Positions 1 through 45,862 of a stretch of 45,862 nucleotides of DNA are shown piece after piece. The translations under genes and the position numbers were made by a program. The stretch covers positions 1-45,862 of the IMG/VR virus record IMGVR_UViG_3300020419_000001. The stretch is one strand, 5' to 3'. Numbering within the stretch: position 1 is the first letter of the stretch; each line of letters begins with the position of its first letter. The stretch comes from a virus. The notes under the pieces are model-generated. The model was not told where the DNA came from. It was given only the letters and a program-made list of their open reading frames with translations, and did not search any database.

Positions 1-72
1 CAACTTACAAATAGATTTCGGTACACTTTAAATGGCAAAATTATTAAAATTAAGACGTGGTACTACAACTCA
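1..72. repeat. terminal overlap, copy 1 (circular assembly closure)
   Basis: These 72 bases are identical to the last 72 bases of the window (45791-45862). They contain the final codons and stop of the long tail fibre gene followed by the start of the next fibre gene, so joining the two ends restores an intact gene order. The simplest reading is an assembly overlap from a circular or circularly permuted contig. A true terminal repeat is unlikely because the junction falls inside coding sequence, far from the terminase end. Confidence 0.95.
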
Positions 73-1891
73 GCACGGGTCATTTACTGGTGCTGAAGGC
101 GAAGTAACTATAGATACCACAAAAGATACTGCTGTCGTACATGACGCTAGTACAGCAGGAGGAAGACCTCTTGCAAGAGAGGACTTAAATAACGTATCCA
201 GTTCAACGATTGCTGGTAGGTTAAGTAATGATTCTATAACTCCAGCAAAAATAGGAGCAGGAGCTTTACCTTCAGACGTAACAATAGCTAGTGCAAACTT
301 TACTTCTGGGCAAATTGTTAACTCACATGTTAACGCATCTGCTGCAATAGCTGGAACTAAGATTTCTCCTGACTTTGGATCGCAGAATCTCACATCAACT
401 GGATACTTTAGCTTTGGAACTGCTGGTGGTACTGATAACCAATCAAATTCAAATCTTAGAATACAAAATACATATCCAACTTTATTTCTTAATGATACTA
501 ATACTAATAATGATTTTTATATAAGAAATGCTGATGGTACTTTTGGTATTCATGATGTCCAAAATTCGGCAGATAGATTAACAATAAATTCAAGTGGTAC
601 AGTAGCTACAGGTGGCAACCTAGACGTTGGTGCTGGACTTGATGTAACAGGAAACATAACAGTTACAGGAACAGTTGACGGTAGAGACGTAGCTAATGAC
701 GGTGGTAAACTTGATAGTATTGAAGCGTCAGCTACTGCTGACCAAACTGCTGCTGAAATACGTACACTTGTAGAATCAGCATCTGACAGTAACGTGTTTA
801 CTGATGCTGACCATACGAAGTTAAATGGTATAGAAGCTAGTGCAACTGCTGATCAAACTAATGCTGAGATAAGAGCAGCAGTAGAAGCAGCTACAGATTC
901 TAATGTCTTTACTGATGCAGACCATACAAAACTAAATGGTATAGAAAGTGGTGCGACAGGAGATCAAAGTAATGCAGAAATCAGAACAGCAATTCATAAT
1001 GCTTCTGACAGTAATGTATTTACTGACGCTGACCATGCAAAACTAGATGCACTGACAACTTCAAACGGTGTCATACTTAACGGTGTAACTGCAACAACAC
1101 AATCTGCAGGTGATGCTTCAACAAAGGTTGCTACAACTGCGTACACAGATACAGCTATATCAAACTTAGTAGACTCATCCCCAAGTGCTCTTAATACTCT
1201 TAACGAGTTAGCAGCAGCTATGGGTGACGATGCTAACTTCTCTACAACTGTAACTAACAGTATTGCTACTAAAATGCCATTGGCTGGTGGTGAGTTTACA
1301 GGTAATGTAACTTGTGAAAATATCACACCTGATGCAGACAGCTCTAGAAACTTAGGTACAAACTCTGTAAGATTTGCAACTATATATGCTGACAGTTTTG
1401 TTGGTAGTGGTGCAAACTTAACAGGTGTTGAATCGTTTGTTTCTGGTATGATCTTATTATGGTCTGGGTCTACAGGTAGTATTCCTAGTGGATTTGTACT
1501 ATGTAATGGGTCTAACAGTACACCCGATCTTAGAGACAGGTTTGTTGTTGGTGCTGGTAACTCTTACGCTGTAGGAAATACAGGTGGTAATAATACTGCT
1601 ACAGATACAGTTAACATTTCTGGATCTGATACTGTAAACGTCAGTGTATCTGGATCTGGTACAACAGGTAATGAATTTGGTAACTTTGGTAGTACTAACT
1701 TATATGGTTATAATGGTACTGGTGTTCAATACAGAAACATGACTAACTTTTATTGGGGTACTACAACTCATGCTCATGGTTTTAACTTCTCTGGATCTGG
1801 TTCTGATACAGTAAACATTTCTGGTTCAGACACAGTAAGTGTTGATACAAGATCACCTTACTATGCTCTTTGTTATATCATGAAAACTTAA
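32..1891 (+). CDS. accessory tail fibre with C-terminal tail-collar domain
   Basis: This 619-residue structural protein probably contacts the host surface. It starts directly after the stop of the long tail fibre gene once the circle is closed. The N-terminal part is low complexity (Thr, Ser, Ala, Asn). Residues about 55-125 resemble the long fibre's repeat containing TIASAN and IAGTKI. Residues about 228-343 hold three copies of a roughly 37-residue repeat with core SNVFTDADHTKLN, also found in the long fibre. Residues about 470-515 match the phage tail-collar domain (MILLWSGSTG, GFVLCNG, PDLRDRFVVGAG). After that come GSDTVN repeats and the C-terminal end YYALCYIMKT, typical of collar-domain fibres. 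The domain call is based on motifs; the receptor-binding role is inferred. Confidence 0.85.
   Translation: MAKLLKLRRGTTTQHGSFTGAEGEVTIDTTKDTAVVHDASTAGGRPLAREDLNNVSSSTIAGRLSNDSITPAKIGAGALPSDVTIASANFTSGQIVNSHVNASAAIAGTKISPDFGSQNLTSTGYFSFGTAGGTDNQSNSNLRIQNTYPTLFLNDTNTNNDFYIRNADGTFGIHDVQNSADRLTINSSGTVATGGNLDVGAGLDVTGNITVTGTVDGRDVANDGGKLDSIEASATADQTAAEIRTLVESASDSNVFTDADHTKLNGIEASATADQTNAEIRAAVEAATDSNVFTDADHTKLNGIESGATGDQSNAEIRTAIHNASDSNVFTDADHAKLDALTTSNGVILNGVTATTQSAGDASTKVATTAYTDTAISNLVDSSPSALNTLNELAAAMGDDANFSTTVTNSIATKMPLAGGEFTGNVTCENITPDADSSRNLGTNSVRFATIYADSFVGSGANLTGVESFVSGMILLWSGSTGSIPSGFVLCNGSNSTPDLRDRFVVGAGNSYAVGNTGGNNTATDTVNISGSDTVNVSVSGSGTTGNEFGNFGSTNLYGYNGTGVQYRNMTNFYWGTTTHAHGFNFSGSGSDTVNISGSDTVSVDTRSPYYALCYIMKT
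713..1050 (+). repeat. three in-frame fibre repeats (about 111 bp period)
   Basis: Three consecutive copies encode a segment of the form IEASATADQT, AEIR, then SNVFTDADHTKLN. The same module occurs at 43824-44100 in the neighbouring fibre gene. Copies have diverged at the nucleotide level but keep frame and period. Confidence 0.8.
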
Positions 1892-2275
1892 ATGGATGTA
1901 CCTGCTATTTATTTACCAACGGTAGAAAAAATAGAAACTATATCTATACCGATACCCACAGGTAACATACCTACTTATGTACCCTTGGTAGTGCCTCCTA
2001 GTGATCTTAGAGAACCAGAAGGCACACAACCAGAAACTACAGAAGAAGAAACACCTACTGGTATTAGACAAATTGATATTCCGTTTACGAATTATGAAAT
2101 GCCTTTACCAGAAAATGAAATACTTATAACGGCTTCTACTACAGCAGTCGTTTCTGTAGCTGCAACCTTAACTGCAACAGCAGCTTTTAAATGGGTTGTT
2201 ACAGCTATGAAACCAATACTTAAAACAGCATGGAAGAAGACAAAGTTATCAAAGGACAACCCAAAAGTTTCTTAA
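1892..2275 (+). CDS. proline-rich protein with one membrane segment
   Basis: This 127-residue protein starts immediately after the collar-fibre stop (TAA then ATG). Residues 1-85 are rich in Pro, Thr, Ile and Glu and look unstructured. Residues about 88-110 form a hydrophobic Ala/Thr/Val stretch that could span a membrane, followed by a basic tail (KTAWKKTKLSK). The 3' end overlaps the next small membrane-protein gene by 46 bases, suggesting translational coupling. The position after the fibres and before lysis and packaging genes suits a membrane or lysis accessory role, but I recognise no family. Confidence 0.7.
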   Translation: MDVPAIYLPTVEKIETISIPIPTGNIPTYVPLVVPPSDLREPEGTQPETTEEETPTGIRQIDIPFTNYEMPLPENEILITASTTAVVSVAATLTATAAFKWVVTAMKPILKTAWKKTKLSKDNPKVS

Positions 2276-2547
2276 AAAAAATGAAAGATGTTGCAGAAGA
2301 TAAAGAACATCAAATAGAATTTTTAGGAACTATAGTTAGACTAGGTGTAGTAGTATGGTCTGGATTTATCATTACTATGAACTATGTAGATATACCTATG
2401 GTTAAGAAATCTGGTAACTCTGATATCACTTTCGTAGCCAGCGTTTTTACGGGAGCCCTAGCCACATTTGGTTTGACTACTGGTAAAAATGGAAATAGCA
2501 AAACAGTAAATTGCCCTATGGCAAATAAAGACAAACCTAAAACATGA
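2230..2547 (+). CDS. small two-segment membrane protein, possible holin
   Basis: This 105-residue protein has a charged, lysine-rich N terminus. Two hydrophobic segments follow, about residues 31-50 (IVRLGVVVWSGFIITM) and 65-83 (DITFVASVFTGALATFGLTT). It ends in a polar tail. The start overlaps the previous gene by 46 bases and the end overlaps the next by 4 (ATGA). Size, topology and location in the same late segment as the endolysin (5744-6325) fit a holin. Many small phage membrane proteins look alike, however, so the lysis role is an inference. An internal Met at residue 18 is an alternative start that would remove most of the overlap. Confidence 0.65.
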   Translation: MEEDKVIKGQPKSFLKKMKDVAEDKEHQIEFLGTIVRLGVVVWSGFIITMNYVDIPMVKKSGNSDITFVASVFTGALATFGLTTGKNGNSKTVNCPMANKDKPKT

Positions 2548-2897
2548 GAAAACTATTTATTGCTATGCTACTGCTACCTGCAGGTGCATATGCGAATGTT
2601 GTCACGCCTCAGTTTACTACAGGGTCGATGAACAGTACGACAACTACAACACAAACAATAACCGAGGTCGAGCAGCGTCAAGTTTTTGGTTCTGCTTCAA
2701 ACACTTGGTCTGGAACCAACGTAACACCTTCAGCTGATATAGCTGGTAGTGGAACAACATTTACAGTTACCAACACCGCAAACCCTTGGACACTAGAAAC
2801 AACAACCAGAGCAGCTGGTTTAGTAGAGCAGTGGGATACCACAACAAACTATACAATAAACTCTACTACTACATCGCTTTCTGTATTCTCACAATAA
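2544..2897 (+). CDS. small secreted Thr/Ser-rich protein
   Basis: This 117-residue protein has a clear signal peptide: basic MRK, the hydrophobic stretch LFIAMLLLPAG, and a cleavage-like AYA-N site near residue 17. The mature part is rich in Thr and Ser with short repeated runs (STTTTTQT, NSTTTSLS) and is predicted to be beta-rich. It overlaps the upstream gene by 4 bases and the next gene starts inside it. Similar export-type proteins are familiar from cyanophage structural clusters, but I cannot assign a function. Confidence 0.7.
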   Translation: MRKLFIAMLLLPAGAYANVVTPQFTTGSMNSTTTTTQTITEVEQRQVFGSASNTWSGTNVTPSADIAGSGTTFTVTNTANPWTLETTTRAAGLVEQWDTTTNYTINSTTTSLSVFSQ

Positions 2898-3349
2898 CAC
2901 CAATATATGCAGAAGGAGACACAAACAACTCGTCCAACCCTGTGGCAGCAGCAACAGGAAATGTTACCAATCAGGCTGTGCAATTTCAAAATAATGGAGC
3001 ACCGTCTAGACAACAATATGGTTCTTCCATATCTTGTAACGGATCAACAATGACGTTTAGCCCTTTTTATATGGGTAACGATACCTCACCGTATGACGAT
3101 GAAGGTTATGTTATATCAGAAAACTGGGGCTTTCAAATAAACTTTTCAGTACCTTTAGACAAGCGTGGTCTTGAACAATGTAGACAGATTGCCAAACGTC
3201 AAGAGGAAAAGATGAGATTAGATTATGAGTTAGTTCGTGCTCTTAAATGTGCAGAGCTTCAACAAAAAGGGTTTACGATACGCCCTGGAACTCGTGTTTA
3301 TGGCATGTGTTCTGACATCGTACCTATACAATCTTTATTAAGAAAATGA
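2831..3349 (+). CDS. secreted or membrane-anchored protein, GTG start
   Basis: I chose the GTG at 2831 because it gives a proper signal sequence: MGYHNKLYNK, the hydrophobic core LYYYIAFCILTI, then an Ala cleavage site (PIYA-EG). No ATG in this frame precedes the hydrophobic core, and the first ATG after it lies about 50 residues inside the mature domain. This gives 172 residues and a 67-base overlap with the upstream signal-peptide gene. The mature domain has Cys at SCNG, EQC, LKC and MCSD, consistent with disulfides outside the cytoplasm, and a charged helix near its C terminus (CRQIAKRQEEKMRLDYEL). It overlaps the next gene by 4 bases. Function unknown. It may work with 2544-2897, since both are exported and overlap. 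Confidence 0.65.
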   Translation: MGYHNKLYNKLYYYIAFCILTITPIYAEGDTNNSSNPVAAATGNVTNQAVQFQNNGAPSRQQYGSSISCNGSTMTFSPFYMGNDTSPYDDEGYVISENWGFQINFSVPLDKRGLEQCRQIAKRQEEKMRLDYELVRALKCAELQQKGFTIRPGTRVYGMCSDIVPIQSLLRK

Positions 3350-3957
3350 CTGAACCCACCCGTTTAATTTATGATGACTTTTTAAAACCAGAATATTTTA
3401 ATATACTTGAAAATTTGTTATGGCATCCTAATATACCTTGGCAATGGCAAAGAGGTCTTGCATATGGCGAAGATATGGCTATGGGAGAGTATGATTGGAG
3501 AATGGCTCTTAAATTACATGATGCTTATGATGGTTGGTACGATTTAAATGGGCGTATTGTTACAGATCAAAACAATAATAATTTAGTTGATATAGTAAAA
3601 TTACCATTAGCGAATATACCAAATTGGGAACATATGCTTAGGTGTAAAATCAACTTTGACCATAAAATGTATGATAACAATAAACCAATTCATTGCGAAA
3701 CTGGTTGGCATACAGACGTAAGAGTTGGTAACAAAGGTATATATACAGCTATATTATATATGGATACTAATAATGGTTATACAGAATTTAAAGATGGTGC
3801 AAGATGTGAGTCTAGAGCAAACAGAATGTTAATTTTTGATGCTAAAGAATTACATCAGGGTGTTACCCAAACAAACACAGAGTTTAGAAAAACAATAAAT
3901 TACGTATTTACAGCACACTTACTACCTAAAGGAGGAACCAATGTTAGCACTAATTAA
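3346..3957 (+). CDS. 2OG-Fe(II) oxygenase family protein (prolyl-4-hydroxylase-like)
   Basis: This 203-residue protein carries the facial triad and 2-oxoglutarate anchor of the double-stranded beta-helix oxygenases. The proximal motif is GWHTDVRVG (H-x-D, about residues 122-124), followed by ILYMDTNNGYTEF. The distal His lies in ELHQGV, and an Arg sits downstream (EFRKTINYVF). Such enzymes hydroxylate proteins, small molecules or nucleobases; the substrate cannot be told from sequence. It is coupled upstream by an ATGA overlap. This is one of four such proteins in the genome (see 4096, 16586 and 26891), and the four are not obvious copies of one another. Confidence 0.8.
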   Translation: MTEPTRLIYDDFLKPEYFNILENLLWHPNIPWQWQRGLAYGEDMAMGEYDWRMALKLHDAYDGWYDLNGRIVTDQNNNNLVDIVKLPLANIPNWEHMLRCKINFDHKMYDNNKPIHCETGWHTDVRVGNKGIYTAILYMDTNNGYTEFKDGARCESRANRMLIFDAKELHQGVTQTNTEFRKTINYVFTAHLLPKGGTNVSTN

Positions 3958-4099
3958 ACCACTTGTATTAACAGCTTTAAAAAGCCCTAAATTCAAACAG
4001 TTTGTAGTTGACTTACTAGAAAAATTAGTTCAATCTACAGACAATGAACTTGATGATAGAGCACTACAAATTGTTAAAAAAGGACTTGATATAGAATGA
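3941..4099 (+). CDS. small hypothetical protein between two oxygenases
   Basis: This 52-residue ORF has a strong ribosome binding site (GGAGGA at 3931) and an ATG overlapping the end of the upstream oxygenase by 17 bases. Its stop overlaps the next oxygenase start by 4 bases (ATGA). The N terminus is moderately hydrophobic (MLALIKPLVLTALK) and the rest is an amphipathic helix-like sequence with charged residues (DNELDDRALQIVKK). The strong RBS in a genome where most genes lack one, plus tight overlaps on both sides, argue that it is translated. No family recognised. Confidence 0.7.
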   Translation: MLALIKPLVLTALKSPKFKQFVVDLLEKLVQSTDNELDDRALQIVKKGLDIE

Positions 4100-4653
4100 C
4101 CCTAACCGCACCTATGGTTATTGATGACCTACTACCACGAGATATGTTTGAGTTTTTTTCTCATACAATAATGACCTGTAATGAATATAATTTATTACCA
4201 TTTACGGCACATCCAAGCGAAGACACAATGCACGGTGACAAGCTACACGAAACTCAAGCTCAAGCCATAATGTATACACAAATAAATGAATGTCAAGTTG
4301 TTAAGTCATATACGTGGCATGATTTAACTCCGTGTATTAATAAATTAAATGAAGCATTAGGTATTAGCAAACTTTATTTGGCAAGAGTTAATGTTACATT
4401 TGCTGCTACAAAACAGTACTTAGGTAACTATCATGTTGATATGAAAAACCATTGTAAAGAAAAAGATCTTTTTACATGTTGTTATTACTTAAATGATAAT
4501 AATGGTCAAACAACTTTTAGAGAAACAGGTCAAAAAGTGTCATCAAAAGCCAATAGAGCGGTAGTATTCCCACACAATATGGAGCATGCACTTCTATGGA
4601 ATACTGACACTAAATTAAGATACGTCTTAAACTTAAATTATGAAACAGAATAG
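4096..4653 (+). CDS. 2OG-Fe(II) oxygenase family protein
   Basis: This 185-residue protein is the second oxygenase of this cluster. The H-x-D pair is in NYHVDM (about residues 114-116). A conserved strand with a Thr-Phe follows (GQTTFRET), then the distal His in MEHALLW and the 2OG-binding Arg in KLRYVLNL. It starts within the stop of the preceding small gene. It shares only the family motifs with the gene at 3346, so the two probably act on different substrates or diverged long ago. Located in the late segment just before the small terminase gene. Confidence 0.75.
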   Translation: MTLTAPMVIDDLLPRDMFEFFSHTIMTCNEYNLLPFTAHPSEDTMHGDKLHETQAQAIMYTQINECQVVKSYTWHDLTPCINKLNEALGISKLYLARVNVTFAATKQYLGNYHVDMKNHCKEKDLFTCCYYLNDNNGQTTFRETGQKVSSKANRAVVFPHNMEHALLWNTDTKLRYVLNLNYETE

Positions 4654-4888
4654 AGCAGGAGAAGAACAGTTTAACGAATTACATAAATTAGTTACAACTG
4701 AACTTATAGACAGAATACGTAGCGGTGAAGCTACTACCGCTGACCTAAAAGCTGCTGCTGACTGGCTATATAAAAACGACATTACAGGTGTGGCATTTGA
4801 CACATCACCATTGTCACAATTAGCCGACATTATGCCTAGTGTCGATTTTGATACAGTCCAGAAATCGGTAATTAAACATGGCTCCTAG
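4640..4888 (+). CDS. small terminase subunit (DNA maturase A, T7 gp18-like)
   Basis: This 82-residue protein has the size and sequence pattern of the small packaging subunit of T7-like cyanophages. An N-terminal helix with ELHKLVTTELIDRI is followed by SGEATTADLKAAADWLYKN and the sequence ITGVAF. It would recognise concatemer DNA and regulate the large subunit encoded at 6322-8049. It overlaps both the preceding oxygenase gene (14 bases) and the following gene (11 bases). In T7 the small and large terminase genes also flank lysis genes, which matches the order here. Confidence 0.8.
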   Translation: MKQNRAGEEQFNELHKLVTTELIDRIRSGEATTADLKAAADWLYKNDITGVAFDTSPLSQLADIMPSVDFDTVQKSVIKHGS

Positions 4889-5147
4889 AAAACTACCACG
4901 GAAACAATTAAAACGAAGTGCAAGAAACTACAGAGACAACCCAAAATCTAGAGCTAAAAAAAACGCCTACAACAGAAAGCGTAACGCAACACCAGAAGCC
5001 ATCAAATACAGAGTCGAGCTTAAACGAGCTAGGCGAAAAGCGGGGGCAGAAGGTAAGGGCGGTAAGGATTTTTCACACACTAAATCAGGAAGATTAGTAA
5101 GAGAAGATCCCTCTAAAAACAGAGCTAGAAACAGAAGCAAAAAATGA
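4878..5147 (+). CDS. small highly basic protein
   Basis: This 89-residue protein is dominated by Lys and Arg. It begins MAPRKLPRKQLKRSARNYRD and ends SKNRARNRSKK, with an internal HTKSGRLVRED segment. The charge suggests nucleic-acid binding or packaging with DNA, but no named domain is visible. It lies between the small terminase and the HNH nuclease with overlaps of 11 and 4 bases, so it is likely translated with them. A role in packaging is inferred only from position and charge. Confidence 0.7.
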   Translation: MAPRKLPRKQLKRSARNYRDNPKSRAKKNAYNRKRNATPEAIKYRVELKRARRKAGAEGKGGKDFSHTKSGRLVREDPSKNRARNRSKK

Positions 5148-5473
5148 CACCAGTACTTCCTAACTATAAACATTACACACAAAACTTAATAGTCATGACA
5201 TCAGCAGACGCTAAACGGTTATGGAGAAAAGCTATTAAGGAGGCAAACAATTATGAATGTATCTATTGCGGACAAAAACATCATGAATATGATCTTACCA
5301 TTGACCATGTACATCCCCGAAGTCTGGGAGGTGATACCAATACTTGCAACTGTGTTCCCGCCTGTAGACGATGTAATCAACAAAAAGGAAGTAATAACTG
5401 GTTAACGTGGTTTAGGAATAACTTCCCACCAAACCCATTTAGAGAAAACCTAATTTTAAATTGGATTAAATGA
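5144..5473 (+). CDS. HNH endonuclease
   Basis: This 109-residue nuclease has the HNH layout with a zinc site: CIYCGQKHH (first Cys pair), then LTIDHVHPRSLGG (catalytic DH), then CVPACRRCNQQKGSN (second Cys pair and Asn-rich end). The start at 5144 overlaps the upstream stop by 4 bases; an internal ATG at 5195 (MTSADAKRLW) is an alternative that keeps the whole domain. An HNH protein next to terminase genes is common in phages where it assists DNA packaging cleavage; it could instead be a homing nuclease. The neighbouring packaging genes favour the first reading. Confidence 0.85.
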   Translation: MTPVLPNYKHYTQNLIVMTSADAKRLWRKAIKEANNYECIYCGQKHHEYDLTIDHVHPRSLGGDTNTCNCVPACRRCNQQKGSNNWLTWFRNNFPPNPFRENLILNWIK

Positions 5474-5778
5474 ACAAATTATTTAACCCTAACAAGTTAT
5501 TATTACAGGAACTCAAAGACATAGCACAAGCTACACCTAAGCCCTTACGTTGGGCTATGGTGTGGTTTTTATTATGGTTTGAACCTAAGTATGTAGACTA
5601 CAAAGCTAAGAAAGCTGTAGATGATGCTTTGGAGGAATACCATAAACTATGTGAATTTTGTGAAGACTGGCGTAATGAACCTAGTGTTAAGGTTATACCT
5701 TCTGATGTGAAGGGTTTACAAGACATGAGTATTAACATTAATTATGAGCGAAACACCGATGCCGAATGTGACATCTGA
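5470..5778 (+). CDS. hypothetical protein upstream of endolysin
   Basis: This 102-residue protein has one hydrophobic, Trp-rich segment (residues about 27-39, LRWAMVWFLLWF) and a Cys pair in KLCEFCEDW. It overlaps the HNH gene by 4 bases and the endolysin gene by 35 bases. A single hydrophobic helix directly before the endolysin could fit a lysis accessory protein, but there is no family signature, and the helix is short for a holin. Confidence 0.65.
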   Translation: MNKLFNPNKLLLQELKDIAQATPKPLRWAMVWFLLWFEPKYVDYKAKKAVDDALEEYHKLCEFCEDWRNEPSVKVIPSDVKGLQDMSININYERNTDAECDI

Positions 5779-6325
5779 AGATGACGCAGTTTTAAATGGA
5801 GTTGATGAATTTTTAATAGAAAAAGAAAGTTTTAAACCCGAAGCTTACCGTGTTCAATTACCAAATGGAAATTTTAGTGATTGGACTTATGGTTATGGTT
5901 TTGAGTTTAAAGGTGATGAACAGACTAGAGTTCAAGAAGGTGACACTATTACTAAAGAAGAAGCTAGGCCATTATTAAGGCAAAAAACACAGAGAATACA
6001 CGAATTTTTTAAAAAATACCCCGCATATGACCAAATGACACCTGCACAAAAAGTAGGAGTTATTTCATTTGGATTTAATAATGGTATAAATGTGTTTGAT
6101 GATCCAGATAACCCTAATCTTCGTGGTGCATTAGACAGTGGTAATTTAGATAACATTCAATATTGGATGCGTCAGTTTATGAGAGACAGTAGAGGACAAA
6201 TAGTTCCAGGATTAGTTAATAGACGTAATGATGAGGTGAGACTAATGAATGACCCTACGTATTTAACTAACCCATTTGATGACGGACGTAACCCTTCAGC
6301 AGAATCTGAGACTACTGGCCCATGA
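5744..6325 (+). CDS. endolysin, GH24 lysozyme-type muramidase
   Basis: This 193-residue enzyme would cleave peptidoglycan to release virions. It follows the phage lysozyme pattern. The N-terminal IEKESFKPEAYR carries the catalytic Glu region, followed by WTYGYGFEFKGD and TITKEEARPLL. Later come GVISFGFNNGINVF and the C-terminal PGLVNRRNDEVRLM. No signal peptide or membrane anchor precedes the domain, so export to the wall would need a holin. It overlaps the upstream gene by 35 bases and the large terminase gene by 4. Confidence 0.88.
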   Translation: MSETPMPNVTSEDDAVLNGVDEFLIEKESFKPEAYRVQLPNGNFSDWTYGYGFEFKGDEQTRVQEGDTITKEEARPLLRQKTQRIHEFFKKYPAYDQMTPAQKVGVISFGFNNGINVFDDPDNPNLRGALDSGNLDNIQYWMRQFMRDSRGQIVPGLVNRRNDEVRLMNDPTYLTNPFDDGRNPSAESETTGP

Positions 6326-8049
6326 ATATAGAAGACAAATTAAAAGAAGATTTTAGGTACTTTTTAACTGCTGTGTGGACACACCTTAGCTTACCAGCTC
6401 CTACAAGAGCACAGTTATGTATAGCGGAGTATCTCCAGCATGGCCCAAAAAGACTACAAATCCAAGCCTTTCGTGGTGTCGGTAAATCTTGGATTACTGC
6501 TGCTTTCGTTCTTTGGACGTTATTTAACGACCCTAATAAAAAGATCATGGTTGTATCGGCATCTAAAGATAGAGCTGACAGTTTCTCCATCTTCTGCCAA
6601 CGACTAATACTAGAAGTGCCTTGGATGGCACAGCTAAAACCTAAGAACGATGACCAAAGATGGTCTCGTATATCATTTGACGTAGGGCCAGCAGCCCCGC
6701 ATCAAGCCCCCTCAGTTAAGTCTGTAGGTATTACAGGACAGTTAACTGGATCGAGGGCAGATCTAATGGTACTCGATGATGTAGAAGTACCAAATAATAG
6801 TATGACGGAGCTACAACGTGAAAAACTTTTACAGCTTGTTACTGAATGTGAGTCTATTCTTACTCCTAAACGTGACTCTCGTATTATGTTTCTCGGCACT
6901 CCTCAGACGACATTCACTGTATATAACAAGTTAAGGGAGCGTAGCTACAGACCATTTGTATGGCCAGCTAGATACCCCCGCAAAACTGCTATGTATGACG
7001 GTTTACTTGCACCTCAGTTGCAAGAAGACTTAGACAATAAAAACTTAGCATGGGAACCTACAGATACACGATTTAAAGAAGGTGATTTACTCGAAAGAGA
7101 GGCATCTATGGGTCGTAGTAACTTTATGCTACAGTTTATGCTAGATACTACTCTATCTGACGCTGAGAAGTTTCCCTTAAAGTTTGCAGACCTAATAATT
7201 AACCCTGTTAACCCAACACATGCACCCGAAAACATAATATGGTGTTCTAATCCAGAAAACATGTGTAAAGACTTGCCATGTGCAGGACTCCCAGGAGACT
7301 ATTATTATAAGCCAATGCAGATACAGGGAGAGTGGAAAGAATATAGTGAGACTATTTGTAGCGTAGACCCCTCTGGAAGGGGCTCAGACGAGACTGTAGC
7401 ATGCTTCTTATCTCAGTTGAATGGATTTATATACCTACACGAAGTATACGCCACTAGAGACGGTTATAGCGACAAGACATTATTAGACATATTACAGAGG
7501 TGTAGAAAGTATGGTGCGGGTACGTTGCTCATCGAGAGTAACTTTGGCGATGGTATTGTATCAGAGCTATTTAGAAAACACTGTCAAACGACAAAAACAA
7601 ACATTAACATAGAGGAGACTAGAGCAAATGTCAGGAAGGAAGATCGGATTATTAGTTCTCTTGAACCTGTCTTTAATCAGCATAGGCTTATTGTGGATCC
7701 TGCCGTCATTAACTGGGATTATAAAAGTAATGAGAATGAGGCGACTGAAAATAGATTCCAATATATGCTTGCTTACCAAATCAGCCGAATGTGCCGAGAA
7801 AAAGGAGCTGTACGACATGATGACAGGATCGACTCCCTCGCCCAAGGCGTTAAATGGTTTACAGATGCCTTAGCACTGTCAGCCGAGGAGTCCATAAAAG
7901 ACAGAAGACAACAAGAGTGGATAGACCACTTAGAAGCTTGGATGGATGATCCTGTAGCAGAGGCTAATCATATGGTGATGGGAATGGATTTAGAACAGAG
8001 GAGAGAAGCTAGAGGATCGACTAAAAGCCACACCCACACTTGGATTTAG
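6322..8049 (+). CDS. large terminase subunit (DNA maturase B, T7 gp19-like)
   Basis: This 575-residue packaging motor has an N-terminal ATPase and a C-terminal RNase H-like nuclease. The Walker A-like motif is FRGVGKSWI (about residues 49-57), and Walker B is in LMVLDDVEV (about residues 149-157), followed by a coupling motif in IMFLGTPQT. Nuclease acidic residues are visible in CSVDPSGRGSDET, LIESNFGDG and RHDDRIDSLAQG. Length matches T7 gp19 (586 residues). It is the last gene before the 1.57 kb non-coding region. In T7-like phages the genome right end lies just downstream of this gene. Confidence 0.95.
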   Translation: MNIEDKLKEDFRYFLTAVWTHLSLPAPTRAQLCIAEYLQHGPKRLQIQAFRGVGKSWITAAFVLWTLFNDPNKKIMVVSASKDRADSFSIFCQRLILEVPWMAQLKPKNDDQRWSRISFDVGPAAPHQAPSVKSVGITGQLTGSRADLMVLDDVEVPNNSMTELQREKLLQLVTECESILTPKRDSRIMFLGTPQTTFTVYNKLRERSYRPFVWPARYPRKTAMYDGLLAPQLQEDLDNKNLAWEPTDTRFKEGDLLEREASMGRSNFMLQFMLDTTLSDAEKFPLKFADLIINPVNPTHAPENIIWCSNPENMCKDLPCAGLPGDYYYKPMQIQGEWKEYSETICSVDPSGRGSDETVACFLSQLNGFIYLHEVYATRDGYSDKTLLDILQRCRKYGAGTLLIESNFGDGIVSELFRKHCQTTKTNINIEETRANVRKEDRIISSLEPVFNQHRLIVDPAVINWDYKSNENEATENRFQYMLAYQISRMCREKGAVRHDDRIDSLAQGVKWFTDALALSAEESIKDRRQQEWIDHLEAWMDDPVAEANHMVMGMDLEQRREARGSTKSHTHTWI

Positions 8050-8052
8050 AGT

Positions 8053-8072
8053 AACCCCACCATAATACACGG
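8053..8072 (+). repeat. 20-bp exact repeat shared with RNA polymerase gene, copy 1
   Basis: The 20-mer starting AACCCCACCATAAT recurs exactly at 14138-14157 in the same orientation; after one mismatch three more bases match. This copy lies 4 bases after the large terminase stop. A chance 20-base match within 46 kb is improbable. A phage-polymerase promoter or a recombination relic are the readings I consider. Confidence 0.7.
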
Positions 8073-8107
8073 GGAAGTGGTGCTCCTCGTGGGTGGAAAC
8101 AGCGGTC

Positions 8108-8142
8108 AAGAGGGTGAGTGGAATAAAAACCTCCACCCTCTT
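8108..8142 (+). terminator. hairpin downstream of large terminase
   Basis: A 9-bp stem (AAGAGGGTG at 8108-8116 pairing with CACCCTCTT at 8134-8142) has a 17-nt A-rich loop. No U-tract follows, so it is not a textbook intrinsic terminator. Its position just past the last late gene suggests a terminator or processing hairpin. Confidence 0.45.
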
Positions 8143-8217
8143 CTAACACGAGATTACTTTCGTGGTACTATTAACCATACTCTACCACCACTTTAGTACA
8201 CTTCGTACTGCACGACC

Positions 8218-8460
8218 ATGAAAAAACTACTTATTATTCTCCTTGTACTGCGTGTTGCTGCTCCTGTCAGCTTGGCGGGGTATATGTGGATGAGGAATAG
8301 AGGCAAGGATGTCTCTTCAAATTTTGACAAAATTGTTTGTGGGGATATATACGTCCCCAAAGTTAGTGTGACCCCCGTTACACCAGATTGTATCATTTTA
8401 TACACTAGGTATAAATACTTATTGACAGCAAGAACTTTTTATGGTACTCGCGGGGACTAG
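8218..8460 (+). CDS. doubtful small ORF with N-terminal hydrophobic segment
   Basis: The 80-codon reading begins MKKLLIILLVLRVAAPVSLA, which looks like a signal or membrane segment, with no good ribosome binding site. The downstream half runs through the palindromic operator repeats and a TTGACA box, so much of the protein sequence is dictated by regulatory DNA. Two Cys fall in the middle part. Treat it as possible only; the hydrophobic start is the sole positive argument. Confidence 0.3.
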   Translation: MKKLLIILLVLRVAAPVSLAGYMWMRNRGKDVSSNFDKIVCGDIYVPKVSVTPVTPDCIILYTRYKYLLTARTFYGTRGD

Positions 8461-8720
8461 TACATTTGTACTACCACTATCGCCAGGTATAAATACCTAT
8501 TGACAAATCCCGCGTTATGTGGTAGGAACTGCACTAGGTATATTTACCTACTCGCGGGGATGACTAGGTATAAATACCTACTTGCGGGCATCTGTTTGCT
8601 CTCTGGTCGCTATATCTGGGTTTGGTAACATATCATTGCACTAACTGTGGATTATGTTATATTATAAGTATAAATACTTTATATTAGTTTTGCTTATGGT
8701 TTGATTGAGTATAAATACCT
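8407..8720. repeat. array of AGGTAT-AA-ATACCT palindromes
   Basis: Six 14-bp inverted repeats of form RRGTAT-AA-ATACYT lie at 8407-8420, 8485-8498, 8536-8549 (TT variant), 8566-8579, 8666-8679 and 8707-8720. A degenerate seventh at 8976-8989 overlaps a promoter -10 box. Two of them (8407 and 8485) sit 1-2 bases upstream of a TTGACA hexamer (8422-8427 and 8500-8505). Between copies the phrase CTCGCGGGGA recurs (8448-8456 region and 8551-8560). The array resembles operators for a dimeric DNA-binding protein; no partner protein is evident in the genome. Confidence 0.65.
8459..8472. promoter_or_regulatory. LexA-type box 1
   Basis: AGTACATTTGTACT is a perfect inverted repeat apart from the central spacer and fits the published cyanobacterial LexA consensus RGTACNNNDGTWCB. 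It lies about 32 bases after the TTGACA hexamer at 8422-8427, an operator-like position. A looser variant with a 5-base spacer occurs at 8195-8209. Confidence 0.6.
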
Positions 8721-8747
8721 ATAAGATTATATATAAGTTATGCTTAT

Positions 8748-8767
8748 TTATGCTTGCTATAGCATAA
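8748..8767. repeat. AT-rich inverted repeat
   Basis: TTATGC (8748-8753) pairs with GCATAA (8762-8767) around an 8-base loop. It lies in an AT-rich stretch (8640-8770) with repeated TTATGCTTAT words and no other visible feature. Possible weak hairpin or protein site. Confidence 0.35.
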
Positions 8768-8792
8768 GGGCAGCTGATGTATATTTTGATAC

Positions 8793-8806
8793 AGTACATG
8801 TGTACT
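8793..8806. promoter_or_regulatory. LexA-type box 2
   Basis: AGTACATGTGTACT fits the cyanobacterial LexA consensus RGTACNNNDGTWCB. It is in the first copy of the 29-bp direct repeat, about 145 bases upstream of the first consensus host promoter. Confidence 0.6.
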
Positions 8807-8841
8807 ATTGTTACTTTTTGTAACATTGTATCATTTGATAC

Positions 8842-8855
8842 AGTACATATGTACT
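8842..8855. promoter_or_regulatory. LexA-type box 3
   Basis: AGTACATATGTACT is a perfect 14-base palindrome and fits RGTACNNNDGTWCB. It is in the second copy of the 29-bp direct repeat, about 95 bases upstream of the -35 box at 8951. Confidence 0.65.
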
Positions 8856-8870
8856 ACTTCAAAAGCTTTA

Positions 8871-8897
8871 GGATGGCCGCCACCATCGTCCGTGGCT
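8871..8897 (+). other. GC-rich hairpin island
   Basis: In an otherwise AT-rich stretch, GATGG (8872-8876) can pair with CCATC (8883-8887), or GCCAC (8879-8883) with GTGGC (8892-8896). The two pairings are mutually exclusive. There is no T-run, so a terminator call is weak. Confidence 0.35.
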
Positions 8898-8950
8898 TGA
8901 GCTGCCTTGAATTAATCTTATAAGTAAATGTCTTGATTTTAAAACAATAC

Positions 8951-8979
8951 TTGACATACTCACAAAAATACATTATAGT
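8951..8979 (+). promoter_or_regulatory. sigma-70-type host promoter, early P1
   Basis: TTGACA (8951-8956), a 17-base spacer and TATAGT (8974-8979) give a near-perfect bacterial housekeeping promoter reading toward the early genes. A degenerate copy of the regional palindrome overlaps its -10 box. In T7-like phages, host RNA polymerase starts early transcription from such promoters. Confidence 0.8.
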
Positions 8980-9045
8980 ATAAATAGTTAAGCAAATCAC
9001 AACTTTTTTCAACTTAACTAAATATTACTAAATGTAACAAACAAC

Positions 9046-9074
9046 TTGACAAGTCAAAACATATCATTTATAAT
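9046..9074 (+). promoter_or_regulatory. sigma-70-type host promoter, early P2 (perfect consensus)
   Basis: TTGACA (9046-9051), exactly 17 bases, then TATAAT (9069-9074): both hexamers are full consensus. A transcript would start near 9081 and run about 540 nt before the first convincing start codon at 9620. It lies 95 bases downstream of P1 and 117 bases upstream of LexA-type box 4, giving tandem early promoters as in T7. Confidence 0.88.
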
Positions 9075-9080
9075 AAAGGT

Positions 9081-9619
9081 ATGAATTGAGGAATCAAACA
9101 AACACAAACAAAATCAAACATTGGGATCTATCCTTATAAGATAGAAACAGCTCAAACCAGATTAGTTAAACGGACAATACTCCTGAGTATAGTACAAGTG
9201 TACTCCAGGGCTACGTCACTGGCGACTGGAAGCGTTACCTAATGCACTGTCAACCTTAAGGGGTTAGGTGTAATCAGGGACAATGTGGGAATATCAAGAG
9301 TTACACGCACATTAATTATTAGTGCTGTTGTTACTATATCGGCCAACCGATCTCTTAACTAGGAATAGTTCAAGATGTGTATCTAATAACAGTACTTTCA
9401 TGCGGTAGGCTAGTGCCACTATCCCTCTGACCGATTACTAACGTTTTAGAAGTTGAGTATTATTACTCATTTACTTCCCTATCCCTTACCAGTACAATAA
9501 GCATATAGCGTAGGTGCAATTCCTACACACCGCTTCGGTGTGGGTCTAAAGATGCTTGGACTGCCCCTAATTTGGTGGGGAGAAAGCTCGCAATTACCAC
9601 ACCACTACACCACAAACCC
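9081..9619 (+). ncRNA. hairpin-rich early leader, candidate structured RNA
   Basis: Downstream of P2 there is no ORF but many local helices: TCTATC/GATAGA (9127-9145); ATCGG-CCAA-CCGAT (9338-9351); AACTA-GGAA-TAGTT with a GNRA loop (9357-9370), extended by CTT/AAG; CGGT/ACCG (9403-9433) enclosing TAGT/ACTA; GAAGT and GAGTA paired with TACTC and ACTTC (9449-9477). At the end a six-pair stem AAGCAT/ATGCTT (9499-9504 with 9552-9557) encloses two hairpins. These are GTAGG-TGCAATT-CCTAC (9510-9526, shaped like a tRNA T-arm) and ACACCG-CTT-CGGTGT (9527-9541). No complete tRNA, tmRNA or intron core could be drawn. It may be a large ornate phage RNA or a regulated 5' leader; folding was done by eye only. 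Confidence 0.5.
9191..9204. promoter_or_regulatory. LexA-type box 4
   Basis: AGTACAAGTGTACT fits RGTACNNNDGTWCB. It lies within the leader, next to a second inverted repeat (ATACTC-CT-GAGTAT at 9178-9191), about 117 bases after P2, so it would block elongation rather than initiation if bound. Confidence 0.5.
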
Positions 9620-10267
9620 ATGACATACGCTCAACTATCACCCAATGCACGTGAGATTGTCGCTAGGTTTACACTAGCCACAACTCAAGAAGTGCAGGCA
9701 GGCCGTGACTGGTATCCCAATGCCCTCAAGATCTGCCACAGCATCAGCAACAGGTATGATGTACCTACATCAACTGTCGCAGGTGTCGTCAGTGCTCTAT
9801 CACCTCGCAACGAATGGTCACGCAACATCATAGATGCTGAGGCAATGTGCAAGCTACACCAATCACACGCCACTCGCAAAGACTTGCAGAGGCTCAAGGT
9901 GTGTACATTCAAGACCAACAAGATGTTAGCAATCAGCATACTCACACTGCCATCGCTTCCATCAGAGGCTATACTCACAGGTGACAAACGCCTTGAGTTC
10001 TACAACTGCATCTATCGTAGAAGTCTTGACGATATATGTATTGACGGCCACGCATACTCCATCTGGCTAGGCTCACGTGTACCAACTACCAAAACACCAC
10101 CGATTGGTAAGAAGTTACGCAAGCAAATCAAGCAAGACTACCGTGACGCCACCTCGTTCATCAACGAAGAGCTTGACGAAACGTTCATGGCAGCTGACAT
10201 CCAAGCTATTACATGGGTCACCCACAAACGCATACACAATGTCCTACGTGGATATTACAAAGTATAA
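9620..10267 (+). CDS. early hypothetical protein, possible HhH-glycosylase-like fold
   Basis: I chose the ATG at 9620 (MTYAQLSPNAREIV); a TTG at 9572 would add 16 residues that overlap the structured leader. The protein has 215 residues. Visible signatures are YDVPTSTVAGVVSALSPRNEW, TGDKRLEFYNCI and ICIDGHAYSIW, with a basic C-terminal segment. The pattern of an SP-R-W segment followed by a conserved DGHA motif recalls a phage family of unknown function that I associate with helix-hairpin-helix glycosylase folds. That link is from memory and uncertain. As the first early gene it may act on host takeover or DNA. Confidence 0.75.
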   Translation: MTYAQLSPNAREIVARFTLATTQEVQAGRDWYPNALKICHSISNRYDVPTSTVAGVVSALSPRNEWSRNIIDAEAMCKLHQSHATRKDLQRLKVCTFKTNKMLAISILTLPSLPSEAILTGDKRLEFYNCIYRRSLDDICIDGHAYSIWLGSRVPTTKTPPIGKKLRKQIKQDYRDATSFINEELDETFMAADIQAITWVTHKRIHNVLRGYYKV

Positions 10268-10358
10268 CACACGTTGGTTGACTAGGTAATTATTGTTATC
10301 ATTAAAGAGTGAGTAATGCTAGGCAGCAGCCACCTCACCGCCAACACACACCACCGCT

Positions 10359-10475
10359 ATGACTAAAAAACCACAAGAGCTCTCACCCGAAGAGCACAAA
10401 CGCAGACAGTTGTTCTATCAAAAGATGGCATACATCGAGATGCGTAAACTACGCCCCAAACACCCACACGTATGA
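10359..10475 (+). CDS. tiny basic early protein
   Basis: This 38-residue ORF (MTKKPQELSPEEHKRRQLFY and onward) has a stop that overlaps the start of the methyltransferase-like gene by 4 bases (ATGA), the junction type used throughout the genome. It is rich in Lys, Arg and His and probably helical. No ribosome binding site is clear. The overlap is the main argument for translation; function unknown. Confidence 0.5.
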   Translation: MTKKPQELSPEEHKRRQLFYQKMAYIEMRKLRPKHPHV

Positions 10476-11071
10476 AAGTTCTCGTAGCCTGTGAGTACTC
10501 AGGTGTTGTACGTGATGCGTTCACCAAACGTGGCCACGATGCTACATCCTGCGACTTCCTACCATCCGACAGTCCCAACGGTAAACACTACCAAGGCAAC
10601 ATGTTCGACCTTATATGGCCACACAATGTGTACGACTGGGATCTCATCATCGCCCACCCGCCTTGCACTCACCTCAGTGTATCAGGTGCATCCAGATGGG
10701 CTGAGAAAGTAGCCGATGGCCGTCAACCTGCAGCTATCAAGTTTGTTGAGCGTATCTGGGACTTACATGAGTCATCAGGTGTCAAACTATGTATAGAAAA
10801 CCCTGTAGGTGCACTATCGTCACGCAGCAAGCTCGGTAAAGCTACCCAGTATGTGCAACCCTACATGTTCGGCCACCCAGAGCAGAAAAAGACTGGCCTG
10901 TGGCTACGTGGCTTACCCAAGCTACAACCCACCGACATTGTAGATGTGTCAGGATTACCTAACAAGATACGCCAACGTCTACACTACCTGCCTCCTTCAA
11001 AAGACAGATGGAAGCTACGTTCTACTACGTACCAAGGTATTGCCGATGCTATGGCAGCCCAATGGGGTTGA
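10472..11071 (+). CDS. DNA cytosine methyltransferase-like protein
   Basis: This 199-residue protein starts with an AdoMet-binding-like strand and loop (MKVLVACEYSGVVRDAF). It has a motif resembling the catalytic PC loop of C5-methyltransferases (IIAHPPCTHLSVSGA, Cys about residue 68) and an ENP motif (CIENPVG) in place of ENV. It is much shorter than a typical C5-methyltransferase (over 300 residues) and lacks an obvious target-recognition domain. No restriction partner is present nearby. Such orphan enzymes in phages may protect the genome from host restriction. Activity cannot be assumed given the missing region. Confidence 0.75.
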   Translation: MKVLVACEYSGVVRDAFTKRGHDATSCDFLPSDSPNGKHYQGNMFDLIWPHNVYDWDLIIAHPPCTHLSVSGASRWAEKVADGRQPAAIKFVERIWDLHESSGVKLCIENPVGALSSRSKLGKATQYVQPYMFGHPEQKKTGLWLRGLPKLQPTDIVDVSGLPNKIRQRLHYLPPSKDRWKLRSTTYQGIADAMAAQWG

Positions 11072-11140
11072 CGTTCTCCTACAGCCATGTTACATTGGTT
11101 GTATGAGGGTCTCACCCTCTGCTGTTTACCACTTTATACC

Positions 11141-11431
11141 ATGCAACCTAAATCACGTACATCAACATGTGTCAAGTCTATTGACGTAGACCCATTATCA
11201 GGCACAGCTATTGTTGAGTTCTTGACAGATACACGCTATGAGTATACTAACGTATCTCGTAGAGCTATCGCCAACCTACTTGCACAACCTAACATGAGCT
11301 TAGGCTTCTGGGTCAATGCCAACTGCAAACTCAAGAGTGTCAAGTGCAAAGAGATCACACCAGTCTCAATATACAAACACAAGCTTGCCAAGGTGCGAGT
11401 CTTACAACAACCTGTACTCCCTAATGTCTAG
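11141..11431 (+). CDS. KTSC-domain protein
   Basis: Starting at the ATG at 11141 gives 96 residues; an upstream ATG at 11087 adds 18 unlikely residues. Residues about 11-60 match the KTSC domain pattern: a Ser/Lys start, IDVDPLSGTAIVEFLTDTRYEYTNV, and a C-terminal GFWVNANC. KTSC domains occur in phage and bacterial proteins, sometimes next to lysyl-tRNA synthetase genes; their biochemical role is unsettled. The 3' end overlaps the next start by 8 bases. Confidence 0.7.
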   Translation: MQPKSRTSTCVKSIDVDPLSGTAIVEFLTDTRYEYTNVSRRAIANLLAQPNMSLGFWVNANCKLKSVKCKEITPVSIYKHKLAKVRVLQQPVLPNV

Positions 11432-11636
11432 CCACACAATGACTGTTACTTTCGACAAGTCTGTATCCTCCTCTATATTAGAGGCAGGGTACAACTACAA
11501 CCCAGCATCAAACAACACAATTACTGTTGAGTTTGACCAAGACGGCAGAGACATCTACGACATACTCGAAGATGCAGGTCTCGGCCATTTAGCAGACGAA
11601 GTAGTCTACACCAACTACTATGCAGAATGTCTCTAA
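11424..11636 (+). CDS. small acidic early protein
   Basis: With the ATG at 11424, 70 residues are encoded (MSSHTMTVTFDKSVSSSILE and onward). An acidic middle carries DQDGRDIYDILEDAG. This start overlaps the KTSC stop by 8 bases, and the end overlaps the endonuclease gene by 17. No recognised domain. Small acidic early phage proteins often bind host enzymes, but here that is only a possibility. Confidence 0.6.
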   Translation: MSSHTMTVTFDKSVSSSILEAGYNYNPASNNTITVEFDQDGRDIYDILEDAGLGHLADEVVYTNYYAECL

Positions 11637-11964
11637 AAGATGCAAAGAATGTGGAGAAACCAAACTACTGGAAGAGTTTCCACTATTTAGCACTCAGGGA
11701 GCAGGTCGCAAGAATACTTGCAAACATTGCTCCAACAAACAAGCGACAGTCAGACGCAGACTGAGACGCAACCATCCAGTACCTGCAGCTGGAGACTGTC
11801 CAGCATGTGGTAGGCATACCACTAAATGGGTTCTCGATCATGACCACAAAACTGACAAGTTTAGAGGTTACATATGCGATTCATGCAACGTAGCCTTTGG
11901 TAAATTTGATGATGACTCAGCAACTATGCACCGCTCACTTACATGGCTCCAATCACATGGCTAA
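11620..11964 (+). CDS. recombination endonuclease VII-like HNH nuclease
   Basis: This 114-residue protein has two zinc Cys pairs (CKECGETK and CKHC), a further CPACGRH, and the core WVLDHDHKTDKFRGYICDSCNVAFGKFDD. That DHDH-x-T and CxxCN-x(3)-G layout is the hallmark of the T4 endonuclease VII family, which resolves branched DNA. The genome also encodes a T7-type endonuclease I (16245-16589) with overlapping activity, so this early copy may serve another job, such as attacking host DNA or mobility. Overlaps both neighbours. Confidence 0.85.
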   Translation: MQNVSKRCKECGETKLLEEFPLFSTQGAGRKNTCKHCSNKQATVRRRLRRNHPVPAAGDCPACGRHTTKWVLDHDHKTDKFRGYICDSCNVAFGKFDDDSATMHRSLTWLQSHG

Positions 11965-12223
11965 TTCCATCAAAACAAACATCACTCAACCTATCGGTGA
12001 CAAGTACATCAAGACCTTTGATGTTACTGATGAACCCTTGGTTTATTCAATCATACGTGTAAGTCCTTACACCTACGATACTATAATTGTAGGCGTATTC
12101 GACAGCAAAGAGGCTGTACTATGTAGGCTCGCTCGCATGATGGACAGACCAGCTGCAGACGAAGAGTTCAAGATTGAGACACACCAACTCAGAACACTCA
12201 AGCAAGAGGAGGCTCTCAACTAA
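11957..12223 (+). CDS. small early hypothetical protein
   Basis: The ATG at 11957 overlaps the nuclease stop by 8 bases and yields 88 residues beginning MANSIKTNITQPIGDKYIKT. Upstream in-frame ATGs lie inside the nuclease domain and are rejected. A beta-rich first half (YSIIRVSPYTYDTIIVGVF) is followed by a charged helix. The stop and the next start share one base (TAATG). No family recognised. Confidence 0.6.
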   Translation: MANSIKTNITQPIGDKYIKTFDVTDEPLVYSIIRVSPYTYDTIIVGVFDSKEAVLCRLARMMDRPAADEEFKIETHQLRTLKQEEALN

Positions 12224-12426
12224 TGGAATATGATGATCTTATGAAACAAGCGGAAGACTACGACAAAGCTACGTGCCGTAGTAAAGACATCAATGTTGCC
12301 GATTGTCTTACATACGAGGACAGAGATGACATTGCCAAGATCATTGATGCTAGAGTTGCCGAAGAATACGGTACAAACTACCCATTCAAATGGTCATTCT
12401 CATGCAGCGGATACTTTATCTGCTGA
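12223..12426 (+). CDS. small acidic early protein
   Basis: This 67-residue, Asp/Glu-rich protein (MEYDDLMKQAEDYDKATC) has four Cys, two of them near the C terminus (FSCSGYFIC). It starts on the last base of the previous stop and ends on the first base of the next start. Tight stop-start coupling supports real translation. Function unknown. Confidence 0.6.
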   Translation: MEYDDLMKQAEDYDKATCRSKDINVADCLTYEDRDDIAKIIDARVAEEYGTNYPFKWSFSCSGYFIC

Positions 12427-12554
12427 TGAGTACACCACACGCACAAGAAAGGCTTGAGACCCTTTTCGAAGAGGTTAAACTAGCCTTTCCCTACCTATCA
12501 GAGGAACAACAAGCTGAGATCGCCATGAAGCGATTTGACGAGGAGTTAATCTGA
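12426..12554 (+). CDS. tiny acidic helical protein
   Basis: This 42-residue ORF (MSTPHAQERLETLFEEVKLA and onward) is coupled to both neighbours by TGATG-type overlaps. It is strongly acidic and helix-forming (EEQQAEIAMKRFDEELI). A chain of single-base stop-start overlaps is unlikely by chance and supports it as a gene. Confidence 0.55.
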   Translation: MSTPHAQERLETLFEEVKLAFPYLSEEQQAEIAMKRFDEELI

Positions 12555-12712
12555 TGTTCCATAAGTCTGACATCATCGAAGCAGTAGCTTGGCTTGCTGG
12601 CCTGTATATGATTCTCACTATCGTCAGCCTGATTGTACAATCCACACACACTACCAACCCTCAACTTACTATGATACTATGGCAAAGGCAGACCCATTTA
12701 AAAATAGAATAA
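12554..12712 (+). CDS. tiny single-pass membrane protein
   Basis: This 52-residue ORF has one hydrophobic segment (AVAWLAGLYMILTIVSLIVQ, about residues 11-30). It starts on the last base of the previous stop and overlaps the next gene by 34 bases. A small early membrane protein could modify host envelope or inhibit a host membrane enzyme; this is speculation from topology alone. Confidence 0.55.
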   Translation: MFHKSDIIEAVAWLAGLYMILTIVSLIVQSTHTTNPQLTMILWQRQTHLKIE

Positions 12713-12975
12713 AGGACATCAACAAGTGGCATGCAACCAACGAGTTGACTGAGATTACTTTTGATATGGGCCACGAGGCAGCTCTCACCTGGGATTTGCC
12801 CGCCTCCTACGTCTGTGTTGTTAGGGCAATGAAGCCTGACGGCAAGATCGAAGAGAGATCATACCGCCAAGGTATAGCAGCCAAGCGGTACATGAAGAAT
12901 TTACTGATGAATGACTGCGACTATGTAGTTATGACCAGTAATGCAATCCTTGACACATTACATGATCTACTATGA
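12679..12975 (+). CDS. early hypothetical protein
   Basis: The ATG at 12679 (MAKADPFKNRIKDINKWHAT) gives 98 residues. An upstream in-frame ATG at 12589 lies fully within the membrane-protein ORF and is less likely. The sequence is mixed alpha/beta with a basic stretch IEERSYRQGIAAKRYMKNLL. It overlaps the next gene by 4 bases. No recognised family. Confidence 0.65.
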   Translation: MAKADPFKNRIKDINKWHATNELTEITFDMGHEAALTWDLPASYVCVVRAMKPDGKIEERSYRQGIAAKRYMKNLLMNDCDYVVMTSNAILDTLHDLL

Positions 12976-13250
12976 CACTAAATCCACATGACTTATCTGA
13001 GATTTTAGATCGACTAGGATACTACATTGATGATGAAACAGGCGAGGTCAGCCTTGAGCTTGACCCGTGTGGGCCACCAACAATGGATAAGTTCTTAGTT
13101 TTATTAGCCTCTCAAGGTCAGTTAACTACCAAACGTAATGCAGCATGTGAGTTAGGTTTTTACTTGACCAACTGGCAATGCTTCAGTAGTATGGAGGAAT
13201 ACTGTAAAGTATTTCCTTATGAACAACAATGTAAAATTTATGATGACTAA
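12972..13250 (+). CDS. early hypothetical protein
   Basis: This 92-residue protein begins MTLNPHDLSEILDRLGYYID. It has an acidic segment (DDETGEVSLELDPCG) and a Cys- and aromatic-rich C terminus (WQCFSSMEEYCKVFPYEQQC). ATGA coupling to the upstream gene. It lies directly before the RNA polymerase locus. Function unknown. Confidence 0.65.
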   Translation: MTLNPHDLSEILDRLGYYIDDETGEVSLELDPCGPPTMDKFLVLLASQGQLTTKRNAACELGFYLTNWQCFSSMEEYCKVFPYEQQCKIYDD

Positions 13251-13497
13251 TTTGACACAACGCCAAATTGACCGTCTTGACGACTACGAATACTCACTTT
13301 TTCTCGCTTATGGTGACGCATACAAACCTACACCGACAGTTTCTTCTAGAACAAGAAGCGATCAGCTGTGGGAGGCAGAGACTTCACGATTCTTTAGAGA
13401 AACTAGAAGACAAATCTTACGCTTCCGCAAGCGTGTACGGGGTGTCGTCAATCAGAGAGGCTTTACCTTATCTGATGGAAAAGGTAGAACAGACTAA
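13240..13497 (+). CDS. possible overlapping gene across RNA polymerase 5' end
   Basis: An ORF starting at 13240 or 13243 (ATGATG, overlapping the previous stop) encodes about 85 residues: MTNLTQRQIDRLDDYEYSLF and onward, ending in a very Arg-rich stretch. It overlaps the polymerase coding region by 188 bases in another frame. The first 22 residues, before the overlap, look like ordinary protein. The basic tail may simply be a shadow of the polymerase sequence. It could be a true overlapping gene, or a short leader peptide coupling translation to the polymerase, whose own start lacks a ribosome binding site. Confidence 0.4.
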   Translation: MMTNLTQRQIDRLDDYEYSLFLAYGDAYKPTPTVSSRTRSDQLWEAETSRFFRETRRQILRFRKRVRGVVNQRGFTLSDGKGRTD

Positions 13498-15658
13498 ACA
13501 TAAACTTAAAACAGGTCAAGCTGGTAAGTTTTATAAGGACATAGCTATCTACCTTGACGATTTAGAACCCCTTGCAATATCAACCATTGTACTCAAGGTT
13601 GTATTTGACAGAGTATTTAGCACACAAAGAGGAGCTAACCTTATCACTCCTACTCTTGTTGCTATTGGATCTGCATTAGAGTCTGAGTGTAAGTTCAGAT
13701 GGTACAAAAAGGAATATCCAGGATTGATGCACTACATCAGTGAGAAATACTTTCACAATTCCTGTGGTACACGCCAGAAAGAGGTTATTGCCAGCCAAAA
13801 GTTTGGTCAACGTGACATCAGATGGACACCTTGGAGTATCAAGGCTAAGACATCTCTTGGCAGGTGGGCTCTGACACTTGTTATGGATACCACTCAATGG
13901 TTTACCATCAGCAAACGTAAGACACACCGTAAACGTTACGACTACAGAGTAGTACCAACGGATCTATTCAATGAGAAACGAGCTGAACTAATCAAATCAG
14001 CTGAGTTATTCTCTGGTATACCTTGGCCAATGCTAGTAGTACCAGACGATTGGGGCTATGATGAGGAGGGTAATATCATTTATGGTGGATACCTGACAAA
14101 TACCATGATGAAAGGTCATGACTTAACTCGCAAGGGAAACCCCACCATAATACACGGAGAAACGCCTATTAACTTTTTAAACAAGTTACAAGCCGTCAAG
14201 TACTGTGTTAATCAGCACGTACTGTACACAGCAGAAGAGATGAGGTTGAAGGGTAGAATTATAGGTAAGTTTATACCTATATCACCTTCTACTAAGCTCC
14301 CACGCCCTGTAGATGCTGATACTAATGAGAAATCTAACCTAGCTTGGAGACGAGCTATGGCAGAAGCTCACAATGCTGATCGCATAAACTTTAAACGATC
14401 AGTAAGAACACGCACACAGCTAGAAGCAGCTAACAAATTTAAAGATGATGTCTTTTATCTTTGCTGGTCTTTTGACTACAGAGGTAGAGCATATCCTATA
14501 CCAGCTTTCTTGACTCCTCAAGATACTGACTTTGGAAAGGCTATCTTAAGATTTGCTGATGAGGCTAGTGTGACAGATGAGGCAGAGTTTTGGTTATCTT
14601 TCCAAGTAGCTACAACCTACGGATTGGATAAAGAAACACTAGAGGACAGACATCTATGGGTGTCTAAAAATACTGAGCTCATCACCAAAGTTGCTACTGA
14701 CCCCGTAAGATACTTGTCTTCATGGGAAGAGGTAGACGAACCTTGGCAATTCATGGCTGCTTGTCATGAATACTACCACTGTTGTATAGCTAAAGACAAG
14801 TTAACTACTGGTCTTATGGTGGCCGTTGACGCAACCTGTTCTGGATTACAGATCCTCGCAGGGCTCGCAGCTGACAAAAGTACAGCAGAGTTAGTAAATG
14901 TTGTCCCTAGTAACAAACCTAGTGACGCATATAAAGCGGTGGCAGAACAAGCCAAAGAGTTCTTACCAACGTACATGCACCATTGGATGACTCGTTCCGT
15001 GTGCAAACGCACAGTTATGACAATTCCTTACAATGCTACTAAAGATAGCAGTCGCAAGTACATACGTGAATCATTACTTGAAGAAGGCATAGATCCTACA
15101 AAGGATGAACTGACACAAATTGTTAATGCTGTTTACAACAGTATGGACAGTATCGTGCCTGGCCCAATGCAAGTTATGAGATGGATAAAGAAACATGTCG
15201 GACAGTACATCAGAAATGGTGCTACTGCAGTTGAATGGGTCACACCATCTGGTTTCATAGTCAATCAAAGAAGAGATGACATTGAAACAATGAGGATGGA
15301 ACTACAACTACTTGGCAGGACAAGTATAAGATTACCTACAGGTAACACTACACCTAGTCCTAACAAGCATAAGTCTAGTACTGCCCCTAATTACATTCAT
15401 TCATTCGATGCTTCGATCCTTCACAGATCTTTTAATCAATTCAATGAACCATTCACAGTCATACATGACTCAGTTCTTTGCAGAGCAGGAGACATGGGAA
15501 CACTCAATCGCCTTGTGCGAGAGACCTACGCCAATATCTTTTCCGAAGAAGATTGGCTCTCTAAGTTTGCAAAGACAATCAATGCCTCTGAACCACCGCC
15601 AATCGTTGGAACATTAAATCCTAAAGATGTTTCAAATTCCACCTATTTTTTCTGTTAA
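13310..15658 (+). CDS. T7-type single-subunit DNA-directed RNA polymerase
   Basis: This enzyme transcribes the phage middle and late genes. With the ATG at 13310 it has 782 residues (T7: 883); an earlier ATG at 13268 would add 14. The N-terminal RQFLLEQEAISCGRQR aligns with the T7 segment REQLALEHESYEMG, supporting this start region. Catalytic motif A is DATCSGLQ (Asp about 507). Motif B is KRTVMTIPYNATK (Lys about 566, with the Tyr that discriminates ribose). Motif C is IHDSV (Asp about 720). It follows the early gene block, as in T7. The cognate promoter is not obvious here. Confidence 0.95.
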   Translation: MVTHTNLHRQFLLEQEAISCGRQRLHDSLEKLEDKSYASASVYGVSSIREALPYLMEKVEQTKHKLKTGQAGKFYKDIAIYLDDLEPLAISTIVLKVVFDRVFSTQRGANLITPTLVAIGSALESECKFRWYKKEYPGLMHYISEKYFHNSCGTRQKEVIASQKFGQRDIRWTPWSIKAKTSLGRWALTLVMDTTQWFTISKRKTHRKRYDYRVVPTDLFNEKRAELIKSAELFSGIPWPMLVVPDDWGYDEEGNIIYGGYLTNTMMKGHDLTRKGNPTIIHGETPINFLNKLQAVKYCVNQHVLYTAEEMRLKGRIIGKFIPISPSTKLPRPVDADTNEKSNLAWRRAMAEAHNADRINFKRSVRTRTQLEAANKFKDDVFYLCWSFDYRGRAYPIPAFLTPQDTDFGKAILRFADEASVTDEAEFWLSFQVATTYGLDKETLEDRHLWVSKNTELITKVATDPVRYLSSWEEVDEPWQFMAACHEYYHCCIAKDKLTTGLMVAVDATCSGLQILAGLAADKSTAELVNVVPSNKPSDAYKAVAEQAKEFLPTYMHHWMTRSVCKRTVMTIPYNATKDSSRKYIRESLLEEGIDPTKDELTQIVNAVYNSMDSIVPGPMQVMRWIKKHVGQYIRNGATAVEWVTPSGFIVNQRRDDIETMRMELQLLGRTSIRLPTGNTTPSPNKHKSSTAPNYIHSFDASILHRSFNQFNEPFTVIHDSVLCRAGDMGTLNRLVRETYANIFSEEDWLSKFAKTINASEPPPIVGTLNPKDVSNSTYFFC
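14138..14157 (+). repeat. 20-bp exact repeat shared with post-terminase region, copy 2
   Basis: Exact second copy of the 20-mer at 8053-8072, same strand. Here it is inside the RNA polymerase gene and encodes part of GNPTIIHGETP. Confidence 0.7.
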
Positions 15659-15660
15659 TT

Positions 15661-16245
15661 ATGGCAACCACCTACGTCACACCCGACCCCGTAACACTTG
15701 ATGGCTTTCAAGCTATCCTAAAACCTGGGGAGTGGGGATATAAGTTATCTGCCCTTGTAAAAGGTGACTTGATAACTAAGTTAGAAGAAGAACGTGAGTC
15801 AGCTTTAGAATGGGCTAGAAGCAAGAGCAAGAACCCTAAAAGAGTTACTGTAAAGCCTGAGCCTTGGGAAGAGCTAGACAATCAACAAGGTACTTACCAC
15901 ATTCGTTTTTCTTGGAGAGTTGATGATAAACTTTTCCCTGTTATTGTTGATACAGAAGGTACAGCAATTAAGGATACAGATACACCAATCTACAGCGGTA
16001 GTAAAGTTAAGCTAGCTTTCTTCCAAAAACCATACGTATTACCAACAGGTGATATAGGTACATCATTGAAACTAAAGGCAGTTCAACTTATTAGTCTTAA
16101 CAGTGGAGCTGGCATTGTTGACAATGGTGATATGACAGCAGACCAAGCAGCTGACTTATTTGGTAAGACACAGGGATTCAAGGTTGAAGACCCTAATGTT
16201 GAAGCAGCTGGTACTCCTAGCTCTGTTGAGGATGACGACTTCTAA
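15661..16245 (+). CDS. single-stranded DNA-binding protein (T7 gp2.5-like)
   Basis: This 194-residue protein would coat single-stranded DNA and coordinate the replisome. It starts 3 bases after the polymerase stop, matching T7 order. An OB-fold-like beta-rich core (HIRFSWRVDDKLFPVIV, KVKLAFFQKPYVLP) is followed by a disordered tail ending SSVEDDDF. This acidic tail with a terminal Phe is the diagnostic gp2.5 feature, used to contact the DNA polymerase and primase-helicase. One-base stop-start overlap with endonuclease I. Confidence 0.9.
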   Translation: MATTYVTPDPVTLDGFQAILKPGEWGYKLSALVKGDLITKLEEERESALEWARSKSKNPKRVTVKPEPWEELDNQQGTYHIRFSWRVDDKLFPVIVDTEGTAIKDTDTPIYSGSKVKLAFFQKPYVLPTGDIGTSLKLKAVQLISLNSGAGIVDNGDMTADQAADLFGKTQGFKVEDPNVEAAGTPSSVEDDDF

Positions 16246-16589
16246 TGCGTAGTCATTTAGAAGAACAAGTAGCTGATCTATTAGACCAGTTAAATGTAGA
16301 CTATGAGTATGAATCTGAGAAGTTATCATATGTCATAGAAGCTAAGTACATTCCTGATTTTAAAGTTGGGGATGTATACTTAGAAGCTAAAGGTTACTTT
16401 CCATCAGATCAGAGACGCAAAATGAAAGCTGTTAAGAAGGCTAACCCAGAGTTAGACATTCGTTTCATCTTTCAAAACCCACTGACTAAAATATCCAAAC
16501 ACTCCAAAACATCCTATGCGATGTGGGCTGAGAAAAATGGATTTCCTTGGTGCGTATACTATGCAATTCCTGTTAACTGGGTCAAATGA
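16245..16589 (+). CDS. endonuclease I, Holliday-junction resolvase (T7 gp3-like)
   Basis: This 114-residue protein cleaves branched DNA and helps degrade host DNA. The fold signature is visible: SHLEEQVADLL, SYVIEAKYIPDFKVGDVYLEAKGY (the E, D and ExK active-site set) and IRFIFQNP. The length is shorter than T7 gp3 (149). Position between SSB and primase-helicase matches T7. It overlaps SSB by 1 base and the following oxygenase by 4. Confidence 0.92.
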   Translation: MRSHLEEQVADLLDQLNVDYEYESEKLSYVIEAKYIPDFKVGDVYLEAKGYFPSDQRRKMKAVKKANPELDIRFIFQNPLTKISKHSKTSYAMWAEKNGFPWCVYYAIPVNWVK

Positions 16590-17221
16590 ATATTAACTTA
16601 CCATTCGCTTATGTTGCTGGTAGTGATAAAATTGAATTTGATTTCACTGAGCTACGTAAGGACACACGTTATGTATTGAATGATGACCAAGTACTACGAG
16701 GCGAACAAGTTAATTATTTGAAGGGAAAAACTCCAAAAGAAATGGTAACTGATCATTTTAGAATCTTAGAGGATTACAAAGACCTCAAGGATTTAATTCT
16801 AAGAATGTTTAATAGTTTCTGTACTGCAACTTATGGACAACCCTTTAAGTTTAAGATAAGTACTTCTTGGCTTACTAAATTACAGAAAGGTGATTCTATA
16901 CAACCACATAATCACGGTAATTGTTTCTACTCTGGTATACTGTACTATGGTGACAATTATGTAGATGCTAGTAGTTTATTCTTGCTAAATCCTTTATCAG
17001 GTACTCTTGCTAATCAATTTGCCCTTGGTAATAGAAGTCATCCAACACATGATTCTTGGTTTATAACTCCAGAAGAGGGAGGAATACATTTCTGGCCATC
17101 TTGTATAAATCATTATGCCAAGAAAAATAAAAGCGAGGACAGAGTATCATTAGCATTTAACTTTATACTCACTGAACCCGTTTACAGTTTCGACTCATCA
17201 TTTGACCCTAGATGGATTTAA
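16586..17221 (+). CDS. putative 2OG-Fe(II) oxygenase inserted in replication block
   Basis: This 211-residue protein has a long N-terminal arm and an oxygenase domain. The metal-binding motif is in SIQPHNHGNCFYSGILYYGDN, the distal His in FWPSCINHYAKK, and the 2OG-binding Arg in DRVSLAFNF. This layout matches a family of conserved phage and bacterial hypothetical oxygenases. T7 lacks any gene of this type between endonuclease I and the primase-helicase. Overlaps both neighbours (4 and 10 bases). Placement among replication genes hints at a DNA or nucleotide substrate, but this is unproven. Confidence 0.75.
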   Translation: MNINLPFAYVAGSDKIEFDFTELRKDTRYVLNDDQVLRGEQVNYLKGKTPKEMVTDHFRILEDYKDLKDLILRMFNSFCTATYGQPFKFKISTSWLTKLQKGDSIQPHNHGNCFYSGILYYGDNYVDASSLFLLNPLSGTLANQFALGNRSHPTHDSWFITPEEGGIHFWPSCINHYAKKNKSEDRVSLAFNFILTEPVYSFDSSFDPRWI

Positions 17222-18798
17222 ACAATGAATCAGCCTTCCTATATCACACCAGCTGTCCTAGCTGTGGTTCGTCAGACGGTAATTCCGTATATGATGATGG
17301 ACATACTTATTGTTTTGTATGTAACCATTTTGATAGCGGGGAGTTACGTGACGATAGTGGCAAACAAACCAAAACAGCTATGCTTAAAGGAACCCCTGTT
17401 AGATTAAAGAAACGCGGTCTATCAGAAGAGACCTGTCGAAAGTACCGTATCCACAAGGACGGTGAGACTTTACGTATGCACTACTTAACTAAAACTGGTC
17501 AAGTATGTGCTGCTAAGATTAAAACTAAAGACAAAGACTTCTGGATGGAAGGTAACAACACCGACCATCAACTTTTTGGGCAAAATTTATTCCCAGATAA
17601 AGGCACTCGACTTACCATATATGAAGGTGAGTTAGATGCAGCCTCTGGATGGGAAGCACAACCCAAATGGCCTCATGTATCCATACCAAATGGAGCTAAG
17701 GCTGCAAAGAAATCATTACAGAGGGTGTTAGACCTACTTCAAGGTTATGAAGAGGTTGTATTATTCTTTGATAATGATGAGGCAGGTAGACAGGCAGCAC
17801 AAGAATGTGCAGAGCTACTACCCCCTGGAAAAGCTAAAATTGCTAGGCTTGAGAAGTACAAAGACGCTTCCGAAGCACTACAAGCAGGAGATAATGAAGC
17901 CGTAAGACGTGCAATCTGGGATGCAAAGACATACAGACCAGACGGTATCGTTGATGCAAAATCATTACTTGAATTAATTACCACACCCACCCCACCCGCT
18001 GACCATGATTACCCATTTCAAGGATTACAAGACAAGCTGCACGGCATACGGTATGGAGAACTTATCACAATTACTTCAGGATCTGGTACAGGAAAATCCA
18101 GCTTCTGTAGGGTTCTTGCAAGTCATCTTCTCAACAGACAAGAACGAATCGGTTACTTGGCACTTGAAGAATCTAACCGTAGGACGGCTCTCGGATTAAT
18201 GTCCGCACAGCTCGGTAAACCTTATCATCTTGAAGAATATGAACGAGCAGAACTCGAATACGCCTACAACAGTACTATTGCTAATTGGAATCTTTTCTTG
18301 TTCGATGGCTTTGGCAGCTATGACCCTGACACAATTTACAGTAGGATCGAATACCTTGCCTGTGGATTGGAATGTCGTGTTATCTTTCTTGACCACCTGA
18401 GTATATTGCTGAGTGGATTAGACGGAGATGAGAGACGTATGATTGACATCACGATGACGAAATTACGCTCACTTGTTGAACGTACTGGTATCACATTGTT
18501 TCTTGTATCACATCTCAGACGTACTCAGTCAGATCAAAACCATGAGGAAGGAGCACGTGTAACACTAGGACAACTGAGAGGATCTGCTGCTATTGCACAG
18601 TTATCTGATACAGTCATTGCCCTTGAACGTGACCAACAAGACCCAAACAAACAGAACACCACCACTGTTCGTGTCTTGAAAAACAGAAACAGCGGAGAGG
18701 TAGGTGTTGCTAACCAACTGATCTATGACCTACGAACATGCACCTTCACCGAACATGAAGTTACGCCCGACTTCGACCCGACCACAGACTTCGGGTAG
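17212..18798 (+). CDS. DNA primase-helicase (T7 gp4-like)
   Basis: This 528-residue bifunctional replisome protein has the three expected parts. An N-terminal zinc finger (CPSCG, later CFVCN, residues about 15-39) recognises primase sites. A Toprim primase domain carries YEGELDAAS and FFDNDEAGRQAA. A C-terminal RecA-like helicase has Walker A SGSGTGKSSF, Walker B VIFLDHL, and LFLVSHLRR. Length is close to T7 gp4 (566). It overlaps the upstream oxygenase by 10 bases and the exonuclease ORF by 44. It ends in an acidic, Phe-containing tail (DFDPTTDFG), as in T7. Confidence 0.95.
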   Translation: MDLNNESAFLYHTSCPSCGSSDGNSVYDDGHTYCFVCNHFDSGELRDDSGKQTKTAMLKGTPVRLKKRGLSEETCRKYRIHKDGETLRMHYLTKTGQVCAAKIKTKDKDFWMEGNNTDHQLFGQNLFPDKGTRLTIYEGELDAASGWEAQPKWPHVSIPNGAKAAKKSLQRVLDLLQGYEEVVLFFDNDEAGRQAAQECAELLPPGKAKIARLEKYKDASEALQAGDNEAVRRAIWDAKTYRPDGIVDAKSLLELITTPTPPADHDYPFQGLQDKLHGIRYGELITITSGSGTGKSSFCRVLASHLLNRQERIGYLALEESNRRTALGLMSAQLGKPYHLEEYERAELEYAYNSTIANWNLFLFDGFGSYDPDTIYSRIEYLACGLECRVIFLDHLSILLSGLDGDERRMIDITMTKLRSLVERTGITLFLVSHLRRTQSDQNHEEGARVTLGQLRGSAAIAQLSDTVIALERDQQDPNKQNTTTVRVLKNRNSGEVGVANQLIYDLRTCTFTEHEVTPDFDPTTDFG

Positions 18799-19315
18799 TA
18801 TTAATCTAGCGTTTGACATAGAAACAAACGGATTAGATTGTACTGAAATACATTGTATAGTTACACAAGACCTAGATACTGGTCTAGTAACTGAGTACAA
18901 TGACCAAGCTTCTCCTAACTATAGTATTGCAAATGCAGTAAATGACTTGGAGGTAGCTACTAACATTATATCTCACAATGGTATAATGTATGACATACCG
19001 CAAATTAAAAAACACTTCCCTTTTTATAAGGGTCATGCTAAACATTGGGACACTCTTATACTGAGTCGTTTCTTCCACCCTGACATGCTAGAGCTAGACC
19101 TCAGACGTAAATGGCCTATGATGCCAGCTCGTTTGTATGGTTCACACAGTCTTGAAGCATATGGTTACAGGCTACGTTGTTTCAAAGACACGTTTGCTAA
19201 AACTACTGACTGGCAAGAATGGTCACAAGAAATGCAGGACTACTGTAAAAAGGACGTTGCTATCTTAGCTAAATTATGGACACATTTCCAAAAATCCCTC
19301 AAAGCATTGTCTTAG
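18755..19315 (+). CDS. DNA polymerase, 3'-5' exonuclease part (split gene)
   Basis: Only the proofreading domain of a family A polymerase is encoded here (186 residues from the ATG at 18755; an ATG at 18725 would overlap the helicase more). Exo I is LAFDIETNGLD, Exo II SHNGIMYDIPQ, Exo III DYCKKDVAIL. KHWDTLILSRFFHPD and YGSHSLEAYGYRLR match T7 gp5 (DTLVLSR, FGSHALEAWGYRLG). The frame stops at a TAG right where the T7 exonuclease domain ends. The polymerase domain resumes in the -1 frame with a 40-base overlap. All active-site residues are intact, so it is not a decayed fragment. Confidence 0.9.
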   Translation: MKLRPTSTRPQTSGSINLAFDIETNGLDCTEIHCIVTQDLDTGLVTEYNDQASPNYSIANAVNDLEVATNIISHNGIMYDIPQIKKHFPFYKGHAKHWDTLILSRFFHPDMLELDLRRKWPMMPARLYGSHSLEAYGYRLRCFKDTFAKTTDWQEWSQEMQDYCKKDVAILAKLWTHFQKSLKALS

Positions 19316-20538
19316 AACATCAGATAGCAGAACTAATGGCTACACAAAAAGCCACTGGTTGGCCGTTTGATATAAACAAGGCACAGGAACTAGAGAACCA
19401 GCTGTTAACTAGGCTGGAAAACCTACGAAGAAAGGCTGAGAACATCTGCCACTACGTTCCACATAACTTGTTTACTCCTAAAAGAGACAACAAGAAACAA
19501 GGCTACATAGCTGGGGCAGAGATGCAAAGGTTAAAGGATTTTAATCCTAGTAGTCGAGAGCATATAGCTTGGTGGTTTAAAACTTTCCAAGACTGGACAC
19601 CTACTAAACTCACACCCACTGGTAAAGCAGTGATTGATGAGACAGTGCTCAAAGAAATAAATACAGAGGAAGCATTAGTATTCTTAGAAATTCTGGTCAT
19701 ACAGAAGAAACTAGGAATGTTATCCCAAGGAACTAATGCGTGGTTGAAGCTAGTCAAGGATGGCAGACTTCACCACTCTTGCTTTATCGGTGCAGTGACA
19801 CATCGAATGGCACATTCACACCCGAATCTTAGTCAAGTAAGTTCGGACAAGGATTGCCGTGAATTATTTATCACACAACCAGACTGGAAGCTTATCGACA
19901 GCGATCTAGCTGGTATAGAATTAAGATTATTTGCACACTACTTAGCCAGATACGATGGCGGTAGGTATGGAAAGATCTTACTTGAACAAGATATTCATCA
20001 AGTCAATGCGGATAAAATTGGCATCTCTCGCAGACAAGTTAAGACTATTACGTATTGCTTTCTTTATGGAGGGGGCAACCAGAAACTTGGACTCTCTTAT
20101 GACAACATGTTATCCCCCGAAGCTGCAAAGAAGAAAGGGGCAGAGATTAGGCGAGCTTACTTGGATGCTGTTGACGGTCTCGAAGATTTGGTTGAAGCTA
20201 CTAAGAAAGTTGCTACGAGAGGTAGTATACGTGCTATCGACAAACGTCAAATCCTTGTGGACAAAGAACACAAAGCATTAAACTGCCTCTTGCAGGGATC
20301 GGCAGCAGTTATCGCAAAGCGTTGGCTACTACTAACTGATGCTAAACTAGGCAACACTACCCATGAGCGTTATGCTTTTGTGCATGACGAACAAGTGTTA
20401 GGTGCTCCAGCTGCAAACGCAGAGTACATAGCTGAGGTATGCAAACTATCCGCACTAGAAGCTGGTGAGTATTACAACTTACGATTACCCATTGAAGCTG
20501 ACGCACAAATTGGCGACAACTGGGCACAGGTACACTAA
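19276..20538 (+). CDS. DNA polymerase A, polymerase part (split gene)
   Basis: This 420-residue ORF starts at an ATG inside the exonuclease ORF, and carries thumb, palm and fingers. Motif A is DSDLAGIELRLFAHYLARYD. Motif B is RRQVKTITYCFLYGGG, with Tyr at the position equivalent to T7 Tyr526 (E. coli Phe762). Motif C is FVHDEQV. The region matching the T7 thioredoxin-binding loop is much shorter, so processivity may depend less on thioredoxin or use another factor. Separate proteins or a -1 frameshift fusion are both possible. Overlaps the next gene by one base. Confidence 0.93.
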   Translation: MDTFPKIPQSIVLEHQIAELMATQKATGWPFDINKAQELENQLLTRLENLRRKAENICHYVPHNLFTPKRDNKKQGYIAGAEMQRLKDFNPSSREHIAWWFKTFQDWTPTKLTPTGKAVIDETVLKEINTEEALVFLEILVIQKKLGMLSQGTNAWLKLVKDGRLHHSCFIGAVTHRMAHSHPNLSQVSSDKDCRELFITQPDWKLIDSDLAGIELRLFAHYLARYDGGRYGKILLEQDIHQVNADKIGISRRQVKTITYCFLYGGGNQKLGLSYDNMLSPEAAKKKGAEIRRAYLDAVDGLEDLVEATKKVATRGSIRAIDKRQILVDKEHKALNCLLQGSAAVIAKRWLLLTDAKLGNTTHERYAFVHDEQVLGAPAANAEYIAEVCKLSALEAGEYYNLRLPIEADAQIGDNWAQVH

Positions 20539-21257
20539 TGCTATTAATTGACTCTGACTTCCTTGCTTACAAAGCTGCTCAAGCTTGTGAGATAGGTATA
20601 GATTTTGGAGAAGATGTCATCATCGCTCAATCACAATTCAGTGAAGTACTAAAAGTATTTCATAATGAATTAAATAAAGTGACAAAAGCTATGATGGAAG
20701 ACAACTTCATACTATACTTTTCAAGCACTAAAAATTTTAGAAAGAAAATTTACCCTGATTACAAGGGACATCGAATGAAACGTAAGCCCCTTGGCTACAA
20801 ACGTTTAGTAAATTATTGTAGAGAAAACCACAACTTTAAATTAATCGAAGGGTTAGAAGCCGATGATACTATTGGCATCGAAGCAACACGTTTTGCAGAC
20901 CCAAACAATATTGTTGTCAGTCCAGACAAGGACATGAGACAGATTCCTAGTACGCTATGGGATATGAAAGATGATGTTGTTGAGATTACTAAAGAAGATG
21001 GTGATCGTTGGCATCTAATACAGAGCCTAAGCGGAGACCCCACAGATGGGTACTCTGGTTGCCCTGGAATAGGAGTCAAGCGAGCATCCGAATTACTAGA
21101 CAAGAATGAAAACAAGTGGGAGGCAGTGTGTAAAGCCTATAGAGATAGAGGGTTATCAGACGATGACGCTTTGCTCAACGCACGTCTAGCCAAGATCTTA
21201 CAAAAAGAAGATTTCGATCATGACCGCAACCAACCTATTTTATGGACTCCTAATTAA
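20538..21257 (+). CDS. 5'-3' exonuclease (T7 gp6-like, FEN/RNase H family)
   Basis: This 239-residue protein removes primers and degrades host DNA. FEN-family acidic motifs are present: MLLIDSDFLAYKAA at the N terminus, RKKIYPDYKGHR in the middle, EGLEADDTIG and VVSPDKDMRQIP. A helix-hairpin-helix segment follows (GYSGCPGIGVKRASELL). Position directly after the DNA polymerase matches T7. Start is coupled to the polymerase stop by one base. Confidence 0.92.
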   Translation: MLLIDSDFLAYKAAQACEIGIDFGEDVIIAQSQFSEVLKVFHNELNKVTKAMMEDNFILYFSSTKNFRKKIYPDYKGHRMKRKPLGYKRLVNYCRENHNFKLIEGLEADDTIGIEATRFADPNNIVVSPDKDMRQIPSTLWDMKDDVVEITKEDGDRWHLIQSLSGDPTDGYSGCPGIGVKRASELLDKNENKWEAVCKAYRDRGLSDDDALLNARLAKILQKEDFDHDRNQPILWTPN

Positions 21258-21259
21258 TT

Positions 21260-22666
21260 ATGTTGAATGATTTGTTTCCACACCCTTTGGTAGCTAGAAC
21301 TGGTAGAATCCAACAGTGGATTAAAGAACCAGAAGGACGTTTACCTGTCAGCTGCACAGTATTTGTAGTTGAAGATAGCATCGAGGGTGAGAATGGAATA
21401 GAAGCTAGCTGGCGTTTTGTCAGTCATGCTCTACGATTTGGAGCAGGTGTAGCAGTACATCTCTCTAAGATTAGACCTAATGGTCACACCAATGAGAAAG
21501 GATTAGTCGCTAGTGGCCCTGTATCATTTGGTAAAGTATACTCTGCCCTTAATGAAACGCTAAGGCGTGGGGGAGTATACAAAAATGGAGCTTGCGTCCT
21601 GCATCTTGACTTAGATCATGACGACATCCTAGAATACATCACAACACCAAGAGAAGAATTAGCTTGGGTTAAACGTTGTGTAGATTTAACTCCAGAGATG
21701 TGGGAGAACACACCTCATAAAGAAGCATTGTTACACGGCATCAAGTCTGGTGACATTTGGTTAAACAAAATTAAGTATCAGTATGGAAAACGAATCTACT
21801 CCAACGTCTGTCTTGAGGTTTACCTGCCCTCACGTGGCACGTGCTTGTTACAGCATGTCGCTCTCAGTGCCTGTGTGCTCTCCGATATACAAGAGGGTTT
21901 CACTACAGGTATGTCCGAGTTGTGTAATCTCCATTCAAGGACAGGTGTTGGAAAATCTGGAGAGTACCTTGCCTCGGAAAATGACAGACAAGTTGGGCTC
22001 GGAATGCTCGGTCTTGCCAACCTCCTTAGACGTTACAAAGTAACTTATGCAGAGTTTGGAGAGGCATTGGATAGAGTTAACTATGGTGTGGAAACTTCAG
22101 AAGATGATACTTCCTTACCAGAAAATGCTCTTAAGATAGCCTTTGCTATCAAACGTGGAATACTAGCAGCAGCTGATATAGCTCGTGAGCATGGTATGGA
22201 GAGAGCATTTGCTATAGCTCCTACTGCATCATGTAGTTACAGCACCAAAGATCTTGATGGGTTTACATCCTGTCCTGAGATTGCTCCACCAATAGCTCGA
22301 AGTGTAGACCGTGACAGTGGTACATTTGGAGTTACATCTTATGATTATGGCGAAGTTGAGATCGCCTCGGAAGTTGGCTGGGACGCATACAAGCGTGTAG
22401 CAGACGGCATAATGACAATGCTCAATAAAACGGGACTTCTTCACGGATACTCATTTAACTCTTGGAGTGATGTAGTAACCTATGACAATGCGTTCATTGA
22501 AGAGTGGCTGGACAGCCCCCAAACATCTTTATATTATTCCCTACAAGTAATGGGAGATACACAAGATAAGTCCAGTGCGTTTGCTGCATTAGATGAAAGT
22601 GATGTCGATGATTACTTGAGTGGGATACTAAACGAACCCATTACATGTATAGGTTGTGCAGAATGA
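21260..22666 (+). CDS. ribonucleotide reductase large (catalytic) subunit
   Basis: This protein reduces ribonucleotides to deoxyribonucleotides for phage DNA. At 468 residues it is compact and lacks an N-terminal ATP-cone. Catalytic residues are visible: Cys32 (PVSCTVF), the N-x-C-x-E motif SNVCLEVYLP (Asn182, Cys184, Glu186), Cys205 (ALSACVLSD) as partner of Cys32, and a C-terminal redox pair CIGCAE. A substrate-binding segment is PTASCSYST. Cyanopodovirus enzymes like this were once called class II, but a small subunit is encoded next door, so class I is the better call. Confidence 0.9.
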   Translation: MLNDLFPHPLVARTGRIQQWIKEPEGRLPVSCTVFVVEDSIEGENGIEASWRFVSHALRFGAGVAVHLSKIRPNGHTNEKGLVASGPVSFGKVYSALNETLRRGGVYKNGACVLHLDLDHDDILEYITTPREELAWVKRCVDLTPEMWENTPHKEALLHGIKSGDIWLNKIKYQYGKRIYSNVCLEVYLPSRGTCLLQHVALSACVLSDIQEGFTTGMSELCNLHSRTGVGKSGEYLASENDRQVGLGMLGLANLLRRYKVTYAEFGEALDRVNYGVETSEDDTSLPENALKIAFAIKRGILAAADIAREHGMERAFAIAPTASCSYSTKDLDGFTSCPEIAPPIARSVDRDSGTFGVTSYDYGEVEIASEVGWDAYKRVADGIMTMLNKTGLLHGYSFNSWSDVVTYDNAFIEEWLDSPQTSLYYSLQVMGDTQDKSSAFAALDESDVDDYLSGILNEPITCIGCAE

Positions 22667-23379
22667 ACCCTTATGATAAGTTATTACAACGGAAAAGAAA
22701 GTGGACTCCCGTTAAGCCCACGAAAGGAAAGCTACTTGAAGGTAGTGAAGAAGCCATCTACCGTGCTCTGGCAATACGCCATATGGAGCTACCTGTGGGT
22801 GACTTCATTACGGAAACCCTTAGCAAAGAGGTTCCCGAAATTGCTAGAACACTTCTCGTCTCAAACGTAAAGGACGAGGAGAACCATGACCTTGCTCTTG
22901 GCTACATCGCTGACGCCCTTGGCGTTGACGATAAGGCTGAGAGAGAGGCTAAACTATTACGTGATGCTTGGATAGCTCATCCAGATCACACTGTCCTTAA
23001 AGCTTTGGTGGCTGAACGTGCTATTTTCTTTGTTATTCTACCTTTCAATAGGTTTTGTGGCGATGCTGCTCTTAGGACAGTATCGGCTGATATTTCCAGA
23101 GATGAGCAAATTCATGTCGCCTGCAACTCTTTGGTATGTGCTGATATGGGTTTACGTCCTAGCAACTCTTTGGACAAACTTAGGAAGGCTACTATAAATT
23201 GGATCTTTGAACCACTAAATGATATAGCACCTAACAAATATTTAAGCAGAAAATTTTGGACGGACTCAAGTGACCGTTTAATGTACGAAGGTAAAGCCCC
23301 AGAGCTTGCCGATACTAAGCGAGCTAGAATGCCCGCATTTTTTGAACATGCAAACACCAACTTACCCAAGTACGCTTGA
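22663..23379 (+). CDS. ribonucleotide reductase small subunit (ferritin-like)
   Basis: Starting at the ATG at 22663 (overlapping the large-subunit stop by 4 bases) gives 238 residues. Two ExxH metal motifs are visible, E72-E-N-H75 and E148-Q-I-H151, with a further Glu at 118 (AERAIFF), as in the class I beta subunit fold. The residue four after the first His, where E. coli NrdB has the radical Tyr122, is Leu79. A classical tyrosyl radical is therefore not possible at that site. It is shorter than bacterial NrdB (about 375). Coupling to the large subunit supports a two-subunit enzyme. Metal and radical type cannot be told from sequence. Confidence 0.82.
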   Translation: MNPYDKLLQRKRKWTPVKPTKGKLLEGSEEAIYRALAIRHMELPVGDFITETLSKEVPEIARTLLVSNVKDEENHDLALGYIADALGVDDKAEREAKLLRDAWIAHPDHTVLKALVAERAIFFVILPFNRFCGDAALRTVSADISRDEQIHVACNSLVCADMGLRPSNSLDKLRKATINWIFEPLNDIAPNKYLSRKFWTDSSDRLMYEGKAPELADTKRARMPAFFEHANTNLPKYA

Positions 23380-23530
23380 ATGGGGACGCATCGAAAAGAT
23401 GATTGATGATCTTGACGAGCAGTTTCCAGACAAGTTTCCAGACCACACACTATCAGAGAAAGAAATATCTTTTAGGGCTGGTCAACTATCAATTATTAGA
23501 TTACTAAAAGAAAACTTAAAAGGAGAATAA
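23348..23530 (+). CDS. small hypothetical protein
   Basis: From the ATG at 23348 it has 60 residues (MQTPTYPSTLEWGRIEKMID and onward) and overlaps the reductase small subunit by 32 bases. It is acidic at first and then helical (FRAGQLSIIRLLKENLK). It sits before the head genes. No recognised family; T7 also has small genes of unclear role at this point. Confidence 0.65.
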   Translation: MQTPTYPSTLEWGRIEKMIDDLDEQFPDKFPDHTLSEKEISFRAGQLSIIRLLKENLKGE

Positions 23531-23532
23531 CT

Positions 23533-23859
23533 ATGTGTGTCCCAGGATTATTCGGGGGCGGTAGATCTGCCCCACCAGCCCCGCCAACACCAGCCCCGCC
23601 AACTACCCCACCAGCTCCAATGCCTATACAACAGGCTCCCACACCTATACCAGAAGCTCCTACTCCTGCTCCTGTATCAGAAGATGAGACTAAGCGTAAA
23701 GCTAAAGTCAAAGCTAAAAAGGTTGCTAAGAAAGGACAAGGACAAACAGGTACAACTAGCTTACAAACTAGAAAGCCAGAATCAGGTGGGCTCTCAGGTA
23801 TAACTACACCACAAGGTACTAACACTAGTGGCGGTGGTTCTGCTGGAGGATCTTATTAA
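23533..23859 (+). CDS. proline-rich low-complexity protein
   Basis: This 108-residue protein has a ribosome binding site (AAGGAGAA at 23519) 6 bases before its ATG. The N terminus MCVPGLFGGGR leads into a long Pro/Ala/Thr tract (residues about 12-55), a basic cluster (KRKAKVKAKKVAKKGQG) and a Gly/Ser-rich tail. The composition suggests a flexible virion or assembly linker. It overlaps the portal start by one base, so a head-assembly role is plausible but unproven. Confidence 0.75.
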   Translation: MCVPGLFGGGRSAPPAPPTPAPPTTPPAPMPIQQAPTPIPEAPTPAPVSEDETKRKAKVKAKKVAKKGQGQTGTTSLQTRKPESGGLSGITTPQGTNTSGGGSAGGSY

Positions 23860-25451
23860 TGAAAAACGCACGGCAAAGATACAATGAGTTATCTAGTCAC
23901 CGTGAACAATTTCTACATGTTGCATACGAATGTGCAGAGTATACTATACCCACATTAATAATGCGTAATGAAGGTGATGCTTTATATCAAAGCTTCCAAA
24001 CACCTTGGCAATCAGTCGGGGCCAAAGGAGTTACCACGTTGAGTTCAAAGCTCATGCTAGGTCTCCTACCCCCGTCAACCAGTTTTTTCAAGCTACAACT
24101 AGATGATTCTAATTTGGGTGAGGAAATACCACCCGAAGCAAAGAGTGAATTAGATTTAAGTTTTGCAAAAATAGAACGTATGATTATGGAAAGCATTGCT
24201 GCTTCCACAGATCGTGTACAAATCTTTGCAGCTTTAAAACACTTAGTTGTAACAGGTAATGCTCTACTATTTATGGGTAAAGAAGGTATGAAAGTATATC
24301 CTCTTAATAGATATGTAGTTGAAAGAGATGGTAATGGTAACGTAATAGAAATAGTAACTAAAGAAAGAGTCAGTAAAAAACTATTAGGTCTTCCAGAATT
24401 GGATGCAGAGAATAGTCCTAACGATGACTCTAAAGGTGACTACAAAGGTACAAAAGATGTAGACGTATATACATGTGTCAAACTATATGACAATGGATGG
24501 CGTTGGCATCAAGAAGCTAATGATTCTATCATACCCGATAGTGTAGGAAAAGCTCCAAAGGATAAGACTCCTTGGCTCCCTCTTAGGTTTGTAACTGTGG
24601 ACGGAGAAGATTACGGACGTTCTAGAGTTGAAGAGTTTCTTGGTGACATTAAATCTTTAGAAGCATTAATGCAAGCTATCGTTGAAGGTAGTGCAGCTGC
24701 AGCTAAAGTTGTATTTACTGTCTCACCTTCTTCTGTAACTAAACCAAGCTCACTAGCAAATGCTGGTAATGGTGCTATCATACAAGGTAGACCTGATGAT
24801 ATAGGTGTAGTACAAGTAGGTAAAACTGCTGACTTCCAAACTGCATATCAAATGATTGGTGTATTAGAAAAAAGATTAGCAGAGGCTTTTCTTGTTTTAA
24901 GTGTACGTCAGTCAGAACGAACAACTGCAGAAGAAGTACGTATGACACAGATGGAACTAGAGAGACAGCTTGGTGGCCTCTTCAGCTTGCTCACGACAGA
25001 GTTCCTCATACCTTATTTAAAACGTAAGATGCACAGTCTAACTAGGTCTAAAAAAATACCTAGTATACCTGAGAAGTTAGTTAAACCTACTATTGTAGCA
25101 GGTGTAAACGCTTTGGGTAGAGGACAAGATAGAGAAGCATTAGTACAATTCATCACAACCATAGCACAGACTATGGGGCCAGATGCTTTAGCTCAATATT
25201 TAAATGCTGATGAAGCTATTAAACGTCTAGCTGCTGCACAAGGTATAGATATACTTAACCTTGTTAAGAGCATGGAAGAACGTAATGCAGAGCAACAACA
25301 AGCTATGCAAGCACAACAGATGCAATCACTTACTGACCAAGCTGGTCAACTAGCTGGTACTCCACTGATGGATCCACAAAAGAACCCACAAGTTCTTGAA
25401 GGATTACAAGGTGCTACACAACAAACCCCACCACCCCCACCACCACAATAA
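23859..25451 (+). CDS. portal (head-tail connector) protein, T7 gp8-like
   Basis: This 530-residue protein forms the dodecameric portal for DNA entry and tail attachment. It shows the T7-type pattern: SHREQFLHVAYECAEYTIPT near the N terminus, PWQSVGAKGVTTLSSKLMLG, LPPSTSFFKLQL, and the core QSERTTAEEVRMTQMELERQLGG. It ends in a Gln-rich then Pro-rich tail (QQTPPPPPPQ). Length matches T7 gp8 (536). The scaffold gene follows after 2 bases, as expected. Confidence 0.95.
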   Translation: MKNARQRYNELSSHREQFLHVAYECAEYTIPTLIMRNEGDALYQSFQTPWQSVGAKGVTTLSSKLMLGLLPPSTSFFKLQLDDSNLGEEIPPEAKSELDLSFAKIERMIMESIAASTDRVQIFAALKHLVVTGNALLFMGKEGMKVYPLNRYVVERDGNGNVIEIVTKERVSKKLLGLPELDAENSPNDDSKGDYKGTKDVDVYTCVKLYDNGWRWHQEANDSIIPDSVGKAPKDKTPWLPLRFVTVDGEDYGRSRVEEFLGDIKSLEALMQAIVEGSAAAAKVVFTVSPSSVTKPSSLANAGNGAIIQGRPDDIGVVQVGKTADFQTAYQMIGVLEKRLAEAFLVLSVRQSERTTAEEVRMTQMELERQLGGLFSLLTTEFLIPYLKRKMHSLTRSKKIPSIPEKLVKPTIVAGVNALGRGQDREALVQFITTIAQTMGPDALAQYLNADEAIKRLAAAQGIDILNLVKSMEERNAEQQQAMQAQQMQSLTDQAGQLAGTPLMDPQKNPQVLEGLQGATQQTPPPPPPQ

Positions 25452-25453
25452 TT

Positions 25454-26302
25454 ATGGCAGAAACAATTCGCTACGACACTTCAGATGATCCTGTAGCAGC
25501 ACAAGCTATTGCAGAAAAAGAAGCTGAATCTTTAAAAATAGGTGAAGAACTTATAGCAAAGCAAGATAAAAGACTTGCTGGTAAATATAAGACACCCGAA
25601 GAATTAGAGGCTGGCTATCTTGAACTACAAAAAAGATTAGGTGAAACACCTGAGACATCTGAAACAACTGAACCAGAACCAGAGTATCAATTATATTCTG
25701 ATGACGGGGCAGTAAACTATGATACTGCAAACGAATTATATGGAGATAAACTAGGAGACTTATTTAAGTCCAACGACATTGATCCGTTTGCAATGAGCAA
25801 ACACTTTGACGAAAATAATGGTAGTCTAGATGATACCATGTATGAACAGTTAAGCAAAGCTGGCCTAAGTAAAACTGTAGTTGATAATTATTTAGAAGGT
25901 GTCAGAGCTGAAGTAGGTTTAAAAGCTGAAACAGCAGAACCAATATTAACTGAAGCAGAAGTCAATGAAGTTAAAACTTTAGCTGGCGGTGAAAAAGGTT
26001 ATCAAGATTTAATGGATTGGGCTGGTAATAATTTAGGGCCAGATGCAGCAAAAGATTATGACGATGTCTTAGCTACAGGTAATAAATCAGCAGTAAAATT
26101 TGCAGTGAAAGCACTTATGGGACAATACGAAGACGCCAATGGCAGAGATTCTAAGCTTGTTACAGGCAAAGAGTCAGCCCCAGAAACATACAGAAGTATG
26201 GCTGAGGTTGTGAGAGATATGAATAAAGCAGAGTATCAAACTGATGAAGCGTTCAGAGATGATGTCATCAGAAAATTATCCGCATCAAACTTAAAAGTAT
26301 AG
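25454..26302 (+). CDS. scaffolding / capsid assembly protein, T7 gp9-like
   Basis: This 282-residue, strongly acidic protein is encoded between the portal and major capsid genes. It is rich in Glu, Asp, Lys and Ala and has predicted disordered N-terminal half and helical C-terminal half (TYRSMAEVVRDMNKAEYQ). A segment QDKRLAGKYKTPEELEAGYLELQKRL is typical of phage scaffold proteins. Length is close to T7 gp9 (307). It would shape the procapsid and leave before maturation. Confidence 0.88.
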   Translation: MAETIRYDTSDDPVAAQAIAEKEAESLKIGEELIAKQDKRLAGKYKTPEELEAGYLELQKRLGETPETSETTEPEPEYQLYSDDGAVNYDTANELYGDKLGDLFKSNDIDPFAMSKHFDENNGSLDDTMYEQLSKAGLSKTVVDNYLEGVRAEVGLKAETAEPILTEAEVNEVKTLAGGEKGYQDLMDWAGNNLGPDAAKDYDDVLATGNKSAVKFAVKALMGQYEDANGRDSKLVTGKESAPETYRSMAEVVRDMNKAEYQTDEAFRDDVIRKLSASNLKV

Positions 26303-26312
26303 GAGCTAAAAA

Positions 26313-26435
26313 ATGCCGATGGGAAAAGGAACTTACGGAAGTAAGAAAGGTAGACCTGCTAAGAAAATGAGCAAGGGTATGTCAAAACTACCTGCAGCTG
26401 TACGTAAAAAAATCTTAGGTAATAAGAAAAAGTAA
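26313..26435 (+). CDS. tiny basic protein 1 of a four-gene run
   Basis: This 40-residue protein (MPMGKGTYGSKKGRPAKKMS and onward) has a good ribosome binding site (AGGAG at 26301). It is very rich in Lys and Gly. Its stop shares one base with the next start. It begins a chain of four very small lysine- or arginine-rich ORFs between scaffold and oxygenase, all joined by TAATGG junctions. Confidence 0.7.
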   Translation: MPMGKGTYGSKKGRPAKKMSKGMSKLPAAVRKKILGNKKK

Positions 26436-26683
26436 TGGCTGTCAAAAAGAAAAGTGTCAGTCTTAAAATGGGTAAACATAAGTCTCGCTCAGGTGGACTG
26501 ACAGCAGCTGGTAGAAAAAAATATAATAGAGCTACTGGCTCAAATCTAAAAGCTCCACAACCCCAAGGTGGTGCTCGTAAACGCTCCTTCTGTGCTCGCA
26601 TGAAAGGAGTCAAAGGGCCAATGAAAAAGCCCAACGGTAAGCCAACCCGTAAAGCTTTGGCACTACGTAAATGGAAATGCTAA
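26435..26683 (+). CDS. small basic protein with Cys-Ala-Arg motif, tiny protein 2
   Basis: This 82-residue protein carries GLTAAGRKKYNRATGSNLKA and GGARKRSFCARMKGVKGPM, a signature I recall from a widespread phage family of unknown function (DUF6321-type). It is positively charged throughout and ends LRKWKC. Junctions on both sides share one base with neighbouring ORFs. A nucleoid, capsid-lining or DNA-binding role is possible given charge and position in the head cluster. Confidence 0.75.
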   Translation: MAVKKKSVSLKMGKHKSRSGGLTAAGRKKYNRATGSNLKAPQPQGGARKRSFCARMKGVKGPMKKPNGKPTRKALALRKWKC

Positions 26684-26733
26684 TGGCATACAAAAAGAAG
26701 TGTGGATGTAAACACGGAGGCAAAAGAAAGTAA
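26683..26733 (+). CDS. tiny basic protein 3, 16 residues
   Basis: MAYKKKCGCKHGGKRK is encoded between two one-base stop-start junctions. It has nine basic residues (eight Lys/Arg plus one His) and a CxC pair that could bind metal. It would be dismissed on length alone, but an exact fit in a coupled chain makes translation plausible. Confidence 0.5.
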   Translation: MAYKKKCGCKHGGKRK

Positions 26734-26894
26734 TGGCTAAACGTGGATTATACGCAAACATACATGCCAAGAGAAAGCGTATCAAAGCTGGCTCTGGTGA
26801 GAAGATGAGAAAGGTGGGGAGCAAAGGAGCTCCTACGGCTGCCAATTTCAAACGGTCAGCAAAAACCGCAAAACCTTATAAAAAGAAAAAGTGA
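26733..26894 (+). CDS. tiny basic protein 4 (conserved RGLYANI phage protein)
   Basis: This 53-residue protein begins MAKRGLYANIHAKRKRIKAG and continues with SGEKMRKVGSKGAPTA, a pattern I recognise from many marine phage genomes, where it is annotated as hypothetical. It is extremely basic and ends in a run of four Lys. It overlaps the GTG start of the next gene by 4 bases (GTGA). Conservation suggests a structural or DNA-condensing role; none is established to my knowledge. Confidence 0.75.
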   Translation: MAKRGLYANIHAKRKRIKAGSGEKMRKVGSKGAPTAANFKRSAKTAKPYKKKK

Positions 26895-27403
26895 AAGACG
26901 GTATCGCAAAGTACGGTAACGTTTTTAGTAAGGAGTATTGTCAAGAACTCGTTGACTACTATGAATCAAATTCAGAACAAGCTTATCAAGGAATAGGTAC
27001 AGGAGATCACTTAGGTCATAATTTATATCTAAGTGAGAGAAAATACGTAGACTTTATTTTAGAAAAAATTAAAGAAGTACTTAAAGAATATGTTAAGGAC
27101 TATACGTTTGGACAATTTTCTGGAGATGATGGTTACTTACTAAGAAAGATTTACGGTGCTACAAAGTTCCACGCTAACGGTTTGTTTGGCTCACATGATG
27201 ATGGCAAGTTAAGATCGGTTGGTCTTACTATCGGCTTGAATAATGATTATGAAGGCGGTGAGTATGAGTTTCCTAATCAAGAACTTACCACAACTTTACA
27301 ACAAGGAGAGGTTTTAATATATCCTGTATATTATACTCACCCTCATTCCGTATCTGCTCCTAAAGGATATAGATACGTTGTACACACATACCTTAACCAA
27401 TGA
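26891..27403 (+). CDS. 2OG-Fe(II) oxygenase, PKHD-hydroxylase-like, GTG start
   Basis: This 170-residue enzyme starts at a GTG overlapping the upstream stop (GTGA). It has HxD in GSHDDGKLRSVGLTIGLN, the conserved YEGGEYEF turn, GEVLIYPVYYTHPHSV with the distal His, and Arg in KGYRYVVHTYL. The arrangement follows prolyl-hydroxylase-type oxygenases. It precedes the photosynthesis genes. Substrate unknown. It is closer to the PKHD type than the other three oxygenases in this genome. Confidence 0.82.
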   Translation: MKDGIAKYGNVFSKEYCQELVDYYESNSEQAYQGIGTGDHLGHNLYLSERKYVDFILEKIKEVLKEYVKDYTFGQFSGDDGYLLRKIYGATKFHANGLFGSHDDGKLRSVGLTIGLNNDYEGGEYEFPNQELTTTLQQGEVLIYPVYYTHPHSVSAPKGYRYVVHTYLNQ

Positions 27404-27406
27404 ATA

Positions 27407-27565
27407 TTGAAAGATTTATATATCTATTTAACTTTACTAACAAACATATTTATTTGCTCTGGCGTTATACGTCATTGGAATAATATACCATCAAAACAAC
27501 ATGACACCACAGAACATTTTTCCAAACGAAACACCCCCAAGACCTATGACACATCACAACCATGA
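27407..27565 (+). CDS. possible small membrane ORF overlapping hli start
   Basis: A TTG-started 52-codon frame reads a hydrophobic segment (LYIYLTLLTNIFICSGVI) followed by a polar tail. It ends with ATGA coupled to the next ORF at 27562. It overlaps hli by 65 bases in another frame. A shorter ATG ORF (27400-27483) competes for the same space. Evidence is weak: no ribosome binding site and no recognised family. Confidence 0.22.
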   Translation: MKDLYIYLTLLTNIFICSGVIRHWNNIPSKQHDTTEHFSKRNTPKTYDTSQP

Positions 27566-27674
27566 CTACTGGCATAATGCTGAAGAGACTAATGGCAGGC
27601 TTGCCATGCTTGGCTTTGTTGCTGCTCTCGGCTCCTATATATTCACAGGACAAATCATCCCAGGAATCTTTTAA
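27501..27674 (+). CDS. hli: high-light-inducible protein (Hli, one-helix chlorophyll-binding)
   Basis: This 57-residue thylakoid protein has the conserved ExxNGRxAMLGF motif (EETNGRLAMLGFVAALGSYI, about residues 28-47), which forms the single chlorophyll-binding membrane helix, and the usual C terminus FTGQIIPGIF. Hli proteins protect photosystem II and bind chlorophyll under stress. Phage copies are thought to keep photosynthesis running during infection. It lies just upstream of psbA, the arrangement known in T7-like cyanophages. No clear ribosome binding site. Confidence 0.95.
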   Translation: MTPQNIFPNETPPRPMTHHNHDYWHNAEETNGRLAMLGFVAALGSYIFTGQIIPGIF

Positions 27675-27843
27675 TCCATACTACGACTCTCATACGAGGT
27701 GGAAGATGTCGTGTTTTGACTTCGAGCTTGCTAAGATCGGGGTCTTAACTGATGAGAGTCTGGATAGACAATCTCAACTTAATCTTATAAATTTCTTTCT
27801 CTCTAAAGTAGAGAAGGAATGTTCACACATACAACTTAATTAA
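27562..27843 (+). CDS. small secreted protein ORF nested partly inside hli
   Basis: This 93-codon ORF overlaps hli by 113 bases in the +1 frame and stops one base before psbA. Read this way, the hli helix DNA encodes a convincing signal peptide (MLKRLMAGLPCLALLLLSAPIYS-QD). The rest, outside hli, is FNPYYDSHTRWKMSCFDFEL through KVEKECSHIQ, with two Cys that could pair outside the cytoplasm. The 169 bases after hli have no other reading that fills them. A shorter start at 27706 would give 45 residues without the signal. Function unknown. Confidence 0.55.
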   Translation: MTTGIMLKRLMAGLPCLALLLLSAPIYSQDKSSQESFNPYYDSHTRWKMSCFDFELAKIGVLTDESLDRQSQLNLINFFLSKVEKECSHIQLN

Positions 27844-28923
27844 ATGGCTGCAATCTCATTACAAAGAGAAACAACCAATAAGTGGCAAGAGTTATGTGAG
27901 TGGGTAACAAGCACAGACAACCGCATTTATGTTGGTTGGTTTGGTGTGCTTATGATCCCCGCATTACTTACAGCTACAACTTGTTTTATTATCGCCTTCA
28001 TAGCTGCTCCTCCTGTTGACATAGACGGGATACGTGAACCAGTTTCTGGCTCTCTTCTCTATGGAAACAACATCATCTCAGGGGCAGTTGTCCCGTCATC
28101 AAACGCAATCGGACTCCACTTCTACCCAATCTGGGAAGCAGCAACTTTGGATGAATGGTTGTACAACGGTGGCCCATACCAACTTGTCATCTTTCACTTC
28201 CTTATCGGTGCAGCATCTTACATGGGACGCCAATGGGAACTTAGTTATAGACTAGGAATGAGACCTTGGATCTGCGTTGCTTACTCAGCTCCAGTATCAG
28301 CTGCACTAGCAGTATTCCTTGTATACCCTTTTGGACAGGGGAGCTTCAGTGATGGCATGCCTCTTGGTATTTCTGGTACTTTTAACTTCATGTTTGTATT
28401 CCAAGCAGAACACAATATCCTTATGCACCCGTTCCATATGCTCGGTGTTGCTGGGGTATTCGGTGGAGCTCTTTTCGCTGCTATGCACGGAAGTCTGGTT
28501 ACATCATCTATTCTTAAAGAAACAACAGAAGAAGTATCTCAGAACTACGGCTATAAGTTTGGTCAAGAAGACGAGACTTATAACATCGTAGCTGCACACG
28601 GTTACTTTGGTAGACTTATATTTCAATATGCTTCTTTCAATAATTCTCGTTCTTTACATTTCTTTCTTGGTGCTTGGCCCGTGGTTGGCATATGGCTCAC
28701 AAGTATGGGAATCTGCACAATGGCTTTCAATCTTAACGGCTTTAACTTTAACCAGTCAATAGTTGACACTAACGGTAAAGTTATACCTACATGGGCTGAT
28801 GTCGTTAATAGACAGAACCTTGGAATGGAAGTTATGCACGAAAGAAATGCACACAATTTCCCATTAGACCTAGCGTCTGCTGAATCTACTTCTGTAGCTC
28901 TTACAGCTCCTGCACTAGGCTAA
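27844..28923 (+). CDS. psbA: photosystem II reaction centre protein D1
   Basis: This 359-residue D1 protein is a host-derived auxiliary gene. D1 turns over fast in light and phage copies maintain photosystem II function and energy for replication. Hallmarks are [17 protein letters not shown], the quinone and heme region [40 protein letters not shown], and the C-terminal processing region ([18 protein letters not shown]). The manganese ligands near the C terminus ([16 protein letters not shown]) are present. It is full length with no intron. It starts directly after the preceding stop with no spacer. Confidence 0.98.
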
Positions 28924-28929
28924 TAGTCA

Positions 28930-29139
28930 CGTCCGTTCATCCTTCGGGACGCATGAAACCTAAGCATGGAACGGGGCTTAGGTAGATGGAGATTACCATG
29001 AAAGTAACTTTCGTTTATCGTGGCATCACTTACACAAAATTTGTTAAGTAAGTGAAACGGGGGGGAGCACCTCAGAGTCGGACTCCCCTCTAATTGGCAT
29101 TAAGCCCTGTACGCAGGACACCTTATGCCGTCATGACGG
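28930..29139 (+). ncRNA. structured element between psbA and capsid gene
   Basis: Consecutive hairpins fill this interval. CGTCC/GGACG (28930-28951) contains a UUCG tetraloop. ACCTAAGC/GCTTAGGT (28958-28983) has a 10-nt loop ATGGAACGGG. GGGGAG/CTCCCC (29062-29088) follows. A compound stem GGCAT(T)AAG/CTTATGCC (29096-29129) encloses CCTG-TACG-CAGG. The perfect palindrome CCGTCATGACGG is at 29128-29139. I recall the segment around the second hairpin as a recurring cyanophage and cyanobacterial sequence, but cannot name it. It may process or stabilise psbA or capsid mRNA. Confidence 0.5.
28998..29051 (+). CDS. 17-residue peptide ORF in psbA-capsid interval
   Basis: MKVTFVYRGITYTKFVK follows a good ribosome binding site (TGGAG, 28987-28991). 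The VYRGITY core resembles the start of the cyanobacterial and cyanophage DUF4278 family (TYRGVSY-like), which is normally longer. It may be a truncated remnant or a real micropeptide. Confidence 0.4.
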   Translation: MKVTFVYRGITYTKFVK

Positions 29140-29235
29140 TAGGGATAGACCTACAAACAGCTTGAGTCTTAGCTGATACATTTAAGATTCCAACAATTCT
29201 AGATCTAGAGACGATAACTAATACCCTACAAATAA
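29140..29235. other. leader of the major capsid gene
   Basis: This stretch before the capsid start is A/T-rich and has no ORF. A TTGAGT hexamer at about 29163 has no matching -10 box. No Shine-Dalgarno is visible before the capsid ATG (ACAAATAA precedes it). I see no recognisable phage promoter. Confidence 0.4.
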
Positions 29236-30405
29236 ATGGCACAACAGTCAACAAATAATCCTAGCTCACAAACCTTTCTGGGTAGGATAAATACTGCGAC
29301 TAACGCTACAAATAATAGAGATTTGTATCTTAAATTATTTTCGGGCGAGATGTTTACTGGCTTCCAAAGGGAGACCATAGCTAGAGATCTTGTTATGAAG
29401 CGTACACTTACCAACGGTAAGAGTTTGCAGTTCATCTATACTGGACGCACAAGTGCGGAATACCACACCCCTGGCAACAGTATATTAGGAAACTCTGACA
29501 AAACTCCTCCAATAGCAGAAAAAACTATAACGGTTGATGACTTACTCATCAGTTCTGCATTTGTATATGAGTTAGATGAGACACTAGCACACTATGAAAT
29601 GAGAGGAGAAATCTCCAAGAAGATTGGATATGCTCTTGCTCAAAAGTATGATAGACTTATCTTCAGAGCTATTGCTAAAGGTGCTAGACAAGCTAGCCCA
29701 GTATCCCTAACCTCTTTCGTAGAGCCAGGTGGTACACAAATCAGAGTTGGAGCAGGTTCTAATGCTGATGATGCTCTTGATGATGATAAGCTCGTAACAG
29801 CATTTTATGATGCTGCAGCAGCTTTAGATGAAAAAGGTGTATCTGACGATGGTCGGGTTGCCGTACTTAATCCACGTCAGTATTACTCCCTCATAAAAGG
29901 AGCAGGTACTAACGGGTTAATTAACAGAGACGTACAAGGTACATCTTTACAAAGTGGAAATGGTGTAATTGAGATTGCAGGTATTCAAATCTACAAGTCA
30001 ATGAACGCTCCATTCTTCTCTAAGTATGGTACTAAGTATGCACCTTCAAGTGGTGCTTCTGCTGCTACTGACCTCGATACAGTAGATCCTGGAAATACAG
30101 GTTCATTCGTATCTGAAGGTATCGAAACAGCAACAACAGTTACAGGTAACAACTACGGAGCTCGTCAGAACTACGGTGCTGCCTCTAACTTTGCAAATAC
30201 ATGTGGACTTATCTTCCAGCGTGAAGCTGCAGGTGTAGTAGAAACTATTGGGCCACAGGTACAGGTAACTTCTGGAGACGTTTCAGTAGTTTACCAAGGT
30301 GATGTCATCCTAGGAAGACTCGCTATGGGAGCAGATTATGTAAACCCAGCAGCTTGTGTTGAATTGTTCGCAGGAACAACTACAGCTCCAGCAGCTTTCT
30401 CATAA
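29236..30405 (+). CDS. major capsid protein, T7 gp10-like
   Basis: This 389-residue protein builds the icosahedral head (HK97 fold). Typical sequence landmarks are FSGEMFTGFQRETIARDLV, KSLQFIYTGRTSAEYHTPG, DDGRVAVLNPRQYYSLIKG and VQVTSGDVSVVYQGDVILGRLAMG near the C terminus. Length matches T7 gp10A (345) and gp10B (398) in scale. No frameshift extension is apparent: the stop is followed by a strong terminator. The gene lies downstream of the structured interval and is expected to be among the most expressed. Confidence 0.96.
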   Translation: MAQQSTNNPSSQTFLGRINTATNATNNRDLYLKLFSGEMFTGFQRETIARDLVMKRTLTNGKSLQFIYTGRTSAEYHTPGNSILGNSDKTPPIAEKTITVDDLLISSAFVYELDETLAHYEMRGEISKKIGYALAQKYDRLIFRAIAKGARQASPVSLTSFVEPGGTQIRVGAGSNADDALDDDKLVTAFYDAAAALDEKGVSDDGRVAVLNPRQYYSLIKGAGTNGLINRDVQGTSLQSGNGVIEIAGIQIYKSMNAPFFSKYGTKYAPSSGASAATDLDTVDPGNTGSFVSEGIETATTVTGNNYGARQNYGAASNFANTCGLIFQREAAGVVETIGPQVQVTSGDVSVVYQGDVILGRLAMGADYVNPAACVELFAGTTTAPAAFS

Positions 30406-30419
30406 TTATTCATTTATAC

Positions 30420-30444
30420 GGGGACTTCGTGTCCCCCTTTTTTT
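30420..30444 (+). terminator. intrinsic terminator after major capsid gene
   Basis: GGGGAC (30420-30425), loop TTCGT, GTCCCC (30431-30436), then seven T (30438-30444) form a textbook terminator, in the same place as T7 T-phi after gene 10. The T-run abuts the next ATG at 30445. Confidence 0.92.
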
Positions 30445-31083
30445 ATGTCAGTAATATCTTACGGAGTGTCTACCGAACTAGATGCTGTAAACTCAATCCT
30501 GATGAGCGTTGGAGAATCCCCAGTTAATACATTAACAGTGCAAAGCCCCGAAGTGGCTATAGCACAGAAGACTCTAAGGCAAGTCTGCCGTGAGGTTCAA
30601 GCTGAGGGATGGTCATATAACACAGAGAACGAGTATCCAATAGACCTTGATACAAATAATCAATGTATCATACCTAACAATGTACTACAACTAGATCTAA
30701 GTATTTATCAACACGGTAAAGATTATGATGTAGTAAGACGTAGTGACAATGGTGTAATGAAGGTGTATGATAAAAAAGGTCATACGTTTACATTCACAAA
30801 TTGTAGTAAATTATATTTTGATATTATATGGATGGTAGACTTTGAAGATTTACCACAACCATTTAAAGATTATATCACCTCTAGATCCTCTAGAATCGCC
30901 TCTAACCGTATGGTAAACAACCCACAGTCGTCTAAGCTACTTGAACAGGATGAAGCTGGTCTAAGGGCATTAGCGTTGGAGTATGAAACTAAACAAGGTG
31001 ATTATAATATCTTTAATGATTTCCAGTATCAACAAGATGCTAATACCACTTACCGACCATTTAAAGTTTTAAGAAGGATGTAA
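30445..31083 (+). CDS. tail tubular protein A (gatekeeper), T7 gp11-like
   Basis: This 212-residue protein joins portal and tail tube. The N terminus STELDAVNSILMSVGESPVN closely follows T7 gp11 ([20 protein letters not shown]), and QVCREVQAEGWSYNTE matches INRQIQSRGWTFNIE. The start codon lies immediately after the terminator T-run, leaving no room for a normal ribosome binding site except within the hairpin stem. Only read-through transcripts can express it. Overlaps tail tube B by one base. Confidence 0.93.
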   Translation: MSVISYGVSTELDAVNSILMSVGESPVNTLTVQSPEVAIAQKTLRQVCREVQAEGWSYNTENEYPIDLDTNNQCIIPNNVLQLDLSIYQHGKDYDVVRRSDNGVMKVYDKKGHTFTFTNCSKLYFDIIWMVDFEDLPQPFKDYITSRSSRIASNRMVNNPQSSKLLEQDEAGLRALALEYETKQGDYNIFNDFQYQQDANTTYRPFKVLRRM

Positions 31084-34070
31084 TGCCAGCAGTTAATCAA
31101 CGTATCCCAAACTTTCTAGGGGGTGTATCTCAACAGCCAGATAAAATAAAATTTCCAGGACAGTTAAGGGTATGTGATAATGCTGTCCCAGATGTAACAT
31201 TTGGTTTGAAGAAACGTCCACCTGCAGAGTTTGTAGGTAACTTAACCAATGCCAATTCATCAGGTCATTGGTATGAAATACTTAGAGATGGAGATGAAAA
31301 ATATTTAGTACAGATTACACCAGCTAACACTGGTAGTCTTCCTATACGTATATGGGATGTAGCAGATGGTACAGAAAAATCTCTCACAAATTCTAGTGGA
31401 GATTCTATATTCAGCTACCTTGCGGGGGCAACACAACCCTACTCCGTACAGACTATACAAGACTATACACTTATAGCTAACCCGCAAAAGGTTGTAGCTG
31501 CAGGTACAGCTAATACAGATGTACCAATACACAGCGGAGAGTATGCTTATGCACGTTTAGATACTGTTGCTTATAATACTGAGTACATATTATATGACTC
31601 TGCTAATACTCCCACACCCAATACTTTTTTCAGAGTAACCTCTGTAAAGGTGGATAGGATGAATGGAAGCACTGCTGAAGGTGCTACTTGGAATGACACT
31701 AATGAAAACCAACAGAAATCAGGTACATTAACTTGGTCATTTTCTGGAGGTAGTGCAGTAACAACAACAGGTGCTGAAGTAGGTGGCTCAAATATTACAG
31801 AAAATATTGAAGGTACTTTACAGGTAAACGGTAATAGTTATATTGCTAATAACATAGCTAACTATGATGGAAGTGGTACTGAGTCTAGTGATTTTTTAGG
31901 ATACACACAAGACTATGATGTACGTTACACAGCCACAGTTACATTAAGAGATGGCGGTTTAATTAGAACAACCAACCAATCAACTGCAGAAAGTTTATTT
32001 ATAGATGTAGCTATAGAAGGTATAACATATCGTGTATCAGTTGAAGCTGTAGAACCAGTAACAACATATAGAGATGTTTCTGGTATAGCTTATTTTAAAA
32101 CTCCTAAGAATCCAGATAATGGTACACTTAGTATGGCTACTATTTTAAATGGTTTAAAAACTGCTACAAACAGCAGCCTAACTAATGTAACTGCTGAAGT
32201 TATAGGTAGTGGCTTATTTCTTCATGGATCTAGAGCAGACAGTACTAACTTTTTAGGTGGAGCTGTTAACGAGAACATGAGTGTTATAGGTCAGAAAGCA
32301 CAGGATATTAGTAGACTACCAGCTATGTGTAAACAAGGTTACGTAGCTCAGATTTCTAATGCTGCTGATCTAGATACTGATGACTACTATGTAAAGTTTA
32401 TAGCAGATAATGGTGTGTCAGGAGCAGGTAGTTGGGAAGAGTGTGTTAGACCTCATAACTTAGCATCTGGTAGTGACCCTATGCTAAAAGGTTTTGATAC
32501 CTCAACCATGCCTCATGCTCTAATAAACAACCGTAATGGTACATTTACATTTGCTGAGTTAACAGAAACTTTTGCTAACTCAAAAAATAATGATAATTAT
32601 TGGAAAAATAGAGAAGTAGGTGATGATACATCTAACCCATTTCCTACTTTTAAAGGTGCAGGAATACAAAAAATATTCTTTCATAGAAATAGATTAGGTT
32701 TGATTGCGGGTGAAAACGTAGTCATGAGCCAGCCTGGAGGGTACTTTAACTTTTTTATTGTATCTGCTATTAGTGCTAGTGACGATAACCCTATAGATAT
32801 AACTGTATCTGATGTTAAGCCAGCATTTATTAATCACATCTTACCTATACAAAAAGGTTTGATGATGTTTAGTGATAATGGTCAGTTTTTATTATTTACA
32901 GAATCAGATATATTTAGTCCTAAAACAGCTAGATTAAAAAAGGTAGCTAGTTATGAGTGTGATTCAAGTATTGATCCTTTAGATCTTGGTACGTCTGTAC
33001 TATTTACTTCTAACGTTTCATCATATGCTAGAGCATTTGAAGCTACAATATTAGATGATGATGCACCTCCTCAAATACTAGAACAAACTAGAGTTGTACC
33101 AGAATTTCTACCTAAAGATATAACTAAATCTACTAACTCAGCAGCTATAGGTATTGTTACTTATGGTAAAAAAGGAGATAATACAGTATATCATTACAAA
33201 TACTATAACACTGGTCAGAAACGTGAGCAGTCTGCATGGTATAGCTGGACATTAACAGGTGTTATGCACCATATGTTATATACAGCTGGTAGTTTTTTTA
33301 CTGTTACATTTCATGATAGTACATATAAACTATGTAGACATGAGTATGTAGCTGATGCTGACGGTAATAGAGCGTATGTAGTAGGTGGTACTGCTAGTGA
33401 AGTAGGATCCCCGCTAAAAACTGCAAGATGGTTTGAGGCATGCTTAGATAATATGGCTATTGCTAGTAATGTAGCAGGGTCAGCTCAGACTACAACAGCA
33501 CCCGAAAAGACTGTACTAACAATTCCATATACACCTGCAGCTGGCACACAAGCTAGTATATTTATGGTAGGTTTGTCTGGAAATGATAGCGATGGTAATT
33601 CTATAGCTGGTACTGTTAGGCAAGCAGATGCTGTGAGTAGTAATACTGTGACATTTAATAATATTAACTTAAATAGTGCAGCAAAAGTTGCAGTAGGATA
33701 TAAGTATACAAGTATTATTGAACTACCTACTTACTATCTTAATGTAGGTCAAAATGCTTATGACTTAGATGGTGACTTACGTATATCAGGTTTAAATTTT
33801 GAGATGGGTGTATCTGGCCCTATAGAGTTTCACCTATCTCCATTATATGCAGATATGGATTCTTATACACAATATGAATCAGGGATGTTGGTTAACTCTA
33901 GTAAGTTTGACCAACCACCTGCAACTCTAGCTAAATCAATAAGAGTACCTATACAAAAGAAGAATGATAAATATACTTTACAAATACAAATACCAGACCC
34001 ATTCTCCACCGCCCTAATCTCAGCAAGTTGGGACGGCAATTACAACACCAAACGACATGTACGAAGGTAA
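31083..34070 (+). CDS. tail tubular protein B (nozzle), T7 gp12-like
   Basis: This 995-residue protein forms the tail nozzle. It begins MPAVNQRIPNFLGGVSQQPD, the conserved start of the gp12 family, followed by VPDVTFGLKKRPPAEFV. Other landmarks are GIQKIFFHRNRLGLIAGENVVMSQPG, QLLLFTES-type strands (MMFSDNGQFLLFTESD) and SWDGNYNTKRHVRR at the end. It is larger than T7 gp12 (794) because of an extended beta-rich middle. It overlaps the next gene by 14 bases. Confidence 0.93.
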   Translation: MPAVNQRIPNFLGGVSQQPDKIKFPGQLRVCDNAVPDVTFGLKKRPPAEFVGNLTNANSSGHWYEILRDGDEKYLVQITPANTGSLPIRIWDVADGTEKSLTNSSGDSIFSYLAGATQPYSVQTIQDYTLIANPQKVVAAGTANTDVPIHSGEYAYARLDTVAYNTEYILYDSANTPTPNTFFRVTSVKVDRMNGSTAEGATWNDTNENQQKSGTLTWSFSGGSAVTTTGAEVGGSNITENIEGTLQVNGNSYIANNIANYDGSGTESSDFLGYTQDYDVRYTATVTLRDGGLIRTTNQSTAESLFIDVAIEGITYRVSVEAVEPVTTYRDVSGIAYFKTPKNPDNGTLSMATILNGLKTATNSSLTNVTAEVIGSGLFLHGSRADSTNFLGGAVNENMSVIGQKAQDISRLPAMCKQGYVAQISNAADLDTDDYYVKFIADNGVSGAGSWEECVRPHNLASGSDPMLKGFDTSTMPHALINNRNGTFTFAELTETFANSKNNDNYWKNREVGDDTSNPFPTFKGAGIQKIFFHRNRLGLIAGENVVMSQPGGYFNFFIVSAISASDDNPIDITVSDVKPAFINHILPIQKGLMMFSDNGQFLLFTESDIFSPKTARLKKVASYECDSSIDPLDLGTSVLFTSNVSSYARAFEATILDDDAPPQILEQTRVVPEFLPKDITKSTNSAAIGIVTYGKKGDNTVYHYKYYNTGQKREQSAWYSWTLTGVMHHMLYTAGSFFTVTFHDSTYKLCRHEYVADADGNRAYVVGGTASEVGSPLKTARWFEACLDNMAIASNVAGSAQTTTAPEKTVLTIPYTPAAGTQASIFMVGLSGNDSDGNSIAGTVRQADAVSSNTVTFNNINLNSAAKVAVGYKYTSIIELPTYYLNVGQNAYDLDGDLRISGLNFEMGVSGPIEFHLSPLYADMDSYTQYESGMLVNSSKFDQPPATLAKSIRVPIQKKNDKYTLQIQIPDPFSTALISASWDGNYNTKRHVRR

Positions 34071-34509
34071 GTATATCCAGACCTGCACTCCAGAGTTAGC
34101 TCTAAGTGTGGGTCTGAACTTACGCTATGAAGATAGACGTGAATCCGAAGAAACCTCTGGCTTATGTGCCGAGGCTGCAATTTTAGAATCTTATTTTAAT
34201 TCCTCAACCTCTGTGTTTTTTAAGGTTCCCAACGGCAAGGCTGCTGGAGTGGCGGGAGTAACTCCTAATAACTGTATATGGATGCTATGCACTGATGCTA
34301 GTACAGAGTACCCACATACATTTGTGAGAGAAGCAAAACGCTGGGTAAATAGTTTACTCAATCCTTATTTAATGAATCAAGCAGACATGCGGAATGAAGC
34401 ACATATAAAATTACTAAAACTTCTAGGTTTTTCATTTATTAACTATCATGTATATAATAGAGTTCCTCTTATACAATTTATAAAACCATGTGCGATCCAA
34501 TCGTATTAG
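34057..34509 (+). CDS. internal virion protein, T7 gp13-like (GNAT-like fold)
   Basis: This 150-residue protein occupies the T7 gene 13 position between tail tube B and the gp14-like gene. Its second half has an acetyltransferase-like arrangement (NNCIWMLCTDAST, FVREAKRWVNSLL, HIKLLKLLGFSFI) as seen in gp13 relatives, probably without enzyme activity. The assignment rests on order, size (T7: 138) and the KLLGF ending motif. Overlaps both neighbours. Confidence 0.75.
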   Translation: MYEGKYIQTCTPELALSVGLNLRYEDRRESEETSGLCAEAAILESYFNSSTSVFFKVPNGKAAGVAGVTPNNCIWMLCTDASTEYPHTFVREAKRWVNSLLNPYLMNQADMRNEAHIKLLKLLGFSFINYHVYNRVPLIQFIKPCAIQSY

Positions 34510-35207
34510 GTATCGTTTCTGGTGTTGGTTCAGCTGTCACTGGTATTGCAGAACAAAATAGGCAACATCGAGCACAAGTTGATGCAGTCAACCGTTCTAA
34601 TGCTATTGCCCGACAGAAATACCTTAACGATATTCAAATCTCTGCCTACAACGATCAACGTAAAGGCGAGGTTTTTACAGCTCAGTTACAAGCTGATGCT
34701 GCGTCTAGAACAAATCTCTTTAAACAGAGAGAAATAAATCAAATAGAAGCAAACAGAGCTAGTGAATCTGCACAACAAGAGTTGCGTGAAAAGGTCACAG
34801 AGACAATGTTTGCAAGTCAAGAAAATCTTGCTAAAGCTATAGAAGCCCAAGGGACAATATTAGCTAGCGGACAACAAGCTGGTCAATCTCTAATGTTAAC
34901 AGTAGATGATGTAGAAAGAAAGTATGGTATGCAACAAGCACAACTAGATGCTTCTATCTTTGACTCTACTAAAGCTTATGGTATCAAACAATTTGGTGTC
35001 AATTTAGATCAATACTCAGCTGACGTAACCGCACTTAACAACCTTACAACTACTGCAGTGGTAGCTCCATCTGCATCATTTGAAACTGTTAAACCAATTA
35101 AACAAGCACCTCCAGAAAAACCATCTATACTTGGCCCAATCCTTGGTGGATTTAGCACAGGTGTAAGTACATGGTCAGGTGTAACAACAGCCCTTAACTC
35201 ACAATAA
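34488..35207 (+). CDS. internal virion protein B, T7 gp14-like ejection protein
   Basis: This 239-residue protein has an N-terminal hydrophobic helix (PIVLGIVSGVGSAVTGIAEQ), then a long Ala/Gln/Glu-rich coiled-coil-like region (residues about 25-150), and a Gly-rich end (ILGPILGGFSTGVST). This fits gp14, which is ejected first and forms a pore in the host outer membrane. Gene order 13-14-15-16 is kept. Overlaps the upstream gene by 22 bases. Confidence 0.88.
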   Translation: MCDPIVLGIVSGVGSAVTGIAEQNRQHRAQVDAVNRSNAIARQKYLNDIQISAYNDQRKGEVFTAQLQADAASRTNLFKQREINQIEANRASESAQQELREKVTETMFASQENLAKAIEAQGTILASGQQAGQSLMLTVDDVERKYGMQQAQLDASIFDSTKAYGIKQFGVNLDQYSADVTALNNLTTTAVVAPSASFETVKPIKQAPPEKPSILGPILGGFSTGVSTWSGVTTALNSQ

Positions 35208-35208
35208 T

Positions 35209-38200
35209 ATGTCCTACAAAAGGAGTACTTCTTTTACAGGTTATCGAGCTCGTAATACTCTTAACACTGAGTCGAAAGACCTTGTTACTAAGGCTAAGGC
35301 TTTAGACAAGCAACGAGTTGATAATGTAAAAGGAATGTCGAAGCAAGCTTCGGATCAAATTACAGAGATGAATCGTCTATCTAACCTTGAGGCAAAGGCA
35401 GACGCATATGAAATTCAAAACTTAGCTAAATTTAGTAAATCACTTAACGATGCTATACAGACTGGTGCTAAAACACTAGGTGTAGAATACATAAGACGTA
35501 AACGTCAAGAAGCTTATGATGATTATCGTAACGCTGAAGCTGGTGATGAAGAAGCAAAAAAAAAAGTTGCTTTAAATACAGAACAATTAACTGAAATTGA
35601 AACTAAGATAAAAGAATTAGAAACAGAAAAGAATAGAGCTCTTAGTGGTGTTGAAGCTAATAACATACGCATGAGTATGGAGGATAGGTTTAAGATAGAA
35701 AACGCCAAGAAATATGGTAGTAACTATGCTTATGGTTATCAGAAAGCTTCATTAATGGAAGGTGCTAAAGGTTTTATGCCTTGGTTCCAAGCCACTATTA
35801 ATGACAGTACAGAAAAAGTAACTTTACCTGATGGTAGAGAAATTGAAGTTAAGGAGTATAGTAGTTTAACTACAAGTGCAGATAGAAAAACTGTCGAAGA
35901 TAAATTACTTTTAGATTATGAAGAAAGAACTAATCAAACTGATTTAAGTAATGTAGTAGTAAATCAAGTCTTACGTAAAAGTGTAACACAACAACTACAA
36001 AAATGGAGAACAGTACAATTAGATCAAGAAATTAAAGATAATGCTCAAAACAATATAACTAAAGGTAATATTGATATACATCAAAATATTAGTTTATTTG
36101 AGCGTGGCAAAGGTCAAGAAGATTTAATTGAAAAATCTATACAACACATGTTTACAAATGGACGTGCGTTTCAGATTAGTGCAGGAGCTACAAAAAATGC
36201 TGGAGGTCTAAATAAGACTGGCATTAAAGATACTATTATTGATGCTTTAGCTTCTGTAGATGATGATGTCTTAAGAGTAGAGTTAGCTAATAAAATTCTT
36301 GATGAGATGACATTTGATATTCCAGGGGTTAACAAAGGTTCATTAAGTGATCCAAAGTTATTTGGAAACATGTTTGATAAAGAACAAATATTAGTTGACA
36401 TAGAATATAAAATAGATCAAAATATAGAAAAAAAAGAAAAAGTTGCTAAAAAAACGTTAGCTGTTAAAATCAATCAAGCTCAATACGACTGGTCTAATGG
36501 TGGTAATAAACTAGAATACTTTGGATTAATGGATTCAGATGAGCTTAAACAACTAGCTCTTCAAACTCCAGATGGCATGAAAATGTTAAATGTTGCAAAG
36601 ACTTTTAAAATGGAGAAGTATTCTTACGATCAAGGTAAACGTTTAGCTGATGCAGAAAAAGAAAAGTATAATGGTAAAATAACACAAGCTACATGGATGA
36701 AGTTATCAACAGAATTACAAGAAGAGTATGGAAAAGATTCTGTAGCTGATGGTGATATGTTTCATGAAACTAAATTAGGTAAAGATTTTTACAAAGCTTT
36801 AGGTGAAGATAGTTTAGGAGAATTAAATTTACTTGTAGGAGAACTATCTAAAGGTAATGACCAACTAGGTTTAAGTGCTTCTGAGATAGATAATGCTCAA
36901 GATTTTATTGTTAATGAGTATATACATACAGTTGTTAATGATTTAAAAAATAACCCAAACATACCAGCTGGTAGATCTGAAGAGTTTTATCATAAAGAAG
37001 CTAGAAAAGTTATCTTAAGTCAAATTAAAAATGGTAGGACAGAAAAGGATTATACAATAAACCCTTTTGCCACAGCTGGAAAAGGGCAACAACAATCAGA
37101 TGAATCAGGTCTTTCTAACTCTGTTTTTCTAAATCCTCGTTTTAATAATACCACAGAATTATCATCACCAAATTTTAAGGTCAATAGTTATGGTAAAAAT
37201 AAACAATTAATGTCCAATAAATTACGTGAAATACGTCAAAAAATAGTTAATGAAGATAATACTGCTAAAATATTTACAGATAAAAGTTTATTAGGTAACT
37301 TAACTGATAAGACCAAACAACAATATTTAATGCCTAAGTTAGATAAAGATGGTAATTGGAATGAAGAGTCTGCATTTGTCCAGTATTTAACATATATGGA
37401 TCCTCAAAAAAGAGATTCTTTTACTATTGGAAACATATTACGTGAAACACATTTTGGCCCCGAAGCTAAAATAGATAAAAGCACACTTCCAGCAAACATA
37501 CAAGAGATTATTACAACTGTAGAGAACTCAGATTTAAAAACTAGACAGTTATTATCTAGTCCTTATGCTCATGATAGAGCTAGAGGCATTGATATGATAG
37601 GTTTAGTTGATGGTTTTACTATGGGTAATGCTATGGATAACATGGGATTTACTGTAGATAATATTAAACCTGCAGAGTTAGCTGACATTTTAACAGAAAT
37701 GAAAGAAAGTAAAGCAAATTTTGACGCTAATGCAGATAATCTACAAGCTAAAGTTTTTAAAATTCACACTAATAATTTGATTAAAAAAGCTTCTCAGTTA
37801 ACTGATAATAAATATGTAGCTATTCAAATGGTAGGTATTGCCTTTAACGGTGGTAAGATGAAAAACTATGGCACTAAAAATGAAAAAATGATAAGTGTAA
37901 GATCACTTAATAATTATTATGGTGCTTTTGAAAATAATGATGGTTTAACAGATGACTATACTTTAATCCCTGTTGAGGGTAAAGGTACTAAGTCTTTAAC
38001 TAAAATGGAGATTATACCACCTGCAGTTACTATTGAACGTCTTGATACAGAGCTTACTAAGTTAAATGAAAACAAACCACCTGAGCGTTTAGCTACTACT
38101 GGTAGAGCTAAAACTAAAAAGAATCCTGATTATATAGATTATTTAGAAAACGTATCTAAACTAGAAGCTAGAAAAGATATGTTAGCATTACTACAAAGTG

Positions 38201-38478
38201 ATGAGCCTATACAATGGGGTCAAGGAAGAGCTTTAGCTTACAATGATCCAGCTTCTATTAGTGCTTGGTATGGAGTACAGCAAGCAATGGGTAAAACAAG
38301 ATATAACAAATTCCTAAAACAATTAAATCTAAAATTTATCAAAGAAACTAACAATAAAATCTCTCCTATATCCCCTGGATACAACTTAACTTTAGTTGGG
38401 GGCAAGAAAATCAAAAGAGATTGGTCGAATTTTGTTAAAGAAAATTTATTAAAAACTCCTGAGTTTTACACACCATGA
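35209..38478 (+). CDS. internal virion protein C, T7 gp15-like ejection protein
   Basis: This 1089-residue protein is longer than T7 gp15 (747). It is helical and charged with many Lys, Asp and Asn; residues 90-160 look coiled-coil (EAKKKVALNTEQLTEIETKI). The C-terminal part has IQWGQGRALAYNDPASISAW. No enzyme motif is seen. Placement between gp14- and gp16-like genes and size support a periplasmic conduit protein of the ejectosome. Codon use is strongly A/T-ending. Its stop overlaps the next start by 4 bases. Confidence 0.87.
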   Translation: MSYKRSTSFTGYRARNTLNTESKDLVTKAKALDKQRVDNVKGMSKQASDQITEMNRLSNLEAKADAYEIQNLAKFSKSLNDAIQTGAKTLGVEYIRRKRQEAYDDYRNAEAGDEEAKKKVALNTEQLTEIETKIKELETEKNRALSGVEANNIRMSMEDRFKIENAKKYGSNYAYGYQKASLMEGAKGFMPWFQATINDSTEKVTLPDGREIEVKEYSSLTTSADRKTVEDKLLLDYEERTNQTDLSNVVVNQVLRKSVTQQLQKWRTVQLDQEIKDNAQNNITKGNIDIHQNISLFERGKGQEDLIEKSIQHMFTNGRAFQISAGATKNAGGLNKTGIKDTIIDALASVDDDVLRVELANKILDEMTFDIPGVNKGSLSDPKLFGNMFDKEQILVDIEYKIDQNIEKKEKVAKKTLAVKINQAQYDWSNGGNKLEYFGLMDSDELKQLALQTPDGMKMLNVAKTFKMEKYSYDQGKRLADAEKEKYNGKITQATWMKLSTELQEEYGKDSVADGDMFHETKLGKDFYKALGEDSLGELNLLVGELSKGNDQLGLSASEIDNAQDFIVNEYIHTVVNDLKNNPNIPAGRSEEFYHKEARKVILSQIKNGRTEKDYTINPFATAGKGQQQSDESGLSNSVFLNPRFNNTTELSSPNFKVNSYGKNKQLMSNKLREIRQKIVNEDNTAKIFTDKSLLGNLTDKTKQQYLMPKLDKDGNWNEESAFVQYLTYMDPQKRDSFTIGNILRETHFGPEAKIDKSTLPANIQEIITTVENSDLKTRQLLSSPYAHDRARGIDMIGLVDGFTMGNAMDNMGFTVDNIKPAELADILTEMKESKANFDANADNLQAKVFKIHTNNLIKKASQLTDNKYVAIQMVGIAFNGGKMKNYGTKNEKMISVRSLNNYYGAFENNDGLTDDYTLIPVEGKGTKSLTKMEIIPPAVTIERLDTELTKLNENKPPERLATTGRAKTKKNPDYIDYLENVSKLEARKDMLALLQSDEPIQWGQGRALAYNDPASISAWYGVQQAMGKTRYNKFLKQLNLKFIKETNNKISPISPGYNLTLVGGKKIKRDWSNFVKENLLKTPEFYTP

Positions 38479-41400
38479 ACGAATTTGAGTTAGAAGCACA
38501 AAATTATAATGATGCAGTCGATACTGACAACGATCTAAATGATCTTCAATATGGCGATCTTATAAGAGAAGGACAAGCTCCAACCCAAGACCCAAATCAA
38601 CCACAAGCTTCACCACAAGCTCAACAACCACAAGGTAACGCTGGAATGGATCAAGGATTCTTACCAGATAATCCTATTGAACTTGTTAAAGAGTTAGGTA
38701 AAGCTGCTATTGGTGGTACTACAGATGCTGTTGACAGTGTTGGTAGTTTTCTAGATTTATCTGGAGATACTATTAAAACTGGTATAATGAGTTTATTTGG
38801 TAGAGCAGATGCTACTCAAAACCCATTTAGCAAAGACTACGAGTCAGGAGCTTGGTGGGATATACCAGATGACATGGTTCCAGAAAATGAATCTGGATTA
38901 GGACAGTTAACTAGAGGTTTAGTAGAATTTGGTTTATTAGCATATGCCACAGGTGGTGCTGGAGTAGGTGCTAAAACTGGTCTTAAGGCTGGACGACAAC
39001 TTTACAAAGCTTCAAGGCTTGCGGGGTTTGGTAAGAAAGGAGCTAAGTATATATCATTTGTACCCAGAACTGTAGCGATTGCTGGCGAGGGTGCTATGGC
39101 TGATTTAATATCAAACAGCTCTGAGTCAGCTAATATAGCTAACTTAGTAAATGAGTATGCCCCTTTTATACCTTTTTCTGAAGCACTAGCTGTAGATCCT
39201 GAGAAGGATACAGCATGGATAGCGAGGATAAAAACAGTAGCAGCAGGATCTGGTCTTAATTTAGCAGGGCATTTCTTAGCATCATATGTTAAAAATGTAT
39301 GGGGTGCTCATAAAAATGTAGCTAAAGGTATGGATCCAGATGAAGCTAATGTTATTGCTAACGCTAACATGGAAAAAGAGATTCCAGCTGATTTTGATTT
39401 AGATGAGAAAAATTTTTCTAATGTAGAAGCATATAATAAGAGTAGAGGTTTAGGTATATCTAATAGAGATAACAGACTTGAATATGTTGAAAAGTATTTA
39501 GACCCAGAAGAAGCTAAAGAGTTTAAAGGTTTAGTAGATGGTGGTGCAGAACCTAGTCCAGAAATGGTCTCTTATTTAAAGAGTAAGTATCCTGACTTTG
39601 ACCCTGCCAACTATCCAGCTGATATAACACGACAGTTAGCCATTGCTGATTACAGTGAAATTGCTGAACGTATTGGTAAATCACAGGGAGACCCTTGGTT
39701 TGCAAATGAAGGTGGTAGTTTAGAACAATTATCTGATGATGTGTTAAGGCAACGTGATCCTTTTGTAGATTCAGCATCTTTCCCATCATCACAAAAAGCA
39801 GACTTACGTCCTAATAGTGATAGCGTTAAAAAAAATGTCACTGAAAATTTGGCAGAAGGCATTTCAATGTTAAAGAAAGGCAAAGATGCAGGCAGTCCTA
39901 CACCTATCTTCCCATCAACTACTATTAAACGTCTAGCATTAGGCGACAAAAATTTAATGGAAGTTGTTAGTGAAGTAGCTGATGAACTATCAGAACAGAT
40001 TTTTAAAGGACAAGCTAAAATTAATGTCAAAGGTTTTGAAACAAAATATACTGATAAAGAACTTAAAAGGTTAATTTTACAACAAACAACTGACCTTCAT
40101 GCTACGTTAGCAGACGGTGGAGATGATGTTTATAAAAGCATGAAAGATTATCTTGAAGGTAAAGGATCTAAAGATTTTAATTTATATGCTATGGATGGTG
40201 ACAAGGTTATAACAATAAGTCCTGTCACTAGAGCTGCAACACAACTGTTAGTAACTACTCTAGCTCATCAAGTTAGAGCAATAGCTACAGGAGCTGTAGA
40301 CCTTGGCCCTAAAGTAAATAAGGTAAGACAACAAGATATGATTTTTGACATGATGAAAGTACTCATGTTAGAACAAAAGAAATCTGGTTTTATGGCTGGT
40401 AACAATCTTAGAGCTATGAAAAACTTTGAGATAGGTCAAGTTGTAAGTGCTAGAATGAAACAAGGACTTGATAACCTTGCTGAAGAGAATGAAAAATACT
40501 TTACTTATTTAGCTGGTATACGTAAAACTCACGGTGATGCAGTAGCAGATCAACTACATGAGTTACATATGTTATCAGACGGTGTAGTGCAACGATTAGA
40601 ACACATACATAAATTCTTAGAAGCTCGTACTACATTAAACCCTGTAAGATTAATGACAGGTACAATGGTTAATGGTACTAGAGTTAAGCCTAGATTAGGA
40701 TCAGAACTATCTAGTGTTTACTATAACTCATTACTTAGTAACCTTCGTACTCCATCTAAAGCTGTGTTTAGTACAAACATGGTAGCTCTTGCTCGTCCGT
40801 TCCAAGCATATTTAGGAGCTGTAACAAGAGGTAATCAGAAAGAAGCTCTTATAGCAGCATCTATGATGAACTCTATTGGGGCGTCATATGCTGAAGGTAT
40901 ACAAGCTTTTAAACATAACTGGGACTTAGGTGTTAATAGAAAAGCACAGAGTTATGCTGGTAAGTTTGAGTTAGCAAAAGATATTGATAATTTTAGAAAA
41001 TTAGAAAGCCATATAATTAAAACTGGCGATTCAAATATGCAAAGAGCATATGGTATACTAGATACTATAGTTGGCTTTAACACAAGTCCTATAGCTAGGT
41101 ATAGTGTTAACTTAATGGGAGCTGGAGACGCTTTAGCTAGAACAGTTATTGGTCGTATGGAAATGCGAATGAGAGCTGCTAGATCAGTTATAGATGATGC
41201 TAAAGATTTAAAAGATCTTAACAAATTATCAACTAAAATAGAAGAAAACTTTAGAGATCAAATCTTTACTAAGGATAAGTATAATCAATACGTAGTTACT
41301 GATAATGCAGCATCTTTAGCTGGAGATGAAGCAGCATTAACTACAGCTCTACCTAAAGAAGTAGCTGGTTTAGAAACTATACAAAGCCTACCACTAGGTC

Positions 41401-42650
41401 AATTTTTCTTTCCATTTGTACGTACAGGTTATAATGCTTTACGTCTTACATGGGCTCACACAGAACTAGAAAGATTCTCTGGAAAATTTCAAGATGTTAT
41501 GTTTACGAGTAAGAAAGATCCTAGAGTATTAGAACAGTATGGAATTAGAATAGCAGATGTAGAGCATGCTAGAGCTTTGATGAGAGGACGTATGAGTGCT
41601 GGTAACAGTATTGTAGGTTTAACAGGTATACTAGCTATGAGTGGTTTTGTTACAGGTGATATGCCTTATGATAATGAAACTCGACAGTTATGGAAACAGA
41701 ATGGTATACAACCAAACTCCTTTACAATTCCAGGATCTAATATATATGTGTCATATAGAACTCTTGAACCCTTTAATACTATAATATCTGCAACAGCAAA
41801 CCTCACAAACAACTCATACCTACTAGGTGAGTCATTTAGAGATGATGCTTTCCAGAAATTAGTCTTTATGGCTGGTTCTGTTATTGTTGATAAGTCTATG
41901 CTTGCGGGTGTGGATGACCTAGTTACACTATTTAGTGCTAGTCAACAATCTGGAGTCAATGCTCAAAGAGTATTAGGCGGTCTATTTAGAAGAACTTTAC
42001 CTTACTATGGCTTATTGTCTGGATTAGGTGATGCTATGCAAGCTAACGAAGTAGAAGCTAACAATTTTGCAGAAGAAATTATCAGAAGAGATTTACTATT
42101 TAAGAAGAATTTACATCCTAGTTATGATATTCTTAACAAAGATAGGTCTGGAGTACCTTTTGTACCCTCTCCTACTAACCCATTATTAAGAATGATTAAT
42201 ATGGTAAGTCCTATTGCTATTACGTTTGCTGATAAAGACCCCGTAAAGGAGGCATTATTAGATATAAACTTTAATATACCTAGTGAACTTACTAAATATA
42301 AAGGAGAACCTTTAACTTCAGAAGAAAGATCTAAAGTACAGAAATTTATGTCACAGGATGTTGCGTTTAGACGTAACTTAGAACAGATAGTATCTAATCC
42401 ACAGTGGCAAAAAGCAGTAAAAGACTTTAGAGAAGGTGGTAATCTTACACGTTTAGGTGGTGATCCTAGAAAAGCTTTGTTTTACTCTCAAGTAAGACAC
42501 GAGTTTGCTCAAGCTAGACAAAGAGCTTTCCAACGTATACAAGCAGAGATGCCAGATTTAATGAAGAGAGTAAATTCAAGAATACAAAACACTAGAAATG
42601 TACAGATGGGTAAATATAATATGAAAGAATTACAAAAACACGGAATTTAA
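38475..42650 (+). CDS. internal virion protein D, T7 gp16-like ejection protein
   Basis: At 1391 residues it is slightly longer than T7 gp16 (1318) and should form the inner-membrane part of the DNA-ejection channel. The N terminus is acidic and Gln/Pro-rich (about residues 1-60), and then Gly/Ala-rich. Hydrophobic stretches occur near residues 155-175 and 1045-1060 (IVGLTGILAMSGFVTG). I do not see a lytic transglycosylase active-site pattern at the N terminus, which T7 gp16 has; the lysozyme function may be missing or elsewhere. The C terminus is basic and helical (RHEFAQARQRAFQRIQAEMP). Confidence 0.88.
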   Translation: MNEFELEAQNYNDAVDTDNDLNDLQYGDLIREGQAPTQDPNQPQASPQAQQPQGNAGMDQGFLPDNPIELVKELGKAAIGGTTDAVDSVGSFLDLSGDTIKTGIMSLFGRADATQNPFSKDYESGAWWDIPDDMVPENESGLGQLTRGLVEFGLLAYATGGAGVGAKTGLKAGRQLYKASRLAGFGKKGAKYISFVPRTVAIAGEGAMADLISNSSESANIANLVNEYAPFIPFSEALAVDPEKDTAWIARIKTVAAGSGLNLAGHFLASYVKNVWGAHKNVAKGMDPDEANVIANANMEKEIPADFDLDEKNFSNVEAYNKSRGLGISNRDNRLEYVEKYLDPEEAKEFKGLVDGGAEPSPEMVSYLKSKYPDFDPANYPADITRQLAIADYSEIAERIGKSQGDPWFANEGGSLEQLSDDVLRQRDPFVDSASFPSSQKADLRPNSDSVKKNVTENLAEGISMLKKGKDAGSPTPIFPSTTIKRLALGDKNLMEVVSEVADELSEQIFKGQAKINVKGFETKYTDKELKRLILQQTTDLHATLADGGDDVYKSMKDYLEGKGSKDFNLYAMDGDKVITISPVTRAATQLLVTTLAHQVRAIATGAVDLGPKVNKVRQQDMIFDMMKVLMLEQKKSGFMAGNNLRAMKNFEIGQVVSARMKQGLDNLAEENEKYFTYLAGIRKTHGDAVADQLHELHMLSDGVVQRLEHIHKFLEARTTLNPVRLMTGTMVNGTRVKPRLGSELSSVYYNSLLSNLRTPSKAVFSTNMVALARPFQAYLGAVTRGNQKEALIAASMMNSIGASYAEGIQAFKHNWDLGVNRKAQSYAGKFELAKDIDNFRKLESHIIKTGDSNMQRAYGILDTIVGFNTSPIARYSVNLMGAGDALARTVIGRMEMRMRAARSVIDDAKDLKDLNKLSTKIEENFRDQIFTKDKYNQYVVTDNAASLAGDEAALTTALPKEVAGLETIQSLPLGQFFFPFVRTGYNALRLTWAHTELERFSGKFQDVMFTSKKDPRVLEQYGIRIADVEHARALMRGRMSAGNSIVGLTGILAMSGFVTGDMPYDNETRQLWKQNGIQPNSFTIPGSNIYVSYRTLEPFNTIISATANLTNNSYLLGESFRDDAFQKLVFMAGSVIVDKSMLAGVDDLVTLFSASQQSGVNAQRVLGGLFRRTLPYYGLLSGLGDAMQANEVEANNFAEEIIRRDLLFKKNLHPSYDILNKDRSGVPFVPSPTNPLLRMINMVSPIAITFADKDPVKEALLDINFNIPSELTKYKGEPLTSEERSKVQKFMSQDVAFRRNLEQIVSNPQWQKAVKDFREGGNLTRLGGDPRKALFYSQVRHEFAQARQRAFQRIQAEMPDLMKRVNSRIQNTRNVQMGKYNMKELQKHGI

Positions 42651-42662
42651 CATTGATTATCA

Positions 42663-45600
42663 ATGGCAGTTACAACTAAAAAACAATTCGCTGCTACGAG
42701 TAATGCCACTACAACAGCATTTACTCCTGTCAGTATACAACTGAATAACCAAGATGATCTAGATGTTTATGTCACATTGTCGGGTGGTACTAGAGTGCTA
42801 CAGCTACGCCAGTCTACTGGTAGTACTGCACAATCTAGTCACCCACAGGTGAACAATACAGACGGATTATACTATCCTGCAGTTTCTGCGGGTACAACTT
42901 TATATAACTACCAACTTTCCACTGATAACAATACCATTACGTTCAACTCTGCCCTACCGCAAGGTGCAGTAGTATTTTGTGAGCGTAGAACTAGAGATGC
43001 AGACGGCACATATACAAGTTTTGCTAGTGGTAGTACAATTAGAGCTACTGATCTTAACAATTCAGCACAAGAATCTAATTTTACTGCACAAGAAGCTAGA
43101 AATAAAGCGTTTGATTTAGAAGGTAAGATATATAACACAATAGGACAAGCTGATTTAGTAGTCAAAACTACAGATACTGGTACAGTTGACTCGACTATGA
43201 TAGCTAACGGTACTATTGTAAATGCCGATATAAATGCAAGTGCCGATATACAGGGGTCTAAGTTATTAGATGACTCTGTAACCTTAGATAAACTAGGTTC
43301 TGGTACGTTGCCAACAGATATAACTGTGGCAAGTGCTAATATCGTAGATGGTACTATAGTCAATGCAGATATAAATGCTAGTGCAGATATAGCTGGAACA
43401 AAACTAGCCGATGATTCTGTTACTTTAGCTAAATTAGGATCAGGTGCTCTGCCTACAGACATTACAGTAGCAAGTGCTAACCTTGTAGATGGTACTATAG
43501 TAAATGCTGACATTAACTCTAGTGCTAATATAGATGGAGATAAGTTAGCTAATGACTCTGTTTCTTTAGGAAAACTAGAAGGAGGAGCCTTACCAACTGA
43601 CATTACAGTAGCAAGCACTAATATTGTAGATGGTACTATAGTAAATGCTGATATTAATGCGTCAGCTGCCATAGCTGGTACTAAAGTTACCCCTGCTTTT
43701 AATGACCAAAACATATCAACAACGGGTACACTGGCTAGTGGAGCTCATACTGTTACAGGAAACATAACGATTTCTGGCACAGTTGATGGACGTGACCTAG
43801 CAGCTGATGGTACTAAACTAGACGGTATTGAAACTGCAGCTACAGCCGATCAGACAGCAGCAGAAATAAGAACTCTTACCGAAGCTGCTACAGACAGTAA
43901 TGTTTTTACTGACGCAGATCATACTAAACTAAACGGTATAGAAACTGCAGCTACAGCAGACCAAACTAATGCAGAGATAAAAACTGCATACGAAGCTAAT
44001 GCTGACACTAACGAGTTTAGTGATGCAGAGCAAAGTAAACTAGCAGGTATAGAGACTGCAGCTACTGCAGATCAGACCGCTAGTGAAATCAAAACACTAC
44101 TACAATCTGACAAACTTACCTTGTCTGAGATGAATACAACATCTTTAGATACTAGGTATTTTACAGAAACAGAACTTACAGGTGGTGCTCTTGATGGTAG
44201 ATACTACACAGAGACAGAAGCTGAAGCTAATTTCTTAAGACAAGACAGTTCAGAAACTATTGCTAGTGGTGTTACATGGTCTAACTCTGACGCATTTGTA
44301 GCTACTACTGCTGCTATTAACGCACGTATAGTTGACCTTATAGATGATGTTGGTGGTTTTACAGCTATAACAAGTGAACAGCACTTTCCTAATACTAATC
44401 CACAAGGTAGTACAGGACAGGCAGCTATCTTAAGTATTCAAGCTGCATCTACTACACTGACACCTAGCGGTACAACAGTTACAATATCTAATGGTAACTT
44501 AGCTAACAATGCTAATATTATAATTACTGGCGTGTCTGCTGCTATACCTACAGGATTTGGTTTTTTAGTAGAATCAACCAGTACCTTGCATACTTATACC
44601 TTTCACAGGCTTGTACCCAAGGCTACAGAGGTTACAACAGTTGCAAGTAACATAACTAACATTGTAAATGCTGGTGCTAACGTAGCTGATATAAATAACT
44701 TTGCTGACATATATCAAATATCAGGAAGTGCTCCTACACAAAGAGCTGACGGTACATCATTACAAGATGGTGACTTATGGTTTAACAACAGTAATGATGA
44801 CTTACGTGTTTGGAACGGAAGTGCGTGGGCTATTATCACACCTTCTCAAGCAGTTCTTGATGACGTAGCTATTGTTTCTGGAGCTATAACATATAGCGAA
44901 GATTTAGGTCTTATAAGTAGTTCTGTAACAACAGGTAGTTCTAACGGTTCACTTGATATAGTTGCAGATGCTTTAGAAGATGAAATAACCATTATGGTTT
45001 CAGTTGTAAACTCTGGTGGTAATAAATATGTATTTGACGGTGACACTTCAAATCCTGCTAAAGCTATTTCATTACATAAAGGTTGGACATATACATTTGA
45101 TTTAAGTAATAGTAGTAATGCTAACCATCCGTTAGTGTTCCAATCTGGCGGTAGTGCATATACAACAAATGTAACATCAACTGGTACAGCTGGTCAAGCG
45201 GGTGCTAAAGTTGTTATTAAAATACCAGAAACACAGCCAAACACATTTAAGTACTATTGTTCTGTGCATGGTACTGGTATGGGTAATACTATTACCGTAG
45301 TAGAAGATCCTGTCAAAGCTGTAGCTGATATCGCAGCTAATGTTGTAACTGTGGCTGGTATATCTAGCAACGTAACAACAGTTGCAAATAACAATTCAAA
45401 CGTAACAGCCGTAGCAAACAACGAAACAAATATAAATGCAGTACAAGCAAACGCTTCAAATATAAACAGTGCGGTTTCTAATGCTTCAAACATTAACTCA
45501 GCAGTTTCTAACTCTACAAATATAAATACTGTTTCTGGTTCTATAGCTGACGTAAACAGATATGCAAATGAATATAAGATTTCTTCTTCAGCTCCAGGGA

Positions 45601-45821
45601 GTCCTAGTGCTGGTGATTTATGGTTTGACAGTTCTACTAACACTTTGAAAAACTACAACGGTTCTGCATGGTTAGGTATTACATCTAACTCTGGTATTCA
45701 AAACGTAGCTGACGACACTTCTCCAGAATTAGCTGCTGGACTTGACTGCAATGACAATAATCTTACTGAGGTAGGAACTGTTAGCGGAAACAACTTACAA
45801 ATAGATTTCGGTACACTTTAA
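42663..45821 (+). CDS. long tail fibre, T7 gp17-like N terminus, with cupredoxin-like domain
   Basis: This 1052-residue fibre has a T7-type attachment domain (about residues 1-150: VTTKKQFAATSNATTTAF, GAVVFCERRTRDADG). Repeat region A (residues about 183-346) has a 47-residue period and region B (about 388-480) a 37-residue period. Two copies of a module occur (residues about 660-730 and 885-1010), each ending DLWF then NGSAW. Between them, residues about 785-875 match a cupredoxin-like domain: HKGWTYTFDLSN, NHPLVFQSGG, then YYCSVHGTGMGN, with possible copper ligands His822, Cys866, His869, Met873. The receptor-binding role is expected; copper binding is unproven. The next fibre gene starts at its stop. 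Confidence 0.9.
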   Translation: MAVTTKKQFAATSNATTTAFTPVSIQLNNQDDLDVYVTLSGGTRVLQLRQSTGSTAQSSHPQVNNTDGLYYPAVSAGTTLYNYQLSTDNNTITFNSALPQGAVVFCERRTRDADGTYTSFASGSTIRATDLNNSAQESNFTAQEARNKAFDLEGKIYNTIGQADLVVKTTDTGTVDSTMIANGTIVNADINASADIQGSKLLDDSVTLDKLGSGTLPTDITVASANIVDGTIVNADINASADIAGTKLADDSVTLAKLGSGALPTDITVASANLVDGTIVNADINSSANIDGDKLANDSVSLGKLEGGALPTDITVASTNIVDGTIVNADINASAAIAGTKVTPAFNDQNISTTGTLASGAHTVTGNITISGTVDGRDLAADGTKLDGIETAATADQTAAEIRTLTEAATDSNVFTDADHTKLNGIETAATADQTNAEIKTAYEANADTNEFSDAEQSKLAGIETAATADQTASEIKTLLQSDKLTLSEMNTTSLDTRYFTETELTGGALDGRYYTETEAEANFLRQDSSETIASGVTWSNSDAFVATTAAINARIVDLIDDVGGFTAITSEQHFPNTNPQGSTGQAAILSIQAASTTLTPSGTTVTISNGNLANNANIIITGVSAAIPTGFGFLVESTSTLHTYTFHRLVPKATEVTTVASNITNIVNAGANVADINNFADIYQISGSAPTQRADGTSLQDGDLWFNNSNDDLRVWNGSAWAIITPSQAVLDDVAIVSGAITYSEDLGLISSSVTTGSSNGSLDIVADALEDEITIMVSVVNSGGNKYVFDGDTSNPAKAISLHKGWTYTFDLSNSSNANHPLVFQSGGSAYTTNVTSTGTAGQAGAKVVIKIPETQPNTFKYYCSVHGTGMGNTITVVEDPVKAVADIAANVVTVAGISSNVTTVANNNSNVTAVANNETNINAVQANASNINSAVSNASNINSAVSNSTNINTVSGSIADVNRYANEYKISSSAPGSPSAGDLWFDSSTNTLKNYNGSAWLGITSNSGIQNVADDTSPELAAGLDCNDNNLTEVGTVSGNNLQIDFGTL
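43209..43700 (+). repeat. 141-bp tandem repeats in tail fibre (region A)
   Basis: Three full copies start at 43209, 43350 and 43491, and a partial fourth at 43632. Each encodes GTIVNADINAS, a KL-DSV segment, and LPTDITVASAN. Exact 141-base spacing with few substitutions implies recent expansion or active homogenisation. A related copy is in the neighbouring fibre gene at about 187-380. Confidence 0.9.
43824..44100 (+). repeat. about 111-bp repeats in tail fibre (region B)
   Basis: Copies encode GIETAATADQT, AEIRT or AEIKT, and SNVFTDADHTKLN. The same module occurs three times in the adjacent fibre gene at 713-1050, making the two genes recombination partners. Confidence 0.8.
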
Positions 45822-45862
45822 ATGGCAAAATTATTAAAATTAAGACGTGGTACTACAACTCA
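45791..45862. repeat. terminal overlap, copy 2
   Basis: Identical to bases 1-72. It includes the last 10 codons and stop of the long fibre gene and then the first 41 bases of the next gene. Confidence 0.95.
45822..45862 (+). CDS. partial start of the collar-domain fibre (duplicate of 32-72)
   Basis: These 41 bases repeat the start of the gene at 32-1891 and run off the window. They are not a second gene; they result from the terminal overlap. Confidence 0.9.
   Translation, partial: MAKLLKLRRGTTT

Follow-up and report, generated by a model that had tools for sequence, protein, structure and literature searches.

Clustered LexA-type boxes in the early region of a T7-like cyanophage and their possible link to the host SOS response

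Host PhoB boxes occur in cyanophages, and temperate phages are known to make use of host LexA. In the temperate Bacillus phage GIL01, host LexA is described as repressing a phage promoter with gp7 as helper, the boxes lying in promoter P1 (PMC4551915). The lytic deferment described in PMC9437464 depends on a cell-cycle regulator, CtrA, whose dense sites lie in one intergenic region in several phage lineages; the same paper cites several phage groups that use host LexA. In cyanobacteria, the LexA box has been given as RGTACNNNDGTWCB or AGTACWNWTGTACT (Li et al., 2010, PMC3091678, citing Mazon et al. for the first form), and marine Synechococcus and Prochlorococcus are reported to possess a LexA-type SOS response (PMC3744912). 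We found no report of LexA sites in cyanophages in the open-licence literature, judged mostly from listings.

The window analyzed here is a stretch of 45,862 nt that comprises one whole IMG/VR virus record (IMGVR_UViG_3300020419_000001). Bases 1-72 and 45791-45862 are identical; on account of this exact 72-base repeat of the record ends, the window was taken to be probably a complete genome of approximately 45,790 bases in circular assembly. Its gene content is that of a T7-like cyanophage (single-subunit RNA polymerase, primase-helicase, DNA polymerase, exonuclease, ribonucleotide reductase, psbA, and terminase). The RNA polymerase is 64.5-65.5% identical to those of the Tangaroavirus isolates P-SSP6, 9515-10a, P-SSP10, P-SCSP-R27W, and NATL2A-133, and part of the terminase gene is approximately 73% identical to Tangaroavirus isolates at the DNA level. 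No tyrosine integrase (PF00589) was detected in the window, P-SSP7 and S-CBP42 each having one, and the phage is apparently purely lytic.

Between the stop of the terminase gene at 8049 and the ATG of the first early gene at 9620 lies a nearly gene-free region of 1.57 kb. It holds two ORFs of at least 60 amino acids, which overlap each other (8218-8460, plus strand; 8193-8405, minus strand); the plus-strand ORF has no family match. By position, this region is the counterpart of the stretch of P-SSP7 described as containing a 206-bp terminal repeat (PMC3350473). The region and its borders contain the following features:

6322..8049, plus strand: terminase large subunit, left border of the box region
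8407..8720, no strand: second palindrome, AGGTATAAATACCT and variants, six copies (8407, 8485, 8536, 8566, 8666, 8707), interleaved with box 1
8459..8472, no strand: putative LexA box 1, AGTACATTTGTACT, matrix score 20.5 bits, ending one base before the CCACTATCGCC motif
8474..8484, plus strand: CCACYATCRTC motif copy 1, CCACTATCGCC; the motif abuts boxes in relatives
8778..8856, plus strand: direct repeat of 30 bp (8778-8807 and 8827-8856), 90% identical, carrying boxes 2 and 3
8793..8806, no strand: putative LexA box 2, AGTACATGTGTACT, 20.9 bits
8842..8855, no strand: putative LexA box 3, AGTACATATGTACT, 20.2 bits
8880..8890, plus strand: CCACYATCRTC motif copy 2, CCACCATCGTC, 24 bases after box 3
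8951..8979, plus strand: sigma-70-type promoter 1, TTGACA-17-TATAGT (11/12)
9046..9074, plus strand: sigma-70-type promoter 2, TTGACA-17-TATAAT (12/12)
9191..9204, no strand: putative LexA box 4, AGTACAAGTGTACT, 17.5 bits, downstream of both promoters
9620..10267, plus strand: first early gene, DUF7178 (PF23802)

As described for GIL01, putative host SOS boxes accompany phage early promoters. However, GIL01 is temperate and has its boxes within P1, whereas the window phage is T7-like with no integrase detected and has its boxes mostly upstream of strong promoters. The likeness to CtrA lytic deferment lies in the concentration of host-factor sites in one intergenic region in more than one phage lineage; the regulator would here be one of DNA damage rather than of the cell cycle. 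Like the PhoB boxes, the sites suggest a cyanophage reading a host stress regulator, although the regulator, the stress, and the phage group differ. In the present case, LexA-type boxes are found in the early region of a T7-like cyanophage that has psbA and in which no integrase was detected.

The four boxes are exact AGTACA-N2-TGTACT palindromes that span 746 bp between the terminase and the first early gene. They were present where the sequence-only reading had placed them, and all four fit RGTACNNNDGTWCB on both strands and each published form of the cyanobacterial box on at least one. The chance expectation for these four palindromes is approximately 0.01: Markov simulations of the whole window gave means of 0.010 (order 1) and 0.007 (order 2) copies, with at most one copy in 600 runs per order, and simulations of the intergenic region reached four copies in none of 20,000 runs per order. 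RGTACNNNDGTWCB itself matched ten times in the window compared to 0.89 expected (SD 1.08; 0/100 shuffles reached ten); eight of these matches are the four boxes on both strands and the other two (32988, 45250) lie inside ORFs. Loose matches (up to two mismatches to AGTACNNNNGTACT) were not enriched in the window, with 37 observed compared to 31.8 expected and 19/100 shuffles reaching 37, and the signal is confined to strong sites. A looser site proposed at 8195 reads AGTAC-N5-GTACT; this spacing is wrong for the consensus and the site is no box. The proposed direct repeat carrying two boxes is present, but measures 30 bp rather than 29 and its copies are imperfect.

Scanning with a weight matrix gave a similar picture. 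Table 1 of PMC3091678 lists 48 sites, and the matrix was built from 20 of them, those of recA, lexA, and PMT0380 in Prochlorococcus and marine Synechococcus; four other marine sites and all remaining entries were left out. The boxes scored 17.5-20.9 bits, compared to 16.5-21.7 bits for the training sites (uniform background). There were four matches of at least 17 bits in the 1.57-kb intergenic region compared to two in the other 44 kb, both in coding DNA (31512 and 32988, at 18.1 and 19.1 bits; binomial P = 2e-5 for four of six strong matches falling in the intergenic region), and strong sites are hence not equally dense in coding sequence. Conservation, which had been suggested as a further check, was partial: sites are kept only in uncultured relatives, and a whole-genome matrix scan of eight named relatives found nothing above 15.4 bits.

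The likely hosts of the window phage are ocean cyanobacteria, and Prochlorococcus was the presumed host group for comparing operators. In 61 genomes from the genus of Prochlorococcus MIT 9201, AGTACA-N2-TGTACT occurs zero to two times per genome (51 copies in 43 genomes; reversed control, 0), in contrast to four copies within 746 bp of the phage genome. Among the 30 of these 51 copies that were fetched and examined, 21 lie before recA, eight before one small cysteine-rich gene, and one elsewhere. The recA box is situated 81-85 bp from the recA start and, by our own reading of the sequence, would lie over a TTGCAA-16-TAGAGT promoter. Boxes 2 and 4 match Prochlorococcus recA operators letter for letter: box 2, read as its reverse complement, equals the recA box that PMC3091678 prints for MED4 and that of L268, and box 4 has the sequence of the recA boxes in L248, L252, and L261. 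The box of the lexA gene is GGTACA-N2-TGTATT in 14/16 loci. In a second set of 61 genomes from the family of Synechococcus RCC307, some of them named Prochlorococcus, VGTACGYYTGTACY was found in 39 genomes; 30 of its 51 copies were fetched and examined, and recA lies beside the GTACGYYTGTAC variant in 25 of these 30 loci.

Boxes of the same kind are concentrated at the corresponding place in uncultured relatives. In 80 contig stretches with a related terminase, RGTACN4GTACY occurs 69 times after the terminase (161.6 kb) compared to once up to its end (355.4 kb). Among loci with at least 300 bp after the terminase, sites with up to one mismatch to RGTACANNTGTACY number 103 in the first 1.5 kb after the gene (94.6 kb, window included) and zero in the 1.7 kb leading up to the end of the gene (122.4 kb). 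When all 120 letter orders of the half-site were compared, AGTACA gave 34 exact palindromes after the terminase and each of the other 119 at most one. Per-locus box and half-site counts were restricted to loci with at least 600 bp after the terminase (12/80 left out). All of these counts in relatives include near-duplicates such as L006, which is nearly the window itself; L006, L023, and L053 were excluded as near-duplicates in one comparison. At terminase identities of 80% or higher, a box (one mismatch allowed) is present in 22/39 loci, two or more in 17/39, and none in 17/39; below 80% identity, no box was found in any of 29 loci. Relatives lacking boxes have no other frequent palindrome instead, as judged for exact palindromes of seven shapes. 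Where present, the boxes vary in number and position, with arrays at 16-17 or 30 bp spacing and up to 13 boxes per locus. The 92 distinct sites of the clade of the window give TRGTACANNTGTACYA, with A at position 6 in 91 of them and no strong conservation beyond one base on each side.

Such clusters extend beyond this clade. Two AGTACA-N2-TGTACT boxes 20-50 bp apart were found in 46 stretches of the viral collection, compared to none for the control, one scrambled pattern of the same letters. The terminase or several proteins of the window are matched by 21 of these stretches; the other 25, all stretches being partial, match few window proteins, if any. Among 27 named phage records (near-duplicates included), VGTACNNNTGTACB occurs in S-RIP1, S-RIP2, KBS-P-1A, S-CRES3, S-CBP42, P-GSP1, and NATL1A-7. 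Clusters are present only in S-CRES3 and S-CBP42; the remaining 25 records have none, and no Prochlorococcus isolate among the named records examined has a cluster. The five sites of S-CRES3 form two clusters, and four of the five are GTACGYYTGTAC; the integrase-bearing S-CBP42 contains two AGTACGCCTGTACC boxes 18 bp apart, whose ends lie 38 and 20 bp upstream of the RNA polymerase gene and which are likewise of the GTACGYYTGTAC variant (2/2). The boxes thus seem to follow the host, in that these two Synechococcus phages mostly carry the recA variant of the RCC307 family. We regard this as the strongest argument, drawn from two isolates, for LexA rather than a phage protein as the reader.

The tandem sigma-70 promoters are indeed surrounded by boxes, with three upstream of the pair and one downstream. 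Promoter-like matches overall are no commoner in the window than in shuffles (7 vs. 5.9), but the pair itself is conserved in relatives. We aligned ten regions having both the terminase and DUF7178, of which eight share the pair (11 or 12 of 12 positions, 89-95 bp apart). In these eight genomes the boxes are mostly upstream of the pair and none overlaps it; the window and its two closest kin have one more box, which lies downstream. A third promoter (12/12) is present in L119 and L126, where a box starts approximately 21 bases past its -10 element.

Two further motifs accompany the boxes. In 7/10 genomes, the first CCACYATCRTC copy adjoins a box (distance -2 to +1 base; box 1 in the window), and in 10/10 a box precedes the next copy by 1-27 bases. 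CCACYATCRTC-like motifs were observed at 8474, 8880, 10811, and 12615 of the window. In T7, the promoter core is CACTATAG and origin promoters are present at both genome ends. CCACYATCRTC resembles this core and might, as a lead only, be the core of a phage-polymerase promoter; equally as a lead, LexA might block phage-polymerase promoters at genome ends. Exact copies all lie on the coding strand in P-SSP10 (four), NATL2A-133 (six), 9515-10a (four), and P-SSP6 (three), compared to none on the other strand, some copies of the isolates being inside coding DNA. No copy was found on the coding strand of P-SSP7, P-SSP2, P-GSP1, or NATL1A-7, and copies in the window with up to one mismatch show no strand bias (four and four). 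The second motif, AGGTATAAATACCT, is itself a palindrome, in some cases followed directly by TTGACA. Its core occurs 56 times after the terminase and never before it in relatives. It is also found four to five times, next to a LexA box and close to DUF7178, in L220 and L221, contigs that are different in other respects. Another regulator that reads AGGTATAAATACCT probably acts in the region, since the exact site is present in none of the 61 host genomes.

The four palindromes are very probably host LexA (SOS) boxes, because they share 14-mers with recA operators, cluster in relatives, appear in host-type variants in two Synechococcus phages, and are not accompanied by any phage LexA or S24 domain that could be found. 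Neither the LexA DNA-binding domain (PF01726) nor the S24 domain (PF00717) was detected in any of 21 phage records at E-values up to 0.1, control genomes being positive; the phage-encoded LexA mimic that had been proposed was not found. Among 16 different proteins next to arrays in contigs unlike the window, no regulator was seen: for three of them (L104, L116, L136) a role in packaging or in the tail is clear or likely, and the rest lack a convincing match.

The first early gene encodes a DUF7178 protein, a family to which Pfam gives no function. Its predicted structure (mean pLDDT 90) is nearest to 8-oxoguanine and related HhH-GPD DNA glycosylases. The Foldseek match was weak (best E-value 0.25); a second structure comparison gave a best Z-score of 12.2 over 175 residues at 3.5 A, values that helical models can reach by chance. 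The S-CRES3 copy is annotated as N-glycosylase/DNA lyase. From this modelling, DUF7178 is probably an 8-oxoguanine-type or HhH-GPD DNA glycosylase of base-excision repair, and a repair-type first gene would be in keeping with a damage-responsive region. Phages that differ in other respects also have this gene close to boxes; six array-bearing records lack it, and it is present in Tangaroavirus isolates that have no boxes.

The sequence documents the sites, the way they cluster, their match to host recA operators, and their host-type variants. Our best guess is SOS-gated, i.e., LexA-controlled, expression or deferment of the phage program (probability approximately 0.5). The boxes would be kept by selection in the early-promoter and genome-end region of a T7-like cyanophage. 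On entry, host LexA would occupy them, and transcription from the region would be dampened or delayed. Once the host enters the SOS state through UV, oxidative damage, or damage caused by infection, RecA would make LexA cleave itself, so that the boxes would be emptied and the phage program could proceed. The affected promoter may be the tandem sigma-70 pair or the putative phage-polymerase promoter abutting the boxes. LexA binding, repression, and release, as well as the promoter concerned, are what we infer. Several results weigh against gating, namely the boxless close relatives (17/39), the named records without a cluster (25/27), the lack of enrichment of loose matches, and the absence of any box over the sigma-70 pair in eight relatives. 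The interpretation offered by the sequence-only reading therefore holds for the identity of the boxes, but less so for the gating of early transcription, given boxes that are mostly upstream, none over the pair, and the equal fit of titration.

Titration is the main rival. As phage copies rise, the boxes could act as a sponge that draws LexA off recA and other SOS genes, so that repair and recombination proteins are produced by the host to the benefit of the phage. This is possible, if doubtful: the position of most boxes off the sigma-70 pair, their differing number and placement between relatives, and the arrays of up to 13 boxes, including nine VGTACNNNTGTACB sites within approximately 200 bp in G094, are what a sponge would lead one to expect, whereas the window has only four boxes and a pure decoy would need no such fixed place as that of box 1 beside CCACYATCRTC. 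Whichever of the two applies, we see about an even chance that several unrelated cyanophage lineages, including psbA-carrying T7-like phages in which no integrase is seen, have acquired host-type box clusters that tie their early program to host DNA damage, either as SOS-gated deferment or as a LexA sponge.

A phage-encoded reader, with the likeness to host operators being mimicry or coincidence, is improbable. The recurrence of DUF7178 near boxes, the adjacent AGGTATAAATACCT palindromes with their probable separate reader, and several early genes of the window without a known family would suit it; yet DUF7178 is missing from six array-bearing records and resembles a glycosylase, LexA and S24 domains were absent from the 21 records, and the box variants follow host type. 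The T7 terminal repeat is flanked by short repeats, and the boxes might similarly serve genome-end processing, replication, or packaging, in line with the correspondence of the region to the repeat-bearing one of P-SSP7. We regard this as very unlikely: boxes are lacking there in 17/39 close relatives, comparable clusters are found in 25 stretches with few matches or none to window proteins, the two boxes of S-CBP42 precede the RNA polymerase gene, and an exact host operator would be left unexplained. Chance or a compositional artefact, in favor of which the unenriched loose matches and the two coding matches of 18-19 bits could be cited, is already excluded by the controls (Markov simulations, half-site letter orders, counts after and before the terminase in relatives, and the scrambled pair pattern with 0 compared to 46 stretches) and is given next to no weight.

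Were SOS-gated expression or its main rival correct, phages regarded as strictly lytic would have SOS-gated deferment or an SOS-inducing LexA sponge. Because the DNA damage done by sunlight comes with induction of the host SOS response, infection timing or yield in the surface ocean could then depend on UV history. Viral infection would thereby be linked, directly and in a testable way, to the SOS state of marine cyanobacteria. In addition, which box variant an uncultured cyanophage carries (GTACA-N2-TGTAC or GTACGYYTGTAC) may be a clue to its host lineage.

Three minor observations were made alongside. Genes 3346-3957 and 4096-4653 of the window are labelled "DNA endonuclease V" in PHROGs, a label that may be wrong; a UV-repair role for them was dropped because Pfam sees only a 2OG-Fe(II) oxygenase, below its cut-off. 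G094, G099, and G100 (L109, L132, L135) are high-GC phage contigs (0.60-0.64) with four to nine boxes at approximately 16-25 bp spacing. Finally, the small cysteine-rich Prochlorococcus gene (75-76 amino acids, mostly beginning MEDWQEW; L243-L245, L249, L250, L255, L259, L270) has a LexA-type box just before its start codon and is a candidate SOS gene.

Follow-up and report, generated by a model that had tools for sequence, protein, structure and literature searches.

In lambda-like phages, the Rz/Rz1 pair offers a close parallel to the arrangement considered here: the signal sequence of a small exported protein lies in the +1 frame of a different gene, and this protein, the lipoprotein Rz1, functions as the partner of Rz. 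The RI antiholin of T4 is likewise small, exported and helical; it has a disulfide, and its N-terminus serves as a signal or anchor. Phages also carry auxiliary metabolic genes, of which hli and psbA are textbook examples. The locus described herein, which lies between hli and psbA of a cyanophage, resembles Rz/Rz1 in that the signal (here a predicted one) of a small phage protein is encoded in the +1 frame of a different gene. It differs in that the partner is a photosynthesis gene and no lipobox is visible; by inspection, the Rz1-like pattern [LVI][ASTVI][GAS]C does not occur at the end of the leader, the cysteine contexts in the window being GLPC and KMSC. The likeness to T4 RI is one of layout only (signal or anchor, helical build and disulfide, all predicted here), and the two showed no match in sequence or fold.

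The window, i.e. the whole stretch of DNA analysed, is a 45.9-kb virus record (IMGVR_UViG_3300020419_000001) with a T7-like cyanophage gene set. Within it, an ORF in the +1 frame of hli runs from 27562 to 27843 (93 aa counted from the first ATG), contains two more ATGs in frame (27577 and 27592), and ends in a TAA to which the ATG of psbA is directly joined (Table 1). That such an ORF exists had been proposed in the initial annotation, and it now stands on firmer ground than could be provided from the single sequence. Our favoured reading, which we hold to be probable, is that this is a genuine conserved cyanopodovirus gene that overprints the final part of hli with its start codon and export leader. 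Comparison with relatives lends good support to its being protein-coding, and in the literature searched this conserved overlapping gene is undescribed.

Table 1. Features of the hli–psbA locus (window coordinates)
Feature	Position	Strand	Basis
hli (57-aa high-light-inducible protein); supplies the host frame for the overlap	27501..27674	+	phrog_178 (E 7e-21); Pfam Chloroa_b-bind at cut-off
Overlapping gene, +1 frame of hli; likely ATG 27577	27577..27843	+	phrog_6471, relatives
Predicted export leader MLKRLMAGLPCLALLLLSAPIYS, entirely within hli	27577..27645	+	n-region charge, hydrophobic run, -3/-1 site, codon selection
Non-overlapping part, conserved PY..W-x-M-[ST]-C ... KV...C domain	27675..27843	+	Alignments, helical hairpin model
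Internal Met codon of W-K-M-S-C; possible secondary start	27706..27708	+	GAGGTG 27696-27701 upstream
Invariant Cys no. 1, mature domain	27712..27714	+	Alignments
Invariant Cys no. 2, mature domain	27820..27822	+	Alignments
psbA (photosystem II D1), neighbour, no obligatory partner	27844..28923	+	Window gene set, relatives

Relatives were collected by two scans of IMG/VR. For the first, the best 80 of 452 stretches encoding relatives were kept; as its query took in the overlap, a second scan was run with the mature domain alone. Combined, these yielded 110 distinct ORFs (with the first scan again represented by its best 80 of 452). A recognised hli lies upstream of 87 of them, and at each of these 87 loci the small two-cysteine gene begins inside hli, with the frame being +1 and open in every case (87/87). 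The other ORFs are stand-alone, sit at contig edges, or belong to L056, L087 and L242, whose hli was missed by the first pattern and which are likewise +1 and open. Altogether, the +1 frame is kept in 93 of 93 cyanopodovirus sequences, whereas among 112 hli genes that lack the downstream domain it stays open past the hli stop in 2 (L115 and L155); the control set was reduced from 115 to 112 by leaving out L016, L023 and L025, which are truncated contigs that carry the gene. Conservation of the coding part and its frame in other cyanophages, suggested previously as a check, is thus apparent. Clustering the overlaps at 85 % identity gives 12 groups, each of them open; as the loci share ancestry, the open-frame counts, and the codon counts given below, are of non-independent events. 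In P-SSP7 the Hli helix is nearly the same and the +1 frame is closed. Both frames are therefore open beyond chance, as befits an overprinted gene pair.

The leader part of the ORF is read from the codons for the chlorophyll-binding helix of Hli, and it is here that codon choice differs between loci with and without the gene. The identical helix AAMLGFVAALGAY is spelled GTT GCT GCT CTT GGT where the gene is present (LLLLL in the +1 frame), whereas the five control spellings have GTA or GTC, then GCA, and CTA, CTC or CTT, with four of the five bearing +1 stops. More broadly, the same helix is mostly written GTA GCA where the gene is absent and GTT GCT GCT where it is present: GTA occurs in 0 of 40 sequences with the gene versus 25 of 64 without, and GCT at the next alanine in 39 of 40 versus 25 of 64. 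Synonymous recoding of hli leaves the +1 frame open in 2.5–4.3 % of draws, and those recodings that stay open give a leader hydropathy of 1.48, compared to 2.88 observed; leucines are therefore preferred to a degree that avoiding stops does not by itself explain. GCA, which gives Gln and no stop in the +1 frame, is also avoided in hli genes that carry the second gene. Four-fold sites diverge less in the overlap than in the adjacent domain (0.278 versus 0.371), and, under one amino-acid limit, less than in control hli (0.31 versus 0.58). Judging from these comparisons, hli codons are selected such that the +1 frame stays stop-free and encodes a leucine-rich segment. Could a conserved Hli helix simply happen to read open and leucine-rich one base over? 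Some of the pattern does follow directly from the Hli sequence, given that ATG-CTN always yields Cys in the +1 frame and GTN GCN CTN yields certain of the leucines. Yet the frame is closed in controls whose Hli amino acids are identical, recoding leaves it open at a rate of only 2–4 %, and the part downstream belongs to a conserved family of proteins, such that pure chance is exceedingly improbable.

With regard to that family, the C-terminal domain (residue 38 onward, numbered from 27577) matches phrog_6471 by profile (E 2e-11), a cyanophage family annotated as of unknown function, and 61 of 61 aligned members match the same profile. Searches with tblastn locate the domain between hli and psbA in the podoviruses P-GSP1 and MedDCM-OCT-S05-C849, where it is unannotated in both, and also in many cyanomyoviruses. 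In the cyanomyoviruses examined it is a free-standing gene of 66–67 aa with a short hydrophobic N-terminus (MLSILLALTLAHH...), found mostly in the nrd/talC neighbourhood (near nrdB and talC). Stand-alone proteins such as syn9 gp196, Syn19_186 and PHM1_179 share with the window ORF the W-x-M-[ST]-C ... KV...C domain preceded by a hydrophobic N-terminus; they differ in being free-standing with a short leader of their own, whereas the leader of the window ORF is read out of hli. From these comparisons, the ORF is related to the stand-alone cyanomyovirus gene, and each cyanopodovirus copy found starts inside hli. The tryptophan, both cysteines, an aspartate and KV are among the invariant positions, window ORF included (alignments A1, A3 and A4). 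No cellular homologues were recovered in two scans of genome contigs, which is not proof of their absence.

In a tree of the domain, two state changes are needed to account for overlapping and stand-alone copies, and the overlap-type L087 groups with the stand-alone P-HM1 with support of 100/95, on short sequences with long branches. This is suggestive, and only suggestive, of an overlap state that was reached or lost more than once; the fuller proposal, that the +1 reading of the chlorophyll-binding helix serves as a viral export leader and that this state has been so gained or lost, we regard as evenly balanced; the hli codons of these cyanopodoviruses would under that proposal carry a conserved second message. 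Three further observations concern this family. Synechococcus phage records (PV340848-PV340856, e.g. L007) hold the stand-alone gene without annotation. In L004, L005, L006, L009 and L010 a shared CGTTCATC stretch lies just 5′ of the stand-alone start codon, and may be a promoter or leader element. Finally, two loci (L262:2411-2653 and L183) have a divergent form in which WTLSC replaces WKMSC, with the start again within hli.

Where translation begins bears on how much of the ORF is used. In the window there is no start codon in the +1 frame from the hli stop to PYYDSHTRW, hence the protein must begin within hli if these residues are to be included. It had been recognised from the outset that translation only from ATG 27706 would undo the overlapping gene: a 45-aa cytosolic protein would be made, with the open frame as a by-product. 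GAGGTG lies 5–10 nt ahead of this codon, is Shine–Dalgarno-like and is specific to the clade of the window, and 92 of 93 sequences have ATG at the corresponding position. PY..W is conserved upstream of it, however, and the Met of W-x-M-[ST]-C, though nearly invariant, is internal in the stand-alone myovirus homologues, from which it follows that the protein extends upstream of 27706. Most relatives also lack the Shine–Dalgarno, and stop avoidance and leucine choice inside hli would be left unexplained, which makes a start solely at 27706 unlikely. In a weaker form, a second, leaderless isoform from 27706 made alongside the exported one is possible.

A programmed +1 frameshift in hli, fusing the N-terminus of Hli to the downstream domain, would account for the domain always being in +1 and open from within hli. 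Against this, an ATG precedes the hydrophobic run within the open +1 frame in all 93 sequences with the gene (69 of 115 in controls), the +1 frame is often closed immediately 5′ of that ATG (e.g. L001), stand-alone homologues have their own starts, and a non-systematic look noticed no conserved slippery site; we therefore give frameshifting little credence. Under the favoured model of an overprinted gene, ribosomes would start independently at an ATG 5–22 codons ahead of the +1-frame cysteine, and would do so without a Shine–Dalgarno, which is absent at the +1 ATGs of 92 of 93 sequences. Such absence matches most genes of the window phage, where one is present at just 6 of 27 genes tested. As ATGs 10–11 codons before this cysteine are commonest among relatives, 27577 appears likelier than 27562 as the start. 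The 113 bases previously said to be shared with hli would thus hold for a start at 27562, whilst the likelier 27577 gives 98 nt (and 27592 gives 83 nt).

Read from 27577, the predicted product is MLKRLMAGLPCLALLLLSAPIYS|QDKSSQESFNPYYDSHTRWKMSCFDFELAKIGVLTDESLDRQSQLNLINFFLSKVEKECSHIQLN, the bar marking the predicted cleavage point. The signal-peptide architecture noted originally is borne out across relatives, with secretion and cleavage themselves being predictions: by simple rules, consistent with Sec export and not equivalent to SignalP, the n-region is net positive in 86 of 93 sequences, an uncharged run comes after it, and all 93 have a permissive -3/-1 site. Export of the product is moderately supported. 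Via Sec, the leader would bring the chain to the periplasm or the thylakoid lumen, and would be either cleaved or retained as an anchor. The structure model contains a confident helical hairpin (residues 46–57 and 64–75, pLDDT above 90) flanked by the two invariant cysteines, with the N-terminal half being of low confidence. We infer a disulfide between these cysteines, and our best guess for the mature domain of ~60 aa is a helical hairpin held by that disulfide and located in the periplasm or the thylakoid lumen, perhaps acting as an infection-stage envelope or thylakoid-lumen accessory factor. In the PDB, a fold search yielded nothing beyond generic hairpins, the top hit being 1zdc, a disulfide-stabilised mini Z domain, at Z 4.8, and so the fold points to no function; in BFVD, rank 1 was a 66-aa S-CAM1 protein. 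HdeA-like, spanin and lipoprotein readings were considered and set aside, with no notable Pfam/NCBIfam match and no PDB sequence match.

As to the surroundings, the gene follows hli with no psbA after it in the podoviruses L056, L087, L197 and L262, which rules out an obligatory link to psbA; on these comparisons the constant partner is hli, and psbA is incidental. The coupled chain of three genes once envisaged finds no support here, as the gap from stop to psbA is 0–14 nt, psbA lacks a Shine–Dalgarno and is sometimes absent. Elsewhere in the neighbourhood, a Glutamine-II riboswitch aptamer (RF01704, 47.1 bits, E 1.6e-9) occupies 28931-28982, after psbA and ahead of the next large gene. Directly 5′ of hli in the window lies a predicted 2OG-Fe(II) oxygenase (26891-27403); in P-SSP7 and P-GSP1 that place is taken by the head assembly gene. 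Two small basic ORFs (26435-26683 and 26733-26894) recur near the locus in the cyanopodoviruses L008, L087 and L262.

No description of the ORF was found in the literature searched, and it goes unmentioned in those parts of two papers on cyanopodovirus genomes that treat hli, psbA and P-GSP1 (PMC4646655 and PMC9860041). A conserved gene of exported type has seemingly been overlooked in annotation between hli and psbA, even in the cultured isolate P-GSP1, and a culturable system is on offer for testing whether an overprinted leader is expressed and exported and what it does. The gene serves also as a warning: in phage hli, patterns at synonymous sites reflect a second gene. If the favoured reading is true, a transmembrane helix doubles, in another frame, as an export signal; one DNA stretch in many ocean cyanophages is apparently selected to encode two unrelated proteins.
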